DNA from: Bradyrhizobium sp.
Lineage (GTDB): Bacteria > Pseudomonadota > Alphaproteobacteria > Rhizobiales > Xanthobacteraceae
NCBI RefSeq assembly: GCF_030654605.1
Contig: NZ_JAURXB010000023.1
Location: 36,351 to 100,350 of the forward strand
DNA: 64,000 nt
Direction of reading: 5' to 3'
This document shows, piece by piece, positions 1 through 64,000 of this stretch. The translations under genes were made by a program, and so were the position numbers. How positions within the stretch are numbered: the stretch's first letter is position 1; every line of letters begins with the position of its first letter. The notes under the pieces are model-generated. The model worked only from the letters and a program-made list of their open reading frames with translations, did no database searches and was not told the DNA's origin.

Positions 1-1325
1 GCGCGGGTGCCGTAGGCATGCGCCAGCCGGCTGGCATGGGCGGAGGCGAGGAAGGGATAGTTGCGGATCAGTTCGGCCGTCATGGCCGCGACCGCCGAGA
101 CGTCCATGTCGCCGCCGGGCAGCGGCGATTTCGCGGTCCAGCCTTCTTTGGCTTTGGCGCTGCGCAAATATGGCGAAAGGCGTTCCAGCGCCTCCTCGGC
201 GAGGCGGCGGAAAGTAGTGATCTTGCCGCCATAGATCGACAGCATCGGCGCCCCGCCGGGGGTGTCGAGTTCGAACACATAATCGCGGGTGGCGGCCTTG
301 GCTTCGCTTGCGCCGTCGTCATAGAGCGGACGCACGCCGGCATAGGTCCAGACCACGTCTTCCGGATTGACCGGCTGCGCCAGATATTCGCTGACGGAGT
401 CGCACAGATATTCGATCTCCTCGGTCGAGGCCTTCACTTTTGCAGGATCGCCGTCGAAATCGCGATCGGTGGTGCCAATCAGCGTAAAGTCGTCCTGATA
501 GGGAATGACGAACACGATGCGGCCGTCGCTGTTCTGGAACATGTAGGCGCGGTCGTGGGCGTAGAGTTTGCGCACCACGATGTGGGAGCCCTGCACCAGC
601 CGCACCTTGGCGCGCGCGTTGACGCCGGCGCCCGATCGCAGGACATTCTCGACCCAGGGGCCGCCGGCATTGACGAGCGCGCGGGCCTTGATCGTCGAGC
701 GGGTACCATCGGATGTGTCCTCGACCGTGACCTGCCAGATGCCGTCCACTTGCCGGATTTCGACGGCGCGGGTGCGGGTGCGGATCTCGGCGCCGCGGTC
801 GGCCGCGTCGCGCGCGGTGAGCACCACGAGGCGCGCGTCGTCGACGAAGCAGTCGGAATATTCGAAGGCCTTGGTGTAGCGGTTGGGAACCAAGGGTTTG
901 CCCACCTCATCCCGGGTCAGATCGACCGAGCGCGTCGGCGGCAGCAAATGCCGGCCGCCGATGTGATCGTAGAGAAACAACCCTAAACGTAACAGCCAGG
1001 CCGGGCGCAACCCGGAATGGTGCGGCAAAACGAAACGCAGGGGCCGGATGATGTGGGGCGCGATCTGCCAGAGGATTTCGCGCTCGATCAGCGCCTCGCG
1101 CACCAGACGAAACTCGTAATATTCGAGGTAGCGCAGGCCGCCATGTACCAGCTTGGTCGACCAGGACGACGTCCCGCTGGCCAAGTCATTCATTTCGCAG
1201 AGAAAAACGGAATTTCCCCGGCCCGCCGCATCGCGCGCGATGCCGCAGCCATTGATGCCGCCGCCGATGATCGCGAGGTCGAAAATCTTGTCCAAAAGGC
1301 GCTTCCCCGACGCTCGCCCATTCAT
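1..1325 (-). CDS. glpD: glycerol-3-phosphate dehydrogenase, FAD-dependent (partial, runs off window start)
   Basis: Manual reverse-strand translation: MNGRASGKRLLDKIFDLAIIGGGINGCGIARDAAGRGNSVFLCEMNDLASGTSSWSTKLVHGGLRYLEYYEFRLVREALIEREIL. FAD-binding GGGINGCGIARDAAGRG and the GlpD LVHGGLRYLEYYEF signature. Missing from the ORF track because its stop lies outside the window. Confidence 0.95.
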   Translation of the reverse strand, partial: MNGRASGKRLLDKIFDLAIIGGGINGCGIARDAAGRGNSVFLCEMNDLASGTSSWSTKLVHGGLRYLEYYEFRLVREALIEREILWQIAPHIIRPLRFVLPHHSGLRPAWLLRLGLFLYDHIGGRHLLPPTRSVDLTRDEVGKPLVPNRYTKAFEYSDCFVDDARLVVLTARDAADRGAEIRTRTRAVEIRQVDGIWQVTVEDTSDGTRSTIKARALVNAGGPWVENVLRSGAGVNARAKVRLVQGSHIVVRKLYAHDRAYMFQNSDGRIVFVIPYQDDFTLIGTTDRDFDGDPAKVKASTEEIEYLCDSVSEYLAQPVNPEDVVWTYAGVRPLYDDGASEAKAATRDYVFELDTPGGAPMLSIYGGKITTFRRLAEEALERLSPYLRSAKAKEGWTAKSPLPGGDMDVSAVAAMTAELIRNYPFLASAHASRLAHAYGTR

Positions 1326-1365
1326 TTCGGCGATTTCGCTTTCGTTTTCGAATAAATCACAACCA

Positions 1366-1400
1366 AATGTGAAAGCAAGTGAAAAGGGCAAGTGAAAAGG
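1366..1400 (-). promoter_or_regulatory. putative DeoR/GlpR operator: three direct repeats of GTGAAAR (TTTCAC on the coding strand) upstream of glpD
   Basis: + strand aatGTGAAAGcaaGTGAAAAgggcaaGTGAAAAgg; repeats start at 1369, 1379 and 1392, about 44-75 nt upstream of the glpD ATG and next to a DeoR-family gene. Confidence 0.5.
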
Positions 1401-1417
1401 GGATGTGGCAGCGCGAT

Positions 1418-1545
1418 CGGCTTGCCCTTCGAGACGCGCGGCCAACAGGCCGCTCCTCGGGTTGAGGCCGGACTTTCTGGGAGGTCGGATCGCTGCGACC
1501 TCCTCACAACTCGTCGTGCCCGGGCTTGTCCCGGTCATGACGAAA
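1418..1545. repeat. intergenic repeat mosaic (dispersed Bradyrhizobium-like elements)
   Basis: cttcgagacgcgcggccaacaggccgctcctcgggttgagg...gcgacctcctcacaactcgtcgtgcccgggcttgtcccg; non-coding and resembles common intergenic repeats of this group. Confidence 0.45.
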
Positions 1546-1556
1546 CCATGGATGGC

Positions 1557-2441
1557 TTAACGCAGCCGCGTCACGGTCGACGGCGGCTCAACCCCGGGCT
1601 CGTCGAGATCGGCTGCCGGGTTCGGCATCGCCTCGATTACCTCGATGCCTCGGCTGTGGCAGATGCTGGCGATCCCCGCCGGCAAGGCCGCGTCGGTCAC
1701 AAAAGTCTGGATCTGGCTGAGATGGGCGATGCGAACCGGCGCGCTGCGGCGGAGTTTGGTCGAGTCGGCGACCAGCATCACGCTGCGAGCGTTGGCGATG
1801 ATGGCTTGCGCCGCCTGCACTTCGCGATAGTCGAAATCCAATAGCGCGCCCTCCTCGTCGATCGCGGAGGCGCCGATGATGGCGTAGTCGACCTTGAACT
1901 GGCCGATCAGGCTGATCGCGGTCGAGCCGATCACCGCGCCATCGGCGCGGCGCACCGCGCCACCGGCGACGATCACCTCGATGCGCGGATGCGGATACAG
2001 CAGCATCGCGACATTGAGGTTGTTGGTGATGACCAGCAGGTCCTGGTGCGAAGTCAGGGCGCTCGCGACCTCTTCGGTCGTAGTGCCGATGTTGATGAAG
2101 AGCGAGCAGCCGTTCGGTATCTGCGCCGCGGCGGCCGCCCCGATCGCCTTCTTCTCCTCGGCGGCGACGAAGCGGCGGGCTTCATAGGCGAGGTTTTCGA
2201 CGCCGGAGGCGATAATGGCGCCACCGTGGATCCGGGTCAGCGAGCGGTGGTCGCAGAGATCGTTGAGATCCTTGCGGATGGTCTGCGCCGAGACCTCGAA
2301 ACGGCGGGCGAGGTCGTCCACCATCACCCGGCCGAAGGCACGGGCGATATTGAGAATTTCGGATTGGCGGTGGGTCAGGCCGGTCACGGGGCACCTCGGG
2401 GCAGCAGCCTCCATGGTGCGGCGGTTCCGGCAGCGGGTCAA
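1557..2441 (-). CDS. glpR: DeoR/GlpR family transcriptional regulator
   Basis: ORF 294 aa: LTHRQSEILNIARAFGRVMVDDLARRFEVSAQTIRKDLNDLCDHRSLTRIHGGA (DeoR HTH) plus DeoR sensor domain; directly upstream of glpD on the same strand. True start may be internal (MEAAAPRCPV). Confidence 0.85.
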   Translation of the reverse strand: MTRCRNRRTMEAAAPRCPVTGLTHRQSEILNIARAFGRVMVDDLARRFEVSAQTIRKDLNDLCDHRSLTRIHGGAIIASGVENLAYEARRFVAAEEKKAIGAAAAAQIPNGCSLFINIGTTTEEVASALTSHQDLLVITNNLNVAMLLYPHPRIEVIVAGGAVRRADGAVIGSTAISLIGQFKVDYAIIGASAIDEEGALLDFDYREVQAAQAIIANARSVMLVADSTKLRRSAPVRIAHLSQIQTFVTDAALPAGIASICHSRGIEVIEAMPNPAADLDEPGVEPPSTVTRLR

Positions 2442-2494
2442 CGCAGCAGATCGGTTGCGCTCCCGCGATGCCGGTTACGGTTACGGTTACCAGC

Positions 2495-2683
2495 CTAGGC
2501 GGCGATCCGCCCGCCCTCCAGCAGAAGCCGCGCCGCCCGTTCGGCCTCGCGCGCGTTGCGGAAGAGCCGGCCTTCCAGCGGATTGAAACGGTGGGTGGCG
2601 GCGAAGAAGCGGTAGCCCCTGGGATCGCGCACGACGATTCCGGCCGCCTGGGATCCGACCTCGATGATGTAGGTGTCCGACAC
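2495..2683 (-). CDS. small conserved-type hypothetical protein (62 aa)
   Basis: MSDTYIIEVGSQAAGIVVRDPRGYRFFAATHRFNPLEGRLFRNAREAERAARLLLEGGRIAA; protein-like composition, compact ORF. Confidence 0.5.
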   Translation of the reverse strand: MSDTYIIEVGSQAAGIVVRDPRGYRFFAATHRFNPLEGRLFRNAREAERAARLLLEGGRIAA

Positions 2684-2822
2684 TTGCTTCAGCCCTCATT
2701 CCAGTCCGGGCAAATAACCGCGACGGCGCTGAAATGTTCCTGGGGCGAGGCGGCCCCTTGACCGGCGCCACGGCTGGCCGCAATGCTGGCTGCGAGGGTG
2801 ACTCGATCAAACCGGCTGGAGA

Positions 2823-3278
2823 ATGTACATGATCACGAAATTCGCAGCTATGACGCTGCTCGCACTGGCGGTTGGCGCTCCCGCCCAACAGGCGGCGGCG
2901 CAGGAAAGCACGCTCGGCGGCGCGCTGTTCGGCGGCGTGGCCGGCGCCATTGTCGGCGGCGCGATCGGCGGCAATAGCGGCGCAGCGGCAGGTGCGGTGC
3001 TGGGCGCCGCCACGGGGGCCGCGATCGGCGCCCAGGGCGAACCGCGGCCCGGCGGCTACCGCTATTACCAGAACGGCTGCTACGTGCAGCAGGGCGACGG
3101 TTCCTGGGTCGGGGTTTCCCCGCGCTACTGCCAGACGGTGCAATACGCCCCCCGGGAGCAATACGCCCCGCGGCAGCGGTATTACGACGAGGCGCCGGCT
3201 TGCACGCGCTACCGCTCCTATAATCCGCGCACCGGCACCTTTATTGGCCGCGACGGCTATGAGCGTCCCTGCCCGTAG
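2823..3278 (+). CDS. exported glycine-zipper protein
   Basis: Signal peptide followed by GGALFGGVAGAIVGGAIGGNSGAAAGAVLGAATGAAIGAQ (glycine zipper) and a Tyr/Gln-rich C-terminus. Confidence 0.75.
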   Translation: MYMITKFAAMTLLALAVGAPAQQAAAQESTLGGALFGGVAGAIVGGAIGGNSGAAAGAVLGAATGAAIGAQGEPRPGGYRYYQNGCYVQQGDGSWVGVSPRYCQTVQYAPREQYAPRQRYYDEAPACTRYRSYNPRTGTFIGRDGYERPCP

Positions 3279-3334
3279 GGCACGACGCGCTCACCTCTCC
3301 CCGCCGCTTCGCGGGGCGAGGTGCTCGCGCCGCA

Positions 3335-4552
3335 TCAGGCTCCGCGCTTGACCGCCTCGTAGGCCAGCCGCTTGAACTCGATGGCGAAGGGATGGAAAAA
3401 CGCCATTTGGCGCTGCGTCATCAACAGGCCGGCGACGCCGGTTTTGGGCGAAATCCACCATTGCGTGCCGGCCACGCCGCCCCACCAGAATTCGCCGCGG
3501 GAATCCGCGTGGTCGTACGGTGCAGGCTGCACCGTCATCGCTCCCGCCAGCCCGTAGCCCTTGCCCACCAGCGCTCCCGTCATCGGGAAACGCATCCAGA
3601 CCCCGTCAGGCAGCTGATTGGTCATCATCTGGGCAATCGTTTCCGGTTTCAGCAGGGTCGGCCCGCCCGGGAGCAGGCTCCGAATGAGCGCCACCATGTC
3701 CGGCAAGGTCGACACCAGACCACCGCCGCCACTCAACCTCGGCCACGGGCGCACGAAGGCTCCGGGCCAGGGCGAGTTATCGGTACGGGTCAGCCCCGGC
3801 TTCATTGGGTCCATCAGGTCGGCCCCGACATAATAGGCAGCGAGCCGACTGTGGTCCTTTTCCGGCACCGCGAAGGCGGTGTCCACCATGCCGAGCGGAT
3901 CGAAAATCCGCTGCTGGATGAACCTGTCGAACGGCACTCCGCTGACGACTTCCACCAGCCGCCCCACCACGTCGGTGGCCACCGAATACTCCCATGACAT
4001 GCCGGGATGATAGACCAGCGGCAAGTCCGCCAGCGTGTCGATCATATCGGCCAGCGGCGTCGTCGGATTGAGCACCTTGCGTTCCTGATACGCCTTGAAC
4101 ATCACGGACCCCGGATCGAACAGGCCGTAGCTCAGCCCCGAACTGTGGCTCAGCAACTGGCGAATGGTGATCGATCCCCTTGCCGGCTCGGTATCTTCAA
4201 GCGATGTCGCACCCGGGCGCAGCACCCTACGGTTGCCAAGTTGCGGAATGTACTTCTCGATCGCGTCGTCGAGCTGGAAGCGGCCTTGCTCGAACAGCAA
4301 TAGTGCTGCGCAGGAGGTAATCAGCTTGGTATTGGAGAACACCCGGAACAGATGATCTGATCGCAACGGGACCCGCGCTTCCTTATCGGCCCATCCCACA
4401 CAATTCACATCGACCAGATCCCGGCCGACCAGCACCGCGGACGACACCCCGGGCAGGATGTTGCCGTCGACCAGCCGGCGCATGGCGGCATGGGTCGCCC
4501 CGAAGTCGTAGCCGGCCGCCGTCACTTGCATGTCCTGCATGGTCGCTTCCAT
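3335..4552 (-). CDS. serine hydrolase (beta-lactamase/esterase EstB-like family)
   Basis: ORF with FRVFSNTKLITSCAALLLFEQGRFQLDDAIEKYIP (SxxK: SNTK) and the class C-like PWEYSVATDVVGRLVE region; start MEATMQDMQVTAAGYDF chosen. Confidence 0.8.
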   Translation of the reverse strand: MEATMQDMQVTAAGYDFGATHAAMRRLVDGNILPGVSSAVLVGRDLVDVNCVGWADKEARVPLRSDHLFRVFSNTKLITSCAALLLFEQGRFQLDDAIEKYIPQLGNRRVLRPGATSLEDTEPARGSITIRQLLSHSSGLSYGLFDPGSVMFKAYQERKVLNPTTPLADMIDTLADLPLVYHPGMSWEYSVATDVVGRLVEVVSGVPFDRFIQQRIFDPLGMVDTAFAVPEKDHSRLAAYYVGADLMDPMKPGLTRTDNSPWPGAFVRPWPRLSGGGGLVSTLPDMVALIRSLLPGGPTLLKPETIAQMMTNQLPDGVWMRFPMTGALVGKGYGLAGAMTVQPAPYDHADSRGEFWWGGVAGTQWWISPKTGVAGLLMTQRQMAFFHPFAIEFKRLAYEAVKRGA

Positions 4553-4739
4553 TTTCACTCCCGTCGGGCGCGTTGCGTTCGCGCGGTTCTCTGCCCGCAC
4601 TATCAGCGGACCAAACAGCGCGTCAATCGCCGCCGGCAAGATAAAGCCTGAAGAATCTCTTGCGATACGGCTGCAACGGCCAACGCCGAATGCCATAGTG
4701 GAATCAATCGCCGGCGAAGACCGGCACCGGAGGCGACCC

Positions 4740-6362
4740 ATGACCTTGATCAAATCGGCTTTGACGGAATCCCGGGTGGCGGGACCGACCACTCCCGCCG
4801 TGCGCGACATCACGCTCGGCCGCTTGCTCGAACAGGCCGCGAGGTCTGCACCGGACCGGATCGCCTTGATCGCAGGCGTCCCCGATCCGGCGCTGCGGCG
4901 CCAGTGGACCTATTCCGAACTCTACGCCGAGGCGCAACGCACCGCGCGCGCCTTGCTCAGCCGCTTCAAGCCGGGCGAGCGGATCGCGGTCTGGGCGCAG
5001 AACCTGCCCGAATGGATCATGCTGGAATTCGGCGCTGGCCTGGCCGGCATGGTGTTGGTCACCGTCAATCCAGGTTTCAGATCCAACGAAGTCGAATATG
5101 TGCTGAAGCAATCCCGCTCGGCCGGTGTGTTCGTGGTCAATGCCTTCCGCGGCAATCCGATGCTTCAGACCGTGCGCGAGGTCGCGCCGCGTTGCCCGGA
5201 GCTACGCGAGATCGTCTGCTTCGACGACTGGGCGGCCTTCATCGCCGCCGGTGACGACACCAGCATCGCGCTTCCCGATGTCAAGCCCGGCGATCCCGTG
5301 ATGATCCAGTATACGTCGGGCACCACGGGCTTTCCGAAAGGCGCGCTGCTGCATCATCGTGGCCTCGCCAACAACGGCGCCGACACGGCCGACCGCATGG
5401 GAATCGACCCGGGCGACGTCTTCATCACCACCATGCCGCTGTTCCACACCGGCGGCTGCGTCTGCTGCGTGCTCGGCGCGGTGTCCAAGGCGGCCACGCA
5501 GGTGCTGCTGGAGGCGTTCGAGCCGGGGCTCGTGCTGGAAATGTTCCAGACCTATCGCGGCAACGCGATGGTCGGCGTACCGACCATGCTGGTGGCGATG
5601 CTGGAGCATCCTTCGTTTGCATCGACCGATCTCTCGTCGGTCAAGGCGATCTGTTCCGGTGGCTCGACCGTGCCGGCAGCACTCGTTGCATTGTTCGAAC
5701 AGAAATTGGGCGCACCGTTCACCATCGTGTTCGGGCAAACCGAATGCTCGCCGGTGGCCGCCCAGACCAGGACCACCGACACGATCGAAGACAAGGCCTC
5801 TACCATCGGCCTGCCGCTGCCCAACATGGAGACCAAGATCGTCAATCCCGACACCGGCAAGACGGTACCGATCGGGGAGATCGGCGAGTTCTGCACCCGC
5901 GGCTATCACATCATGCTGGGCTATTTCGAAATGCCCGAGGCGACCGCCGCCGCGATCGATTCCGAGGGCTGGCTGCACACCGGCGATCTCTGCGCGATGG
6001 ACGCGCGCGGCTATTGCACCGTCGAGGGGCGGCTGAAGGACATGATCATCCGCGGCGGCGAGAATATCTATCCGCGCGAGCTCGAGGAATTGCTGTTTCG
6101 TCACCCCAAGGTCGGCGAGGTCGCAGTGGTCGGGCTACCGCACGAAAAATGGGGCGAGGAGGTCGCCGCCTTCATCCGTCCGGCGCCCGGCGCCGTCATC
6201 GATGCCGAAGAACTGTCGGCCTATATGCGCGCCTCGCTGGCCCATCACAAGACGCCGCGGCACTGGTTCGTGGTCGAGGCTTTTCCGCTGACCGGATCGG
6301 GGAAGATTCAGAAATTCAAGCTGCGCGAAATTTGGGCCAAGGGGGAGATGCAGGCGTTATGA
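4740..6362 (+). CDS. AMP-binding acyl-CoA synthetase (FadD-like)
   Basis: YTSGTTGFPKGALLHHRGL AMP-binding motif, GWLHTGDLCAMDARGY, KDMIIRGGENIYPRELEELL and C-terminal GKIQKFKLRE. Confidence 0.92.
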   Translation: MTLIKSALTESRVAGPTTPAVRDITLGRLLEQAARSAPDRIALIAGVPDPALRRQWTYSELYAEAQRTARALLSRFKPGERIAVWAQNLPEWIMLEFGAGLAGMVLVTVNPGFRSNEVEYVLKQSRSAGVFVVNAFRGNPMLQTVREVAPRCPELREIVCFDDWAAFIAAGDDTSIALPDVKPGDPVMIQYTSGTTGFPKGALLHHRGLANNGADTADRMGIDPGDVFITTMPLFHTGGCVCCVLGAVSKAATQVLLEAFEPGLVLEMFQTYRGNAMVGVPTMLVAMLEHPSFASTDLSSVKAICSGGSTVPAALVALFEQKLGAPFTIVFGQTECSPVAAQTRTTDTIEDKASTIGLPLPNMETKIVNPDTGKTVPIGEIGEFCTRGYHIMLGYFEMPEATAAAIDSEGWLHTGDLCAMDARGYCTVEGRLKDMIIRGGENIYPRELEELLFRHPKVGEVAVVGLPHEKWGEEVAAFIRPAPGAVIDAEELSAYMRASLAHHKTPRHWFVVEAFPLTGSGKIQKFKLREIWAKGEMQAL

Positions 6363-6464
6363 TGCGCCGGGATCCGGCGCGATCTGCATATTTCATGACA
6401 ACAACCTTCGACAGTTTACTCTTCTGCGCATATGTTTGCTCCCGTTGCATAGGAGCGCCTCACC

Positions 6465-7094
6465 ATGAGCACCGCGAGCGACGCCCGTTTCTGGGACCGG
6501 ACTTCACGGAAGTACGCCGCTGCCAAGATTTCGGATCAAGCCGGGTATGAGCGCTCGCTGGAGCGGACCCTTGCCCTGCTGGGACCGGCCGACCGGGTGT
6601 TGGAATTGGGCTGCGGAACAGGGACAACGGCGCTGCGGCTTGCAGGCGGTGTGCAAAGCTATCTTGCGACGGATATCTCCGCTGAAATGATCGCGATTGC
6701 CGAAGAGAAACACGCCGCCCTTCCTGTCCCGGCGCTTGTCTTCCGCACCGCGACCGCAGAGGCGCTGGACGGGCAGTTTGATGCAGTTCTGGTGTTCAAC
6801 TATCTCCATCTGGTCCGCGATTTGCCGGGCACGTTGAACCGCATCCACGCCCTGCTTGCAGCGGATGGCTTGTTCATCTCCAAGACACCCTGCCTCGGGG
6901 ATATGAATCCAGTGATCCGGCTTGCCTTGTTGCCGGCGATGCGCGCGATCGGAAAGGCACCCTATGTCAGCGCCTTCCGGGCGGCGGAGTTGAGCCAGTC
7001 CATATCTGCCGCAGGCTTCGAAATCCTTGCCACGGAGAGCCACGCGACCAAGGGCAAAGACGCCCGTCCCTACATCGTGGCACGCAAACGATAG
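6465..7094 (+). CDS. class I SAM-dependent methyltransferase
   Basis: VLELGCGTGTTALRLAGGVQSYLATDISAEMIAIAEEK. Confidence 0.88.
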   Translation: MSTASDARFWDRTSRKYAAAKISDQAGYERSLERTLALLGPADRVLELGCGTGTTALRLAGGVQSYLATDISAEMIAIAEEKHAALPVPALVFRTATAEALDGQFDAVLVFNYLHLVRDLPGTLNRIHALLAADGLFISKTPCLGDMNPVIRLALLPAMRAIGKAPYVSAFRAAELSQSISAAGFEILATESHATKGKDARPYIVARKR

Positions 7095-7103
7095 GTCCCG
7101 CCC

Positions 7104-7538
7104 TTAGGCCGAAATCGGCGGCTCGTCGCGCTGGATGACCTGCGGCTGGCCGTGATCGTCGATCGAGACATAGGTGAAATTGCCGTCGGTCACCAGGATC
7201 GACTGCATCTCCTTGCGCCGCAGTACCCAGGCTTCGAGGTGGACGGTGATCGAGGTGCGGCCGATCCGGACCAGGTTGGCATGTACCGATACGAGATCGC
7301 CGACGTACACCGCTTTTCGGAAATTCATCGCCTCGATCGCGACCGTCACGGTGCGCGATTTCGCAACCTTGGACGCGAACACGCCGCCGCCGACATCCAT
7401 CTGGCTGAGCAGCCAGCCGCCGAAGATATCGCCATTGGCATTGGTGTCGGCCGGCATCGCCAGCGTGCGGATGCAGAGATCGCCGCGCGGCTCGGTGTCC
7501 GCATTGAGCGGCGCATGACCGGCTTTGGAGTCGGTCAC
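7104..7538 (-). CDS. acyl-CoA thioesterase (hotdog, YciA/ACOT-like)
   Basis: RTLAMPADTNANGDIFGGWLLSQMDVGGGVFASKVAKSRTVTVAIEAMNFRKAVYVGDLVSVHA. Confidence 0.88.
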   Translation of the reverse strand: MTDSKAGHAPLNADTEPRGDLCIRTLAMPADTNANGDIFGGWLLSQMDVGGGVFASKVAKSRTVTVAIEAMNFRKAVYVGDLVSVHANLVRIGRTSITVHLEAWVLRRKEMQSILVTDGNFTYVSIDDHGQPQVIQRDEPPISA

Positions 7539-9631
7539 TTGAACGTTTCCCAGCCAGCGTCCGGCGCGAAGCGGTCGCCGAATTTATCCGCCAGCGCGTG
7601 CAGGGTCGACACCACGTTTTCGGGTCCGCGGGTGCGGGCGTAATTCAGCGGGCCGCCGCGGAACGGCGCATAGCCGGTGCCGAAGATCATGGCGCCGTCG
7701 ACGGCGTCGGCATTGTCGACGATGCCTTCGCGCAACGCCGCGACGCAGACATTCGACATCGGCAGCACCAGCCGGTCGATCATTTCCTCCGTCGGCTCCG
7801 GCATCGAGGGCGACACCGCGCTCTTGTCGGCCTTGCCGTCCTTCCAGAGATAAAATCCCTTGCCGGTCTTGCGGCCCAATTCGCCCTTGGCCACTTTCTC
7901 GCGCAGCCACGCTGGCGTCGGCGGCAGCTGATCGCCGAATTTCGAGCGCAACATGTCGCCGACGGCAAGGCAGATATCGAGCCCCACCTGATCGGCCAGC
8001 TCAATCGGCCCCATCGGCATGCCGAATTTCACCGCCGCGGCATCGATCACCGACTTGTCGATCTTCTGGTCCAGCATCACCATCGCCTCCAGCATGTAAG
8101 GCGTCAGCGCGCGGTTGACGAGGAAGCCCGGCGAACTCCTGACCGGCAGCGGCAGCCGGTCGATGGCGCCGACAAAGGCCAGCGCCGCCTTCAGCATCTC
8201 GGGATCGCTGCCGTCATGGCTGACGACCTCGACCAGTTGCAGCCGCGACACCGGGTTGAAGAAGTGCAGGCCGACCAGCCGCTCCGGTTTTGTCAATGTG
8301 GTCCGCAGATCCTGCAGCGGAATGCTCGATGTGTTGGAGGCGAGGATGGCGCCCGGCTTCATCCGGGGCTCCAACGCAGCATAAATCTTCTGCTTCAGCT
8401 CGAGTTTCTCCGGCACCGCCTCGATGATCAGGTCGGCGTTGCGGACGCCCTCGCCGTCCATATCCGGGATCAGCCTGTCCAAGGCGTCGCGGATGTCGAT
8501 GCGCTTGCGCAGGATCTTGCCGAACAGGTCCGATGCGCGCTTGATTGCACCGGCGATCGGCTCCGGCTTCATGTCGGCCAGCGTGACGTGAAAACCCTGG
8601 CCGGCGCACCAGGCCGCGATGTCGCCGCCCATCGCGCCGGCGCCGATGACGTGGACGTGCTCGATCCTGTTGCCGCCGCCGGCGAGCTTCTTCATCTGCT
8701 CGCGCAGGAAGAACACCCGGATCAGGTTTTGCGCCGACGGCGTCACCATCAGCTGGGCGAACGAAGTCTTTTCAGCCCGCAGCATCGCGAGCTTGTCGTC
8801 GCCATGCTGCTCCCAGAGATCGATCAACGCATAGGGCGCGGGATAATGTTCACGGGGGGCTGCCTTGCCGGCCTCGGCGCGCATGCGTTTGGCAAGCAAG
8901 CCCCTGACCGGACCGAGGTTAAGGATCGAGTTGAGCGGCCCCGGCTTGGCGCGCTTCAGGCGGCCGAACACTGCATCCCGCACGGCATTGCGGACGTGCC
9001 GCTCCTCTGCCACCGCGTCGACCAGCCCGAGCGATTTGGCCTTGCGGGCATCGATGGTCTTGCCGGTCAGCATCAGGGTCATCGCCTGCATTGGATTGAC
9101 CAGCCTGGTGAAGCGCGCGGTGCCGCCGAGGCCGGGATGCAGGCCGAGCATTACTTCCGGAAAGCCAAAGCGCGCGCCCTCGATGGCGATGCGCGACTGG
9201 CAGGCCAGTGCCACCTCGAGGCCGCCGCCGAGGCAGAAACCGTGGATCACCGCGACGGTCGGCATTTTGAGGCCTTCGAGGCGGTCGATCACGGTATGGG
9301 CGCGGCCGATGGCGACTTCGACCGGCCACGGATCGGTGGCGCCGCGGAATTCGTTGACGTCGGCGCCAGCGATGAAGCCGGACGGCTTTGCGGAGCGGAT
9401 GACGAGCCCGGTGGGACGCTGGGCTTCCAGTGCCGCCAGCACCGTCTCGAGTTCTTCGATCAAATCGGCCGACAGCGTGTTGGCGCTGGCGCCCTCGCGG
9501 TCGAACAACAGCCAGGCGATGCCGTCGGCATCGCGGGTCAGCTTGAAGTGGCGGTAGGGTCCGCCGGGCTCGGGCTTCGGCCCGAGCTCGAGCACGCGGT
9601 CGGCGAGAAGGTCCATGATCCTGCTATCCAT
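7535..9631 (-). CDS. fadJ: bifunctional enoyl-CoA hydratase / 3-hydroxyacyl-CoA dehydrogenase (FadJ/FadB alpha-subunit)
   Basis: ECH domain (IHGFCLGGGLEVALACQSRIA, LGLHPGLGGTARFTRL) fused to a 3HCDH domain (HVIGAGAMGGDIAAWCAGQG, GLHFFNPVSRLQLVEVV). Start MDSRIMDLLADRV. Confidence 0.92.
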   Translation of the reverse strand: MDSRIMDLLADRVLELGPKPEPGGPYRHFKLTRDADGIAWLLFDREGASANTLSADLIEELETVLAALEAQRPTGLVIRSAKPSGFIAGADVNEFRGATDPWPVEVAIGRAHTVIDRLEGLKMPTVAVIHGFCLGGGLEVALACQSRIAIEGARFGFPEVMLGLHPGLGGTARFTRLVNPMQAMTLMLTGKTIDARKAKSLGLVDAVAEERHVRNAVRDAVFGRLKRAKPGPLNSILNLGPVRGLLAKRMRAEAGKAAPREHYPAPYALIDLWEQHGDDKLAMLRAEKTSFAQLMVTPSAQNLIRVFFLREQMKKLAGGGNRIEHVHVIGAGAMGGDIAAWCAGQGFHVTLADMKPEPIAGAIKRASDLFGKILRKRIDIRDALDRLIPDMDGEGVRNADLIIEAVPEKLELKQKIYAALEPRMKPGAILASNTSSIPLQDLRTTLTKPERLVGLHFFNPVSRLQLVEVVSHDGSDPEMLKAALAFVGAIDRLPLPVRSSPGFLVNRALTPYMLEAMVMLDQKIDKSVIDAAAVKFGMPMGPIELADQVGLDICLAVGDMLRSKFGDQLPPTPAWLREKVAKGELGRKTGKGFYLWKDGKADKSAVSPSMPEPTEEMIDRLVLPMSNVCVAALREGIVDNADAVDGAMIFGTGYAPFRGGPLNYARTRGPENVVSTLHALADKFGDRFAPDAGWETFK

Positions 9632-9633
9632 GA

Positions 9634-10917
9634 TCACACCGTCTCGATCAGCATGGCGCCACCCAGCCCGCCACCGATGCATTCGGTGGCGATGCCGCGT
9701 TTGGTTCCCAGCCGCTTCATCGCATTGACGAGATGCAGCACGATGCGGTTGCCGCTGCAGCCGACGGGATGGCCAAGGCTGATGGCGCCGCCGTCGACAT
9801 TCAGCCTGGCGTGGTCGATCGGCCCGGCAGCGCCGTCGAGGCCCAGAATCTCGCGGCAGAATTTTTCGTCGTTCCAGGCGGCGAGACAGCCCAGCACCTG
9901 CGTCGCGAACGCCTCGTTCAACTCCCAGGTCTCGATATCCCCGAGCGACAATTTGTTGCGCTTCAGGAGTTCGTTCGACGAAAGCACCGGGCCGAGACCC
10001 ATGATGGAGGGATCGAGCGCCGACCATTGGCTGTCGACAATCATCGCCTTCGGCGTCAGGCCGTGCTGCTTGACCGCCTCTTCGGAAGCCAGGATGACCC
10101 ACGAAGCGCCATCGGTGATCTGCGAGGAATTGCCCGGCGTGACCTGGCCCCAGGGCCGCTCGAACACAGGCTTCAGGCTCGCCAGCTTTTCGGGTGTGGA
10201 ATCCGGCCGCACGCCGTCGTCGTGGTCATAAAACTTGCCGTCGCGCGCGAAGGCGGTTTCGACCTCGCCCTTGAGCCAGCCTTGCGCCTGCGCGTTGGCG
10301 AGCCGCTTGTGGCTTTCGGCGGCATAAAAATCCGACTGCGCCCGGGTGATGCCGAAGAGATAACCGACCTTTTCGGCGGTCTGTCCCATGTTGAGGTCGG
10401 TGATCGGATCGGTCAGCCCGCGCTCGAGGCCGATGATCGGCTTGAAATAGCTGGGGCGGGTTTTGGCAAGTGCGGCGAGCTTGGCGACAATGCCCTTGGC
10501 GCTGGCAAGGCCTGCGAACCAGCGCACACCCTGCTGCGGCCAGACCAGCGGCGCGTGGCTGAGGGCTTCGGCGCCGCCGGCCAGGATCAGGTCCGAATTG
10601 CCTTCGCGGATATAGCGGTAGGCCGTGTCGATCGACTGCATGCCGGAGCCGCAATTGATCTGCACCGTGAACGCCACCATGGCTTCGCCCATGCCGAGCC
10701 GCAGGGCGGCGACGCGGGCCGGGTTCATCTCGTCGGCAATGACATTGACGCAGCCGAGGATCACCTGGTCGAACGCCGTGGGGGCGAAGGGTTGCCGGGC
10801 CAGCAGCGGCCGGCCGCATTGCACGGCGAGATCGACCGGGGTAAACGGCCCCGGCCCGGAACGCGCCTTCAGGAACGGCGTCCGGCTGCCGTCGATAATG
10901 TAGACCGGTCGCGCCAT
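9634..10917 (-). CDS. fadI: acetyl-CoA C-acyltransferase (FadI/FadA-like thiolase)
   Basis: QINCGSGMQSIDTAYRYI active site, NEAFATQVL, NVDGGAISLGHPVGCSGNRIVLHL, ECIGGGLGGAMLIE. Confidence 0.92.
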   Translation of the reverse strand: MARPVYIIDGSRTPFLKARSGPGPFTPVDLAVQCGRPLLARQPFAPTAFDQVILGCVNVIADEMNPARVAALRLGMGEAMVAFTVQINCGSGMQSIDTAYRYIREGNSDLILAGGAEALSHAPLVWPQQGVRWFAGLASAKGIVAKLAALAKTRPSYFKPIIGLERGLTDPITDLNMGQTAEKVGYLFGITRAQSDFYAAESHKRLANAQAQGWLKGEVETAFARDGKFYDHDDGVRPDSTPEKLASLKPVFERPWGQVTPGNSSQITDGASWVILASEEAVKQHGLTPKAMIVDSQWSALDPSIMGLGPVLSSNELLKRNKLSLGDIETWELNEAFATQVLGCLAAWNDEKFCREILGLDGAAGPIDHARLNVDGGAISLGHPVGCSGNRIVLHLVNAMKRLGTKRGIATECIGGGLGGAMLIETV

Positions 10918-13184
10918 CAGCTTGCTGCCCGTTGTTCACCCAATTCCTGGAAGAACTGATGCACATCGGCGGGCTTCTTGTAAATCGGCGACAACGCCTC
11001 AGGCGCGAAGTCGTCGACCTCGATCACTTTTGCGACAGCTTCCCGGGCGGCGGCGAGCTTCTCGCCCTCGCTTTGGGTGATTACGCCGCGCTTGACCGCC
11101 TCCTTCCAGTCATGGAGGCGGGCCGCGCGCATGCTCTTGGCAATCTCTTCTGCGCCGGTCACCAGCAGGAACGCCTTCTCCAGACGCGCCACGCCGCCGT
11201 CGTCATCGACATGTGACAAATCCGCCGTCAGGCGGTCGCGCGCCGCCGACGGCTCCAGCACCAGCTGGGCGCATTGGTGGACCACGCGGTCGGACGGCCC
11301 GAGCACGCGCACGCCGAACGGCTGGATCACGAACTTCAGAATAACAGCGACGAAGCGGTTGGGCATATTGGCCAGAATTTCCGCAAAGCGGTTCTCGATG
11401 GTCTTGAAGCCGCTGGCCATGCACCATTCCAGCGCGGCGAAATCGGCCTGCTGGCGGCCCTCGTCCTGCCAGCGCTTCAGCGCGGCGGACAGCAGGTAGA
11501 GTTCGGAAAGAATATCGCCGAACCGCGCCGACAGCATTTCCTTGCGCTTCAGCGCGCCGCCGAGCGTGAGCAGCGCCATGTCGGCGCACAGGGCGAAGGC
11601 CGAGGAATAGCGCGACAGCTGCCGATAGAACCCGGTGGCCTCGCCGGCATCCGGCGCCGGCGCAAACATCCCGCCGCTCCAGTTGGGGCCCCAGGCACGG
11701 AACAGCGTGGTCACGCTGTGGCCGATATGCTGCCAGAACGCCTTGTCGAAAGCATCGAGCCCTTTGGCGCGGTCGGCCTCGCCAAGCGCGTTCATCTCTT
11801 CCAGCAGATAGGGATGCGCGCGGATCGCACCCTGCCCGAACACGATCAGATTGCGGGTCAGGATATTGGCGCCCTCCACGGTGATGCCGACCGGCACCGA
11901 GCGATAGAGGCTGCCCATGTAGTTCTGCGGGCCGTCGATCACGGCCTTGCCGCCATGGATGTCCATGGCGTCGTCGATCGCGATCCGCATCCTTTCGGTA
12001 GCATGCAGCTTCATGATGCCGGAAATCACCGCGGGATGGTGGCCCTGGTTGAGCGCCGCGCAGGTCAGCCGCCGCGCGGCGTCGAGCAGATAGGCGGTGC
12101 CGGCGATGCGCGCCAGCGGCTCCTCGATGCCTTCGAATTTTCCGATGGGCACGTTGAACTGCTCGCGAATGCGGGCATAGGCGCCTGACGTGCGCGCGGC
12201 ATAGGCCGCGCCCGCGGCGGACAATGACGGCAGCGAGATGCCGCGCCCGGCGGCTAGCGCCGTCATCAGCATTTTCCAGCCCTGGCCGAGGCGTTCTTGC
12301 CCGCCGATGATGTAGTCCATCGGGATGAAGACGTCATGTCCCTTGTTGGGGCCGTTCTGGAACACCTGCATCGACGGCAGATGGCGCCGGCCGATCTCCA
12401 CGCCGGCCAGATCCGTCGGGATCAGCGCCACGGATATGCCGAGTTCTTCCTGCGAACCCACGAGGTGATCCGGATCGTAGGCCTTGAAGGCAAGGCCGAG
12501 CAGCGTCGCCACCGGGCCGAGCGTGATATAGCGCTTGTGCCAGTTGAGGCGGAGCCCAAGCACTTCCTTGCCGTCAAAATTGCCCTTGCAGATGATGCCG
12601 CTGTCGATCATCGACGCGGCGTCGGAGCCGGCTTCCGGGCTGGTCAGCCCGAAGCAGGGAATCTCGCTTCCGTCCGCGAGGCGCGGCAGCCATTTCTGCT
12701 GCTGGTCCCTGGTGCCGAAGCGCATCAGCAGTTCGCCGGGGCCCAGTGAATTGGGCACCATCACGGTGACGGCGGCAGTGAGCGACCGCGACGAAAGCTT
12801 TCGCACCACTTCGGAATGCGCATAGGGCGAGAAGCCGAGCCCGCCATGCTCCTTCGGAATGATCATGCCGAAGAATTTTTCGCGCTTGATGAAGGCCCAG
12901 ACCTCGGGCGGCAAATCCCGCCATTCCCAATTGATCTTCCAGTCGTCGAGCATGGCGCAGAGCGTATCGACCGGGCCGTTCAGGAACGCCTGCTCTTCCG
13001 GAGTCAGCGTCGCCGGCGCCATCGCCAGCAGTTTGGCCCAGTCCGGATTGCCGGTGAACAGGTCGGCATCCCACCAGACGTCGCCGGCCTCCAGCGCTTC
13101 GCGCTCGGTGTCGGACATCGCCGGCAGCACGCCGCGCGCCCAGGAGAAGATCGGCTTGGTGAGGTAATCGCGGCGGAAGCTCAT
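10917..13184 (-). CDS. fadE: acyl-CoA dehydrogenase, large FadE type
   Basis: 755 aa; CFGLTSPEAGSDAASMIDSGI, LNWHKRYITLGPVATLLGLAFKAYDPDHL, DUF1974-like C-terminal region. Confidence 0.92.
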   Translation of the reverse strand: MSFRRDYLTKPIFSWARGVLPAMSDTEREALEAGDVWWDADLFTGNPDWAKLLAMAPATLTPEEQAFLNGPVDTLCAMLDDWKINWEWRDLPPEVWAFIKREKFFGMIIPKEHGGLGFSPYAHSEVVRKLSSRSLTAAVTVMVPNSLGPGELLMRFGTRDQQQKWLPRLADGSEIPCFGLTSPEAGSDAASMIDSGIICKGNFDGKEVLGLRLNWHKRYITLGPVATLLGLAFKAYDPDHLVGSQEELGISVALIPTDLAGVEIGRRHLPSMQVFQNGPNKGHDVFIPMDYIIGGQERLGQGWKMLMTALAAGRGISLPSLSAAGAAYAARTSGAYARIREQFNVPIGKFEGIEEPLARIAGTAYLLDAARRLTCAALNQGHHPAVISGIMKLHATERMRIAIDDAMDIHGGKAVIDGPQNYMGSLYRSVPVGITVEGANILTRNLIVFGQGAIRAHPYLLEEMNALGEADRAKGLDAFDKAFWQHIGHSVTTLFRAWGPNWSGGMFAPAPDAGEATGFYRQLSRYSSAFALCADMALLTLGGALKRKEMLSARFGDILSELYLLSAALKRWQDEGRQQADFAALEWCMASGFKTIENRFAEILANMPNRFVAVILKFVIQPFGVRVLGPSDRVVHQCAQLVLEPSAARDRLTADLSHVDDDGGVARLEKAFLLVTGAEEIAKSMRAARLHDWKEAVKRGVITQSEGEKLAAAREAVAKVIEVDDFAPEALSPIYKKPADVHQFFQELGEQRAAS

Positions 13185-13372
13185 GGCGGTGTCCTCATGG
13201 TCGGGGAACGGCGCGATGGTCGCGGCACCGTCTATGCCAAAAGACGGTTCACCCTAGCGGAAAGCGGGGGGTTTCGGTGAACACTTCGCACTGAAATTGA
13301 GGCGAAATTGATCCAACAGATGATCCGGCGCACTGGTGCCTGATAACGGCCATGAGGCGCGTCGGTTCCTCT

Positions 13373-13426
13373 TATCCCTCCCGCCACGCGGCGAAGAGCC
13401 GCGCGGGGGGAGGGATAAGGAAGAAT
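13373..13426. repeat. large inverted repeat / hairpin (intergenic)
   Basis: cttatccctcccgccacgcggcgaagagccgcgcggggggagggataagg: CTTATCCCTCCC / GGGAGGGATAAG arms. Confidence 0.65.
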
Positions 13427-13438
13427 CTCGCTACGCGA

Positions 13439-14098
13439 TCAATCCGGCCGCTTCATCTCGAACATGTTTTCCGGCTTGATCTCGAAATAGTCCCCCTGGC
13501 GGCCGGCGCGAACGATCGGGTGGGCGAGTGCTGTCTGGTAGACGCCGTCCTTGATGAAGGCCTTGTCGATGTGGACGGCGACGACCTCGCCGAGCGTGAG
13601 CCAGGCCTGCGCCTTCTTGCCGTCGGCGCCCTGCAGCTGGATGATTTGAGACAATTTGCACTCGAACGAAACCGGGCTTTCCGCGACCCGCGGCACGTTG
13701 ACGAGTTTGCCCGGCACCGCCGTGAGGCCTGCGACATTGAACTCGCTGACGTCATGGGCGACATGCGCCGCGGTCGCGTTCATCTGCTGCGACAGGTCCA
13801 TGGTGGCGAGGTTCCAGACGAACTCGCCGGTCTCTTGGATGTTCTGGACTGAGTCCTTCCACGAGGTCGAGGAAAAGCCGATGATCGGCGGATGATAGTT
13901 GAAGGCGTTGAAGAAGCTGTAGGGCGCGAGATTGACGTTGCCCTTGGCGTCCCGCGACGAGATCCAGCCGATCGGGCGCGGCGCGATGATGGCGTTGAAC
14001 GGGTCGTGCTTGAGGCCGTGGCCGTGGGCCGGCTCGTAATAATGCAGGTCTTTCGGGGGTTTGGCGTCCACGTTATTTTTCCTTCGTAGGTTCGGCAA
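13439..14098 (-). CDS. flavin reductase family protein (FMN-binding split barrel)
   Basis: HDPFNAIIAPRPIGWISSRDAKGNVNLAPYSFFNAFNYHPPIIGFSSTSWKDSVQNIQETGEFVWNLAT. Confidence 0.88.
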   Translation of the reverse strand: MPNLRRKNNVDAKPPKDLHYYEPAHGHGLKHDPFNAIIAPRPIGWISSRDAKGNVNLAPYSFFNAFNYHPPIIGFSSTSWKDSVQNIQETGEFVWNLATMDLSQQMNATAAHVAHDVSEFNVAGLTAVPGKLVNVPRVAESPVSFECKLSQIIQLQGADGKKAQAWLTLGEVVAVHIDKAFIKDGVYQTALAHPIVRAGRQGDYFEIKPENMFEMKRPD

Positions 14099-14130
14099 AG
14101 CGAAGCGGGCCCACCCTAGAGAACTATCAA

Positions 14131-14218
14131 CGTCATTGCGAGGAGCGCTTGCGACGAAGCAATCCAGCTTCTTTCTTTGCGCTGCAGGATGGATTGCTTC
14201 GCTGCGCTCGCAATGACG
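14131..14218. repeat. palindromic intergenic repeat, copy 1
   Basis: cgtcattgcgaggagcgcttgcgacgaagcaatcca...tggattgcttcgctgcgctcgcaatgacg; outer and inner arms are inverted. Confidence 0.8.
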
Positions 14219-14219
14219 A

Positions 14220-14849
14220 CTAGCGCGCCGCCTTACCGCGCGGCGCGAAGCCGGCGATGATGAAATCGATCATCTGGTCGAGCGTCGGGCTCGGCTTGTC
14301 GATGCATTGGGCGATCATCTGCGGATGGAAGAACCGCATCATCGCCATGCAGGTGCAGATCGCTGCCACCGGCACGTCGGCGACCTCGAATTCGCCCGAA
14401 GCGACGCCATGGCCGATGACGGAACCGATGATTTCGCCGATCAGCTGGATATGCGCGTTGCAGACCTCCCAGTTCTCCTCCATCGCGATCGCGACCATCT
14501 CGTGCAGCTTGGAATCGCCGACATAGCGCTCGCTGTTCATGTGATGAATGGTCGTCAGCAGTTCGCGCAGGCGGCCGACCGCCGGACCGGGCCGCGCCGC
14601 GATCGCCTGCGCCGCTTCCTCCACCTCGCCCATCAGCAGCCGCGCCACCGCCTGGTGGATCGCCTTTTTCGAATCGAAGAAGCGATAGACGTTGGCCGGA
14701 CTCATCCGCAGCGCCTTGGCGATGTCGGCCACGGTGGTTTTCTGATAGCCTATTTGGCGAAACAAACGCTCCGCCACCACGAGAATCCGCTCCCGCGTAT
14801 CGGGTTCGATATGGTCGGAAACCAGCGCCATGTCAGGACTCAATCCCAC
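14220..14849 (-). CDS. TetR/AcrR family transcriptional regulator (downstream of the RND operon)
   Basis: RERILVVAERLFRQIGYQKTTVADIAKALRMSPANVYRFFDSKKAIHQAVA. Confidence 0.9.
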   Translation of the reverse strand: MGLSPDMALVSDHIEPDTRERILVVAERLFRQIGYQKTTVADIAKALRMSPANVYRFFDSKKAIHQAVARLLMGEVEEAAQAIAARPGPAVGRLRELLTTIHHMNSERYVGDSKLHEMVAIAMEENWEVCNAHIQLIGEIIGSVIGHGVASGEFEVADVPVAAICTCMAMMRFFHPQMIAQCIDKPSPTLDQMIDFIIAGFAPRGKAAR

Positions 14850-14860
14850 CCAATGTTCAA

Positions 14861-17800
14861 TTATTCGGCAGCCTCGGCAAGCGGAAATGCGAGTTGCTTG
14901 TCGCTCTCATGCTGCGGCGCAACGTCAACTTTCTCAGCCGTGCCGCGTTCCTCGAGGCTCTTGCGGAACCAGAGCGCGTAGAGGCCCGGCAGATACAGCA
15001 GGGTCAGGAAGGTCGCCACGAACAGGCCGCCCATGATGGTGATCGCCATCGGACCCCAGAACGCCGAGCGCGACAGCGGGATCATGGCGAGTATAGCGGC
15101 CAGCGCCGTCAGCACCACCGGGCGAGCGCGCCGGACGGTGGCTTCGACGATGGCTTCCTTGCGGGACAGGCCGGCCAGGACATCGGTTTCGATCTGGTCA
15201 ACCAGGATCACGGCGTTACGCATGATCATGCCGGCCAGCGCGATCAGCCCGAGCAGCGCCACGAAGCCGAACGGCTGATTGGCGACGTTCAGGCCGAGCG
15301 AGGCGCCGATGATGCCGAGCGGCGCAGTGAGGAACACCAGGATCAGCCGCGAGAAGCTTTGCAACTGGATCATCAGCAGCGTCAGCATGACGATGACCAT
15401 CAGCGGAAACAGCACGAAGATCGAGGCATTGCCCTTGGCGGACTCCTCGAACGCGCCGCCAGCCTCGATCCGGTAGGCCGCCGGCAGGCTGTCGCGGATC
15501 TCCTGCAGTTTCGGCGAGATCTCGCTGGTGACGTCAGGCGCCTGCACGCCGTCGACGACGTCGCCGCGCACGGTGATCGCCATGTCGCGGTTGCGACGCC
15601 AGATGATCGGCTCCTCATGGGCGTACTCGATTTTTGCGATCTGCGTCAGCGGCACCGCGACGCCGTTGCGCGAGGTCACGGTGAGATCGCCGACGCGGCC
15701 GAGATCGAGCCGTTCGGACGGCACCGCGCGGGCCACCACGCCGACTTTCTCGATGCCGTCGCGGATCGTCGTCACCGGCGCGCCGGAAATCAGCATGGCC
15801 AGCGCCTGCGACACGTCCTGCGGGGTCAGGCCGAGCGCGCGGGCGCGGTCCTGGTCGACCACCAGCTTGAGATAGGGCGACTGCTCATTCCAGTCGAGCT
15901 GCGGATCTATGACGTTGGGATTCTGCCTGACGACGTCGCGCACTCTGTAGGCGATGTCGCGCACGGTGTTGGGGTCGGGGCCGATGACCCGGAACTGGAC
16001 CGGAAAGCCGACCGGCGGGCCGAAGTTGAAACGATCGATGCGTACGCGCGCTTCCGACAGCACACCCTCGCCCACGGCCTTCTCCAGACGGGCCTTGATC
16101 CGCTCGCGCGCGTCGACGTCCCTGGAGATGATCACGATCTCGGCGAAGGCTTCGTTCGGCAACTGCGGGTTGAGCCCGAGCCAGAAGCGCGGCGAACCCT
16201 GGCCGACGTAGGACGTGTAGGTCGCAATGTCCTTGTCGTCCTTCAGCAGCCCTTCGGCGGCTTTCACCGATTTCTCGGTGACGTTGAACGCGGTGCCCTC
16301 GGGCAGCCGCAACTGCAGGAACAGTTCCGGCCGCTCCGACAGCGGGAAGAACTGCTGCTGCACGTGACCAAAGCCGACGATGGAGAGCGCGAACACGGCC
16401 ACCGTCGCCAGCACCACCTTGATCCGGTGATCGACGCACCACTGGATCATGCTGCGCAGGATCCGGTAGAAGCGGGTTTCGTAGACCGCGTGCGGATCGT
16501 GGTTGTGATGCACGGTGATGTTGGGCAGCAGCTTGACGCCGATATAGGGCGTGAAGATCACCGCGACGAACCATGACGCCACCAGCGCGATCGCCACGAT
16601 CCAGAAAATGCCGCCGGCATATTCACCGACCGCCGAATTGGCAAAGCCGATGGGGAGGAAGCCAACGGCCGTGACCAGCGTTCCCGTGAGCATCGGAAAC
16701 GCAGTTGATTCCCAGGCAAAGGACGCCGCGCGCATGCGGTCCCAGCCCTGCTCCATTTTCACCACCATCATTTCGACCGCGATGATGGCATCGTCGACCA
16801 ATAGCCCGAGCGCGATGATCAAGGCACCGAGTGTAATGCGGTGCAGGTCGATCGACATCGCATTCATCACGATGAAGACGATCGCCAGCACCAGCGGCAC
16901 CGACAGCGCCACCACGATGCCGGTGCGCCATCCCAATGCCACGAAGCTGACAAACAGCACGATCGCCAGCGCCTCGATGAAAGAGCGCACGAACTCGCCG
17001 ACGGCGCGCTCGACCACCTTGGGCTGGTCGGCGATCTGCTCGACCTGGATGCCCTGCGGCACCGCCTTCATGAACTCATTGGTGGCGTTCTCGACTTCCT
17101 TGCCGAGCTCCAGGACGTTGGCGCCCTTGGCGGTGACCACGCCGACGCCGAGCGCAGGCTTGCCTTCCTGCCGCGCCACGAAAGTCGGCGGATCGACGAA
17201 GCCGCGGGTCACGGTGGCGATATCGCCCAGGCGAAATACCCGGCCGTTGCTTTCGACCGGCGTCTCGGCAACCGCCTTGACGCCGTCGAGCGCCCCGGTG
17301 ACGCGCAGCGGCACACGCTGCGAGGAGGTTTCCACCGTGCCGGCCGGCACCACATTGTTCTGCTTGGCCAGTGAATCGAACAGCGCCTGCGGCGTGATGC
17401 CGAGCGTCGCCAGCTTGGCGTGCGAGAACTCGACGAAGATCCGCTCTTCCTGGGCGCCGTAGAGATTGACCTTGGTGACGCCAGGCACCTTGAGCAGCCG
17501 CTGGCGCATGCCCTCGGCGGCCTTTTTCAATTGTGCGAAGTCGGCGCCGTCGCCGGTCATCATATAGAGAATGGAATCGACGTCGCTGAATTCGTCGTTG
17601 ACGGTGGGGCCGAGCAAGCCGGTGGGCAGCTGGCCCTGCACGTCCACGAGCTTCTTGCGCAGCATATAGAACAGGTAGGGCACGTCCTTCGGCGGGGTCG
17701 AATCCTTGAAGGTGACCTGCATCGCCGTAAACGACGGTTTCGAATAGGTCTGCACCTTCTCGAAATAAGGCAGTTCCTGCAGCTTCTTCTCGATGGGATC

Positions 17801-18034
17801 GGCGACCTGGGTCTGCATTTCCGCAGCGGTGGCGCCCGGCCAGATCGCGGAGACGTTGACCACCTTGACCGTGAAGAACGGGTCCTCGGCGCGGCCGAGC
17901 TTCTGGTAGGAGAAGAAGCCGGCGGCGCCGAGCGCGATCACCAGGAACAGGATCAGCGCGGGGTGGCTGACCGCCCAGCCCGAGAGATTGAAGTGTTTCA
18001 TCTCACTCTCCATTGATCGACGCGCAGTACCCAA
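14861..18034 (-). CDS. efflux RND transporter permease (AcrB/HAE1-like)
   Basis: 1057 aa; GFFSYQKLGRAEDPFFTVKVVNVSAIWPGATAAEMQTQVADPIEKKLQELPY; LGLLVDDAIIAVEMM; repeated TM bundles. Start probably MKHFNLSGW. Confidence 0.94.
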   Translation of the reverse strand: MGTARRSMESEMKHFNLSGWAVSHPALILFLVIALGAAGFFSYQKLGRAEDPFFTVKVVNVSAIWPGATAAEMQTQVADPIEKKLQELPYFEKVQTYSKPSFTAMQVTFKDSTPPKDVPYLFYMLRKKLVDVQGQLPTGLLGPTVNDEFSDVDSILYMMTGDGADFAQLKKAAEGMRQRLLKVPGVTKVNLYGAQEERIFVEFSHAKLATLGITPQALFDSLAKQNNVVPAGTVETSSQRVPLRVTGALDGVKAVAETPVESNGRVFRLGDIATVTRGFVDPPTFVARQEGKPALGVGVVTAKGANVLELGKEVENATNEFMKAVPQGIQVEQIADQPKVVERAVGEFVRSFIEALAIVLFVSFVALGWRTGIVVALSVPLVLAIVFIVMNAMSIDLHRITLGALIIALGLLVDDAIIAVEMMVVKMEQGWDRMRAASFAWESTAFPMLTGTLVTAVGFLPIGFANSAVGEYAGGIFWIVAIALVASWFVAVIFTPYIGVKLLPNITVHHNHDPHAVYETRFYRILRSMIQWCVDHRIKVVLATVAVFALSIVGFGHVQQQFFPLSERPELFLQLRLPEGTAFNVTEKSVKAAEGLLKDDKDIATYTSYVGQGSPRFWLGLNPQLPNEAFAEIVIISRDVDARERIKARLEKAVGEGVLSEARVRIDRFNFGPPVGFPVQFRVIGPDPNTVRDIAYRVRDVVRQNPNVIDPQLDWNEQSPYLKLVVDQDRARALGLTPQDVSQALAMLISGAPVTTIRDGIEKVGVVARAVPSERLDLGRVGDLTVTSRNGVAVPLTQIAKIEYAHEEPIIWRRNRDMAITVRGDVVDGVQAPDVTSEISPKLQEIRDSLPAAYRIEAGGAFEESAKGNASIFVLFPLMVIVMLTLLMIQLQSFSRLILVFLTAPLGIIGASLGLNVANQPFGFVALLGLIALAGMIMRNAVILVDQIETDVLAGLSRKEAIVEATVRRARPVVLTALAAILAMIPLSRSAFWGPMAITIMGGLFVATFLTLLYLPGLYALWFRKSLEERGTAEKVDVAPQHESDKQLAFPLAEAAE

Positions 18035-18041
18035 TTGAATT

Positions 18042-18118
18042 CGTCATTGCGAGCGAAGCGAAGCAATCCATGGGGCTGGAAGATGGATTGCTTCGTCGCT
18101 GCGCTCCTCGCAATGACG
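18042..18118. repeat. palindromic intergenic repeat, copy 2
   Basis: cgtcattgcgagcgaagcgaagcaatccatggggctggaagatggattgcttcgtcgctgcgctcctcgcaatgacg; same core as 14131-14218. Confidence 0.8.
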
Positions 18119-18126
18119 AAACGATT

Positions 18127-19233
18127 TCAGAACGACAGCGACGACACGACCCTGACCTTCTGGGCCGGGTCGAGTTTTTGCACGCCGAGCACGACGGCTT
18201 TCGAGCCTTCATCGACGCCGCCGGAAATCACGACGTCGTTGCTCTCGTAGGATTTCACGGTGACGGCCTTCAGGGTCACGCCGCCCTTGTCGTCGACGAT
18301 ATAGAGCGAGGGATTGCCGCCCTGGCTGTACAGCGCCGACAGCGGCAGCCGCGCCACGCTCGACGTGGCGGGATCGGCCAGCGTCAGCGTCGCGGTCATG
18401 CCGAGCGAGACGCTGTCGCCGGCGTCCGGCAGCGAGAATTTCGCCAGATAAGTGCGCGTCGCGGGATCGGCCGCGGGCGCGATCTCGCGCAGCTTCGCGG
18501 CATACTTCTTGTTGGGTTCGGACCACAGGCTGACGCTGGCCGTGCCCTGTTTGGCGCGGCCGACCAGCGTTTCCGGAATCGCGACCACGGCTTCCTTTTC
18601 CGTAACGCGCGCCACCCGGACCGCGGTCTGCCCCGCCGCGACCACCTGGCCGGCATCGATCAGGGTCGCGGTGACGACGCCGCGGGTGTCGGCGACCAGC
18701 GTGGCATAGGAAAGACTGTTCCTGGTAAGTTCGACCGAGCGCTCGGCGCGATTGAACCGCGCGCGGGCTTCGTCGGCGGCGGCGCGTGCCTGATCCATCT
18801 GCGCCTCGGTGGTCCAGCCTTTGGCACGCAGATCCCTGGCACGCTGCTCGGAAGCGGTGGCTTGCGCCTGCACGCCGGTGGCAGCGCGGAATTCCGCCTC
18901 GGATTGCTCGGCCTGCAGCTTCAGATCGACTTCATCGAGGGTGGCCAGCGGCTGGCCGACATCGACGGTCTGGCCGACCTCGACCAGGCGTTTTGCCACC
19001 TTGCCGGGGACCCGAAAGCCCATGTCGGTCTCGATCCGGGGCTTGATGGTGCCCACAAAACTGCGCTCCGGCGATTCCGGCTTGTACTGCACCGTCGCCA
19101 CCAGCACGGGACGTCCGGGAGCGGCCTTTTCCGCCACCTTCTCGTTGCAACCGGTCAGGGCGATCGCCACAGCGGCCAGTGAGAGGCCCGCTAAGAATTT
19201 GGAATAGCTCGACAAAATGTGACGGGCGAACAT
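18127..19233 (-). CDS. efflux RND transporter periplasmic adaptor (membrane fusion protein)
   Basis: Lipoprotein signal ALTGCNEK; ERSFVGTIKPRIETDMGFRVPGKVAKRLVEVGQTVDVGQPLATLDEVDLKLQ; immediately upstream of the RND permease. Confidence 0.92.
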   Translation of the reverse strand: MFARHILSSYSKFLAGLSLAAVAIALTGCNEKVAEKAAPGRPVLVATVQYKPESPERSFVGTIKPRIETDMGFRVPGKVAKRLVEVGQTVDVGQPLATLDEVDLKLQAEQSEAEFRAATGVQAQATASEQRARDLRAKGWTTEAQMDQARAAADEARARFNRAERSVELTRNSLSYATLVADTRGVVTATLIDAGQVVAAGQTAVRVARVTEKEAVVAIPETLVGRAKQGTASVSLWSEPNKKYAAKLREIAPAADPATRTYLAKFSLPDAGDSVSLGMTATLTLADPATSSVARLPLSALYSQGGNPSLYIVDDKGGVTLKAVTVKSYESNDVVISGGVDEGSKAVVLGVQKLDPAQKVRVVSSLSF

Positions 19234-19275
19234 GCTGGCTTCCCTCGATGACATGATGGGCAGTGTCGAATGTCT

Positions 19276-19301
19276 AGTGACGATTGTCAATATTCGTCAC
19301 T
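19276..19301 (-). promoter_or_regulatory. putative TetR-type operator upstream of the RND operon
   Basis: AGTGACGA-N10-TCGTCACT perfect 8-bp inverted arms, about 40 nt upstream of the MFP start. Confidence 0.5.
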
Positions 19302-19688
19302 GATCATGATTTCGTGAGCTGTCCGGCTGGTTAAGGGCGCGCCAAGACCGCCCGCCGCCGGCGAATGGCGGGGATGGCCCCCGCGTCGTGCGACCTGCGT
19401 CTGCGCAAAACCTGCACGACAATCCGCAAATCCTGATCATCCCGCACATCAGCCCTGCCAAAGCGGACCCCATGCTCGGATCATGGGGAATATCATCATC
19501 GTCAGCTTCAGACCCTCGCGACTGCCTCGGCGGCTGCTCAATGACGGCTGGTGGCTGGAAACGCCGGCCGCCCCTCGCTCGATGATCGCCTTTCCGAAGC
19601 GCAACGCCGCCACGCCCGAGACCCGGTCCAGGCCCAAGCTCAAGTCCAAGCCCCGGGTTCGCCACCTCACTCTCGTCACGTCAGGGAA

Positions 19689-21212
19689 ATGAACACCATG
19701 TCGATTGCGACCGCGTCCGACTTCGCTCCGGCTCCCGCGCGCCCGCTGGTCACGCCGCTGCTGCTCGCCGCCGGCTGCGTCGCGCTGGCCGACTGGCTGT
19801 TCTACGGCTGGCAGATCGGCATCTCGCTGGCGCTGTTTCTGGCGGCGCTCGGCATCGCCGGCGTCGCCGGCAATCGCGTGAAAGCAACCCGCAAGATCCG
19901 GATCATCATGACCTCGGTATTCATTGCCGGACTGCTGGCCCCTATCGAGGACGTCAACCTCCTCTCGGTTCTCTTGAGTTCGCTGGCAACAGCGCTGTTC
20001 GTCCTCGCGATGACCGCACCCGCGGGGCCGTCCTGGCAAAGGCAGTTGTTGGAAGCCGTGACGGTACCCCTACGCGGTCCATTTCGATTGGCAGGCGATC
20101 TGTTCGCCGGACTCCGGCACATGACGGCGTGGACGCCCGGATGGCTCGGCTGGCTGGTGGGCTGGATCGTTCCACTGAGCATCTTTGCATTGTTCCTCGG
20201 TCTGCTGTCGTCGGCGAATCCACTTATCGAACATCGGGTGATGCAGATCGATCCGCGCGTTCTGTTCCGGCATTTCGAGTTTTCGCGGACCCTCTTCTGG
20301 CTGCTGATCGCCTGCGCCATCTGGCCGCTGATCCATCGTCGCATCAGACCGCAGCCGGTTCGACAAGCCGAGCCCGTCGTCGCCGCCACCGTGCGCGCGG
20401 CTCCGGACTATCTGCTCGGCGTCCAGGCCATGTCGCGCTCGCTGATCCTGTTCAATGCGCTGTTCGCGCTGCAGAGTGGACTCGATCTCGTCTATCTCTG
20501 GGGCGGCGCGACCCTGCCCGACGGCATGAGCTACGCGCATTATGCCCACCGCGGCGCCTATCCCCTGATCGCGACCGCGCTGCTCGCCGCCGGCTTCGTC
20601 CTGATCGCGATGCGGCCGGGCGGACCTGCGGAGCAATCCAGGCTGATCCGCCCGCTGGTGCTGGCATGGATCGGACAGAACATCCTCCTCGTCATCTCGT
20701 CGATCTTCCGGCTCGACCTCTATGTCGCCGCTTACTCGCTCACCTTTCTGCGGCTCGCGGCCTTCATCTGGATGCTGCTGGTGGCCACGGGACTGTGCTT
20801 GATCCTGATCCAGATCATCAAGCGAAAGCCGGTTTCCTGGCTGGTCACCGCGAACGCCGTATCGCTGGCGCTGGTGCTGTACGGGTGCTGCTTCATCAAC
20901 GCGCCGAGGCTGGTGGCAGCCTACAACGTGGCGCACTCGCGGGAAGCCGGTGGCACCGGTCCCTGGCTCGACAAGGACTATCTGCATTCGCTGGGTCCAG
21001 AGGTCTTACCCGTCCTCGAACCGCACTTGCCGCAGATTCCGGCGCTCCAGTCCACGGTTTCAAAATTGCGGGCCGGTCCCGACATTTGCGAGAACCGGCG
21101 GCGGCGTTCGGAAAACTGGCGAGCCATGGATTTTCGGACATGGCGCCTGCAACGATATTTGGCTAACAATCCCGGCATGGCGCAAAAACCCCTCGACGGC
21201 GACAAAGGCTAG
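19689..21212 (+). CDS. DUF4173 (DUF4153-like) polytopic membrane protein
   Basis: Multiple TM segments; DYLLGVQAMSRSLILFNALFALQSGLDLVYLWGGATLPDGMSYAHYAHRGAYPLIATALLAAGFVLIAMRPG matches the family as remembered. Start MNTMSIATASDF. Confidence 0.8.
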   Translation: MNTMSIATASDFAPAPARPLVTPLLLAAGCVALADWLFYGWQIGISLALFLAALGIAGVAGNRVKATRKIRIIMTSVFIAGLLAPIEDVNLLSVLLSSLATALFVLAMTAPAGPSWQRQLLEAVTVPLRGPFRLAGDLFAGLRHMTAWTPGWLGWLVGWIVPLSIFALFLGLLSSANPLIEHRVMQIDPRVLFRHFEFSRTLFWLLIACAIWPLIHRRIRPQPVRQAEPVVAATVRAAPDYLLGVQAMSRSLILFNALFALQSGLDLVYLWGGATLPDGMSYAHYAHRGAYPLIATALLAAGFVLIAMRPGGPAEQSRLIRPLVLAWIGQNILLVISSIFRLDLYVAAYSLTFLRLAAFIWMLLVATGLCLILIQIIKRKPVSWLVTANAVSLALVLYGCCFINAPRLVAAYNVAHSREAGGTGPWLDKDYLHSLGPEVLPVLEPHLPQIPALQSTVSKLRAGPDICENRRRRSENWRAMDFRTWRLQRYLANNPGMAQKPLDGDKG

Positions 21213-21217
21213 CGAAC

Positions 21218-21916
21218 GTGGCTCATTCCATTCTCGTCGTCGACGACGACCCCCATATCCGCGACGTCGTGCGCTTCGCATTCGAGAAGACCGGCATGGC
21301 GATTTCCATTGCGCAAGACGGCAAGGAGGCGCTGGCCCGGTTCGACCGCAACGTCCACGACCTCATCGTGCTCGACATCGGCATGCCTGAAATGGACGGG
21401 CTGGAGGTCTGCCGCCAGATCCGGAAGACCTCGGATACGCCGATCCTGTTCCTGTCGGCGCGCGACGAGGAGATCGATCGCATCCTCGGCCTCGAAATCG
21501 GCGGCGACGACTATGTGACAAAGCCGTTCAGTCCGCGCGAACTGGTGGCGCGGGTGAATGCTATCCTGCGGCGGACGCGAAATACCCCGGCGCCGGTGGA
21601 AAGCAAGGCCATGAACCATGGCGGGCTCACGCTCGATCCGGACGCACGCACCGCGAGCTTCAAGGAGACACCGATTGCGCTGACGGCGCTGGAATTCTCC
21701 ATCCTGCGCACGATGCTGGCGCGGCCGGGTTTTGTCTTTACGCGCGAGTTGATCCTCGATGCCGCCTATGCCGGCAATATTCATGTTGCGGACCGCACCA
21801 TCGACAGCCATGTCAGGAACATCCGCGCAAAATTTGCCGGCGCCGGCTGCGAGTCCGCGATCGAGACCGTCCATGGCGTCGGCTTCAAGCTGGGACGCTG
21901 CGAGGCCGCGCGTTGA
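21218..21916 (+). CDS. response regulator transcription factor (OmpR/PhoB family)
   Basis: ILVVDDDPHIRDVVRFAFEKTG, DLIVLDIGMPEMDGLEVC, FLSARDEEIDRILGLEIGGDDYVTKPFSPRELVARV and winged-helix C-terminus. Confidence 0.95.
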   Translation: MAHSILVVDDDPHIRDVVRFAFEKTGMAISIAQDGKEALARFDRNVHDLIVLDIGMPEMDGLEVCRQIRKTSDTPILFLSARDEEIDRILGLEIGGDDYVTKPFSPRELVARVNAILRRTRNTPAPVESKAMNHGGLTLDPDARTASFKETPIALTALEFSILRTMLARPGFVFTRELILDAAYAGNIHVADRTIDSHVRNIRAKFAGAGCESAIETVHGVGFKLGRCEAAR

Positions 21917-23520
21917 GCGAGCAAGGGGCCAACACCAGCCGGAAATGGCGACCAAGCCTCAGTCTTGTCGTCTTCGTCGTTCTCACCAGCGTGCTCGTGC
22001 TGCCGCTGTTCAGCATCTACTTCCTGAAAGTCTACCAGAACCAGCTGATCCAGCAGGCCGAAGCCGAGCTGATTGCGCAAGGCGCCGCGCTCGCCGCCAC
22101 CTTCCGCCGCGAGGTGGAGACCGGAATTCCGCCAGGTGTTGCGCTCGGCGCCAGGGTCCCGCCTGCCGCGCCAAAACCATCCGAGGAGCCGTATCAGCCG
22201 ATCTGGCCCGAACTCGAACTGGTCAGCGACAGCGTGCTGCCGCCGCGACCCGCGGCGCGCCCGCCAACGGCGCCGGCCGATCCCGCCTTCGCCGCGCTTG
22301 GCGCGCGCATGGCGCCGGATCTGGTCGCCACCCAGAAGGTGACGCTGGCCGGCTTCCGGCTGCTCGATCCCAACGGCGTCGTGATCGCCGGCCGCGAGGA
22401 AGTCGGGCTGTCTCTGGCGCATCTGGAGGAAGTGAGCGAGGCGCTGCAAGGCCGCTTCAAGGGCGTGCTGCGGGTGCGCATCTCCAAGAACGAACAGCCC
22501 TCGCTCTATTCGATGAGCCGCGGCACCGGGATGCGCATCTTTACCGCCATGCCGGTAATGGTGCGCGACCAGGTCGCCGGCGTGGTCTATGCATCGCGTA
22601 CGCCGAGCAACGTCTTCCGTGACCTGTACGCACAGCGCACCAAGGTCATTCTCGCTATCCTGTCGATGATCCTGCCCACGCTGCTGATCGGGGTGTTGTT
22701 TCACCGCACCATCACCGGGCCGATGCGCGAGTTGGTCGAGCGCACCAATCTGGTCGGCAAGGGCGATCGCGACGCACTGCGGCCGCTGAAGCGCCACGGC
22801 ACTAGCGAGATCGCCCTGTTGTCGCAGAGTTTTCTGGATATGGCGCGGCGGCTGAACACGCGCTCCAGCTTCATCTCGACCTTCGCCACCCATGTCTCGC
22901 ACGAGTTGAAATCGCCGCTCACCTCGATCAAGGGCGCGGCTGAACTGCTGCGCGAGGACGTCGATGCGCCCGACATGGACGATGCGGACCGGCGCAAGTT
23001 TCTCGACAACATCATTGCCGACGCCGACCGGCTGGGAACGATCGCGGGCCGCTTGCGCGATTTCGCCCGAGCGGAAAACCCCGTCGCGCTCGGCGCGGCA
23101 AACCTGTCGGTCGCGGTCGCGGGCCTGCGTTCGGCCTTTCCCGCGCTCGATGTCCGCGCCAGCGGCGACCTCGATACGCCGATGCGGATCTCCGAGGACA
23201 ATGTCCTGATCATTTTGTCCAATCTGGCCGACAACGCCGTGCATCACGGCAGTTCATCGCTCGATGTATCGGCGACGCGGCAGGGCGATCAGCTGAAAGT
23301 CACCGTCAGCGATGACGGCGAAGGCGTCTCTCCCAACAACCGGGCCCGGATCTTCGACAGCTTCTTCACCACCAGGCGCGACAGCGGCGGCACCGGGATG
23401 GGGCTGGCCATCGTGCGCGCGATGCTCGACGCCCACGGCGGCGCGGTCAGGCTGATCGAATCCGATCACGGGACCGCCTTCGAGCTGACATTTCCCCTGA
23501 CCGACGCCGCGGCCTCCTGA
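21913..23520 (+). CDS. sensor histidine kinase
   Basis: THVSHELKSPLTSIKGAAELL (H box), ILSNLADNAVHHG (N box), DDGEGVSPNNRARIFDSFFTTRRDSGGTGMGLAIVRAMLDAHGG (G boxes); overlaps the RR by ATGA-type coupling. Confidence 0.95.
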   Translation: MSEQGANTSRKWRPSLSLVVFVVLTSVLVLPLFSIYFLKVYQNQLIQQAEAELIAQGAALAATFRREVETGIPPGVALGARVPPAAPKPSEEPYQPIWPELELVSDSVLPPRPAARPPTAPADPAFAALGARMAPDLVATQKVTLAGFRLLDPNGVVIAGREEVGLSLAHLEEVSEALQGRFKGVLRVRISKNEQPSLYSMSRGTGMRIFTAMPVMVRDQVAGVVYASRTPSNVFRDLYAQRTKVILAILSMILPTLLIGVLFHRTITGPMRELVERTNLVGKGDRDALRPLKRHGTSEIALLSQSFLDMARRLNTRSSFISTFATHVSHELKSPLTSIKGAAELLREDVDAPDMDDADRRKFLDNIIADADRLGTIAGRLRDFARAENPVALGAANLSVAVAGLRSAFPALDVRASGDLDTPMRISEDNVLIILSNLADNAVHHGSSSLDVSATRQGDQLKVTVSDDGEGVSPNNRARIFDSFFTTRRDSGGTGMGLAIVRAMLDAHGGAVRLIESDHGTAFELTFPLTDAAAS

Positions 23521-23981
23521 TGCCCGGCGTTTCGATCGACTGCGACAGACAAACGCGAAAATCCCTCACCATCGCCCGCGCCGGCCTGTGCCTTGCCATC
23601 ATCGCCAGCGGCCTCGCCTTGCGCGGATGGGGACTTGGCCTCGGCCTGCCCGCCTTCGTCGTCAAGTATGGCGGCTCGGTGTTGTGGGGAACGATGGTGT
23701 TCTTTCTGCTGGCGATGGCGGCTTCAACGCTTTCCCGGCCGCGCATCGCGCTGGTCGCTGCCGTGATCGCCATCGGCGTCGAACTGTTCCGGCTGGTGCA
23801 TTTTCCCTGGCTCGACGCGTTTCGGCTGACCCTGCCGGGCGCGCTGCTGCTCGGCCGTATTTTTTCGATGTGGAATATGGTCGCGTATGGCGTCGGGATT
23901 GCTTTGGGAGTGTCGTTCGATCATCTCGCCATGTCCGCCCGTCCAGGACCAGCGTCGGATAGCCCTCACTCCGCCAGCTGA
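23520..23981 (+). CDS. DUF2809-like small membrane protein
   Basis: Four TM-like segments: LGLPAFVVKYGGSVLWGTMVFFLLAMAASTLSRPRIALVAAVIAIGVELFRLVHFPWLDAFRLTLPGALLLGRIFSMWNMVAYGVGIALGV; start overlaps the HK stop (TGATG). Confidence 0.8.
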   Translation: MPGVSIDCDRQTRKSLTIARAGLCLAIIASGLALRGWGLGLGLPAFVVKYGGSVLWGTMVFFLLAMAASTLSRPRIALVAAVIAIGVELFRLVHFPWLDAFRLTLPGALLLGRIFSMWNMVAYGVGIALGVSFDHLAMSARPGPASDSPHSAS

Positions 23982-25135
23982 AACCGCTCGAAGCGATGCA
24001 GTTCCTGCTCGATGCGCGTCTTCAGATCCTTGCGCGCGCCCCTGGCCGCTCCCGCGCCGACCCAGCTCCATTTCTGCACCAGCAGTTTGCGGCTCTTGCG
24101 GTCGGTCTTCAGATCGAGGGCTGCGACGATATTGTCGCCGACCAGCACCGGCAGCGCGAAGTAGCCGAACACCCGCTTCTCCTTCGGCACATAGGCCTCG
24201 AAGCGGTGGCCATAGTCGAAGAAAAGTTCGGTGCGCTTGCGCTGGATGATCAGGGGATCGAACGGGGAGAGGATGTGGACCTGATCGGAAGCGCTGCCCC
24301 TCCCGCTCTCCAGCGTCGCGGGCTCCGCCCAATGCTCCTGTTTGCCGGCGCCTTCAAGCGCGATCGGCACCAGCTCGTTGCGGCGGACCCGCGTCTGGAT
24401 CATTCGCCGGATCGCCGGCTTGCTCGGGGCATCGAGATGGCAGATCGAATCCACGCTCACGATACCCTGCACGCGCAAGGCGCGGTCGAGCAGATAGGCG
24501 GTGGTGTCGCTCACCGAGGCCGGCTTTGGCGGCTTGTCCCAGCCGAAGTGCCGCGTCATCAGGTCGTAGGTTTTCAGCATGCCGATGCGTTCGGAGATCG
24601 TCAGCATGCCGGTGTAGAACAACAGCTGCAGCGCCCGCTTCGAGGGTTTGCGGCTGGCCCACAGATGCTCCTTGTCGACCAGCACGTCGTCGTCGATGTC
24701 ACGGATGGTCAGCGCGCCGCCGCGCCGGATCAGCCGCAGCACCTTGCGCAAATCCGCCGGTTTGACCGAGGTCAGCCATTTGTGGCCCTCGCGCTTGTGG
24801 CGCCGCATCGCCGGGAGAAAGAAGCGCAGATCCTTCGACGGCACATAGGACAGCGCGTGTGTCCAGTATTCGAACACGCTCTTGTCGACGCTCTGGGCCT
24901 GCCGCAGATCGGCGCGGCGGTATTCGGGAATCCGGTTCCACAGAATATGATGGTGACAGCGCTCAATTACGTTGATGGTGTCGATCTGCACATAGCCGAG
25001 ATGCGCCACAGCGGCGGCGGTCGCCTGCGGCCCCTCGCCGAATGGTGCGGCTACGTCGAGCCGCTGGGCGCGCAGCCAAATCCGGCGGGCCTCGGTCGTG
25101 CTCAGGGGCTGGGAGGGGCTTGCAGTACGGGGCAT
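23966..25135 (-). CDS. winged-helix DNA-binding domain protein, YcaQ-like (DUF1006) family
   Basis: LSTTEARRIWLRAQRLDVAAPFGEGPQATAAAVAHLGYVQIDTINVIERCHHHILWNRIPEYR; typical YcaQ/AlkX-like start. Confidence 0.85.
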   Translation of the reverse strand: MPRTASPSQPLSTTEARRIWLRAQRLDVAAPFGEGPQATAAAVAHLGYVQIDTINVIERCHHHILWNRIPEYRRADLRQAQSVDKSVFEYWTHALSYVPSKDLRFFLPAMRRHKREGHKWLTSVKPADLRKVLRLIRRGGALTIRDIDDDVLVDKEHLWASRKPSKRALQLLFYTGMLTISERIGMLKTYDLMTRHFGWDKPPKPASVSDTTAYLLDRALRVQGIVSVDSICHLDAPSKPAIRRMIQTRVRRNELVPIALEGAGKQEHWAEPATLESGRGSASDQVHILSPFDPLIIQRKRTELFFDYGHRFEAYVPKEKRVFGYFALPVLVGDNIVAALDLKTDRKSRKLLVQKWSWVGAGAARGARKDLKTRIEQELHRFERFQLAE

Positions 25136-25208
25136 CGCGCGGGAATGTAGCCGGATTCGCGGGCGCGCGATATTCGAGGGCGAGGCGTGCTTGCCAGGCT
25201 CAGCCCGG

Positions 25209-25520
25209 TCACCGCTTCGGCGGGGCGCCAATCGAGCCCGTCGCGATCTCGGCGTCGCACGACGCCCTGCCGCGTACCGGGGCCTGGCAGCGATAGACAT
25301 GGCCGGTGAGACGGTCGATCAGCCAGGCGCTTTCCTCGGTCGGGCTCTCCATGCCGACATAGCGGGAGCCGAGCGCCGTGATCAGCGTCGACAGCAGGAT
25401 CGCCGCCGCGATCATGGCCGCGCCGATCAGGACCGGCATCGAACCAGTGGAACCCGCCTGATCCGGTCGGCCGGCGCGGTACCCCTGATAGTCATATTGC
25501 CTTTTGGCTGATGGAAACAC
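25209..25520 (-). CDS. hypothetical membrane-anchored protein
   Basis: Single TM segment MPVLIGAAMIAAAILLSTLITALGSRYVGM followed by a short soluble tail. Confidence 0.5.
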   Translation of the reverse strand: MFPSAKRQYDYQGYRAGRPDQAGSTGSMPVLIGAAMIAAAILLSTLITALGSRYVGMESPTEESAWLIDRLTGHVYRCQAPVRGRASCDAEIATGSIGAPPKR

Positions 25521-25697
25521 ACGGATCCTGCGTCGCTGGTTTGCGGTCTGCTCTGTAGGCGATATTTCTGGCGGCCTATCTGGCCGATTTGTTGTTCGCA
25601 GCTCGGCACCGCGGCGACGGCATTGCGACAGGGATCGAGGCGATCAGCCCGCCGGCAGCTCCTTCGACATGAGCACGGCAGCCGCGAACTGAAGACG

Positions 25698-26090
25698 TCA
25701 CACCAACTCAATGCGCGCGTGATGTCCCGGGGCGGTGGCAAGGCGTTTGTCACGGGTCAACAGCGGAGCATCGAGCGCTTCCGCCAAGGCGACGTACATG
25801 GCGTCATAGGCCGTGAGATTGTTCCGCAAATCCCAGACGCGCGGCAAGAGGAGATCGTGCGGATACCGACGCAACGGGAAGTCAGCGAGGTCGGCGAGTG
25901 CCGCGCGGCCTCGCTCGGCATCAATCTCTCCGTTCGCTGCAAACCGGCGCACCACCTGCGCCACTTCGACGTCGAGCAAATGAGGCGCGTGCAATATCTG
26001 GAAGGGTTCGAAGAGAAGCTTTTCCACCGCCGCTGCGGCTGGCCTACGAAGCAGCGTTTCGAGCATCGCGGAAGCATCGACGACAATCAT
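25698..26090 (-). CDS. vapC: PIN-domain toxin (VapC-like)
   Basis: MIVVDASAMLETLLRRP...LDVEVAQVVRR...LTAYDAMYVALAEALDAPLLTRDKRLA (PIN acidic residues). Confidence 0.9.
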   Translation of the reverse strand: MIVVDASAMLETLLRRPAAAAVEKLLFEPFQILHAPHLLDVEVAQVVRRFAANGEIDAERGRAALADLADFPLRRYPHDLLLPRVWDLRNNLTAYDAMYVALAEALDAPLLTRDKRLATAPGHHARIELV

Positions 26091-26323
26091 GAACGATCGC
26101 GTTCGGCGCGGACCGCCTCGGCCGGCTCTATAGATAGGGTCACCGTAGAACGCCGATCGAGGCGAGCACGTAGCTCATCTATCGTGGGGCGTTCAGCTAC
26201 CTGACGGATCTCGCTAAGCAAATAGTCGGAGAGCGACATGCCCGCCAGCGCCGCGCGCGACTTAAGCCGGCGATGCAGCGCATCGGGCACGTTGCGAATT
26301 TGAATCATCGCTGTCATGCGCAA
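26087..26323 (-). CDS. vapB: FitA/VapB-like ribbon-helix-helix antitoxin
   Basis: MIQIRNVPDALHRRLKSRAALAGMSLSDYLLSEIRQVAERP; overlaps vapC start by 4 nt. Confidence 0.88.
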   Translation of the reverse strand: MRMTAMIQIRNVPDALHRRLKSRAALAGMSLSDYLLSEIRQVAERPTIDELRARLDRRSTVTLSIEPAEAVRAERDRS

Positions 26324-26489
26324 AACCTATTCACATGTGCTCCACATGTCAATTAGGATACGGCAGTGTTGATCTCGGTGCATCCGCACGAACTGTGTAA
26401 TCCATATCACGCTGGCAGAAGGCCGATCGAACGGGGGCGCCGGACGCCGCGACGGACGGAGGAGCCCGGGCGTATGGTCCGTTTACCAA

Positions 26490-26505
26490 TGTGAGCCAAG
26501 TCACA
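26490..26505. promoter_or_regulatory. CRP-like box upstream of the OmpA-family gene
   Basis: TGTGA-gccaag-TCACA, perfect TGTGA-N6-TCACA palindrome, about 75-90 nt before the ATG at 26578. Confidence 0.5.
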
Positions 26506-26577
26506 TCCACGGCCTGTCGCCCGGTTTATCGTTCAACCATCAAAGCGCCATCAGGCGTCACAGTGAGGACCACGACA

Positions 26578-27219
26578 ATGACCAGCTTCTACAGACTTTC
26601 CGCCCTCTCGGCGATCACGCTCAGTGCCGCGCTGTCGATGACGGCAGGCCTGGCCATTGCCGGCGAGAAGGTTTCCGCCGACCAGATCCTGAATGCGCTG
26701 CAGCCGAAGAAGCCGCTGACCCGCGGACTGTCGGCGGGACCGCAGGCCGATCCGGCCGTCGAAGCCAAGCAGATCCGTTTCGTCGATACCCTGCGCAACC
26801 GCAAGACCCGCTCGCTCTCGCTCGGCGAGCGCGAGGAAATCGCCGAGATCGCGGCGACCAAGCCGAAGATCGATCTCGAGATCCAGTTCGACTACAATTC
26901 CGCCGATATCAGCAAGAGCTCGATGCCGGCGGCGCAGGAACTCGGCAAGGCGCTCTCGAATTCGACCCTGAAGGGCTCGACCTTCGTGGTCGCCGGCCAT
27001 ACCGATGCGGTCGGCAGCGAGCCCTACAATCAGGAACTGTCGGAGCGCCGCGCCGACACCATCAAGCGCTTCCTCACCGAACAATACGGCATCAACGGCG
27101 CCGACCTCGTCACCGTCGGCTACGGCGAAAGCAAGCCGAAGGATACCGGCACGCCGACCGACCCGGCCAACCGTCGCGTTCAGGTCGTCAACATGGAAAC
27201 CAAGACCGCTTCGAAGTAA
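26578..27219 (+). CDS. OmpA family outer-membrane protein
   Basis: Signal peptide; IQFDYNSADISKSSMPAAQELGKAL...FVVAGHTDAVGSEPYNQELSERRADTIKRFL...YGESKPKDTGTPTDPANRRVQVV. Confidence 0.92.
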   Translation: MTSFYRLSALSAITLSAALSMTAGLAIAGEKVSADQILNALQPKKPLTRGLSAGPQADPAVEAKQIRFVDTLRNRKTRSLSLGEREEIAEIAATKPKIDLEIQFDYNSADISKSSMPAAQELGKALSNSTLKGSTFVVAGHTDAVGSEPYNQELSERRADTIKRFLTEQYGINGADLVTVGYGESKPKDTGTPTDPANRRVQVVNMETKTASK

Positions 27220-27243
27220 CGCTCGATCCGCGACAAGTCATTT

Positions 27244-27270
27244 CAGCCCGCGCCGGTCTCGCGCGGGCTG
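27244..27270. terminator. hairpin between convergent genes
   Basis: CAGCCCGCGC-cggtctc-GCGCGGGCTG, 10-bp perfect stem, no strong T tract. Confidence 0.6.
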
Positions 27271-27285
27271 ATTGTATCTGCGACC

Positions 27286-28590
27286 TCATATCCAACTCTG
27301 GAACAGCATCAGCCGGACAAACGTCTCCATCGACGTCCCGACAAACGCCACCGTGATCGGCAGCATCGCGGCGAAGCCCGCGCCTGCGGTCGCGACGAAG
27401 GCCCATAACAGCCAGCGCGGGCTGTTGCCCCGCCGCAGCACGTAGACCAGTGCAAGGCTGGCCAAGGTAGCGGCCGGCAAATAGTAATACAGGAAGCCGA
27501 GCGTCCGCGGCAGCAGCGCCCAGGCCAGATAGGGTCCGGCATAGAACGACAGGATCAGGAACGCGTCGGCCCGGCGCGTCACGATCCAGTCACGCAGGCA
27601 GACCGCTAACGCCGGCAGCGCCGCCCACAGCACCACGGGATTGCCGAGGAATACCACCGCCGCAATCCGGTCATCCGCAACCTTGTCGAACAGGTACCAG
27701 ACCGGCCGCACCAGAAACGGCCAGGACGGCCACGAACTCATATAGGTGTGGCCCGCGATCGCTGTCGTGGTGTTGTCGCTGAAAATCCTGCGCTGGGCTT
27801 CGAGCAGGTCGGGAAGCGACAGGCCGTAAAGCGGCACGAAGGTCGCGAGATAGCCGACCGCCGGGGCCAGCACGAAGCAGGCGGCGAAATGATAGGATCT
27901 GAAATCGGGCCACAGGCCCGGCCGGTACCAGTCGCTGGCATTGCCATCGGCGAATTGCGTGCGCCAGCTCTGCATCAGCCGGATCACGGCGACGATCACG
28001 ATGCAAACGGCGAGTGGAAACAGCCCGCTCCATTTGCAGGCCGCCGAAAGACCGAAGGCGAGGCCGGCGAGCGCGAACCAGCGATGCGGCCGCGCCTGGC
28101 GAAAACCGTGCATGAACGCCGCGACCGCCAACAGGCCGAACGAAAGCGAAAATATATCCAGCATCGCGATCCGCGACTGCACGAACACCATCTGGTTGAA
28201 GAACGCGAGCAGAGCCGTCGCAATCGCGGGGCCTTGCGCCGCGAACAGCGCGAGGCCGCAAAGATACATCGCGACGATCGAAAGCGCCCCGAACAGCACG
28301 CCGGGGTAGCGCCAGCCCAGCGGCACATCTCCGAAAGCGCGGATCGACACCGCGATCAGCTGCTTGGCCAGCGGCGGATGCATCGGGTTGAGCATCGGGC
28401 TCGGCATCACCGGCTCGAGCATTTGCCGCGCTGCCGGCACATAATGCACTTCATCGAAGTAGAATTTTTCCGGCGTCGTGATGCCAACCAGCAGCGCGAG
28501 ATGGGCGATAATGAAAATGACCGCGGCAATCACCGCGCTCCGTGCCGCCGATTTTTCCGGAACAGAAGATGATTCGCGCACAGGACTCAC
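27286..28590 (-). CDS. phospholipid carrier-dependent glycosyltransferase (PMT family)
   Basis: Many TM segments; FYFDEVHYVPAARQMLEPVMPSPMLNPMHPPLAKQLIAVSIRAFGDVPLGWRYPGVLFGAL. Confidence 0.88.
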   Translation of the reverse strand: MSPVRESSSVPEKSAARSAVIAAVIFIIAHLALLVGITTPEKFYFDEVHYVPAARQMLEPVMPSPMLNPMHPPLAKQLIAVSIRAFGDVPLGWRYPGVLFGALSIVAMYLCGLALFAAQGPAIATALLAFFNQMVFVQSRIAMLDIFSLSFGLLAVAAFMHGFRQARPHRWFALAGLAFGLSAACKWSGLFPLAVCIVIVAVIRLMQSWRTQFADGNASDWYRPGLWPDFRSYHFAACFVLAPAVGYLATFVPLYGLSLPDLLEAQRRIFSDNTTTAIAGHTYMSSWPSWPFLVRPVWYLFDKVADDRIAAVVFLGNPVVLWAALPALAVCLRDWIVTRRADAFLILSFYAGPYLAWALLPRTLGFLYYYLPAATLASLALVYVLRRGNSPRWLLWAFVATAGAGFAAMLPITVAFVGTSMETFVRLMLFQSWI

Positions 28591-28693
28591 GGATTCATGG
28601 CTTTATCGAAATGTCGAGTGTGGGCGGGCCGCATTTTTAAGTCCACCGCATTGAACGCAATTCGTTTTCGCCGTCACTAACCATCGGGGTCAT

Positions 28694-29494
28694 ATGCCGC
28701 CGCTTGTGATATTTTTACAACATCGCATGGGCGCGCGATCCGGTACGATGCGGGACAAATCGATCGGTCATGAAATGAATTGGCGTCACTGCGTTTTCCT
28801 TGTTTGCGCGTTTTGTCTGTCAGCCGCGCTGGCGGCTGGGCCTGCTCGCGCGCAAACGCGCGTCGGCGAAGCCGCCGTCGTCAAGAACGAAGTCGTCCGC
28901 GTCATGGCGTCGGGGACCACTCCGATCAATGTCGGCGATAGCGTGGTGCGCGACGAAACCGTGCGCACCGGCACCGACAGCGCGACCCGGCTGGTGATGG
29001 CCGACAGCACCAATCTGTCGCTCGGCCCCAATTCCACGCTCAAGCTCGACCGCACCGTATTCGACGACGCGCACAGCTATCGCGACATCTCGATCAAGCT
29101 GACCACAGGCGCGTTTCGCTTCGTCACCGGCAATTCGGACAAGGGCGCCTACAAGATCCAGACCCAGGTCGCGACCATCGGCGTGCGCGGCACCATCCTC
29201 GATATCCTGTCGCAGCGCGGCAAGACCACCGTGGTGCTGCGGGACAATGGCGCTTCGCGGGTCTGCACCCTCACCTTCCAATGCATCGAGCTGACCAAGC
29301 CCGGCGACACCGCTGTTATCACCTTCGCCGGCGGCAAATACACCATCCAAAAATCCAGCACGCCGCCCTGGACCTTCGCCTGTGGCGCCGCCGCGGGCCT
29401 CTGCAGCACCACGCAATATGCCGATGCGACGCCTACCATTACGCCGCCTGTCGATGACGGCAGCGATCCCACCGGCATGCTGTGCGGGCGCTGA
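28694..29494 (+). CDS. FecR domain-containing exported protein
   Basis: GDSVVRDETVRTGTDSATRLVMADSTNLSLGPNSTLKLDRTVFDD...GAFRFVTGN...YKIQTQVATIGVRGTILDI. Start probably internal (about 28748 or later). Confidence 0.88.
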   Translation: MPPLVIFLQHRMGARSGTMRDKSIGHEMNWRHCVFLVCAFCLSAALAAGPARAQTRVGEAAVVKNEVVRVMASGTTPINVGDSVVRDETVRTGTDSATRLVMADSTNLSLGPNSTLKLDRTVFDDAHSYRDISIKLTTGAFRFVTGNSDKGAYKIQTQVATIGVRGTILDILSQRGKTTVVLRDNGASRVCTLTFQCIELTKPGDTAVITFAGGKYTIQKSSTPPWTFACGAAAGLCSTTQYADATPTITPPVDDGSDPTGMLCGR

Positions 29495-29496
29495 CG

Positions 29497-30669
29497 ATGA
29501 CAAAATTCACCCGCAGTTTTGTCGTATCGACTGCGCTCACGGCGGCGATTTCGCTGCTGCTGATACCGGCGCAGCCATTACCCGCATTGGCACTGACCGC
29601 GGAAACGGTGACGGTGGTGAATTCAGAATACCCGCCTACGCCAAATCCTACATATTCATCGAGTCCGTCGCCGAGCCCAACGCCGTCAGCTTCGCCCAGC
29701 CCTTCTCCATCACCGACCCCGACGCCAAGCGCATCACCAAGCCCGAGCCCAACGCCCACTCCGACCCCAACCGGTTCGGATTCCAGCGCTGGATCGGTCA
29801 AGGACCTGGCCAAGCAACGCTTCAACCAGATGATCACCAACCGGGTGCTCGGCACGGTACTGCTCGGCGTCAACGAACAGGTCAACTGCGGCGATTGCGT
29901 CAGCGCGTTCGGCTCCGCGGGCTCATTCTCGGCCGGCATTCACGGCCGCAAGAACCTGACGTCCAACCTGGCGCTGCTGGCGGGCATCGCCTACGCCCAG
30001 TACAGCGAAGGCGGCTACAGCGTCACCAGCGCCCCGATCGGCGCCTTCGCGCTGCGCTACGATTTCACCGACTGGGGTTCATCGCGGCCGTTCTTCGACA
30101 TCGGCGCCATCTTGTCGCCGTTCCAGAAGGTGCGCTACCGCCGCAGCTACCAGACCAGCCTCGGCCCGGTGTCGCTCGACAGCGAAACCACCAGCGAGAA
30201 CTACGGCGTCTATGGCCGCGCGGGCTGGATCAGCCGCATATCACCGCGCGACGAGGTCGCCGCCTCGGTCGAGGTCTGGCAGATGTGGCAGCGGGTCAAG
30301 GGCTACAGCGATCCAGCCGCCGTGGCATTCAATCCGTTCGACGCGAACATCGCCACCGGCACCGACAAGACCAATCTCGTCAAGATCGGCGCGCAGTGGA
30401 CGCATCTGTGGGGCAACAGCATCGAGACCAATATCAACGGCGGCTTCGTGCAATCCTTTGCAACCCGCTCCGGCATCGTCGCCACCGTCACCGGTGAAGG
30501 CACCGTGGTGCCGACGATCGGCAACCAGAGCTGGTTCGAATATGGCGGACGGGTCGGCTACCGCATCACCAAGGGCTGGATTGCCGACCTCTTCCTCAAC
30601 GGCACCGCCGGCCCGCAGCCGGTCGGCAACACCCTGCACGGCGGCGTCGGGCTGCGGATTACGTACTGA
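29497..30669 (+). CDS. outer-membrane beta-barrel protein with Ser/Pro/Thr-repeat linker
   Basis: Signal peptide, SSPSPSPTPSASPSPSPSPTPTPSASPSPSPTPTPTPTG linker, then alternating beta-barrel-like strands ending in GVGLRITY. Confidence 0.8.
   Translation: MTKFTRSFVVSTALTAAISLLLIPAQPLPALALTAETVTVVNSEYPPTPNPTYSSSPSPSPTPSASPSPSPSPTPTPSASPSPSPTPTPTPTGSDSSAGSVKDLAKQRFNQMITNRVLGTVLLGVNEQVNCGDCVSAFGSAGSFSAGIHGRKNLTSNLALLAGIAYAQYSEGGYSVTSAPIGAFALRYDFTDWGSSRPFFDIGAILSPFQKVRYRRSYQTSLGPVSLDSETTSENYGVYGRAGWISRISPRDEVAASVEVWQMWQRVKGYSDPAAVAFNPFDANIATGTDKTNLVKIGAQWTHLWGNSIETNINGGFVQSFATRSGIVATVTGEGTVVPTIGNQSWFEYGGRVGYRITKGWIADLFLNGTAGPQPVGNTLHGGVGLRITY
29655..29790 (+). repeat. low-complexity Ser-Pro/Thr-Pro coding repeat
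   Basis: In-frame (SP)n/(TP)n repeat within the beta-barrel gene. Confidence 0.85.
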
Positions 30670-30702
30670 CGCGTGACCAAATGCCTGCGCTGGCGCGTCG
30701 GA

Positions 30703-31191
30703 TCACGCCACCGCCTTGCCCTCATAAGCCCTGCGCAAGCCCTCGATATCGAGCTTGACCATCCCCAGCATCGCTTGCATCGCCCGCTGGGCGCCGGCGG
30801 CATCGGGGCCGCCGATATATTTCATCAGCGCGGCCGGCACGATCTGCCACGACACCCCATAACGGTCTTTCAGCCAGCCGCATTGCTCGACCGACCCGCC
30901 ATTGGCCGACAGCACATCCCAGAGACGATCGACCTCGGCCTGGTCGGCGCAATCGATAAAGAACGAGATGGCATGGGTGTATTCGAACCGCGTGCCGCCG
31001 TTCAACGCCATGAAGCGCTGGCCGGCCAGCATGAAGTCCACCACCAGCACTGTCCCGGCCTTGCCGGCGGGGCCGTCGACGAGGTTCTTCTGCACCTTCT
31101 CGATCCTGGAATCCGGCAGCAGCGACACGTAGAAATTCGCGGCCTCCTCGGCCTCGCCGTCGAACCACAGGCAGGGGGAAATCTTGGACAT
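30703..31191 (-). CDS. VOC family / PhnB-like protein
   Basis: MSKISPCLWFDGEAEEAANFYVSLLPDSRIEKVQKN...GTVLVVDFMLAGQRFMALNGG...NGGSVEQCGWLKDRYGVSWQIVP. Confidence 0.9.
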   Translation of the reverse strand: MSKISPCLWFDGEAEEAANFYVSLLPDSRIEKVQKNLVDGPAGKAGTVLVVDFMLAGQRFMALNGGTRFEYTHAISFFIDCADQAEVDRLWDVLSANGGSVEQCGWLKDRYGVSWQIVPAALMKYIGGPDAAGAQRAMQAMLGMVKLDIEGLRRAYEGKAVA

Positions 31192-31362
31192 CGTTGAACT
31201 CCCGGATGATGATGTGACTCAAATTATCAGGCGCCGGCCATCGCGGACTGTGCAGCCGTTGCTGCGGCGACATCCATCACGCGGCTCGGCCAAAGGACGA
31301 GCGGCCGGTGACCGTCCCGACACGGGTCTCGGATTTTTTTTCGAGGGCGGATCGACCGTCCC

Positions 31363-31387
31363 CGTCATTGCGAGGGGCGCAGCGACG
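31363..31387. repeat. truncated half-copy of the 14131/18042 repeat
   Basis: cgtcattgcgaggggcgcagcgacg; only one arm present. Confidence 0.5.
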
Positions 31388-31390
31388 GAG

Positions 31391-31696
31391 TTACGGCCGC
31401 GAACCGGTACCCGCGCTCCGTCTGGCCGGAATATGCTTGGTGAAAATGCGTACTACAGCGCCCTTCACGGGCCTGACATCGTCGAACAGCCGGGAAGCGA
31501 TTGCCTCGATGGCGTCGCGATATTGCAGAAACTGCCCCTGCCGCGCCGTGCTCGGCGAGCCCCGCACGCCTGCGAGCTCGTCCATCGCGGCGTCGCTGAT
31601 CTGGCAGTCGACGGTCTCGCCGTCGTTCAGCATGGTAAATCCGAACGCCAAGCGTTCGTCGTCATACCCTACAATGCGACCACGCGTCAGCGGCAT
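31391..31696 (-). CDS. DUF1488-like small protein
   Basis: MPLTRGRIVGYDDERLAFGFTMLNDGETVDCQISDAAMDELAGVRGSPSTARQGQFLQYRDAIEAIASRLFD. Confidence 0.6.
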   Translation of the reverse strand: MPLTRGRIVGYDDERLAFGFTMLNDGETVDCQISDAAMDELAGVRGSPSTARQGQFLQYRDAIEAIASRLFDDVRPVKGAVVRIFTKHIPARRSAGTGSRP

Positions 31697-31789
31697 CGAA
31701 AGTTTCCCTGTCGCCCCCTGGTCATTCCAGGGCGCGAAAACGCGAACCCGAGCGACAAGCGCGAGGCGCTTGCGCCGGGAATGCCTTCG

Positions 31790-32311
31790 TCACTTCGCCT
31801 CGGCGGGATCCCGGTGTACCGGATCGATCCACAGCACCGTCTCCGGCTTTTCCACCGGCTCGATGTCGAGATTGATCGCGACCGCCTGGCCGTCGCTGCG
31901 CACCAGCACGCATTCCAGCACCTCGTCCGGGCTGGCGTTGATCTCCTGATGCGGAACGTAAGGCGGGATGAAGATGAAATCGCCCGGCCCCGCTTCCGCA
32001 GTGAACTGAAGCTTCTCGCCCCAGCGCATCCGTGCCTTGCCCTTGACGACAAAGATGATGCTCTCGAGATGGCCGTGATGATGCGCGCCGGTCTTGGCGT
32101 CCGGCCTGATGGTCACGGTGCCCGCCCACAATTTCTGCGCGCCGACACGCGCGAAGTTGATCGCCGCCTTGCGATCCATCCCCGCGGTCGAGGGCACGTT
32201 GGGATCGAGCTGATCGCCGGGAATGACGCGAACGCCGTCGTGCTTCCAGCGCTCGGCATCGCCGTGATCGTGCGAATGATCCGAATGGAGATGGTCGTGG
32301 TGGCCAGTCAT
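31790..32311 (-). CDS. cupin domain protein with His-rich N-terminus
   Basis: MTGHHDHLHSDHSHDHGDAERW...GAHHHGHLESIIFVVKGKARMRWGEKLQFTAEAGPGDFIFIPPYVPHQEIN. Confidence 0.88.
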   Translation of the reverse strand: MTGHHDHLHSDHSHDHGDAERWKHDGVRVIPGDQLDPNVPSTAGMDRKAAINFARVGAQKLWAGTVTIRPDAKTGAHHHGHLESIIFVVKGKARMRWGEKLQFTAEAGPGDFIFIPPYVPHQEINASPDEVLECVLVRSDGQAVAINLDIEPVEKPETVLWIDPVHRDPAEAK

Positions 32312-32391
32312 CGCGCTGCTTCCGTTCAACTTCAATGGGCGAACCCTACATAAAACCGTGATCGCAAACCAGCCGCGGTCAGGAACTTTCC

Positions 32392-32416
32392 GTAAGCTTC
32401 GCGGTTGTTTCGGTGA
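32392..32416 (+). promoter_or_regulatory. EcfG-like promoter candidate (GGAAC-N16-GGTT) upstream of csbD-like gene
   Basis: GGAAC at 32392-32396, GGTT at 32413-32416; ATG at 32440. Confidence 0.5.
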
Positions 32417-32439
32417 CGCCAAATCAAAGGAGAGTTACC

Positions 32440-32655
32440 ATGGGTGCGACCACCGACAAGGTCAAAGGTACCGCCAACGAAGCCATCGGCAAGGCCAAGC
32501 AGGGCATCGGCGAAGCCGTCGGCTCCGACAGGCTGCAGGGCGAAGGTGTGATCCAGGAAGTCAAAGGCAAGGGCCAGCAGGCTCTCGGCGACGCCAAGGA
32601 AGCCACCAAGGACGCCGTCAACAAGGCGGCCGCCGCGGCCAACAGGAACCTCTGA
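32440..32655 (+). CDS. CsbD family stress protein
   Basis: [60 protein letters not shown]. Confidence 0.93.
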
Positions 32656-32679
32656 TCAACTGAATATCGAATTGAAGGG

Positions 32680-32706
32680 CCGGCCCGGTGGGCCGGTTCT
32701 CTTTTT
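32680..32706 (+). terminator. Rho-independent terminator after csbD-like gene
   Basis: CCGGCCC-ggt-GGGCCGG followed by TTCTCTTTTT. Confidence 0.8.
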
Positions 32707-32799
32707 GCCTAAACGATATCGCCCGGCGAAGCGCCCCCACCCTAGCCGATGCTTCGCATCGGCGTTCTTGTATCAGGAACGGCGGCCATTGGCCGCCTA

Positions 32800-32948
32800 T
32801 GCCCTCCCCCGCAAGCGGGAGAGGGAGTCGCACAGGATTCCTGGAGAGCCTGGTGCCAAACAATAGCGTGAGAGAAATTATCCTCGCTCTGTCAGCGTTC
32901 GCAGTGAGCCCCCTCTCCCGCTTGCGGGGGAGGGTTGGGGTGGGGGCA
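32800..32948. repeat. pair of inverted intergenic repeats (ccctcccccgcaagcgggagaggg / ccctctcccgcttgcgggggaggg)
   Basis: Each arm is itself a hairpin; the two copies are inverted relative to one another. Confidence 0.65.
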
Positions 32949-32973
32949 GCAGCAAGCGATGGCGCCCGAGCGA

Positions 32974-33453
32974 TTACTTCACAGCCAGCAATTCAACGTC
33001 AAACATCAACGTCGCATTCGGCGGAATCAGGCCGCCGGCGCCGCGGGCGCCGTAGCCCAGCGCGGGCGGAATGATCAGAGTGCGCTTGCCGCCGACCTTC
33101 ATGGTGGCGACGCCTTCATCCCAGCCGCCGATCACCTGGCGCTGCCCGATCGTGAATTCGAACGGCTCGTTGCGGTCGACCGAACTGTCGAACTTCTTGC
33201 CTTTCTGGCCATTCTCGTAGAGCCAGCCGGTGTAGTGCATGACGCAGATCTGGCCGGGCTTCGGCGAAGCGCCAGTGCCGACGGTGCTGTCCGATATCTG
33301 CAATCCTGATGCTGTGGTCATGGTTTTCCCTGCGGTCTGGGCCGCTGCTATGGTTGGACAGGCCGCTCCGGCGGTTGCCAGGGCAATCGCCGATAAGGTC
33401 AATAGTGTCGCGCGCGTAAGACGTCGCATTCCCATGATATCCTTCCCGTGCAA
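32974..33453 (-). CDS. FKBP-type peptidyl-prolyl cis-trans isomerase
   Basis: Signal peptide; GQICVMHYTGWLYENGQKGKKFDSSVDRNEPFEFTIGQRQVIGGWDEGVATMKVGGKRTLIIPPALGYGARGAGGLIPPNATLMFDVELL. Confidence 0.95.
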   Translation of the reverse strand: MHGKDIMGMRRLTRATLLTLSAIALATAGAACPTIAAAQTAGKTMTTASGLQISDSTVGTGASPKPGQICVMHYTGWLYENGQKGKKFDSSVDRNEPFEFTIGQRQVIGGWDEGVATMKVGGKRTLIIPPALGYGARGAGGLIPPNATLMFDVELLAVK

Positions 33454-33609
33454 ATCGAACTGTGTCTAGCGCAACGCCCCTGCCGTATCCAGCCCATGCA
33501 AGGCGCAAAAACGCCGGGCCCGGCGTCTCCCAATGGGATGGACGATCGAGAAAATCAAGCCGCTCGCGACACCTGATCCGGTGGCGTCACTGCCGTGCAT
33601 GCGATCCGG

Positions 33610-33942
33610 TCAGGCATCGGACTTGCGCACCTCTTCGTCACGATGCTGCTCGATGTCTTCAGGCTCCTGCTCGTCAAGATGCGTCAACTCCGACCGCGCG
33701 GCGTGATCGACGCGCAGGAGTTCATCGAGCTTGGCATGCAACGCCAGCTTGTCTCGGCGGTTGGCGCGCTGGATGAACAGCGTCATCATGAAAATCGCCA
33801 GCGTTCCAATGGCCTCCCAGCCAAAACTCTCCCGGCTGAAGGCCAGCCACAATGCGCCGTAGGCGACAACACCAAGGAAGGCGGCGGGATGTCCCGCCGC
33901 CTGCCCGACATGGGTGGTCCAGTGCCTGGGCAGATCTGCCAC
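33610..33942 (-). CDS. low-affinity iron permease family protein (PF04120-like), copy A
   Basis: VGQAAGHPAAFLGVVAYGALWLAFSRESFGWEAIGTLAIFMMTLFIQRANRRDKLALHAKLDELL. Confidence 0.82.
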   Translation of the reverse strand: MADLPRHWTTHVGQAAGHPAAFLGVVAYGALWLAFSRESFGWEAIGTLAIFMMTLFIQRANRRDKLALHAKLDELLRVDHAARSELTHLDEQEPEDIEQHRDEEVRKSDA

Positions 33943-33952
33943 GACGCTCGAT

Positions 33953-34021
33953 TTATCGAAGCAGCAGGATCAGGATGATCACCGGAATCGGGATTCCGAG
34001 CAGCCAAAGAAGAATCGGCAT
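33953..34021 (-). CDS. 22-aa hydrophobic micro-ORF
   Basis: MPILLWLLGIPIPVIILILLLR*; SD-like GGAAAGGA upstream; shares LLWLxGIPxPxI with 36408-36494. Not in the ORF track (too short). Confidence 0.6.
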   Translation of the reverse strand: MPILLWLLGIPIPVIILILLLR

Positions 34022-34045
34022 GGAGTTTTCCTTTCCTGGTTGAAA

Positions 34046-34891
34046 TCAGTTGCGGACCTTGCGGCCCCAGGTACCGTCGCGCAGTCCGCCGCCTTCGGTG
34101 GCAGCGAGGCTGGCGCAGAAGGCACCGAGCAACAGCGAGGCCGTCAGCCAGAATGCGAGCTGCATGGCGGCCTTGCGGGCGGCATCGAGTTCGGTCTTGG
34201 CCTCGGTCACGACTTCATCGACGCGCTTCTCGGCATCGGCCTGGCTGAGTCCGGTGCGCGCAGCCACCACCCTGGCGACATACTGCCGATCGGCCGGCTT
34301 CAGATCGCTGCCGTTGCGGAAGCTGCTGGTAAACAGCCGCACCATTTCGCCGCGCGATTCCTGCCCGTTGCCAGCGTTCGGCGCGAAGGAAGGGTCGGAA
34401 CGGAACAGCGTATCGACATAGCCGTCCATCGGACCCGACTGGCTCGCGGCGGTCGCCGCACCCTGCGAGGCGCCCGTTACGGCGCTGCCGAGCAGGCTGG
34501 TCGCTGGCGTGGCGAGCAGCACAGCGCCCAGCACGGAAGCGAACGCCCACGCGATGAAGCCGTGCGCGGTGTCGCGGAAGTACACCTCGTCGCTGTGAAC
34601 GCCAACCCATCGCGTTCGCAGCCGGCCGGCGATGTAGCCGCCGAGCGAAGGCGCGATCATGGCGATGACGAGAAGATAGAGGCCGGTGCCGATCTTGAAC
34701 GTGGTGGTCGATACTCCCGAGCCGGCCCATGGCGATACCACCGACAAACCGAGTCCGGTGCCGAAGGCAAGCAGGACGAGCGTAAGCGCGCAACTCACCA
34801 CCGCGCCGGCGGCGACCGCGGGCCATGACACACCGGCGATGGAGGGTTCACCGGTCTCGGTCCCCGGTTGGACAATTACAGTATCGATCAT
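34046..34891 (-). CDS. polytopic membrane protein of unknown function
   Basis: MIDTVIVQPGTETGEPSIAGVSWPAVAAGAVVSCALTLVLLAFGTGLGLSVVSPWAGSG...GGYIAGRLRTRWVGVHSDEVYFRDTAHGFIAWAFASVLGAVLL. Confidence 0.8.
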   Translation of the reverse strand: MIDTVIVQPGTETGEPSIAGVSWPAVAAGAVVSCALTLVLLAFGTGLGLSVVSPWAGSGVSTTTFKIGTGLYLLVIAMIAPSLGGYIAGRLRTRWVGVHSDEVYFRDTAHGFIAWAFASVLGAVLLATPATSLLGSAVTGASQGAATAASQSGPMDGYVDTLFRSDPSFAPNAGNGQESRGEMVRLFTSSFRNGSDLKPADRQYVARVVAARTGLSQADAEKRVDEVVTEAKTELDAARKAAMQLAFWLTASLLLGAFCASLAATEGGGLRDGTWGRKVRN

Positions 34892-35127
34892 CGCGCGCTC
34901 CCAGCTGGCCAAACATGTTACGAGTGCCGCAACAATGTGCAGCGGGAACGTTTGTTCCGGGATCGCATTTGCAATTTCGCACTGTCCGGCGCCGCACACA
35001 TCGTTTCAGCGCAATCCACAGCGTGCGCTTGCGACATCGTGCGATCGCGAAGTCGATTGCTCCATCGCGTCCAATACTGCCCGCGCGCACGCGACGGCAG
35101 CAACGCTGATCGCAACGCACCGGCTGC

Positions 35128-35697
35128 TCATTCGGCAGCCACGGCGCGCTCTGCGGCCTTCGTGGCCTTGTCGCCGGTCCGCCTCACAGAATCCTTGCCG
35201 TCCTGATCGTCGTTGTTATCGACCTCGGCCCGGCGCTCGCATTTGCTGCGGATTTCTTCCAGCTCCTCGTCGGTCAGATGTTCGATGCCGACAAGCGAAT
35301 TTTGCGCGGCGCTGACCCGAATGAGCTCGTCCAGCTTGACCTGGATGGCGGCGCTGTCGCGGTTCTGCGAATTCTGGATCAGAAACACCATCAGGAACGT
35401 GACGATGGTCGTGCCGGTTTTGATAATGAGCTGCCAGGTGTCCGAGAACTGAAACAGCGGCCCGGTGATCGCCCATACCAGCACCACGCCAGCAGCCAGC
35501 ATGAAGGTCGACGCGCGGCCTGCCGCCAGCGAGGTCCCGTTGGCGATGTCGCCGAACAACCGGCTGAAACGATCGGCCCCCTTGCGCTTGCCCTGCGGTG
35601 GCTTGCCCGCTTTGGTGCCCATCTCGATGCCTGCTCCCGCAATGGAATTGAGGCCCGACGCTGCGAGGCGGCGGGCCTGTTCGTTGCTGCTCCCCAA
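35128..35697 (-). CDS. low-affinity iron permease family protein (PF04120-like), copy B
   Basis: TFMLAAGVVLVWAITGPLFQFSDTWQLIIKTGTTIVTFLMVFLIQNSQNRDSAAIQVKLDELIRVSAAQNSLVGIEHLTDEELEEI. Start may be MGTKAG. Confidence 0.87.
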   Translation of the reverse strand: MGSSNEQARRLAASGLNSIAGAGIEMGTKAGKPPQGKRKGADRFSRLFGDIANGTSLAAGRASTFMLAAGVVLVWAITGPLFQFSDTWQLIIKTGTTIVTFLMVFLIQNSQNRDSAAIQVKLDELIRVSAAQNSLVGIEHLTDEELEEIRSKCERRAEVDNNDDQDGKDSVRRTGDKATKAAERAVAAE

Positions 35698-35706
35698 GTG
35701 CGGTCC

Positions 35707-36228
35707 TCAGCTGGCCGCTTTGCGGTTGACACCCTTGCGCAGCGCAACGGTGTTGAGCTTGGTGTTCGCTGCCTTTTCCTCGTTGAGGTTGGTGGTCAGG
35801 AACCGGACGATGTCGTCATGGCCGAGTTCTTCCGCCCATGCGATCAACGTGCCGTAGCGGGCGATCTCGTAATGCTCGACGGCCTGCGCATTCGCCACGA
35901 TCGCGGCATCGAGCACCGACTTGTCCTCGACCTCGCCGGCGGTCTGGTCGGCTTCCTTGATCAGGCCATCGATCGCCGGGCAATCGGTGCCGGACGGCTC
36001 CTTGCCGAGCTTCTTGAACACCTGGTTCAGCCGGTCGATCTGCTTGTTGGTCTCTTCGAGATGCAGTTTCAGACCCTGCGCCAGATCACGATTGGTCGCC
36101 TGATCGATCAGCTTCGGCAGCGCCTTGGTAATCTGCTGTTCGGCATAGTAGATATCCTGCAAGCCATGCAGCAGCAGGTCGTCCATCGTCTTGATGTCTT
36201 TGGAAAAGAAACCCACGTCATCCTCCAT
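35707..36228 (-). CDS. YciE/YciF ferritin-like protein (DUF892)
   Basis: MEDDVGFFSKDIKTMDDLLLHGLQDIYYAEQQITKALPKLIDQATNRDLAQGLKLHLEETNKQIDRLNQVFKKLGKEP. Confidence 0.93.
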   Translation of the reverse strand: MEDDVGFFSKDIKTMDDLLLHGLQDIYYAEQQITKALPKLIDQATNRDLAQGLKLHLEETNKQIDRLNQVFKKLGKEPSGTDCPAIDGLIKEADQTAGEVEDKSVLDAAIVANAQAVEHYEIARYGTLIAWAEELGHDDIVRFLTTNLNEEKAANTKLNTVALRKGVNRKAAS

Positions 36229-36265
36229 TGAAAGGTTGGAACCCGAAAACGGGTTGCGCCATTCC

Positions 36266-36290
36266 AACATTTACGACTTGGAGGGGTTCC
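36266..36290 (-). promoter_or_regulatory. EcfG-like promoter candidate (GGAAC-N16-TGTT) upstream of the DUF892 gene
   Basis: Reverse strand GGAAC CCCTCCAAGTCGTAAA TGTT; 38 nt before the ATG at 36228. Confidence 0.5.
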
Positions 36291-36407
36291 CGCGTTGAGA
36301 TTTCAACATAGCGGAAATTCTTCTTCGTCATCGACCCGACATTGTCAGCCAGCGTCTCGCAGCTCGGTCGCGGCCCTGGGGCCGCAGCCGAACTCCGATA
36401 TCAGACG

Positions 36408-36494
36408 CTAGCGATTCATGAACAACGCGAGAAGCAGGATGATCGGAAGCGGAATTCCGATCAGCCAGAGCAGCGCACCTTTACCGAAACCCAT
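36408..36494 (-). CDS. 28-aa hydrophobic micro-ORF
   Basis: MGFGKGALLWLIGIPLPIILLLALFMNR*; strong SD GGAGG (GGAGGCTGACATG); shares LLWLxGIPxPxI with 33953-34021. Confidence 0.65.
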   Translation of the reverse strand: MGFGKGALLWLIGIPLPIILLLALFMNR

Positions 36495-36525
36495 GTCAGC
36501 CTCCTTGTGTTTGGACTGCATGGAT

Positions 36526-36550
36526 AACTCGCAAGAATTCCGAGGGTTCC
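36526..36550 (-). promoter_or_regulatory. EcfG-like promoter candidate (GGAAC-N16-AGTT) upstream of the 28-aa micro-ORF
   Basis: Reverse strand GGAAC CCTCGGAATTCTTGCG AGTT; 32 nt before the ATG. Confidence 0.45.
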
Positions 36551-36619
36551 AGACGCTGCCATATGCGTCGTCCCGGTCCTTGCGCAAACTCCGGTTCCGG
36601 CACTGAGCTGGTCATGCTG

Positions 36620-36817
36620 CTACGACGGACGCGGCAACCGCAGCTCTTGACCGGCGTCGTGTAGCGGACCGGTCGAGGTCGCCGCATCCAGATCGATGGC
36701 GATTTGACGGGCGATCAGATCGGCGGCTTTCCGGGCATCGCTTTCATTGGCGCAATCGAGCACGACCGGATCCCCGAACCGCGCGCCGTCGACAATATCG
36801 AAATGAAAAACGGGCAT
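36620..36817 (-). CDS. DUF6894-like small protein (65 aa)
   Basis: MPVFHFDIVDGARFGDPVVLDCANESDARKAADLIARQIAIDL. Confidence 0.7.
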   Translation of the reverse strand: MPVFHFDIVDGARFGDPVVLDCANESDARKAADLIARQIAIDLDAATSTGPLHDAGQELRLPRPS

Positions 36818-36931
36818 TGGTTTGTCTCCCGTGGGAGGTCAATGCCCGGAAACGAAGCCCGTTCCGCAATCTGTCTTGGGAACGCACAGGCTCCCGGCGG
36901 CGAGCGGTTTCGCCACCGGGAACCGAATCAC

Positions 36932-38518
36932 TCAATAGCCGAGTGCGCAGCCGTCCTTGCGCGGGTCGGAACCGCCGGTCAGCGTGCCCTTGTCCCAGTC
37001 GATCCAGATCGCCTGACCGCCGCCGAGCGGCCCAACCACGCTGGTGGTCTTGTGCCCGATCTTCTTCAGGCCCTCGACGATGTCAGCGGGGATGCCGTCC
37101 TCGAGCTGGTAGACGCCCTCGTAATGCAGGCCGCGCGGCATATCGATGGCTTCCTGCACGTCGCAGCCGTAGTCGAGCATGTTGGTCAACACATGGCTCT
37201 GCCCGACCGGCTGGTACTGCCCGCCCATCACGCCGAACGGCATCACGGCGCGGCCATTTTTGGTCACAAGGCTCGGAATGATGGTGTGCAGCGGCCGCTT
37301 GCGGGGCGCGATGCAGTTGGGATGGCCGGGCTCGATGCGGAAACCGCCGGCGCGGTTCTGCAGGAGAACGCCGGTCTTATTGGACACGATGGCCGCACCG
37401 AAGGAATGCGCGACCGAGTTGATGAACGAACAGGCGTTGCGATCCCTGTCCACCACGGTGATGTAGACCGTCGAGGGATTGATCGGCGGCGTCACCACCG
37501 GCAGATCGAGCATGCCGTCCATCCGGATCTTGCCAACGTATTCATCGACGAATTCCGGGGTCAGGATACGCGTCACATCGACGTTGACCTGAGCGGGATC
37601 GCCGACGTACTGCTCGCGCATCAAATACGCGACCCGCGCGGCCTCGGCTTCGAGATGAAAGCGCTCGACGCTCATGGGTTTGAATTTCGTCAAATCGAAG
37701 CGCGACAGGATATTCAGCATCACCAGCATGGTGATCCCCGGACCGTTCGGCGGGCATTGCCAGACGTCGTGGCCCTTGTACAAAGTGCCGATCGGCGAGG
37801 TGGTCTCGGTGGTGTGCGCCTCAAAATCGTCCAGCGTGTGCAGCCCGCCGATGCCGCGCAGGGTCTCGACCATGTCCTCGGCGATGTCGCCCTTGTAGAA
37901 CGCGTCGCGGCCGTCCTTGGCGATCGCGCGCAGCGTCTTGCCGAGTTCGGGCTGATGGATCACGTCGCCGGCCATCGCCGGCTTGCCGTTGGGCAGCAGA
38001 TAGCGCTCGGTGTTGGTGCCCTTCTTCAGCTTGTCGAACTGGTTGTTCCAGTCAAAGGCGATGCGCGGCGAGACGACATAGCCATCTTCGGCAGCCTTGA
38101 TCGCGGGCTGCAGCAGGGTATCGAACCCGAGCTTGCCGTGATCGCGCAGGATGGTGGCCCAGGCATCGACCGAGCCCGGGATGGAGACCGCGTGTGCCGA
38201 GGTCAGCGGGATCGATTTGATCTTGCGCTCGAGATACCATTCCGGCGTCGCCGCCTGCGGCGCGCGGCCCGAGCCGTTATAGGCCACGATCTTGCCCTCG
38301 CCCTTGGGCTGCAGCAGCGCGAAGCAGTCGCCGCCAATCCCGGTGGATTGCGGCTCGATCACGCCCAGCAGCGCGCAGGCCGCCACCGCGGCGTCGGCGG
38401 CGGTGCCGCCGGCTTTCAGCACCTCGATCGCCGCAAGGGCTGCCAGCGGATGCGACGTCGCCACCATTCCGTTCTGGGCGTGGACCGTGGACCGGCCGGC
38501 GAGATGGAAATTCCTCAT
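36932..38518 (-). CDS. gamma-glutamyltransferase family protein
   Basis: MVATSHPLAALAAIEVLKAGGTAADAAVAACALLGVIEPQSTGIGGDCFALL; TTSPIGTLYKGHDVWQCPPNGPGITMLVMLNIL; PPINPSTVYITVVDRDRNACSFINSV. Confidence 0.92.
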   Translation of the reverse strand: MRNFHLAGRSTVHAQNGMVATSHPLAALAAIEVLKAGGTAADAAVAACALLGVIEPQSTGIGGDCFALLQPKGEGKIVAYNGSGRAPQAATPEWYLERKIKSIPLTSAHAVSIPGSVDAWATILRDHGKLGFDTLLQPAIKAAEDGYVVSPRIAFDWNNQFDKLKKGTNTERYLLPNGKPAMAGDVIHQPELGKTLRAIAKDGRDAFYKGDIAEDMVETLRGIGGLHTLDDFEAHTTETTSPIGTLYKGHDVWQCPPNGPGITMLVMLNILSRFDLTKFKPMSVERFHLEAEAARVAYLMREQYVGDPAQVNVDVTRILTPEFVDEYVGKIRMDGMLDLPVVTPPINPSTVYITVVDRDRNACSFINSVAHSFGAAIVSNKTGVLLQNRAGGFRIEPGHPNCIAPRKRPLHTIIPSLVTKNGRAVMPFGVMGGQYQPVGQSHVLTNMLDYGCDVQEAIDMPRGLHYEGVYQLEDGIPADIVEGLKKIGHKTTSVVGPLGGGQAIWIDWDKGTLTGGSDPRKDGCALGY

Positions 38519-38624
38519 GCCAAATTGCTCACTTTTGCGATTTTGTCGTGGTTTCGGGCGCGGGTTTACTTGGCATATTTGGGAACCGATGGGAATGCTC
38601 AGGGATGCATGGGGCCCTCTCTTG

Positions 38625-38745
38625 GTCGTCCCTGCGAACGCAGGGACCCATCCACCGCGGCCCATCGATAGGAAGACGGAGCCGGAGACCTTGGTTCACG
38701 ATGAGCGCCCGGGATTATAGGCCCCTGCGTTCGTTCGCAGGGCGA
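38625..38745. repeat. inverted intergenic repeat (gtccctgcgaacgcagggac / ccctgcgttcgttcgcagggc)
   Basis: Two GC-rich hairpins flanking a short spacer between GGT and trhO. Confidence 0.6.
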
Positions 38746-38792
38746 CGGTTTGCGGTCTTTCCCCTGCCCCACCCGCCTGATAAGCCTCCGCC

Positions 38793-39545
38793 ATGCCCTT
38801 CACCGTCGCCGCTTTCTACCAGTTTGCCGCCTTGCCGGACTTCCGCGAACTCCGGGAGCCGCTGCGGGCGATCTGCGCCGGTCTGGAACTGAAAGGCAGC
38901 GTGCTGCTGGCGCATGAGGGCATCAACGGCACGATCGCGGGAAGCGAAGGCGATATCGGCGGCCTGATCGCGGAATTGCGCGATGGTGCACTGTTCGGCG
39001 GCCGGCTCGACCATCTCGAACTAAAATTCTCGGGCGCCGAGGAAATGCCGTTCCGGCGCCTCAAGGTCCGTCTGAAAAAGGAAATCGTCACCCTCGGCGA
39101 TCCCACGGTTGATCCGACCCGGCAGGTCGGGATCTATGTCGACCCCGCCGACTGGAACGCGCTGATCGCCGCCCCCGACACGCTCGTGATCGACACCCGC
39201 AATGAATTCGAGGTGGCGATGGGCACCTTCCCCGGCGCGGTCGATCCCGGCATCAGGAATTTTGGGCAGTTCAAGGATTTCGCCACCCAGCGGCTCGACC
39301 CGGCGAAGCATCAGAAGATCGCAATGTTCTGCACCGGTGGCATCCGCTGCGAAAAGGCCAGCGCCTGGCTGCTCGGGCGTGGTTTTGCCGAGGTCTATCA
39401 TCTCAAGGGCGGCATCCTCAAATACCTCGAAGGCGTGCCGGAGGCGGAGAGCCGCTGGCGCGGCGAATGTTTCGTCTTCGATGACCGCGTCGCGCTCGGC
39501 CACGGCCTGCGTGAACGCCGAACGGAGCATGATTCAGATGACTGA
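38793..39545 (+). CDS. trhO: rhodanese-like tRNA uridine(34) hydroxylase
   Basis: VAAFYQFAALPDFRELREPLRAICAGLELKGSVLLAHEGINGTIAGS; DTRNEFEVAMGTFPGAVDPGI; MFCTGGIRCEKASAWLLGRGFAEVYHLKGGILKYLE. Confidence 0.95.
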   Translation: MPFTVAAFYQFAALPDFRELREPLRAICAGLELKGSVLLAHEGINGTIAGSEGDIGGLIAELRDGALFGGRLDHLELKFSGAEEMPFRRLKVRLKKEIVTLGDPTVDPTRQVGIYVDPADWNALIAAPDTLVIDTRNEFEVAMGTFPGAVDPGIRNFGQFKDFATQRLDPAKHQKIAMFCTGGIRCEKASAWLLGRGFAEVYHLKGGILKYLEGVPEAESRWRGECFVFDDRVALGHGLRERRTEHDSDD

Positions 39546-39753
39546 CACGAAGACGCTCAGCGACCGCATCGACGCACTCGAAATCCGGCTCTCGTTCCAG
39601 GACGAAACCATCGACACGCTGAACAAGACCATAACAGCGCAATGGCAGCAGATCGACGCCTTGACGCGGCAGGTCGCGGGCCTGAGCGAACGGCTGCAGG
39701 AGGCGGAAGCTAGCGCGCCGGGCGCGACCGACGAGCCGCCGCCGCATTACTAG
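39538..39753 (+). CDS. slyX: SlyX family protein
   Basis: MTDTKTLSDRIDALEIRLSFQDETIDTLNKTITAQWQQIDALTRQVAGLSERLQEAE...DEPPPHY; overlaps the trhO stop. Confidence 0.92.
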   Translation: MTDTKTLSDRIDALEIRLSFQDETIDTLNKTITAQWQQIDALTRQVAGLSERLQEAEASAPGATDEPPPHY

Positions 39754-39787
39754 AGCGCGGCTAACGCACCCCGAAAGCCACAAAGAG

Positions 39788-39811
39788 AACGGCCTCCGCA
39801 AGGAGGCCGTT
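39788..39811. terminator. bidirectional hairpin terminator
   Basis: AACGGCCTCC-gcaa-GGAGGCCGTT between slyX (+) and the 39835-40095 gene (-). Confidence 0.8.
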
Positions 39812-39834
39812 CGACTCAATCTCAACCGATGCGA

Positions 39835-40095
39835 TCAATCGCGCTCGATGATGACGGTCTTGCGATCCCGGTCGTAATCGCGATCGCCGCGATTCTTCTT
39901 GATCACCACGGTCTCGTCACGATCACGATAATGGCGCTCTCGGATCACCTCTCGCTCGCGGACGCGGTCAGGACTGGATCCGACTGTCACGCCGACGCCG
40001 TTCGGGCCGACGCCAACGCCAACCTGCGCAGTGGCGGGCACGGCAAGACAGATTCCGGCCACGGCGAGGCTTACGATTGCAAAACGCTTGATCAT
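39835..40095 (-). CDS. exported small protein with Arg/Asp-rich tail
   Basis: MIKRFAIVSLAVAGICLAVPATAQVGVGVGPNGVGVTVGSSPDRVREREVIRERHYRDRDETVVIKKNRGDRDYDRDRKTVIIERD. Confidence 0.75.
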   Translation of the reverse strand: MIKRFAIVSLAVAGICLAVPATAQVGVGVGPNGVGVTVGSSPDRVREREVIRERHYRDRDETVVIKKNRGDRDYDRDRKTVIIERD

Positions 40096-40188
40096 TGCAT
40101 GCTCCTCAATGTGTGAATTATCGGGGGGCAATTCACGCCGACGGCTATTGTTCCGCAGCCGATCGACGACTGACTGCGCGATCAGCCG

Positions 40189-40323
40189 TTACGACCTGAC
40201 GACAAACCAGATCACGACAGCGACGGTGAGCACGATGACGAAGAACCACCCAATGTGCGTGACCTGCTTCGAACTTCCGCTTCGCGGGGAATCGTTGGCG
40301 GCGTGATTGAACTTCGTTTGCAT
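40189..40323 (-). CDS. 44-aa single-TM small protein
   Basis: MQTKFNHAANDSPRSGSSKQVTHIGWFFVIVLTVAVVIWFVVRS*; below the ORF-track cutoff; same strand downstream of 40369-40590. Confidence 0.55.
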   Translation of the reverse strand: MQTKFNHAANDSPRSGSSKQVTHIGWFFVIVLTVAVVIWFVVRS

Positions 40324-40368
40324 ATCAGCGGCCGATCGGCGCATTGCGGCGGATTGCGCCGCGCAAAC

Positions 40369-42310
<1,942 letters not shown>

Positions 42311-42321
42311 AGGAGCCGGCC

Positions 42322-43698
42322 ATGGCTGTGATCGATGCCCTTACGGAAATCGTCGGAGAAGGGGGCGTGCTGGACGCCGCCGAGGTCGCCAGGCGATCCG
42401 CAGGCGCACTGCGCTGGGACACGCTGCAGGCGCAGGCACTGGTTCGCCCGAAAACCACCGGCGAGGTCGCGCGCGTACTGCGCTGGTGCCACGACCATGG
42501 TGTCGCGGTGGTAACCCAGGGCGGCCTAACCGGCCTCGTTCACGGTGCCGATGCCGCGCCTACTGAAGTGATCCTGTCGATGGAGCGGATGCGCGAAATC
42601 GAGGAGATCGATCCGGTGCAGCGCACCGCCGTGGTTCAGGCTGGCGTGGTGCTGCAGACGCTGCAGGAAGCGGTCGAGGCGCAAGATCTGAGTTTTCCGC
42701 TCGACCTCGGCGCCCGCGGCAGCGCGACCATCGGCGGCAACGCCGCAACCAATGCCGGCGGCAATCGGGTGATCCGCTACGGCATGACCCGCGACATGAT
42801 CCTCGGCCTCGAAGTAGTGCTGGCGGATGGTACCGTCGTCTCCTCGATGAATCACCTGATCAAGAACAATGCCGGTTACGACCTCAAACAGGTCTTCATC
42901 GGCTCCGAGGGCACGCTCGGGGTGATCACACGATTGGTGCTGCGGCTGCGGGAAAAGCCGGCCGCGCAGGACGTCGCGATCGTCGCAGTACCGGACTTCG
43001 ATTGCCTGCCCAAGCTGTTGAAGCACATGGATCAGAGCCTCAGCGGATCGCTGTCGGCCTTCGAAGTGATGTGGCAATCGTTCTATCGGCTGGTGACGTC
43101 GGCGCCCGCCAAGGGCAAGCCGCCGGTCAGCCAGGACCATCCCTATTATGTCCTGGTCGAAAGCCTCGGGGCCAACGCCGGGCCCGACTCCGAACGCTTC
43201 GTCGCCGCGCTGGGATCGGCGCTGGAAGCCAACCTGATTTCAGATGCCGCCGTAGCGAAATCCGAAAATGACCGGCGCGCGTTCTGGGCGCTACGCGACG
43301 ACGTCGCCCAAGTCGTGGTCGGCGGCATGCCCGTGGTGTTCGACATTTCCTTGCCGATCAACGCGATGGAGCAATATGTCGCCACCTTGAGCCAGGACCT
43401 GCAGTCGACCATCGGCGAGCACAGACTCTGGATCTTCGGTCATCTCGGCGACGGTAACCTGCACGTCATCGTGCAGGTGCAGCTCAAGGACTACCTGGCG
43501 TTACGCCCGAAGATCGAAGCCGTGGTCTACGGTCCGCTCGGCAAGCTCGGCGGCTCCATCTCGGCCGAGCATGGTATTGGACTGGAGAAGAAGCCCTATC
43601 TATCGGTGTGCAGAAGCGACACCGAAATGGCGGTGATGCGGCGACTAAAGACGGCGCTCGATCCGGCCGGCATTCTCAATCCCGGCAAGATCTTCTGA
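42322..43698 (+). CDS. FAD-binding oxidase (GlcD/D-2-hydroxyglutarate dehydrogenase-like)
   Basis: ALVRPKTTGEVARVLRWCHDHGVAVVTQGGLTGLVHGA...GNAATNAGGNRVIRYGMTRDMILGLEVVLADG...HLGDGNLHVIV...SAEHGIGLEKKPYL. Confidence 0.92.
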   Translation: MAVIDALTEIVGEGGVLDAAEVARRSAGALRWDTLQAQALVRPKTTGEVARVLRWCHDHGVAVVTQGGLTGLVHGADAAPTEVILSMERMREIEEIDPVQRTAVVQAGVVLQTLQEAVEAQDLSFPLDLGARGSATIGGNAATNAGGNRVIRYGMTRDMILGLEVVLADGTVVSSMNHLIKNNAGYDLKQVFIGSEGTLGVITRLVLRLREKPAAQDVAIVAVPDFDCLPKLLKHMDQSLSGSLSAFEVMWQSFYRLVTSAPAKGKPPVSQDHPYYVLVESLGANAGPDSERFVAALGSALEANLISDAAVAKSENDRRAFWALRDDVAQVVVGGMPVVFDISLPINAMEQYVATLSQDLQSTIGEHRLWIFGHLGDGNLHVIVQVQLKDYLALRPKIEAVVYGPLGKLGGSISAEHGIGLEKKPYLSVCRSDTEMAVMRRLKTALDPAGILNPGKIF

Positions 43699-44004
43699 CG
43701 GTATTTCCGGCGCGCCAAATGCCCGCTATCGGGCAGATAAAGCTGGGGATTTTGCCGCCATCTGATCAATATTGTACAGACAGGTGCGCTCCAGTTGGGG
43801 TCGATTATTCGCGATGAGATTGCACCCTCATCAATGATGTGAATGAGCCGGTGCTTGAAACAGAAATTCCGACCCCAGCCCGTTTGGAATTTCCGTTTTT
43901 TGAGCTACCGCTCGACCTTATCGCCAGGCTGGAGGACTGTGCGGACAAGGTCTCACTGTTTGAAACAGTAACGACATCGCCGTGGTCGTCACGGTGCCTC
44001 CGTG

Positions 44005-45618
44005 CTAGCGAGCATCCTGCAGGATCATGTCCGACGCCTTCTCGGCGATCATAATGACAGGGGCGTTGGTATTGCCCGATACCAGATCCGGCATGACGGA
44101 GGCATCGACGACACGCAGGCCTTCGATCCCGCGAAGGCGAAGCCGCTGATCCACCACCGCAAGCGAGTCGTTGCCCATCCGGCAGGTCGAGGTCGGATGA
44201 TAGACCGTGCTGCCGCGCTTTCGGCAAAACGCCAGCAGATCCTCGTCGCTTACGACCTTCGCGCCGGGGTCGGCCTCCTCGACCACGAAAGGTTTCAGCG
44301 CCGGCGCGGCCAGAATTTTGCGCAGGATCTTGAGGCCCTCGACATTGACGTTTCGATCGGTTTCAGTCGCGAGATAGTTGATGCGGATCTCCGGCGCCGC
44401 CATCGGGTCGGCGCTCTTGATCCGCAGCGTGCCGCGGCTCTCCGGCCGCACCTGGCAGACCGATGCGCTGAACGCCGAATAGGGATGCAGCTTCTCGCCC
44501 ATCTTGTCGGTCGAGAACGGCAGAAAGTGGATCTGGACGTCGGGTGACGCCAGCCGCGGATCGGTCTTGAAGAACGCGCCCGAGGTGCCAGCGGCGATGG
44601 TAAGCGGCCCCGTGCGGAACGCGGCATAGCGCGCGCCGGCCATGATGCGGCGGCCCGGATGATTGACGATGTCGTTGAGCGTGATCGGCTGCGAGCAACG
44701 CATGACGATGCGGACCTGCATGTGATCCTGCAAGTCGTTGCCAACGCCGGGAGCGTCGAGCACGACGTCGATGCCGTGGCTCTTCAACAGTTCCGCCGGT
44801 CCGACACCGGAAAGCTGCAGCAGTTGCGGCGAATTATAGGCACCGCTCGAGATCAGGATTTCCTTGCGCGCCCGCACCGTGCGCAACGCCCCGTTCTGGC
44901 GGTATTCGACGCCGGCGGCGCGCCGGCCCTCGAACAGGATACGCTGCGCCAGCGCCGCGGTTTCGATATGCAGGTTGCGACGTCCCTTGGCCGGCTTCAG
45001 ATACGACCTCGCCGTGCTCGCCCGCCGGCCGTTGCGCGTTGTGGTCTGAAACCAGCCTGCGCCTTCCTGCGTCGCGCCGTTGAAGTCGGGATTGTCAGGA
45101 ATACCGGATTCGACCGCCGCCTTGATGAAGGCGCCCGACAGCGGGTCGGCATGCAGCATATTGGACACCGGCAGCGGACCGCCGGCGCCGTGATAATCAT
45201 CGGCGCCGCGCTCCTGGTCTTCGGCCTTCTTGAAATAGGGCAGCACGTCGTCGAAACCCCAGCCAGTGTTGCCGTGCTGGCGCCAGCGATCGTAGTCCTC
45301 GTGCTGGCCGCGAACGTAGAGCAGGCCGTTGATCGAGCTCGACCCGCCCAGCACTTTTCCGCGCGGCTGAAACACCTGGCGTCCGTTCAATCCCGGCTCG
45401 GGCTCGGTCTGGTACATCCAGTTGACGGTCTTCTCCTTGAACAGCATTCCATAGCCGAGCGGCACGTGGATCCAGAGATTGCTGTCCTTCGGTCCTGCTT
45501 CGAGCAGCAGCACCGAATGCTTGCCGTCGGCGCTGAGCCGATTGGCGAGCACGCAACCGGCGGAGCCGGCGCCGACGATGACGTAGTCGAATTCGGAAGG
45601 AGATTTTTCAGTCGTCAT
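44005..45618 (-). CDS. GMC family oxidoreductase (choline dehydrogenase-like)
   Basis: FDYVIVGAGSAGCVLANRLSADGKHSVLLLEAGPKDSNLWIHVPLGYG; GKVLGGSSSINGLLYVRGQHEDYD; YHPTSTCRMGNDSLAVVD. Confidence 0.94.
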   Translation of the reverse strand: MTTEKSPSEFDYVIVGAGSAGCVLANRLSADGKHSVLLLEAGPKDSNLWIHVPLGYGMLFKEKTVNWMYQTEPEPGLNGRQVFQPRGKVLGGSSSINGLLYVRGQHEDYDRWRQHGNTGWGFDDVLPYFKKAEDQERGADDYHGAGGPLPVSNMLHADPLSGAFIKAAVESGIPDNPDFNGATQEGAGWFQTTTRNGRRASTARSYLKPAKGRRNLHIETAALAQRILFEGRRAAGVEYRQNGALRTVRARKEILISSGAYNSPQLLQLSGVGPAELLKSHGIDVVLDAPGVGNDLQDHMQVRIVMRCSQPITLNDIVNHPGRRIMAGARYAAFRTGPLTIAAGTSGAFFKTDPRLASPDVQIHFLPFSTDKMGEKLHPYSAFSASVCQVRPESRGTLRIKSADPMAAPEIRINYLATETDRNVNVEGLKILRKILAAPALKPFVVEEADPGAKVVSDEDLLAFCRKRGSTVYHPTSTCRMGNDSLAVVDQRLRLRGIEGLRVVDASVMPDLVSGNTNAPVIMIAEKASDMILQDAR

Positions 45619-45720
45619 GGTGTGCGTTAGCCCCCGGTCTGGTCCGCGCTTCCTCGGCTTTTTAGGCATACCGAAGTGGAATGTCACGGGCGAGAACCTT
45701 TCGCATCGCAACATGCGCTT

Positions 45721-45749
45721 AATCATCCGATGTTTAACATCGGATGATT
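45721..45749. promoter_or_regulatory. 29-bp perfect palindrome, probable GntR operator
   Basis: AATCATCCGATGTT-T-AACATCGGATGATT; 14-bp arms, 1-nt centre; lies between the divergent GMC gene and GntR gene. Confidence 0.75.
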
Positions 45750-45823
45750 GCGCCGGCAATCGGCCGCATGATAGGTTGCCGGCTGACCGGCCCCTAGAGC
45801 CGGACACCGGGAGCCGAAACGTC

Positions 45824-46612
45824 TTGCTGAGGACGCGCACGAAATCCGCCGACAAGGGTACAAAACCGGGCCGCATTCATGCGGTGCTGACGACGCTCGG
45901 CAGCGAGATCGCGCAGGATGTCATCGCGGTCGGCGAGGCGCTGCCCCCCGAGCATGATCTGGAAATCCGTTTCGGGGTCGGACGCGGCGTGGTTCGCGAG
46001 GCGATCAAGACACTCGCGGCAAAAGGTCTCGTCAGCGTGCGGCCACGGCATGGCACCCATGTGCGGCCGCGCCGGGACTGGAGCCTGCTCGACCGCGACG
46101 TGCTGACATGGCTGGCCGGAAGCCGCGAGCCCGACCGCGAACTGCTGCTGGCGATTCAGGAAGTGCGGTTGATCATCGAGCCGGCAGCCGCAGCCCTCGC
46201 TGCCGAGCGGGCGACCAAGACCGACCGGCAGCGCATCAATGCCGCGCTGGTGGCGATGGAAACCTCGCACGATCAGGCCAGCGCCACCGCCGCCGACAAG
46301 GCATTCCACCTTGCCATCCTCGATGCGACGCATAATCCGGTGCTGCAGGGGTTTCGCGGCGCGATCGATACCATTCTGAGCGCGGTGTTTCTGGTCGCGG
46401 TCGGCACCACCGGCTGGTTCGAGGACAATCTGCCCAATCACGCCGTCGCCGCGCGCGCCATCGACGAGGGCAATGCCAGGAAGGCCCGCGCCGCCATGGA
46501 GCAGGTGCTGGGCTATACGCAGCTCAGACTGTCGAAACGCACAACGGCGAAATCGCGCAAGCCGGCCGCGAAGGCCGCCGCGAGAGTCAAAGGGAAGCGC
46601 AATGCAGCGTGA
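45824..46612 (+). CDS. FadR/GntR (FCD) family transcriptional regulator
   Basis: RIHAVLTTLGSEIAQDVIAVGEALPPEHDLEIRFGVGRGVVREAIKTLAAKGLVSVRPRHGTHVRPRRDW; TTG start at 45824 chosen so the palindrome is upstream. Confidence 0.88.
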   Translation: MLRTRTKSADKGTKPGRIHAVLTTLGSEIAQDVIAVGEALPPEHDLEIRFGVGRGVVREAIKTLAAKGLVSVRPRHGTHVRPRRDWSLLDRDVLTWLAGSREPDRELLLAIQEVRLIIEPAAAALAAERATKTDRQRINAALVAMETSHDQASATAADKAFHLAILDATHNPVLQGFRGAIDTILSAVFLVAVGTTGWFEDNLPNHAVAARAIDEGNARKARAAMEQVLGYTQLRLSKRTTAKSRKPAAKAAARVKGKRNAA

Positions 46613-47420
46613 CGTGAGTGCCCTGCAGCCGCGCTGGCTGACGCGCGGCCTGGCGTCGGCCGGTGGCGCGGCGATGTTCGTTGCGCCGCTGTTGGCGCTG
46701 GTGCTGATCTGGGCGATTGCGGTGCCGCTGTTCGACATCAATCCCCGCGTCTTCCCCTCGGTTGCCGCGGTGGCCGGGGCTGCGATGGAATCGATCCGCG
46801 ACGGTTCCCTGATCGAGCACATCGGCGCGAGCCTGCTCCGCGTCGGGTTGGGAACGCTGATCGGAATCGTGACCGCGGTGCCGCTCGGGATTGCGATGGG
46901 CGTCAGCCCGGCGGTTTCGACGTTTCTGACGCCGCTGTTTCGTTTCTTTTCGGTGCTGGCGGGCATCGCCTGGATCCCGATCGCGACGCTGTGGTTCGGC
47001 TACGGTTTCGGCGCGATCATTTTTGTCATTTTCAACGCGGTTTTCTTTGTCGTCGCCTACAATACGCTGCTCGGGGTCTCGACCATTCCCCTCACCCTTC
47101 GCAACGCCGCGGCCTCGCTGGGCGCGGGGCGATGGGCGTTGCTGACCGAGGTGCTGTTGCCGGGCGCGTTGCCCAACATCGTCACTGGTATCCGCACCGG
47201 GCTCGGCTTTGCATGGCGCGGCCTGATCGCGGCGGAGATGATCGCGACCAATGTCGGCCTCGGCTACATGCTGTTCGTGGCGCGCGATTTCTACCGCACC
47301 GAGGTGATCATCCTCGGCATGATCGTGATCGGCGCGATCTGGCTGTTGATCGACCGCCTGTTGCTGGTTCCGCTGGAGCGTTCGACGATCGAGCGCTGGG
47401 GCATGGTGAGGCGCGCATGA
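46602..47420 (+). CDS. ABC transporter permease (SsuC/TauC-like), first
   Basis: GTLIGIVTAVPLGIAMGVSPAVSTFLTPLFRFFSVLAGIAWIPIATLWFGYGFGAIIFVIFNAVFFVVAYNTLLGV; EVLLPGALPNIVTGIRTGLGFAWRGLIAAEM. Confidence 0.92.
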   Translation: MQRDVSALQPRWLTRGLASAGGAAMFVAPLLALVLIWAIAVPLFDINPRVFPSVAAVAGAAMESIRDGSLIEHIGASLLRVGLGTLIGIVTAVPLGIAMGVSPAVSTFLTPLFRFFSVLAGIAWIPIATLWFGYGFGAIIFVIFNAVFFVVAYNTLLGVSTIPLTLRNAAASLGAGRWALLTEVLLPGALPNIVTGIRTGLGFAWRGLIAAEMIATNVGLGYMLFVARDFYRTEVIILGMIVIGAIWLLIDRLLLVPLERSTIERWGMVRRA

Positions 47421-48223
47421 ATATCCTGTTGCGCAGCTGGAGCGCCTATACCCGCGCCACCGCGCGCTGGCCGGGGCTCGCGGCGCTGGTGCCGTTCATC
47501 CCCGTCATCGCGCTCTGGGTCGCCGTCACCGAATCCGGGATGTTTCCGCGCGCTTTTCTGCCGGGGCCGGTCGAGGTGGTAAAAGCGTTCTTCAGCCTGA
47601 CCTACCGCGGCATCCTGCCCGACTATCTGCAGGACAGCCTGGTGCGCCTGTTCACCGGCGCGGCACTCGGCATGCTCATCGGTATTCCCTTAGGCGTCCT
47701 GATTGGCACCAGCAGATGGGCGCACCGCGTATCGTGGCCGATCCTGTTGTTCTTCCAGGCCATCGGCGACATCGCCTGGCTGCCGATCCTCTTGATCTGG
47801 TTCGGCTTCGGCCTCACCACCATGACTTTTGTCATTGTCTACACTGTGTTGTTCCCCGTGGTGCTCAATACCGTGCTCGGCGTCGAATCGGTGCCGCGTG
47901 ACCTCGCCCGCGCCGCGCGCAGCCTCGGCGCCTCGCCAGCGCGCGTGCTGTGGGAAGTCACCCTGCCCGGCGCGCTGCCCAATATCATCACCGGTCTGCG
48001 CAACGGTCTCGGCTACGGCTGGCGCGCACTGATCGCCGTCGAGATGATCGTCGGCACCAGCGGCATCGGCTTTCTGATGTTCGACGCACGCCGCTCCGGC
48101 TCCGTGGTCGAGATCCTGCTCGGCATGATCATCCTGGGATTGCTCTGGTATATCGTGGACGCCTGGATCCTTGCGCCGATCGAGCGCGCGACGGGCCAGC
48201 GCTGGGGATTGGTGACGTCATGA
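47417..48223 (+). CDS. ABC transporter permease (SsuC/TauC-like), second
   Basis: GMLIGIPLGVLIGTSRWAHRVSWPILLFFQAIGDIAWLPILLIWFGFGLTTMTFVIVYTVLFPVVLNTVLGVESV; EVTLPGALPNIITGLRNGLGYGWRALIAVEMI. Confidence 0.92.
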   Translation: MNILLRSWSAYTRATARWPGLAALVPFIPVIALWVAVTESGMFPRAFLPGPVEVVKAFFSLTYRGILPDYLQDSLVRLFTGAALGMLIGIPLGVLIGTSRWAHRVSWPILLFFQAIGDIAWLPILLIWFGFGLTTMTFVIVYTVLFPVVLNTVLGVESVPRDLARAARSLGASPARVLWEVTLPGALPNIITGLRNGLGYGWRALIAVEMIVGTSGIGFLMFDARRSGSVVEILLGMIILGLLWYIVDAWILAPIERATGQRWGLVTS

Positions 48224-48978
48224 AAACCCTCGAGCTTCGCAACCTCGCAAAGACCTATTTCGATCCCTATGCCGGATCCCATGTCACCGCGGTGCACGAC
48301 GTCTCGCTCGACGTGCAGCAGGGAGATTTCGTCTCCGTGGTCGGACCGTCCGGCTGCGGCAAAACCACGATTCTCAACATGGTGGCCGGCTTCATCCCGC
48401 ATTCCGGCGGCGAGATTCTGTTGAACGGCAAGGCGATCAGCGGCCCGGGCCCCGAGCGCGGCGTGGTGTTCCAGTCCTTTGCGCTGTTTCCCTGGAAGAC
48501 CGTACTCGACAATGTCGGCTTCGGGCCGAAGATGCGCGGCGTACCGAAGGCCGAGCGCGACAGGATCGCGCACGAATATCTGGAACTCGCCGGCCTGTCG
48601 CATGCCGCCAACCGCTACCCCAACGAGCTTTCCGGCGGTATGCAGCAGCGCGTCGGCGTGGTGCGGGCGCTGGCCAACAATCCAGAAGTGTTGTTGATGG
48701 ACGAGCCTTTTGCGAGTGTCGATGCGCAGACGCGCATGACCCTGCAGGAAGAACTGACCCGGATCTGGCAGGAGCGGCGGCCGACGGTCATCTTCATCAC
48801 CCATGACGTCGCGGAAGCCGTGTTCCTGGCCAACCGCGTCGTCGTGCTGTCGAAAGGCCGCGTGCTCGACGAGGTCGAGGTCGCGCTGCCGCGGCCGCGG
48901 GTCTGGGACGATCTGATCGAGGACGAGACGTTCAAGCGACTGTCGGCCCACGTCCTGCACATGGTGCGCTCCGCGTGA
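48220..48978 (+). CDS. ABC transporter ATP-binding protein
   Basis: Walker A VGPSGCGKTTIL, signature ELSGGMQQRVGVVRALANNPEVLLMDEPFASVDAQTR. Confidence 0.95.
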   Translation: MKTLELRNLAKTYFDPYAGSHVTAVHDVSLDVQQGDFVSVVGPSGCGKTTILNMVAGFIPHSGGEILLNGKAISGPGPERGVVFQSFALFPWKTVLDNVGFGPKMRGVPKAERDRIAHEYLELAGLSHAANRYPNELSGGMQQRVGVVRALANNPEVLLMDEPFASVDAQTRMTLQEELTRIWQERRPTVIFITHDVAEAVFLANRVVVLSKGRVLDEVEVALPRPRVWDDLIEDETFKRLSAHVLHMVRSA

Positions 48979-49307
48979 GTATCGTTCCGGAAATCGCCGG
49001 CTCGTCCAGGGCGCGCTTCATCCTCGGCGTGATCGCGGCGTGGCTGATGTTTCAGCTGTGGCTGACGCTGGCGGCGCCCGGAAAGATTTCAGCTGAACTC
49101 GACGGCACCTCGCCGAAGGTCAACGTCCAGATCGAACTGCCATTTACGCCGGAACGTTTCCACGTTCTGGCGTTTCAGCAATATGGAAGGGTCTCCGGCG
49201 CGGAAGGCCATTCGATAGAACTACGTGGCGTGAAACGAACGGATCTCAACGCGGTTGCCCGGCCTTACTGGGTGACGAGCGTTGGACCGATAAAAGAGGG
49301 AGGTTGA
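48975..49307 (+). CDS. small N-terminally anchored protein in ABC operon (unknown function)
   Basis: FILGVIAAWLMFQLWLTLAAPGKISAELDGTSPKVNVQIELPFTPERFHVLAFQQYGRVSGAEGHSIELRGVKRTDLNAVARPYW; GTG start overlaps the ATPase stop. Confidence 0.65.
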   Translation: MSIVPEIAGSSRARFILGVIAAWLMFQLWLTLAAPGKISAELDGTSPKVNVQIELPFTPERFHVLAFQQYGRVSGAEGHSIELRGVKRTDLNAVARPYWVTSVGPIKEGG

Positions 49308-49308
49308 A

Positions 49309-50364
49309 ATGAAACGACTACTTGTACTTGGTGTCGCACTGGCGCTGGGCTGCACGGCGGCCGCGGCGCAGACCATGACGAAGCTCAAGGCCGGGATGGT
49401 CTCGGGCTTCGACCAGATCGGATTGCCGATCGCTCTGGAGCGCGGCTTCTTCGAGAAGCGCGGGCTCGACGTCACCATCGCCCGCCCCTATGCCACCGGC
49501 GTCGATGCGCTCAACGCGTTGCAGGCCGGTGAAAGCGAGATCGTGCAGGTCGGCGTCCCCATGATCGGCGCCGTGCTGCGCGGCATGGATCTGGTGGCGC
49601 TGGGCAATTACAGCGGCAATGCCACCAAGGCCGGCTCCGATGCCACCATGGCCATCATCGCCCGCGAGGGTTCCGGCATCGTCAAGGGCAACCTCGCCAG
49701 CCTGAAGGGCAAGAAGATCGCCGCTTCCTTCGGCACCATCAATCACCTCTACATCCTGGCCATTCTGGAAAAGGCCGGGTTGAAGCCGGAGGACGTGACA
49801 CTGGTGAATACGCCGCCGCCGGACATGACGGTGGCGCTGCTCGCCAAGGGCATCGACGCCTTTTCGGGATGGGATCCCTGGCCGATCGTGGCGAGCAAGG
49901 ACGTGCCGGGCGCGATCGAAATCATCCGCGGCGGCGACGTGATCTCCTATCTCGGCTTCAACGTGGCCTTGCGTCCCTGGGTCGAGAAGAACGGCGAGAA
50001 TATCGAGAAATTCCTCGCCGCCGTCTCGGAAGCTGACCAGTGGATGCGCAAGAATCCGAAACAGGCCGCCCAGATCGCGACCCGCTGGATTCCCGGCCTG
50101 AAACCGGAAATCGCCGAAGCCGCGATGCAGTTCAACATCCAGCAGGCTGACCGGCGGCTTTCGGCGAATAATTACCGGGCGCTGTGGAGCGCGGAAGAAC
50201 GCCTCAACCGCCTCGGCATCCTGAAGACCACGTTCGACGTCAACAAGCACATCGAGCCGAAGCACATCCTGAAGGTCATGAAGGACAGCCCCGAACTGTT
50301 CGCCGATCTGCCGCCGATCCCGGCGGACGTGGCGATCGGACCGGGATTTGTGTTCAAGCCGTAA
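49309..50364 (+). CDS. ABC transporter substrate-binding protein (NrtA/SsuA/ThiY-like)
   Basis: Signal peptide; AGMVSGFDQIGLPIALERGFFEKRGLDVTIARPYATGVDALNALQAGESEIVQVGVPMIGAVLRGMDLVALGNYS. Confidence 0.92.
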   Translation: MKRLLVLGVALALGCTAAAAQTMTKLKAGMVSGFDQIGLPIALERGFFEKRGLDVTIARPYATGVDALNALQAGESEIVQVGVPMIGAVLRGMDLVALGNYSGNATKAGSDATMAIIAREGSGIVKGNLASLKGKKIAASFGTINHLYILAILEKAGLKPEDVTLVNTPPPDMTVALLAKGIDAFSGWDPWPIVASKDVPGAIEIIRGGDVISYLGFNVALRPWVEKNGENIEKFLAAVSEADQWMRKNPKQAAQIATRWIPGLKPEIAEAAMQFNIQQADRRLSANNYRALWSAEERLNRLGILKTTFDVNKHIEPKHILKVMKDSPELFADLPPIPADVAIGPGFVFKP

Positions 50365-50550
50365 CGGCTTCGAATCCGGCCGGAGCGTTCAACGCTTCAT
50401 CGCAGGCTGGCAACATTTTGGTTGCCGGCCTGCCACTACGGCAGTCGCGCCATGCGGCCGGCCGGAGGTTCACGGCTCGTCGTGGCCCGACGACCTCGGA
50501 CGTAGGCGCCGCACTTGACCTTTTGAATGGCCTCGCAACTGGTCTCGCGG

Positions 50551-50769
50551 TCAGACCAAGTCTTCGGACTCGACAATGATGGCCTCTTCCGGACAGTTCG
50601 CCCGCGCCATGTAGGCCTTGTCGACGAGTTCAGCGGGAACGCAGCCGCTTCGGGCTTCTCGCGCATTGCCGAATTCATCGAGCAGGAACAGTTCCGGGGC
50701 GAGCGCACTACAGCGGGCGTGGCCCTGGCATTTGTCTGAATCGACACGAACGGTGATTCCAGTCGTCAT
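50551..50769 (-). CDS. P450-associated ferredoxin with CxxHxxC cluster motif
   Basis: VRVDSDKCQGHARCSALAPELFLLDEFGNA...ANCPEEAI (C-x2-H-x2-C...CP). Confidence 0.88.
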   Translation of the reverse strand: MTTGITVRVDSDKCQGHARCSALAPELFLLDEFGNAREARSGCVPAELVDKAYMARANCPEEAIIVESEDLV

Positions 50770-50781
50770 CGCGCTTCCTTC

Positions 50782-52395
50782 CTAGGCACTCACCGGTTCA
50801 ATCGGGGTCCTGATGTCGCGCATGAGGTCGCGTCCCAGTACAGCGGAGCCTGCCAGAACGCCGCCCACGAGGGCGCCGATGACACCGTCCGTCGAGACGT
50901 CCTGACCGGACAGATACAGTCCATCAATCGGAGTGGTGGCCCTCAGCCAGCTCTGGCGAAAGCGCTGTGGCGAGCTCTCGATTCCCATGAAGCCGCCGCG
51001 CTCACGCTTGACAAAGGTCTCGTAGCTCAACGGGGTCGAAACCTCGACATAGTCAAGCGCCGACCGCGCCGCGGGCACGTGGCGAAACAGCTCCTCGAGC
51101 AGACGCTCCCTGATCTTCTCCTTAAGGGCCAGATAGTCCTCGCCCCGCTTCATCCATTGCGTTGCCGACCACTTCTCGAAATGCCTGAAGTCGGTGTAGC
51201 CGTACATCTCCACCGTCGCCTTGCCGGGATAGTCATCGTCCCACGACGGATCCTTGGCCGACGGGAACGTTGCGAACGTCCATGGGAAGGGTGCTTCGAA
51301 GTCGCGGCGGTGAGCTTCGAGATTGGCCTCGAAGTCGTTCGACGGGTGTGCCCAGATGTTGGCGCCGTCGAAGCCAAGTTCGCTTGCCGGGCGGTTGAAG
51401 CCGATATTGACCCCGACGACGGCATAGCTTTCGACAACCTGCGAAGTCGCATGGTCAAGCCCCGATGTGGTCTTCACCTGCGCCGACAGCAGGCGCCCGA
51501 AGGTATTTTGCACACCGGCATTGCTGATCACGAGCGGACAGGCGAACTCTTCTCCGGAGGCAAGCCGGACACCGGTCGTCCGCCCCTGCGCGACCATGAT
51601 CTCTGCGACTTCGGCGCTGTGCAACACGACGCCGCCTGCGCTTTCGATGATTGGAACGATGGATCGCGCAAAGGCAGCCCCGCCGCCGACCGGATAATGG
51701 CCTCCGTTGAGATAGTGCTTTGCCAGCATGCAGTGCATGGCGAAGGAGCTCCTGGTGGGCTCCAGGCTGTAGTCGCCCCAGTTGGCGCAGATCACGGCGA
51801 TCAGTTCTCGATCAGCCGTCAATTCTCTGAGCACGTCGATGGTGAGCCGGTCGGAGTAATCGTGGAAGTCCCCGCACATACGATCATAGACGTCCTCGGC
51901 TCGGGATTGAGGCAGCGCCTTTTGCGCGAAATAGCCGGCGGACGCTTTCGAGACGCTGCGAACGAGGCCGAGATACCGGTCGATAGCAGCGGCTTCCTTT
52001 GGAAAATAACCCTTGAGCGCGGCGGCATAGGGCGCCGCACCGGCCGGAATGTCGTAACGGCGGCCGCCGATCACCATGCGATTGTAGATGTCCGGAAGCG
52101 GCGCCCACCGAACTCCTCCGCCGGTGACCTTGTCGAACAGTTTCCAGGTCGTTGTCGCCGGCGAACCAACGTCGCCGATATAGTGAAGGCCCACGGTCCA
52201 GCGGTAGCCCTTCCGCGTGTAGCTTTGCGTGAGGCCGCCAATCACATTGTGCTGCTCCAGAACGAGCACGCGGCGGCCGTTTTGGGCGAGCAGGGAAGCG
52301 ACGCTGAGCCCGCCCATTCCCGAGCCAATGACCACGGCATCGAAGCTGCCTTTGATCCCAGTCGACTTGCGATAAGGCATTCCCATGGTTTGCAT
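50782..52395 (-). CDS. phytoene desaturase / retinol saturase-like FAD-dependent oxidoreductase
   Basis: FDAVVIGSGMGGLSVASLLAQNGRRVLVLEQHNVIGGLTQSYTRKGYRWTVGLHYIGDVG...GLYLSGQDVSTDGVIGALVGGVLAGSAVLG. Confidence 0.88.
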   Translation of the reverse strand: MQTMGMPYRKSTGIKGSFDAVVIGSGMGGLSVASLLAQNGRRVLVLEQHNVIGGLTQSYTRKGYRWTVGLHYIGDVGSPATTTWKLFDKVTGGGVRWAPLPDIYNRMVIGGRRYDIPAGAAPYAAALKGYFPKEAAAIDRYLGLVRSVSKASAGYFAQKALPQSRAEDVYDRMCGDFHDYSDRLTIDVLRELTADRELIAVICANWGDYSLEPTRSSFAMHCMLAKHYLNGGHYPVGGGAAFARSIVPIIESAGGVVLHSAEVAEIMVAQGRTTGVRLASGEEFACPLVISNAGVQNTFGRLLSAQVKTTSGLDHATSQVVESYAVVGVNIGFNRPASELGFDGANIWAHPSNDFEANLEAHRRDFEAPFPWTFATFPSAKDPSWDDDYPGKATVEMYGYTDFRHFEKWSATQWMKRGEDYLALKEKIRERLLEELFRHVPAARSALDYVEVSTPLSYETFVKRERGGFMGIESSPQRFRQSWLRATTPIDGLYLSGQDVSTDGVIGALVGGVLAGSAVLGRDLMRDIRTPIEPVSA

Positions 52396-52403
52396 GCGGC
52401 GGC

Positions 52404-52868
52404 TCAACGCGGTTGAAGTGTGGAATTGAAAGCCACGGCACGTTGCTCGACCTGCCGCTTGATGTTGGCAAGACCAACGCGGGCCTCTTCGTCCATGCGA
52501 TCGAGCTGATCTTCGGTGGGCTCCGAGGGGCGCTTTGGATTGCTGAGCTGGCGGGTGTAACGGGTATCGCCCCCTTCCTTTTCGAAGGTATAGCGAATGA
52601 CGATGGGACCGATGAAATCGGTGTCCGCCTCGCACGTCCAGGCGCCCGGCCGATTGCTTTCCGTCACTTTCCAATGAAGCGCGATCACGCCACGCCGGAT
52701 CTGCCATTCTTCACGAAAGGTCTGCCCCAATTCCAGCGCACGATCCGGACCTTCGATCTTGTGCGATGCGGCGAGCCATTCCGGCCAGGAATGTGGATTG
52801 CATACGTAGTCGAACACGGCCTCAGGCGGCGCACCGATCAGAATGTCGTGCTTTCGGAGGAAGAACAT
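52404..52868 (-). CDS. SRPBCC (START-like) family protein
   Basis: DILIGAPPEAVFDYVCNPHSWPEWLAASHKIEGPDRALELGQTF. Confidence 0.85.
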   Translation of the reverse strand: MFFLRKHDILIGAPPEAVFDYVCNPHSWPEWLAASHKIEGPDRALELGQTFREEWQIRRGVIALHWKVTESNRPGAWTCEADTDFIGPIVIRYTFEKEGGDTRYTRQLSNPKRPSEPTEDQLDRMDEEARVGLANIKRQVEQRAVAFNSTLQPR

Positions 52869-52900
52869 GTGGTCTCCAGTGTGGAAGGATCAGCCTTGCA

Positions 52901-54091
52901 TCATCGCGGGGCGATGGTGATGGGCAGCAAGCGCGGACCTCGCACCGTGCCTTCGGACCAGGTCATGGGTCGCGTACTGTCGAGCTCGAAATCCGGGATC
53001 CGCTTCAGCCATTCCTCCAGCGCGACCCGCATCTCCATGCGCGCCAGATTCGATCCGATGCAGCGATGAATCCCAAGGCCGAACGCAACGTGCGGATTCT
53101 CCTTGCGGTCGATCCTCACCTCACCTGCGTCCGAAAATTTTTCGGGATCGCGATTGGCGGACGGAAAAGACAGCAGCACCATCTCGCCTTTCCGCATCGG
53201 ACAGCCGCCAAGCTCGCCATCTTCGACGACTTCGCGCGCCATCGTCACCGGCGCATAGGCGCGTAGAAACTCCTCGATTGCGCCGGGAATCAGATCGGGT
53301 TCACGAACGAGACGTTCGCGGTCGCCCGGGTGGGTCGCGAGATGCCAGATCGATGATCCGATCGCGCTCCACGTCGTGTCGATGCCGGCGACGAGAAGCA
53401 GACGCAACGCCCCAAGCACTTGCCGGTCGGAGAACGGCTCACCGTCAGGAAGGCGCGCCTTGATGAGAAAGCTGACAAGGTCGTCTCCTGGCCCATCGCC
53501 GCGCCGTTTCGTGATCTGCTCTGCGAAATACGCGGAGATCTCCTCCTCGGCCTGCTTCAGCGCGGCCTGGTTGGTAATCCCGTCCTGCAAAGCCATCTTG
53601 ATCCAGGTGCGGAACTGGTCGCCTTGTTCGGCGGGAATCCCGAGCATATGGGCAATGAGCCGGACAGGAATGTGCTGGGCGTAGTCGACCGCGGCATCGC
53701 AATGGCGTTGTCCGATGATGCGGTCGATCAGCTCGTTGCAGAGGATCCTCGTTTGCGGCTCGAGCTTTGCCACGGCCTGCGGCGTGAAAGGCGGGATCAG
53801 CGCCATCCGCATCGGCCGATGTTCCGGCGGATCGGATGTGATGGGCGGCGAATTGACCCGGTAGTCGCCCTCCCGGATCACCACCCGTCGGGATGAGAAC
53901 CGCTCGGGATCGTAGGCGACATCGCGGATATCCCCGTAACGGGTCGGAAAATAGACGCCCCGATAGCGCGTGGTGTGGGCGACCGGGCAAGTTTCGCGCA
54001 ATTGCTGCCAGATCGGGTATGGATCGACGACCCATGCCGGATCAAGATGGTCCCAATCCGACGACCAGTCCGCAACAGGAACTCGCGCCAT
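52901..54091 (-). CDS. cytochrome P450
   Basis: I-helix LLVAGIDTTWSAIGSSIW, ExxR EEFLRAYAPV, heme motif VAFGLGIHRCIGSNLARMEMRVALEEWL. Confidence 0.95.
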   Translation of the reverse strand: MARVPVADWSSDWDHLDPAWVVDPYPIWQQLRETCPVAHTTRYRGVYFPTRYGDIRDVAYDPERFSSRRVVIREGDYRVNSPPITSDPPEHRPMRMALIPPFTPQAVAKLEPQTRILCNELIDRIIGQRHCDAAVDYAQHIPVRLIAHMLGIPAEQGDQFRTWIKMALQDGITNQAALKQAEEEISAYFAEQITKRRGDGPGDDLVSFLIKARLPDGEPFSDRQVLGALRLLLVAGIDTTWSAIGSSIWHLATHPGDRERLVREPDLIPGAIEEFLRAYAPVTMAREVVEDGELGGCPMRKGEMVLLSFPSANRDPEKFSDAGEVRIDRKENPHVAFGLGIHRCIGSNLARMEMRVALEEWLKRIPDFELDSTRPMTWSEGTVRGPRLLPITIAPR

Positions 54092-54121
54092 GCCCTCCCC
54101 TTCCGTTCTCACGCTCTACAG

Positions 54122-54139
54122 ATATATTAGCTGATATAT
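54122..54139. promoter_or_regulatory. near-perfect palindrome overlapping the GntR start codon, probable autoregulatory operator
   Basis: ATATATtAGCTgATATAT, 16/18 positions symmetric, between divergent P450 (ATG 54091) and GntR (ATG 54138). Confidence 0.6.
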
Positions 54140-54908
54140 GAGCAAGCGTCAACGCACCGCAGCGACCCCCAAGGCGCATTCCAAGGCGCAATCCAAGGCG
54201 CAACCCAAGGCGCAACCCAAGGCGCCAAAACGGCCGGCCAGAGCAGACGAACTCGCAAGCCTGACCGAACAGGCCTATTTGCAGCTTGAGGAGATGATCG
54301 CCACGCTCCAGCTCCGTCCCGGCGCACTGATATCCGAGGCGGAGCTATGTACCCGTCTGGGTATTGGCCGCACGCCGGTCCGCGAAGCCATGCAGCGGCT
54401 GGCGCGTGAGCAGTTGCTCCATATCCTGCCGCGCCGCGGCTGCATCGTTTCGGAGTGCCGGCTGGAGGACGAACTGGGCGTCATCGAAGTCCGGCGCCCG
54501 CTTGAACTGCTCGTTGCTCGCGCGGCGGCGCTGCGCGCCAATCCGGAGCAGCGCCGGCAATTCGAGAACATCGCAAACTCGATGGCCGATGCATTGGTAG
54601 CCGACGACTTCATCGCCTTCGCTCGGCTCGATGCCGAGTTCAATCAGTTGTGTCTGGTCGCCTGCCTCAACACCACCGCCGCCTCCATGATGCGCCTCAT
54701 CGGCACGCTGAACCGCCGGTTCTGGTTCATGCATCACGGCAGGACGTTGCCGCGCGAAGGCGTGGAGAGTCATGTCGAGATCGCGCGGGAGATTGCCAAG
54801 GGAAATCCCGACGGCGCAGCAGCGGCGACTGAACGTTTGATGCGATATATCGAGAGCGCAGTTTACGGGCAGTGGGCTAGCGGGGCGACTCCACCGCGGC
54901 CGGCGTGA
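54138..54908 (+). CDS. GntR family (FCD) transcriptional regulator with Lys/Ala/Gln/Pro repeat N-terminus
   Basis: QAYLQLEEMIATLQLRPGALISEAELCTRLGIGRTPVREAMQRLAREQLLHILPRRGCIVSE; N-terminal SKAQSKAQPKAQPKAPK. Confidence 0.9.
   Translation: MSKRQRTAATPKAHSKAQSKAQPKAQPKAPKRPARADELASLTEQAYLQLEEMIATLQLRPGALISEAELCTRLGIGRTPVREAMQRLAREQLLHILPRRGCIVSECRLEDELGVIEVRRPLELLVARAAALRANPEQRRQFENIANSMADALVADDFIAFARLDAEFNQLCLVACLNTTAASMMRLIGTLNRRFWFMHHGRTLPREGVESHVEIAREIAKGNPDGAAAATERLMRYIESAVYGQWASGATPPRPA
54168..54227 (+). repeat. 12-bp tandem repeat x5 inside the GntR gene
   Basis: cccaaggcgcat tccaaggcgcaa tccaaggcgcaa cccaaggcgcaa cccaaggcgcca. Confidence 0.9.
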
Positions 54909-55011
54909 CCGGGTTCCGCCGCCCGATTCCGCCTCCGGCAGATCGACGCGATCACGAACGATGGAACCAAAACGCCGGCTAAGGCTTTGAATTCCTTCCG
55001 TAGCCCGTCGA

Positions 55012-55461
55012 GTGCGCACTTTGGACAAATTGCAGATTCTTCCCCACATCATTGCCCTGGCCGCAGCCCTCGCGCTCGCGGCGCCGATCGGCTGGGATCG
55101 CGAGAAGAAAGCCCGCAGCGCCGGCCTGCGAACGTTTCCGCTGGTCGCCATGGCGAGCTGCGGCTTCGTGCAGGCCAGCGAGAGCCTGCTGGTGCATTCC
55201 CCGGACGGCATGGCGAAAGTCATCGAAGGTCTGATCACCGGCATCGGCTTCATCGGCGGCGGAGCCATCCTCAAACAGGGCACTACCGTGCTCGGCACCG
55301 CCACGGCGGCGAGCCTGTGGGCCACCGGCGCGATCGGCGTTTCGGTGGGGCTCGGCGCTTTCGACGTGGCGGTCACGGTCGCGGCCTTCACGTTCCTGAC
55401 GCTGAGGCTGCTGCCGCTGGTCAAGGACGACGACGGCGACACCGCCGGCAAGAAGGACTGA
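55012..55461 (+). CDS. MgtC/SapB family protein
   Basis: LAAPIGWDREKKARSAGLRTFPLVAMASCGFVQAS...GLITGIGFIGGGAILKQGTTVLGTATAASLWATGAIGVSVG. Confidence 0.92.
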   Translation: MRTLDKLQILPHIIALAAALALAAPIGWDREKKARSAGLRTFPLVAMASCGFVQASESLLVHSPDGMAKVIEGLITGIGFIGGGAILKQGTTVLGTATAASLWATGAIGVSVGLGAFDVAVTVAAFTFLTLRLLPLVKDDDGDTAGKKD

Positions 55462-55560
55462 GAACGGCGGCATACGAGGCCGTCAGCTGCGCTTGTGATA
55501 CCCTGCGCCAGCGCCTTGTATCCCGGCCTGGACAGCGAACGTCAATGTCGTGTTCTCATT

Positions 55561-55574
55561 TTGACTCAGGTCAA
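55561..55574 (+). promoter_or_regulatory. FNR/FixK-type box
   Basis: TTGAC-tcag-GTCAA (TTGA-N6-TCAA), perfect palindrome, about 62 nt before the ATG at 55636. Confidence 0.5.
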
Positions 55575-55635
55575 TGTGAGCAATGCCAAGTTCGAGAATA
55601 ATAAGCCGAGCGCGTACCAATCAAGGGAGACTGTC

Positions 55636-56244
55636 ATGCCAGAGCAGAGCAGAATGCATTATTACCTGAATTGGGCCAAGGAGCGGATCGACGAGATGGA
55701 TGCTGCATTGGCGTCGCTCGAGGTCAAGGCGACGCAGGCAAGCGCCGATTCCAAGGTGAAGGCCGACCAGTTGATCGCCGATCTGAAAAAGCGGCGCGAC
55801 GAATTTCAGGCCTCGCTGAAGGCTCAGGCCGAAGCCGCCGAAGCCACGTGGGCCCGCGCCAAGGCAGATCTGGAGCCGCAGTGGAACGGATTCGAGGCCC
55901 AGGTCAAAACCTACTTCGAAAGCGCCGGTAAGCAGATCGAGCAGCAGCAGGCAACCTTCAAGGACATCGCCGCCGCACAAGGCAAGGCCTGGCGCGAGGC
56001 AGCGGACAAGTTCCATGACGCGGCGAGCCAGGTGGCGACCGCCCGGCGCGCCGATATCGATGCCGCGCTGAAGCAAATGAAGTCGGACGCCTCCGAAGCC
56101 GAAGCGCGACTTGAAAAGCTCAGGCAGGCCGGAAGCAGTTCCTGGTCGGTGCTGAGCGACGCGTTGACGGAATCGCGCAGGGCTTTCGATGAAGCCAATC
56201 AGGCCGCGTGGAAGGCACTGAAGGGTCCCGCTGCCAAGACTTGA
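55636..56244 (+). CDS. Ala/Lys-rich coiled-coil protein
   Basis: MPEQSRMHYYLNWAKERIDEMDAALASLEVKATQASADSKVKADQLIADLKKRRDEFQASLKAQAEAAEATWARAKADLEPQWNGFEAQVKTYFE; heptad-like pattern. Confidence 0.75.
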   Translation: MPEQSRMHYYLNWAKERIDEMDAALASLEVKATQASADSKVKADQLIADLKKRRDEFQASLKAQAEAAEATWARAKADLEPQWNGFEAQVKTYFESAGKQIEQQQATFKDIAAAQGKAWREAADKFHDAASQVATARRADIDAALKQMKSDASEAEARLEKLRQAGSSSWSVLSDALTESRRAFDEANQAAWKALKGPAAKT

Positions 56245-56271
56245 GGCACGCCGCGGGCGGCCGGACGCCCG

Positions 56272-57417
56272 CTACAGGGAGCGCGCAATCAACAGCTTCA
56301 TGATCTCGTTGGTGCCGCCGTAGATCTTCTGAATGCGCGCATCGACGAACATCCGGGAGATCGGATATTCCTGCATGTAGCCGTAGCCACCGTGCAGCTG
56401 CAGGCATTCGTCGGCGGTCTCGACCTGCTTCTGCGAACACCACCACTTGGCCATCGACGCCGTGACGGTGTCGAGATCGCGGACGATGAGACGCTCGATG
56501 CACCAGTCGACGAACACCCGCGCGATGGTGGCTTCCGTCTTGCGCTCGGCGAGGGTGAAGGCGGTGTTCTGGAATTCGATGATCGGCTGACCGAATGCCT
56601 TGCGCTCCCTGGTGTAGTCGACCGTCAACCGCACCGCGCGCTCCATCGAGGCCACGGCGCCGATGGCGAGCAATAGCCGCTCCTGCGGCAACTGTTGCAT
56701 CAGTTGAACGAAGCCGCTGCCTTCCTCGCCGCCGAGCAGGTTTTCGGGCGGCGCCACGGCGTTGTCGAAAAACAGCTCGGAGGTGTCGGACGCCTGCAGA
56801 CCGATCTTGTCGAGGTTTCGCCCGCGCCGGAAGCCATCATTGCCGGCGGCCTCGACCACGATCAGGGAAAGGCCCTTGGCGCCCGGTCCACCGGTGCGTG
56901 CCACCACGATGATCAGGTCGGCGGCCTGGCCGTTGGTGATGAAGGTCTTCTGGCCGTTGATCACATAATTGTTGCCCTGCTTTTTCGCGGTGGTCCGCAC
57001 GCCTTGCAGGTCGGACCCGGTGCCGGGCTCGGTCATGGCGATGGCTCCGACGAACTCGCCGCTCGCCATTTTCGGCAGCCAGCGCAGTTTCTGTTCCTCG
57101 GAACCGTAGTTCAGGATGTAGTGCGCGACGATGCCGCTGTGCACCGAAACCCCGGTCGTTACTTCCGGTACCACGCTTTCGATGTCCTCGATCACGGCGG
57201 CGTCATAGGCGAAGCTGGCGCCAAGACCGCCATAGGCCTCGGGCACGCTCGGCAGCAAGGCGCCCATCTCCCCCAGGGCCCGCCATGCCGAACGATCGAC
57301 CAATTTCTGCTGACGCCATTTGTCGGCATGCGGAGCCAGATCCCTGGCGAGAAATCTGCGGAACTGATCGCGAAACACGTCCAGCTCTTCGGTCATCCAG
57401 GAGGAACGGTAGGTCAT
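56272..57417 (-). CDS. acyl-CoA dehydrogenase
   Basis: AIAMTEPGTGSDLQGVRTTAKKQGNNYVINGQKTFITNGQAADLIIVVART; QLHGGYGYMQEYPISRMFVDARIQKIYGGTNEIMKLLIARSL. Confidence 0.95.
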   Translation of the reverse strand: MTYRSSWMTEELDVFRDQFRRFLARDLAPHADKWRQQKLVDRSAWRALGEMGALLPSVPEAYGGLGASFAYDAAVIEDIESVVPEVTTGVSVHSGIVAHYILNYGSEEQKLRWLPKMASGEFVGAIAMTEPGTGSDLQGVRTTAKKQGNNYVINGQKTFITNGQAADLIIVVARTGGPGAKGLSLIVVEAAGNDGFRRGRNLDKIGLQASDTSELFFDNAVAPPENLLGGEEGSGFVQLMQQLPQERLLLAIGAVASMERAVRLTVDYTRERKAFGQPIIEFQNTAFTLAERKTEATIARVFVDWCIERLIVRDLDTVTASMAKWWCSQKQVETADECLQLHGGYGYMQEYPISRMFVDARIQKIYGGTNEIMKLLIARSL

Positions 57418-57543
57418 TCGGTATCGCCTCGCACGAGAGAATGGATGCAACAACGCGTTGCACGGCAGCAAGCCCAACAGCTAGCCCATGTAACGCCACT
57501 ATCCGCGGCGAGACCAGTGCTTCCGACTGGATGCATCCGTACC

Positions 57544-58371
57544 TTAAATCAGCAGGCCGCCGCCAGCGACAACGACCTGCCCGCTGATGTAGTTCGATTC
57601 CGGACTGCAGAACAGGTAAACCGCGTCGGCGGCCTCTTCCGGCGTGCCGCCGCGCCCGAGCGGAATCATCCGGGCCATGGCGTCCAGCATCTGGGGCTGC
57701 ACCCCGACCTTGATGTCGCGCCCGGCGACGTCGATGGTCTTCTGCTGCGCCTCGATCGGCTGGGTCAGGCGGGTGTTGATCAGGCCGAAGGCCACGCAAT
57801 TGACGTTGACCTTGTAGCGTCCCCACTCCTTGCACATCGTGCGCGTCAGCCCGACCAGCGACGCCTTGGCCGACGAATAGCTCGCCTGCCCGGCATTGCC
57901 GTAGAGTCCCGCGATCGAGGAGATGTTGACGACCTTGCGGAACATTTCGCGTCCGGCTTCGGCTTCCTTCTTGGCCATGATCCGGATCGGCTCGGCGGCG
58001 GCGCGCAGAAGGCGGAATGGCGCGACCAGATGCACGTCGAGCATGGCCTGGAACTGCTCGTCCGTCATCTTCTGGATCGTCGAATCCCAAGTGTAGCCGG
58101 CATTGTTGACGATGATATCGAGGCCGCCGAACGTCTCCATGGCGGCGCCGACGAAACGGTCGGCGAAGCCGGCCTCGGATACGCTGCCGTTGACCGCGAT
58201 CGCCTCGCCGCCGGCCGCCTTGATTTCGGCGGCAACCGCGTCGCCGGGCGCCGCATCGAGGTCATTGACCACGACCCTGGCGCCCTCGCTTGCGAGCTTC
58301 AGCGCGATGGCGCGCCCGATGCCGCGCCCCGAACCGGTGACGAGCGCGACTTTTCCCTTGAGTTTCGACAT
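57544..58371 (-). CDS. SDR family oxidoreductase
   Basis: KVALVTGSGRGIGRAIALKLASEGARVVVNDLD; NNAGYTWDSTI; YSSAKASLVGLTRTMCKEWGRYKVNVNCVAFGLINT. Confidence 0.95.
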   Translation of the reverse strand: MSKLKGKVALVTGSGRGIGRAIALKLASEGARVVVNDLDAAPGDAVAAEIKAAGGEAIAVNGSVSEAGFADRFVGAAMETFGGLDIIVNNAGYTWDSTIQKMTDEQFQAMLDVHLVAPFRLLRAAAEPIRIMAKKEAEAGREMFRKVVNISSIAGLYGNAGQASYSSAKASLVGLTRTMCKEWGRYKVNVNCVAFGLINTRLTQPIEAQQKTIDVAGRDIKVGVQPQMLDAMARMIPLGRGGTPEEAADAVYLFCSPESNYISGQVVVAGGGLLI

Positions 58372-58384
58372 TTGGCATCCTCGA

Positions 58385-58801
58385 TCAGAGCGCGATGATT
58401 GCTTCCCCGGCGAGTTTGACCTCGCCGGTCTCGTCCTTGGCGGTCAGTGCGAGCCTGGCTCGCTTCTCGCCCTTGTCTTCGATCAACTCGGTGACATGGC
58501 CCTCGCAGCTCAGTCGTGCCCCGAGCTGCGTGATCGCAGCGAAGCGAGTCGAAAAAGAGCGAATACGGCCCGGCGGAACCGCATCGGTCAGCGCCTGGCC
58601 GAGATAGCCCATGACCAGCATGCCGTGCGAGAACACATCCGGAAAACCCGAGGCTTTTGCGAAATCGATATCGACATGCATCGGATTATGATCGCCGGAA
58701 GCGCCGCAGTATAATGCGAGTGTATGGCGCGTGATCGGCGGAAATGTCTTGTGAACGATGCGGTCGCCGACCGCCGGATGGCTGGTTGCGGTTGCGCTCA
58801 T
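58385..58801 (-). CDS. MaoC family dehydratase-like protein
   Basis: ITRHTLALYCGASGDHNPMHVDIDFAKASGFPDVFSHGMLVMGYLGQALTD. Confidence 0.9.
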   Translation of the reverse strand: MSATATSHPAVGDRIVHKTFPPITRHTLALYCGASGDHNPMHVDIDFAKASGFPDVFSHGMLVMGYLGQALTDAVPPGRIRSFSTRFAAITQLGARLSCEGHVTELIEDKGEKRARLALTAKDETGEVKLAGEAIIAL

Positions 58802-58809
58802 GCTTCCTC

Positions 58810-59253
58810 CTAATTCCGCACGACAATGGTGCGCGCGGTATCGGCGACATGAACGCCGTCCTGGTTGATGACCTCGGTTTCGACTGCCACCATCGTCATC
58901 GCGCCGCCCTTCTTGTCGGTGACGCCGGTGACGCGTGACTTGAAGGTCAGGGTGTCGCCGACGACGACGGGCGCGTGGTAGGTGAAGCGCTGTTCGCCAT
59001 GCAGCACGCGACCCAGATCGATCTTCAATTCGGTCAGGAACTCGAACGGACGCTCGTTGTCCAGCATCTCGAGGCAGAACAGATAGGTCGGTGGCACCGG
59101 TGTCGCCGGGTAGCCCTGGGCGCGTGAGGCCGCCTCATCGCGATAGACCGGATTACGCTCGGCGAGCGTGTCGAGGAAATAGCGCAGGCGTCCGGGCTCG
59201 ACGCGCGCGGTGACCGGCGTAAAGCTACGCCCGACGGCGGATTGGTCGACCAT
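58810..59253 (-). CDS. MaoC N-terminal-like (FAS1-type dehydratase) protein
   Basis: MVDQSAVGRSFTPVTARVEPGRLRYFLDTLAERNPVYRDEAASRAQGYPATPVPPTYLFCLEML...DLGRVLHGEQRFTYHAPVVVGDTL. Confidence 0.9.
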   Translation of the reverse strand: MVDQSAVGRSFTPVTARVEPGRLRYFLDTLAERNPVYRDEAASRAQGYPATPVPPTYLFCLEMLDNERPFEFLTELKIDLGRVLHGEQRFTYHAPVVVGDTLTFKSRVTGVTDKKGGAMTMVAVETEVINQDGVHVADTARTIVVRN

Positions 59254-59262
59254 GGCTTTTTC

Positions 59263-60447
59263 CTATGCGCGTTCGTACAGCGTCACGACGCAGGCGCCGC
59301 CAAGGCCGAGATTGTGCTGCAATCCGAGGCGCGCGCCATCGACCTGCGTGATGTCGGCGGTTCCCCGCAATTGGCGGGTCAGTTCATAGCATTGCGCCAA
59401 TCCGGTCGCGCCGAGCGGATGTCCCTTCGACAGCAGACCGCCGGAGGGATTGGTGACGAACTTGCCGCCGTAGGTGTTGTCGCCATCGTCGATGAACTTC
59501 GCAGCATCGCCCTCGGGACACAGTCCCAATGCCTCGTAGGTGATCAGCTCGTTCTGGGCGAAGCAATCGTGCAGTTCGACCACGTCGAGATCCTGCGGCC
59601 CGACGCCGGCCGCCTCGTAGACCCTGTTCGCAGCCTCGCGCGCCATGTCGAAACCGACGACCTGCATCATGTCGCCGGCCTCGAACGTCGACGGCGTGTC
59701 GGTGGTCATCGCCTGGGCGGCGATCCGGACGTCCTTGCGCAGGCCATGCTGGCTGGCGAACTTCTCCGAGACCAGAATTGCCGCCGCGCCGCCGCAGGTC
59801 GGCGGGCACGCCATCATCCGGGTCATCACGCCCGGCCAGATCACCTGGTCGTTCATGACGTCGTCGGCGGTGACTTCCTTGCGGAACAGCGCCAGCGGGT
59901 TGTTCCTGGCATGACGGCTCGCCTTGGCGCGGACCTTGGCAAAGGACGTCAGCGGCGTGCCGTACTTCTTCATGTGGCTGAGGCCGGCGCCGCCGAAATA
60001 GCGCAGCGCCAGCGGAACGCCCGGCGCATCGACCAGCTTGTTCGCGGCCGCGTCGAATTCATCGAACGCGCTCGGCCGATCGGTGAACACCGCCCCCAGC
60101 GCCCCGGGCTTCATCTGCTCGAAGCCGAGCGCCAGCACGCAATCGGCGGCACCGGATTCGATGGCCTGACGGGCGAGGAACAGCGCGGTCGAACCGGTGG
60201 AGCAGTTGTTGTTGACGTTGACGATCGGGATGCCGGTCATCCCGACCGGGTACAACGCGCGCTGCCCGCAGGTCGAATCGCCGTAAACGTAACCGACATA
60301 GGCCTGCTGGATCGCACCATAGTCGAGGCCGGCGTCGTTGAGCGCCAGCCTGGTCGCCTCCGCGCCCATCACATTATACGGCTCGTTGGCGCCCGGCTTG
60401 ACGAACGGGATCATGCCGACGCCGACGACATAAGCGCGAGATGACAT
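59263..60447 (-). CDS. thiolase-like / lipid-transfer protein
   Basis: MSSRAYVVGVGMIPFVKPGANEPYNVMGAEATRLALNDAGLDYGAIQQAYVGYVYGDSTCGQRALYPVGMTGIPIVNVNNNCSTGSTALFLARQAI; NPSGGLLSKGHPLGATGLAQCYEL. Confidence 0.92.
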   Translation of the reverse strand: MSSRAYVVGVGMIPFVKPGANEPYNVMGAEATRLALNDAGLDYGAIQQAYVGYVYGDSTCGQRALYPVGMTGIPIVNVNNNCSTGSTALFLARQAIESGAADCVLALGFEQMKPGALGAVFTDRPSAFDEFDAAANKLVDAPGVPLALRYFGGAGLSHMKKYGTPLTSFAKVRAKASRHARNNPLALFRKEVTADDVMNDQVIWPGVMTRMMACPPTCGGAAAILVSEKFASQHGLRKDVRIAAQAMTTDTPSTFEAGDMMQVVGFDMAREAANRVYEAAGVGPQDLDVVELHDCFAQNELITYEALGLCPEGDAAKFIDDGDNTYGGKFVTNPSGGLLSKGHPLGATGLAQCYELTRQLRGTADITQVDGARLGLQHNLGLGGACVVTLYERA

Positions 60448-60479
60448 TGAATTCTCCGAAAATGACCCGTTGGACTTTT

Positions 60480-60497
60480 TATTACCGATGGGTAATA
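60480..60497. promoter_or_regulatory. putative TetR operator in the divergent thiolase/TetR intergenic region
   Basis: TATTACC-gatg-GGTAATA, 7-bp perfect arms; 34 nt upstream of the thiolase ATG and about 45 nt upstream of the TetR ATG. Confidence 0.6.
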
Positions 60498-60542
60498 TAC
60501 GGGCAACAACAACCGAGTCAATGCGACTCGCCGGAATTCGAT

Positions 60543-61235
60543 ATGGACGCACTGCCCCCTTCTCCCGAATCCTCACCCTGGCTGCCGTTCGAGAACCGCC
60601 GCCGCGCCCGCGACGAGAAGCGCGACGCCGTGCTGCGGACCGCGGTGCAGTTGTTTCTCGAGCAGGGTTATCATCGCGCCACCCTGAACGAGGTCGCCGA
60701 GCGCCTGAACATCACCAAGCCCGCGCTCTACAATTACTTCCGCAGCAAGGAAGAAATCCTGTTCGAGTGCTGGGCTGTCGGACAGGAGCAGGTCGACGGC
60801 TTCATCGCCGGGATCAACGCCCGCGGCGGCACCGGCCTCGTCAAGCTGCGGCAACTGGTGCACGCCTATGCCGAGAACATGGCGACCGACCACGGCGCCA
60901 GCCTGGTGCGGTTCGACCCGCGCGACCTGAGCGAAAAAAACAGCAGGATCGTCCGCGCCGGCAAAAAAAGCATCGACCGGACGTTCCGGAAATACATCGC
61001 CGACGGAATCGCCGACGGATCGATCAAGCCGTGCGACCCCAAGATGACCGCATTCGCCATTGCCGGTTCCCTGAACTGGATCGGTCACTGGTTTCAGCCG
61101 GACGGGGCGATGTCGGCAACGGCGATCGCAGACGAATTCACGGACCGGCTCACCGAGGGGCTGGCGGCACGACCGGTGAAGAAGACAGCCTCAACCGTCG
61201 CGAAGAAGAAACCATCACGAGGGGGAATACGATGA
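60543..61235 (+). CDS. TetR/AcrR family transcriptional regulator
   Basis: KRDAVLRTAVQLFLEQGYHRATLNEVAERLNITKPALYNYFRSKEEILFECW. Confidence 0.93.
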   Translation: MDALPPSPESSPWLPFENRRRARDEKRDAVLRTAVQLFLEQGYHRATLNEVAERLNITKPALYNYFRSKEEILFECWAVGQEQVDGFIAGINARGGTGLVKLRQLVHAYAENMATDHGASLVRFDPRDLSEKNSRIVRAGKKSIDRTFRKYIADGIADGSIKPCDPKMTAFAIAGSLNWIGHWFQPDGAMSATAIADEFTDRLTEGLAARPVKKTASTVAKKKPSRGGIR

Positions 61236-62788
61236 ACACAACGCAGGGATTGCGCCGCGCTTTACAGATCAATCCGGACGGCCTCGCCACCGTGTTCGGC
61301 GACAGGCAACGGAACTGGCGCGAGATCGGCGAACGGGTATCGCGGCTGGCGGCTGGCCTGCGGGCGCTCGGCGCCAATCCCGGCGACCGCGTCGCGATCC
61401 TGTCGCTCAACTCCGACCGGTATCTCGAGCTTTATCTGGCGACCGCATGGGCCGGCGCGGTGATCGTTCCGCTCAACATCAGGTGGAGCCCGCTTGAAAA
61501 CGAGGACGCCCTGCGCGATTGCCGCGCCGACGTACTGGTGGTCGACAAGGCGTTCGCATCGACGGGCGCCGGGCTGGCGAAAGCCCTTCCCGCTTTGAAT
61601 CTGGTCTATGCTGACGACGGCGACGTGCCGGCCGGAATGGAAAGTTACGAAACCTTGCTCGCGCGAAGCGAGCCGATACCGGACGCGATGCGCACCGGTG
61701 CCGACCTCGCCGGCATCTTCTACACCGGCGGCACCACCGGCCGTTCCAAAGGGGTGATGCTCAGCCACGGCAACCTGATGGCCAACGCCTTGAATGCGCT
61801 CGGCGAAGGCCTGTTTCCGGCCTCGGCGATCTATCTTCATGCCGCGCCGATGTTTCATCTCGCCAACGGTGCGGCGATGTATTCGCTGCTGCTGAGCGGC
61901 GGCTCCAACGTCATCATTCAGGCGTTCACGCCGGAAGGCGTAATGGCCGCGGTACAGAACGATCGGGTCACCGACGTGCTTCTGGTCCCGACCATGATCC
62001 AGATGCTGGTCGACCATCCCGCGCTGGGTTCCTACAACATGTCGTCACTGAAAAATGTGATCTATGGCGCGTCGCCGATCAGCGAGGCCGTGCTCGGCAG
62101 AGCCATGGCGGCACTCCCGAGCGTGCAGTTCACGCAAGCGTACGGCATGACCGAATTGTCGCCGATCGCCACCCTGCTGCACTGGAAGGAGCACACCGGC
62201 GACGGCCGCGCCAAGGGGCGGCATCGGGGTGCGGGTCGGCCCACGCTCGGTTGCGAAGTTCGCATTGTCGATACCGACGACGAGCCGGTGCCCCGCGGCA
62301 CGGTCGGCGAGATCGTGGCGCGCGGCGACAACGTCATGATGGGCTATTGGGAGCGTCCCGAAGAGACCGCGAAAGCCGTCGTCAATGGCTGGATGCACAC
62401 CGGCGACGGCGGCTATATGGACGATGACGGGTTCATCTACGTCGTCGACCGGGTCAAGGACATGATCATATCCGGCGGCGAGAATATCTATTCGGTCGAG
62501 GTCGAGAACGCGATTGCGCAGCATCCCGCGGTTGCCCAATGCGCCGTGATCGGGATTCCGAACGAGCAATGGGGCGAACAGGTCCATGCCGTGGTCGTTT
62601 CCAGGAGCGGCGCGCAGGTCTCGGCCGCCGAACTGATCGAATTCTGCAAGACGCTGATCGCCGGCTACAAATGCCCGCGCAGCATCGAGATCAGCGAGAG
62701 CCCGTTGCCGCTCTCCGGAGCCGGCAAGATTCTCAAGCGCGAACTGCGCAGGCCGTTCTGGGAAAACCGGGAACGATTGGTGAGCTGA
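61232..62788 (+). CDS. AMP-binding acyl-CoA synthetase
   Basis: GIFYTGGTTGRSKGVMLSHGNL; GWMHTGDGGYMDDDGFIYVVDRVKDMIISGGENIYSVEVENAI; GKILKRELRRPFW; ATGA overlap with the TetR stop. Confidence 0.93.
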   Translation: MNTTQGLRRALQINPDGLATVFGDRQRNWREIGERVSRLAAGLRALGANPGDRVAILSLNSDRYLELYLATAWAGAVIVPLNIRWSPLENEDALRDCRADVLVVDKAFASTGAGLAKALPALNLVYADDGDVPAGMESYETLLARSEPIPDAMRTGADLAGIFYTGGTTGRSKGVMLSHGNLMANALNALGEGLFPASAIYLHAAPMFHLANGAAMYSLLLSGGSNVIIQAFTPEGVMAAVQNDRVTDVLLVPTMIQMLVDHPALGSYNMSSLKNVIYGASPISEAVLGRAMAALPSVQFTQAYGMTELSPIATLLHWKEHTGDGRAKGRHRGAGRPTLGCEVRIVDTDDEPVPRGTVGEIVARGDNVMMGYWERPEETAKAVVNGWMHTGDGGYMDDDGFIYVVDRVKDMIISGGENIYSVEVENAIAQHPAVAQCAVIGIPNEQWGEQVHAVVVSRSGAQVSAAELIEFCKTLIAGYKCPRSIEISESPLPLSGAGKILKRELRRPFWENRERLVS

Positions 62789-63172
62789 CCGCGGACGGAC
62801 CGGCCCGCGTTATTCAGCCAAGCCTGCCGATTGTCGCCCGCTGCGCCGACGGTTCCGCTCCACGAACGGGTCATGACGATCTTAGATTCCAGCGCGGAAT
62901 GGATCGTCTGCGAGAGAAATTAAGCGATAATGATCCGGGTCGGAGCGCTAACGCGAAACACAACCTAAACTTGTGGGATCAAGATAGCCTGATGACGCCA
63001 ATCATCAAATTGCTGCGACCGACGCGGCAATCCGGACAGGAAAACCCACTGGACAATCTCGATTTGCCGCCGGAAATCGAGCATTTGTCGCCCCGTAGCC
63101 CCTCGGCCATGCGGCGCCGCAGACATCGCATCTGTCGCCAAGAGAGATATCGCCGCCTTAAAATCCGCAGGC

Positions 63173-63622
63173 TTGGCCGTTGAAGTTGTTCGTCCGCTCG
63201 GAGGTCTTTTTGAGGCTACCGTATTCAAAGAGGGGGAGGCCAGCACCCGCATTCAGTGGCTGCAATCGGGCACCTGGAATTTCTTCCAGCCGGTACCGGA
63301 CGATATGTTCGGCTGGCGGCTACACATGGCGGATCTCGCGATCAACAAGGCACTCGCCGCGGGCGGACGCCGCCAAGTCAGAGTTTATGCCGATCTCGCC
63401 CTGATCCATCAATACATGATCCCGCTCTGGCACGTCTGGTGGGCCGCCCCCGGCAAGGACGAGTCTTGGTCGCCCATGTCGCTCGTGGAAAAGATCACCG
63501 CCACGAGCGGCTTCAGGCAGGCGGATTTTGATGCCGACCTGGCGAATACCATTCCACTGAAAGTTGCGGAGGTGCTGAGACTTGCGTCTCGATGCGGGCA
63601 ACCCCGCTCCCCTTCTCCATGA
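63173..63622 (+). pseudogene. fragment resembling a nucleotidyltransferase-type (AbiEii-like) protein; 5' part not recognisable
   Basis: TRIQWLQSGTWNFFQPVPDDMFGWRLHMADLAINKALAAGGRRQVRVYADLALIHQYMIPLWHVWWAAPGKDESWSPMSLVEKITA; the frame stays open upstream (ASVAKRDIAALKSAG) without a clear start. Family name from memory. Confidence 0.35.
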
Positions 63623-63678
63623 TCAAACACGGCATCCCTTGGACCAGCCTTGCCATTTCGATAAAGGTGCATTATGTG

Positions 63679-63692
63679 AGTAATCAATTACT
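63679..63692. promoter_or_regulatory. small palindrome upstream of the terminal TetR gene
   Basis: AGTAAT-ca-ATTACT, 6-bp perfect arms, 22 nt before the ATG at 63714. Confidence 0.45.
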
Positions 63693-63713
63693 ATCTTTCC
63701 TAGGGAACTTGCT

Positions 63714-64000
63714 ATGCCATCCAGGCCCAGAAACCTCCCAGCCGAAGAGCGCCGGGCCGTCACGGTCGAGACGGTTGTCGCGCTGGCCGCCGAACAGAAT
63801 CCAAGCGAAATCACAACTGCCGCCATTGCCAAGCGAATGAACCTCACGCAAGGGGCGCTGTTTCGTCATTTCCCCAGCAAGGATGCAATCTGGCAGGCGG
63901 TCATCTCCTGGGTCGCCGATCGCCTACTGGCGCGAGTCGACCGCGCCATAGCGACAGCCGAATCGCCGCTGTCCGCTTTGGAAGCGGTGTTCATGACGCA
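63714..64000 (+). CDS. TetR/AcrR family transcriptional regulator (partial, cut by window end)
   Basis: Manual translation MPSRPRNLPAEERRAVTVETVVALAAEQNPSEITTAAIAKRMNLTQGALFRHFPSKDAIWQAVISWVADRLLARVDRAIATAESPLSALEAVFMT; absent from the ORF track because there is no stop in the window. Confidence 0.9.
   Translation, partial: MPSRPRNLPAEERRAVTVETVVALAAEQNPSEITTAAIAKRMNLTQGALFRHFPSKDAIWQAVISWVADRLLARVDRAIATAESPLSALEAVFMT

Follow-up and report, generated by a model that had tools for sequence, protein, structure and literature searches.

Two micro-ORFs, termed A (28 aa) and B (22 aa), were located on the minus strand in intergenic space of the window (the whole 64,000-nt stretch of Bradyrhizobium DNA that was analysed). 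By direct translation each was found to run from an ATG to a stop, and both peptides matched letter for letter those reported in the original prediction for this locus, which had also claimed a Shine-Dalgarno-like site for each. These sites were found at the positions given below, together with the surrounding genes and the putative promoters.

32382-32406 (+), putative EcfG-type promoter of the CsbD gene, GGAAC-N16-GGTT
32440-32655 (+), CsbD gene
33610-33942 (−), second, shorter Iron_permease (PF04120), downstream of micro-ORF B (Pfam)
33953-34021 (−), micro-ORF B, 22 aa, MPILLWLLGIPIPVIILILLLR, one predicted hydrophobic span (translation; family copies)
34029-34036 (−), Shine-Dalgarno of micro-ORF B, GGAAAGGA (sequence)
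34046-34891 (−), partner, uncharacterised 281-aa membrane protein (adjacency of homologues at many loci)
34934-34958 (−), putative ECF-type promoter of the partner-B operon, GGAAC-N16-CATT, −67 from the partner start
35128-35697 (−), Iron_permease (PF04120) neighbour (Pfam)
35707-36270 (−), DUF892 (ferritin-like) stress gene, longest ORF (Pfam)
36266-36290 (−), putative EcfG-type promoter before the DUF892 gene, GGAAC-N16-TGTT
36408-36494 (−), micro-ORF A, 28 aa, MGFGKGALLWLIGIPLPIILLLALFMNR (translation; identical syntenic peptide)
36500-36504 (−), Shine-Dalgarno of micro-ORF A, GGAGG (sequence)
36526-36550 (−), putative EcfG-type promoter of micro-ORF A, GGAAC-N16-AGTT, −56 from the ATG

Micro-ORF B is flanked by the genes at 34046-34891 (−) and 33610-33942 (−), and micro-ORF A precedes the DUF892 gene, for which a true start at 36231 is more likely than the longest-ORF start. 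Pfam found CsbD, DUF892, two Iron_permease domains and FKBP among the neighbours, which bears out the stress and iron-permease-like surroundings described originally. Micro-ORFs of 18-40 aa carrying W..GIP.P numbered two in the window against 0.05 expected per shuffled 64-kb window, so that two such ORFs are, as had been argued, unlikely to arise by chance; the 5.66-Mb host assembly yielded no copies other than A and B. The mean hydropathy of the micro-peptides reaches 2.7-3.0 over 18 residues, which gives a single predicted hydrophobic span, and the peptide layout, in which a proline-kinked hydrophobic span of ~18-20 residues is preceded by a short N-terminus and followed by a C-terminal R/H, suggests one membrane span. 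The description of A and B as small membrane peptides is supported, with the membrane location being a prediction.

Family breadth and purifying selection

Searches of 200 genomes of the host GTDB family found matches in 175 with query A and in 172 with query B at E ≤ 1, a threshold at which the weakest matches include chance ones, and 41 of the 47 sampled genera were matched by each query. Profile A1, consisting of 24 family members, matched 64 of the 385 genomes of a class-wide sample at E ≤ 0.1 and 56 at E < 1e-3, compared with eight and one, respectively, for the reversed-profile control, and it matched further genomes of the phylum as well. Hosts include Bradyrhizobium, Rhizobium, Mesorhizobium, Nitrobacter, Rhodopseudomonas, Methylobacterium, Bosea, Novosphingobium and Roseomonas, and plasmid loci place the family also in the betaproteobacteria Paraburkholderia, Pandoraea and Variovorax. 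A phage origin was rejected, as only two relatives were found among 2.9 million viral contigs.

The members are built of a short N-terminus, the core L-L-W-x-x-G-I/V-P-x-P (L, W, G, P and P being invariant in A1), an aliphatic run and a final R/H. By their N-termini they were divided into type A (M-x-F-G-K/R-G-), type B (MPI-, with copies 86-95% identical to micro-ORF B in other genera of the host family), type C (MGRG-) and shorter relatives (MRS/MRY-). The reading frame and the Shine-Dalgarno, on whose conservation the original prediction had staked itself, are kept together with the start and the stop across dozens of genera. A Shine-Dalgarno precedes 168 of the 171 non-redundant members, a count that is somewhat favoured because starts were chosen partly by the Shine-Dalgarno.

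The codon-level check proposed at the outset gave pairwise dN/dS values between 0.11 and 0.15 (0.15 for type A, 0.11 for type B and 0.14 for type C), which are biased downwards because the loci came from protein similarity, with dS close to saturation. The codon-position entropy is about 0.65/0.2/1.3, with variation concentrated in the third positions. Because of the bias and near saturation of these ratios, synteny makes the cleanest case for selection. In Bradyrhizobium sp. SZCCT0176 (L118) and SZCCT0180 (L119), A and B occur in the same order on one strand; compared with these loci, A differs by 11 synonymous and no nonsynonymous changes, leaving the peptide identical, and B by five synonymous and two nonsynonymous changes, while the flanks of A, 120 nt on each side, are only 48-58% identical over all comparisons. 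Purifying selection acts on the micro-peptide, residue by residue.

No Pfam or NCBIfam family matched peptides A or B above its curated cut-off, and an NCBIfam PEF-CTERM match to A, which at 15.3 bits fell short of the cut-off of 23, was set aside as a resemblance between hydrophobic stretches. A text search of the available papers for the peptide letters found none, and a tblastn search of plasmids with the peptides as queries came back empty, which probably reflects the BLAST low-complexity filter because the Phyllobacterium plasmid p_2 carries a copy. The micro-ORF is annotated in none of 16 annotated plasmid records with a copy, a statement of lower grade because the PLSDB gene table is incomplete. 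The earlier suppositions that A and B are related and unannotated both held up, with support from the breadth of matches, purifying selection and Shine-Dalgarno conservation. It is nearly certain that micro-ORFs A and B are real genes of one unannotated family of 22-28-residue predicted membrane proteins.

Promoter motifs and the neighbouring membrane protein

Two features absent from the original prediction, EcfG-type promoters and a conserved pairing with the membrane protein at 34046-34891, emerged from the family-wide comparison. De novo analysis found GGAAC as the most enriched 5-mer upstream of the micro-ORFs, present in 124 of the 171 non-redundant members against 16 expected and peaking 50-64 nt before the start; GTT follows it 17 nt later in 69 cases and 18 nt later in 16. 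The full GGAAC-N16/17-CGTT-like motif was found in 89/171 upstream regions, the corresponding frequencies being 0.4% in shuffles and 9/171 for the opposite strand. Targets of Rhizobium etli EcfG1 carry GGAAC-N16-CGTT (PMC3892343), and by this likeness in sequence the upstream motif is a predicted EcfG (general stress response) promoter. The window holds nine GGAAC-N15/16-NGTT sites against 2.8 expected, and a search of the host genome for NepR, of the PhyR-NepR-EcfG system, matched PF18557 at 2.7e-15. From the promoter spacing, a leader of ~25 nt is expected before A.

Type B has no EcfG-type site directly before the micro-ORF; a GGAAC-N16-NATT site, mostly CATT, lies instead 56-89 nt before the partner gene at 13 of the 15 type-B loci, as against 0.25% of shuffles, deviating from the consensus by CATT in place of CGTT. 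General stress control of the micro-ORFs, with EcfG acting in vivo, is strongly inferred. It would not be universal, because the EcfG motif was not found at the betaproteobacterial copies. Another GGAAC-N16-CATT, at 36841-36865 (−) just before the start of the small DUF6894 gene at 36620-36817 (−), may be an ECF-type promoter.

The partner gene, ending 24 nt upstream of the ATG of B, is single copy in the host genome, and its product has four predicted TM helices with a helical domain between TM3 and TM4. This protein matched no Pfam or NCBIfam family, and comparisons with the PDB by sequence and by fold yielded no credible relative (best fold E-values 0.36 and 0.1). AF2 modelled the partner alone at a pLDDT of 77.6. 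Folded with B as a read-through, in frame across the partner's stop in the window, solely as a docking probe, it gave an overall pLDDT of 81.5 and a better partner model, with the micro-peptide at 49-65 and uninformative on docking.

At many other loci, the ~300-aa gene beside the micro-ORF proved to be a homologue of this partner: of 200 micro-ORF loci, 90 have such a homologue on the same strand, placed after the micro-ORF in Rhizobium and Mesorhizobium and before it in Bradyrhizobium and several Burkholderiales. In the plasmid test, 18 of the 19 partner loci were found via the partner alone and one (L198) via a known copy's accession; a micro-ORF lay 8-48 nt away at 17/19, or 16/18 of the unbiased loci, betaproteobacteria included. 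In the class-wide search the 11 partner homologues of highest similarity (E ≤ 1.6e-95, the window's partner among them) were all paired with a micro-ORF; beside 19 weaker homologues it was found only next to L222, a fragment cut by a contig end, and at 0/18 others. Across the 385 genomes, 35 contain both, 29 the micro-ORF only and 13 the partner only (Fisher p about 1e-21, a statistic that ignores relatedness). On Pandoraea plasmids (L202, L206 and L243) the micro-ORF precedes the partner gene and has GTG as its start codon; in Paraburkholderia and Variovorax, by contrast, it comes after the partner. The partner family on conjugative plasmids adjoins CsbD, YqjD/DUF883, phage-holin-family, DUF892 and other stress-type genes.

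At roughly half of the micro-ORF loci, no partner gene is close by. Such solo loci comprise type A together with many of the type-C and the shorter copies, and many of them have an EcfG-type promoter of their own. The 'WLFFG' copies of Bradyrhizobium, Nitrobacter and Rhodopseudomonas follow a glyoxalase-family gene in 6/6 tested, the solo type-C copies at L148, L159, L161, L165, L170 and L171 lying ~70-116 nt after it on the same strand. Because half of the loci are unpaired and 29 of the 64 positive class-sample genomes show no partner match, the peptide can act without the partner; it therefore cannot serve in all genomes as an obligate leader or subunit of the partner.

Possible roles and comparison with known systems

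With slightly more confidence than doubt, we favour a stress-induced family of single-span microproteins in which B is an accessory subunit of the partner and A a solo paralogue; for the accessory-subunit role taken by itself, the odds appear about even. EcfG would switch on transcription of both micro-ORFs, and B would be made from the same operon as the four-helix partner, which it may stabilise or tune in the membrane as a small accessory subunit. A would be a free-standing paralogue under a stress promoter of its own, supplying the same partner in trans or acting on another membrane target. We infer that the micro-peptides are translated and inserted into the inner membrane, and hypothesise a physical complex with the partner. 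A broader reading, put forward tentatively, is an undescribed stress-response membrane complex of a four-helix protein without fold relatives and a 22-28-residue micro-subunit, which would range from alpha- to betaproteobacteria and also onto conjugative plasmids, with solo stress-induced micro-subunits exchanging with the operon-encoded one.

That the micro-peptides affect the lipid bilayer itself, or some widespread target in the membrane, during stress, with the partner pairing reflecting mere co-regulation of two stress genes, is a rather unlikely alternative. It would account for the solo copies with their own EcfG promoter, which are about as frequent as paired ones, for the many genomes with a micro-ORF and no partner match, and for solo settings such as type C after the glyoxalase-family gene or type A near stress genes such as DUF892. 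However, co-regulation fits poorly with an adjacency that persists despite flipped gene order, is confined to one partner subfamily and spans alpha- to betaproteobacteria, the latter without the EcfG motif. A stress-induced hydrophobic type I toxin of the TisB/Ibs kind, depolarising the membrane, would match the small size, the hydropathy and the stress promoter, yet the predicted ~25-nt leader with its strong Shine-Dalgarno leaves little space for translation-blocking structure, no Rfam RNA was found at the locus, the pairing with one membrane protein is stable and viral contigs are nearly devoid of the family, which together make a toxin highly improbable. A ceN106 match in the Rfam search at the locus was rejected as below the gathering score. 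Least credible of all is a leader peptide or translational coupler for the next gene with a functionless product, an arrangement that the Rhizobium-type micro-ORF, ending 8-21 nt before the partner gene, might suggest, but which is at odds with micro-ORFs placed after the partner in Bradyrhizobium and several Burkholderiales, with solo copies that often have no close downstream gene and with the residue-by-residue conservation of the peptide.

The favoured reading, an accessory subunit with solo paralogues, recalls the CydX, KdpF and AcrZ type of subunits, which have 20-50 aa and one TM helix, are often encoded beside a large membrane subunit and are condition dependent. Linkage to one specific membrane protein across taxa, a mark of such subunits, was found here too. 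The likeness is one of anatomy only: no sequence relation was found, there being no Pfam match, and in contrast to those systems the partner is uncharacterised, the gene order variable and solo paralogues common. The recurrent pairing nevertheless offers a first functional handle on a partner of unknown fold, pointing to stress, the membrane and a micro-subunit.

CydX is mentioned in PMC10117765, which also describes SEP6 of Sinorhizobium meliloti as a protein of <30 aa with a predicted TM helix, translated according to Ribo-seq and Western analysis, recovered with the P100 fraction, which contains membranes, and conserved across Hyphomicrobiales. On that description, SEP6 may be a member of the family, in which case translation of one member would already be known.

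The other relevant comparison is with genes of the EcfG general-stress regulon (CsbD, DUF892 and others), which share the promoter motif and the neighbourhood with the family. Those genes are longer and annotated, whereas the micro-family, very short and broadly conserved in Alphaproteobacteria, is absent from the libraries and annotations checked, and annotation-based studies of the stress response would therefore miss it. Its pairing with a membrane protein makes the roles of many unknown EcfG targets at the membrane testable.
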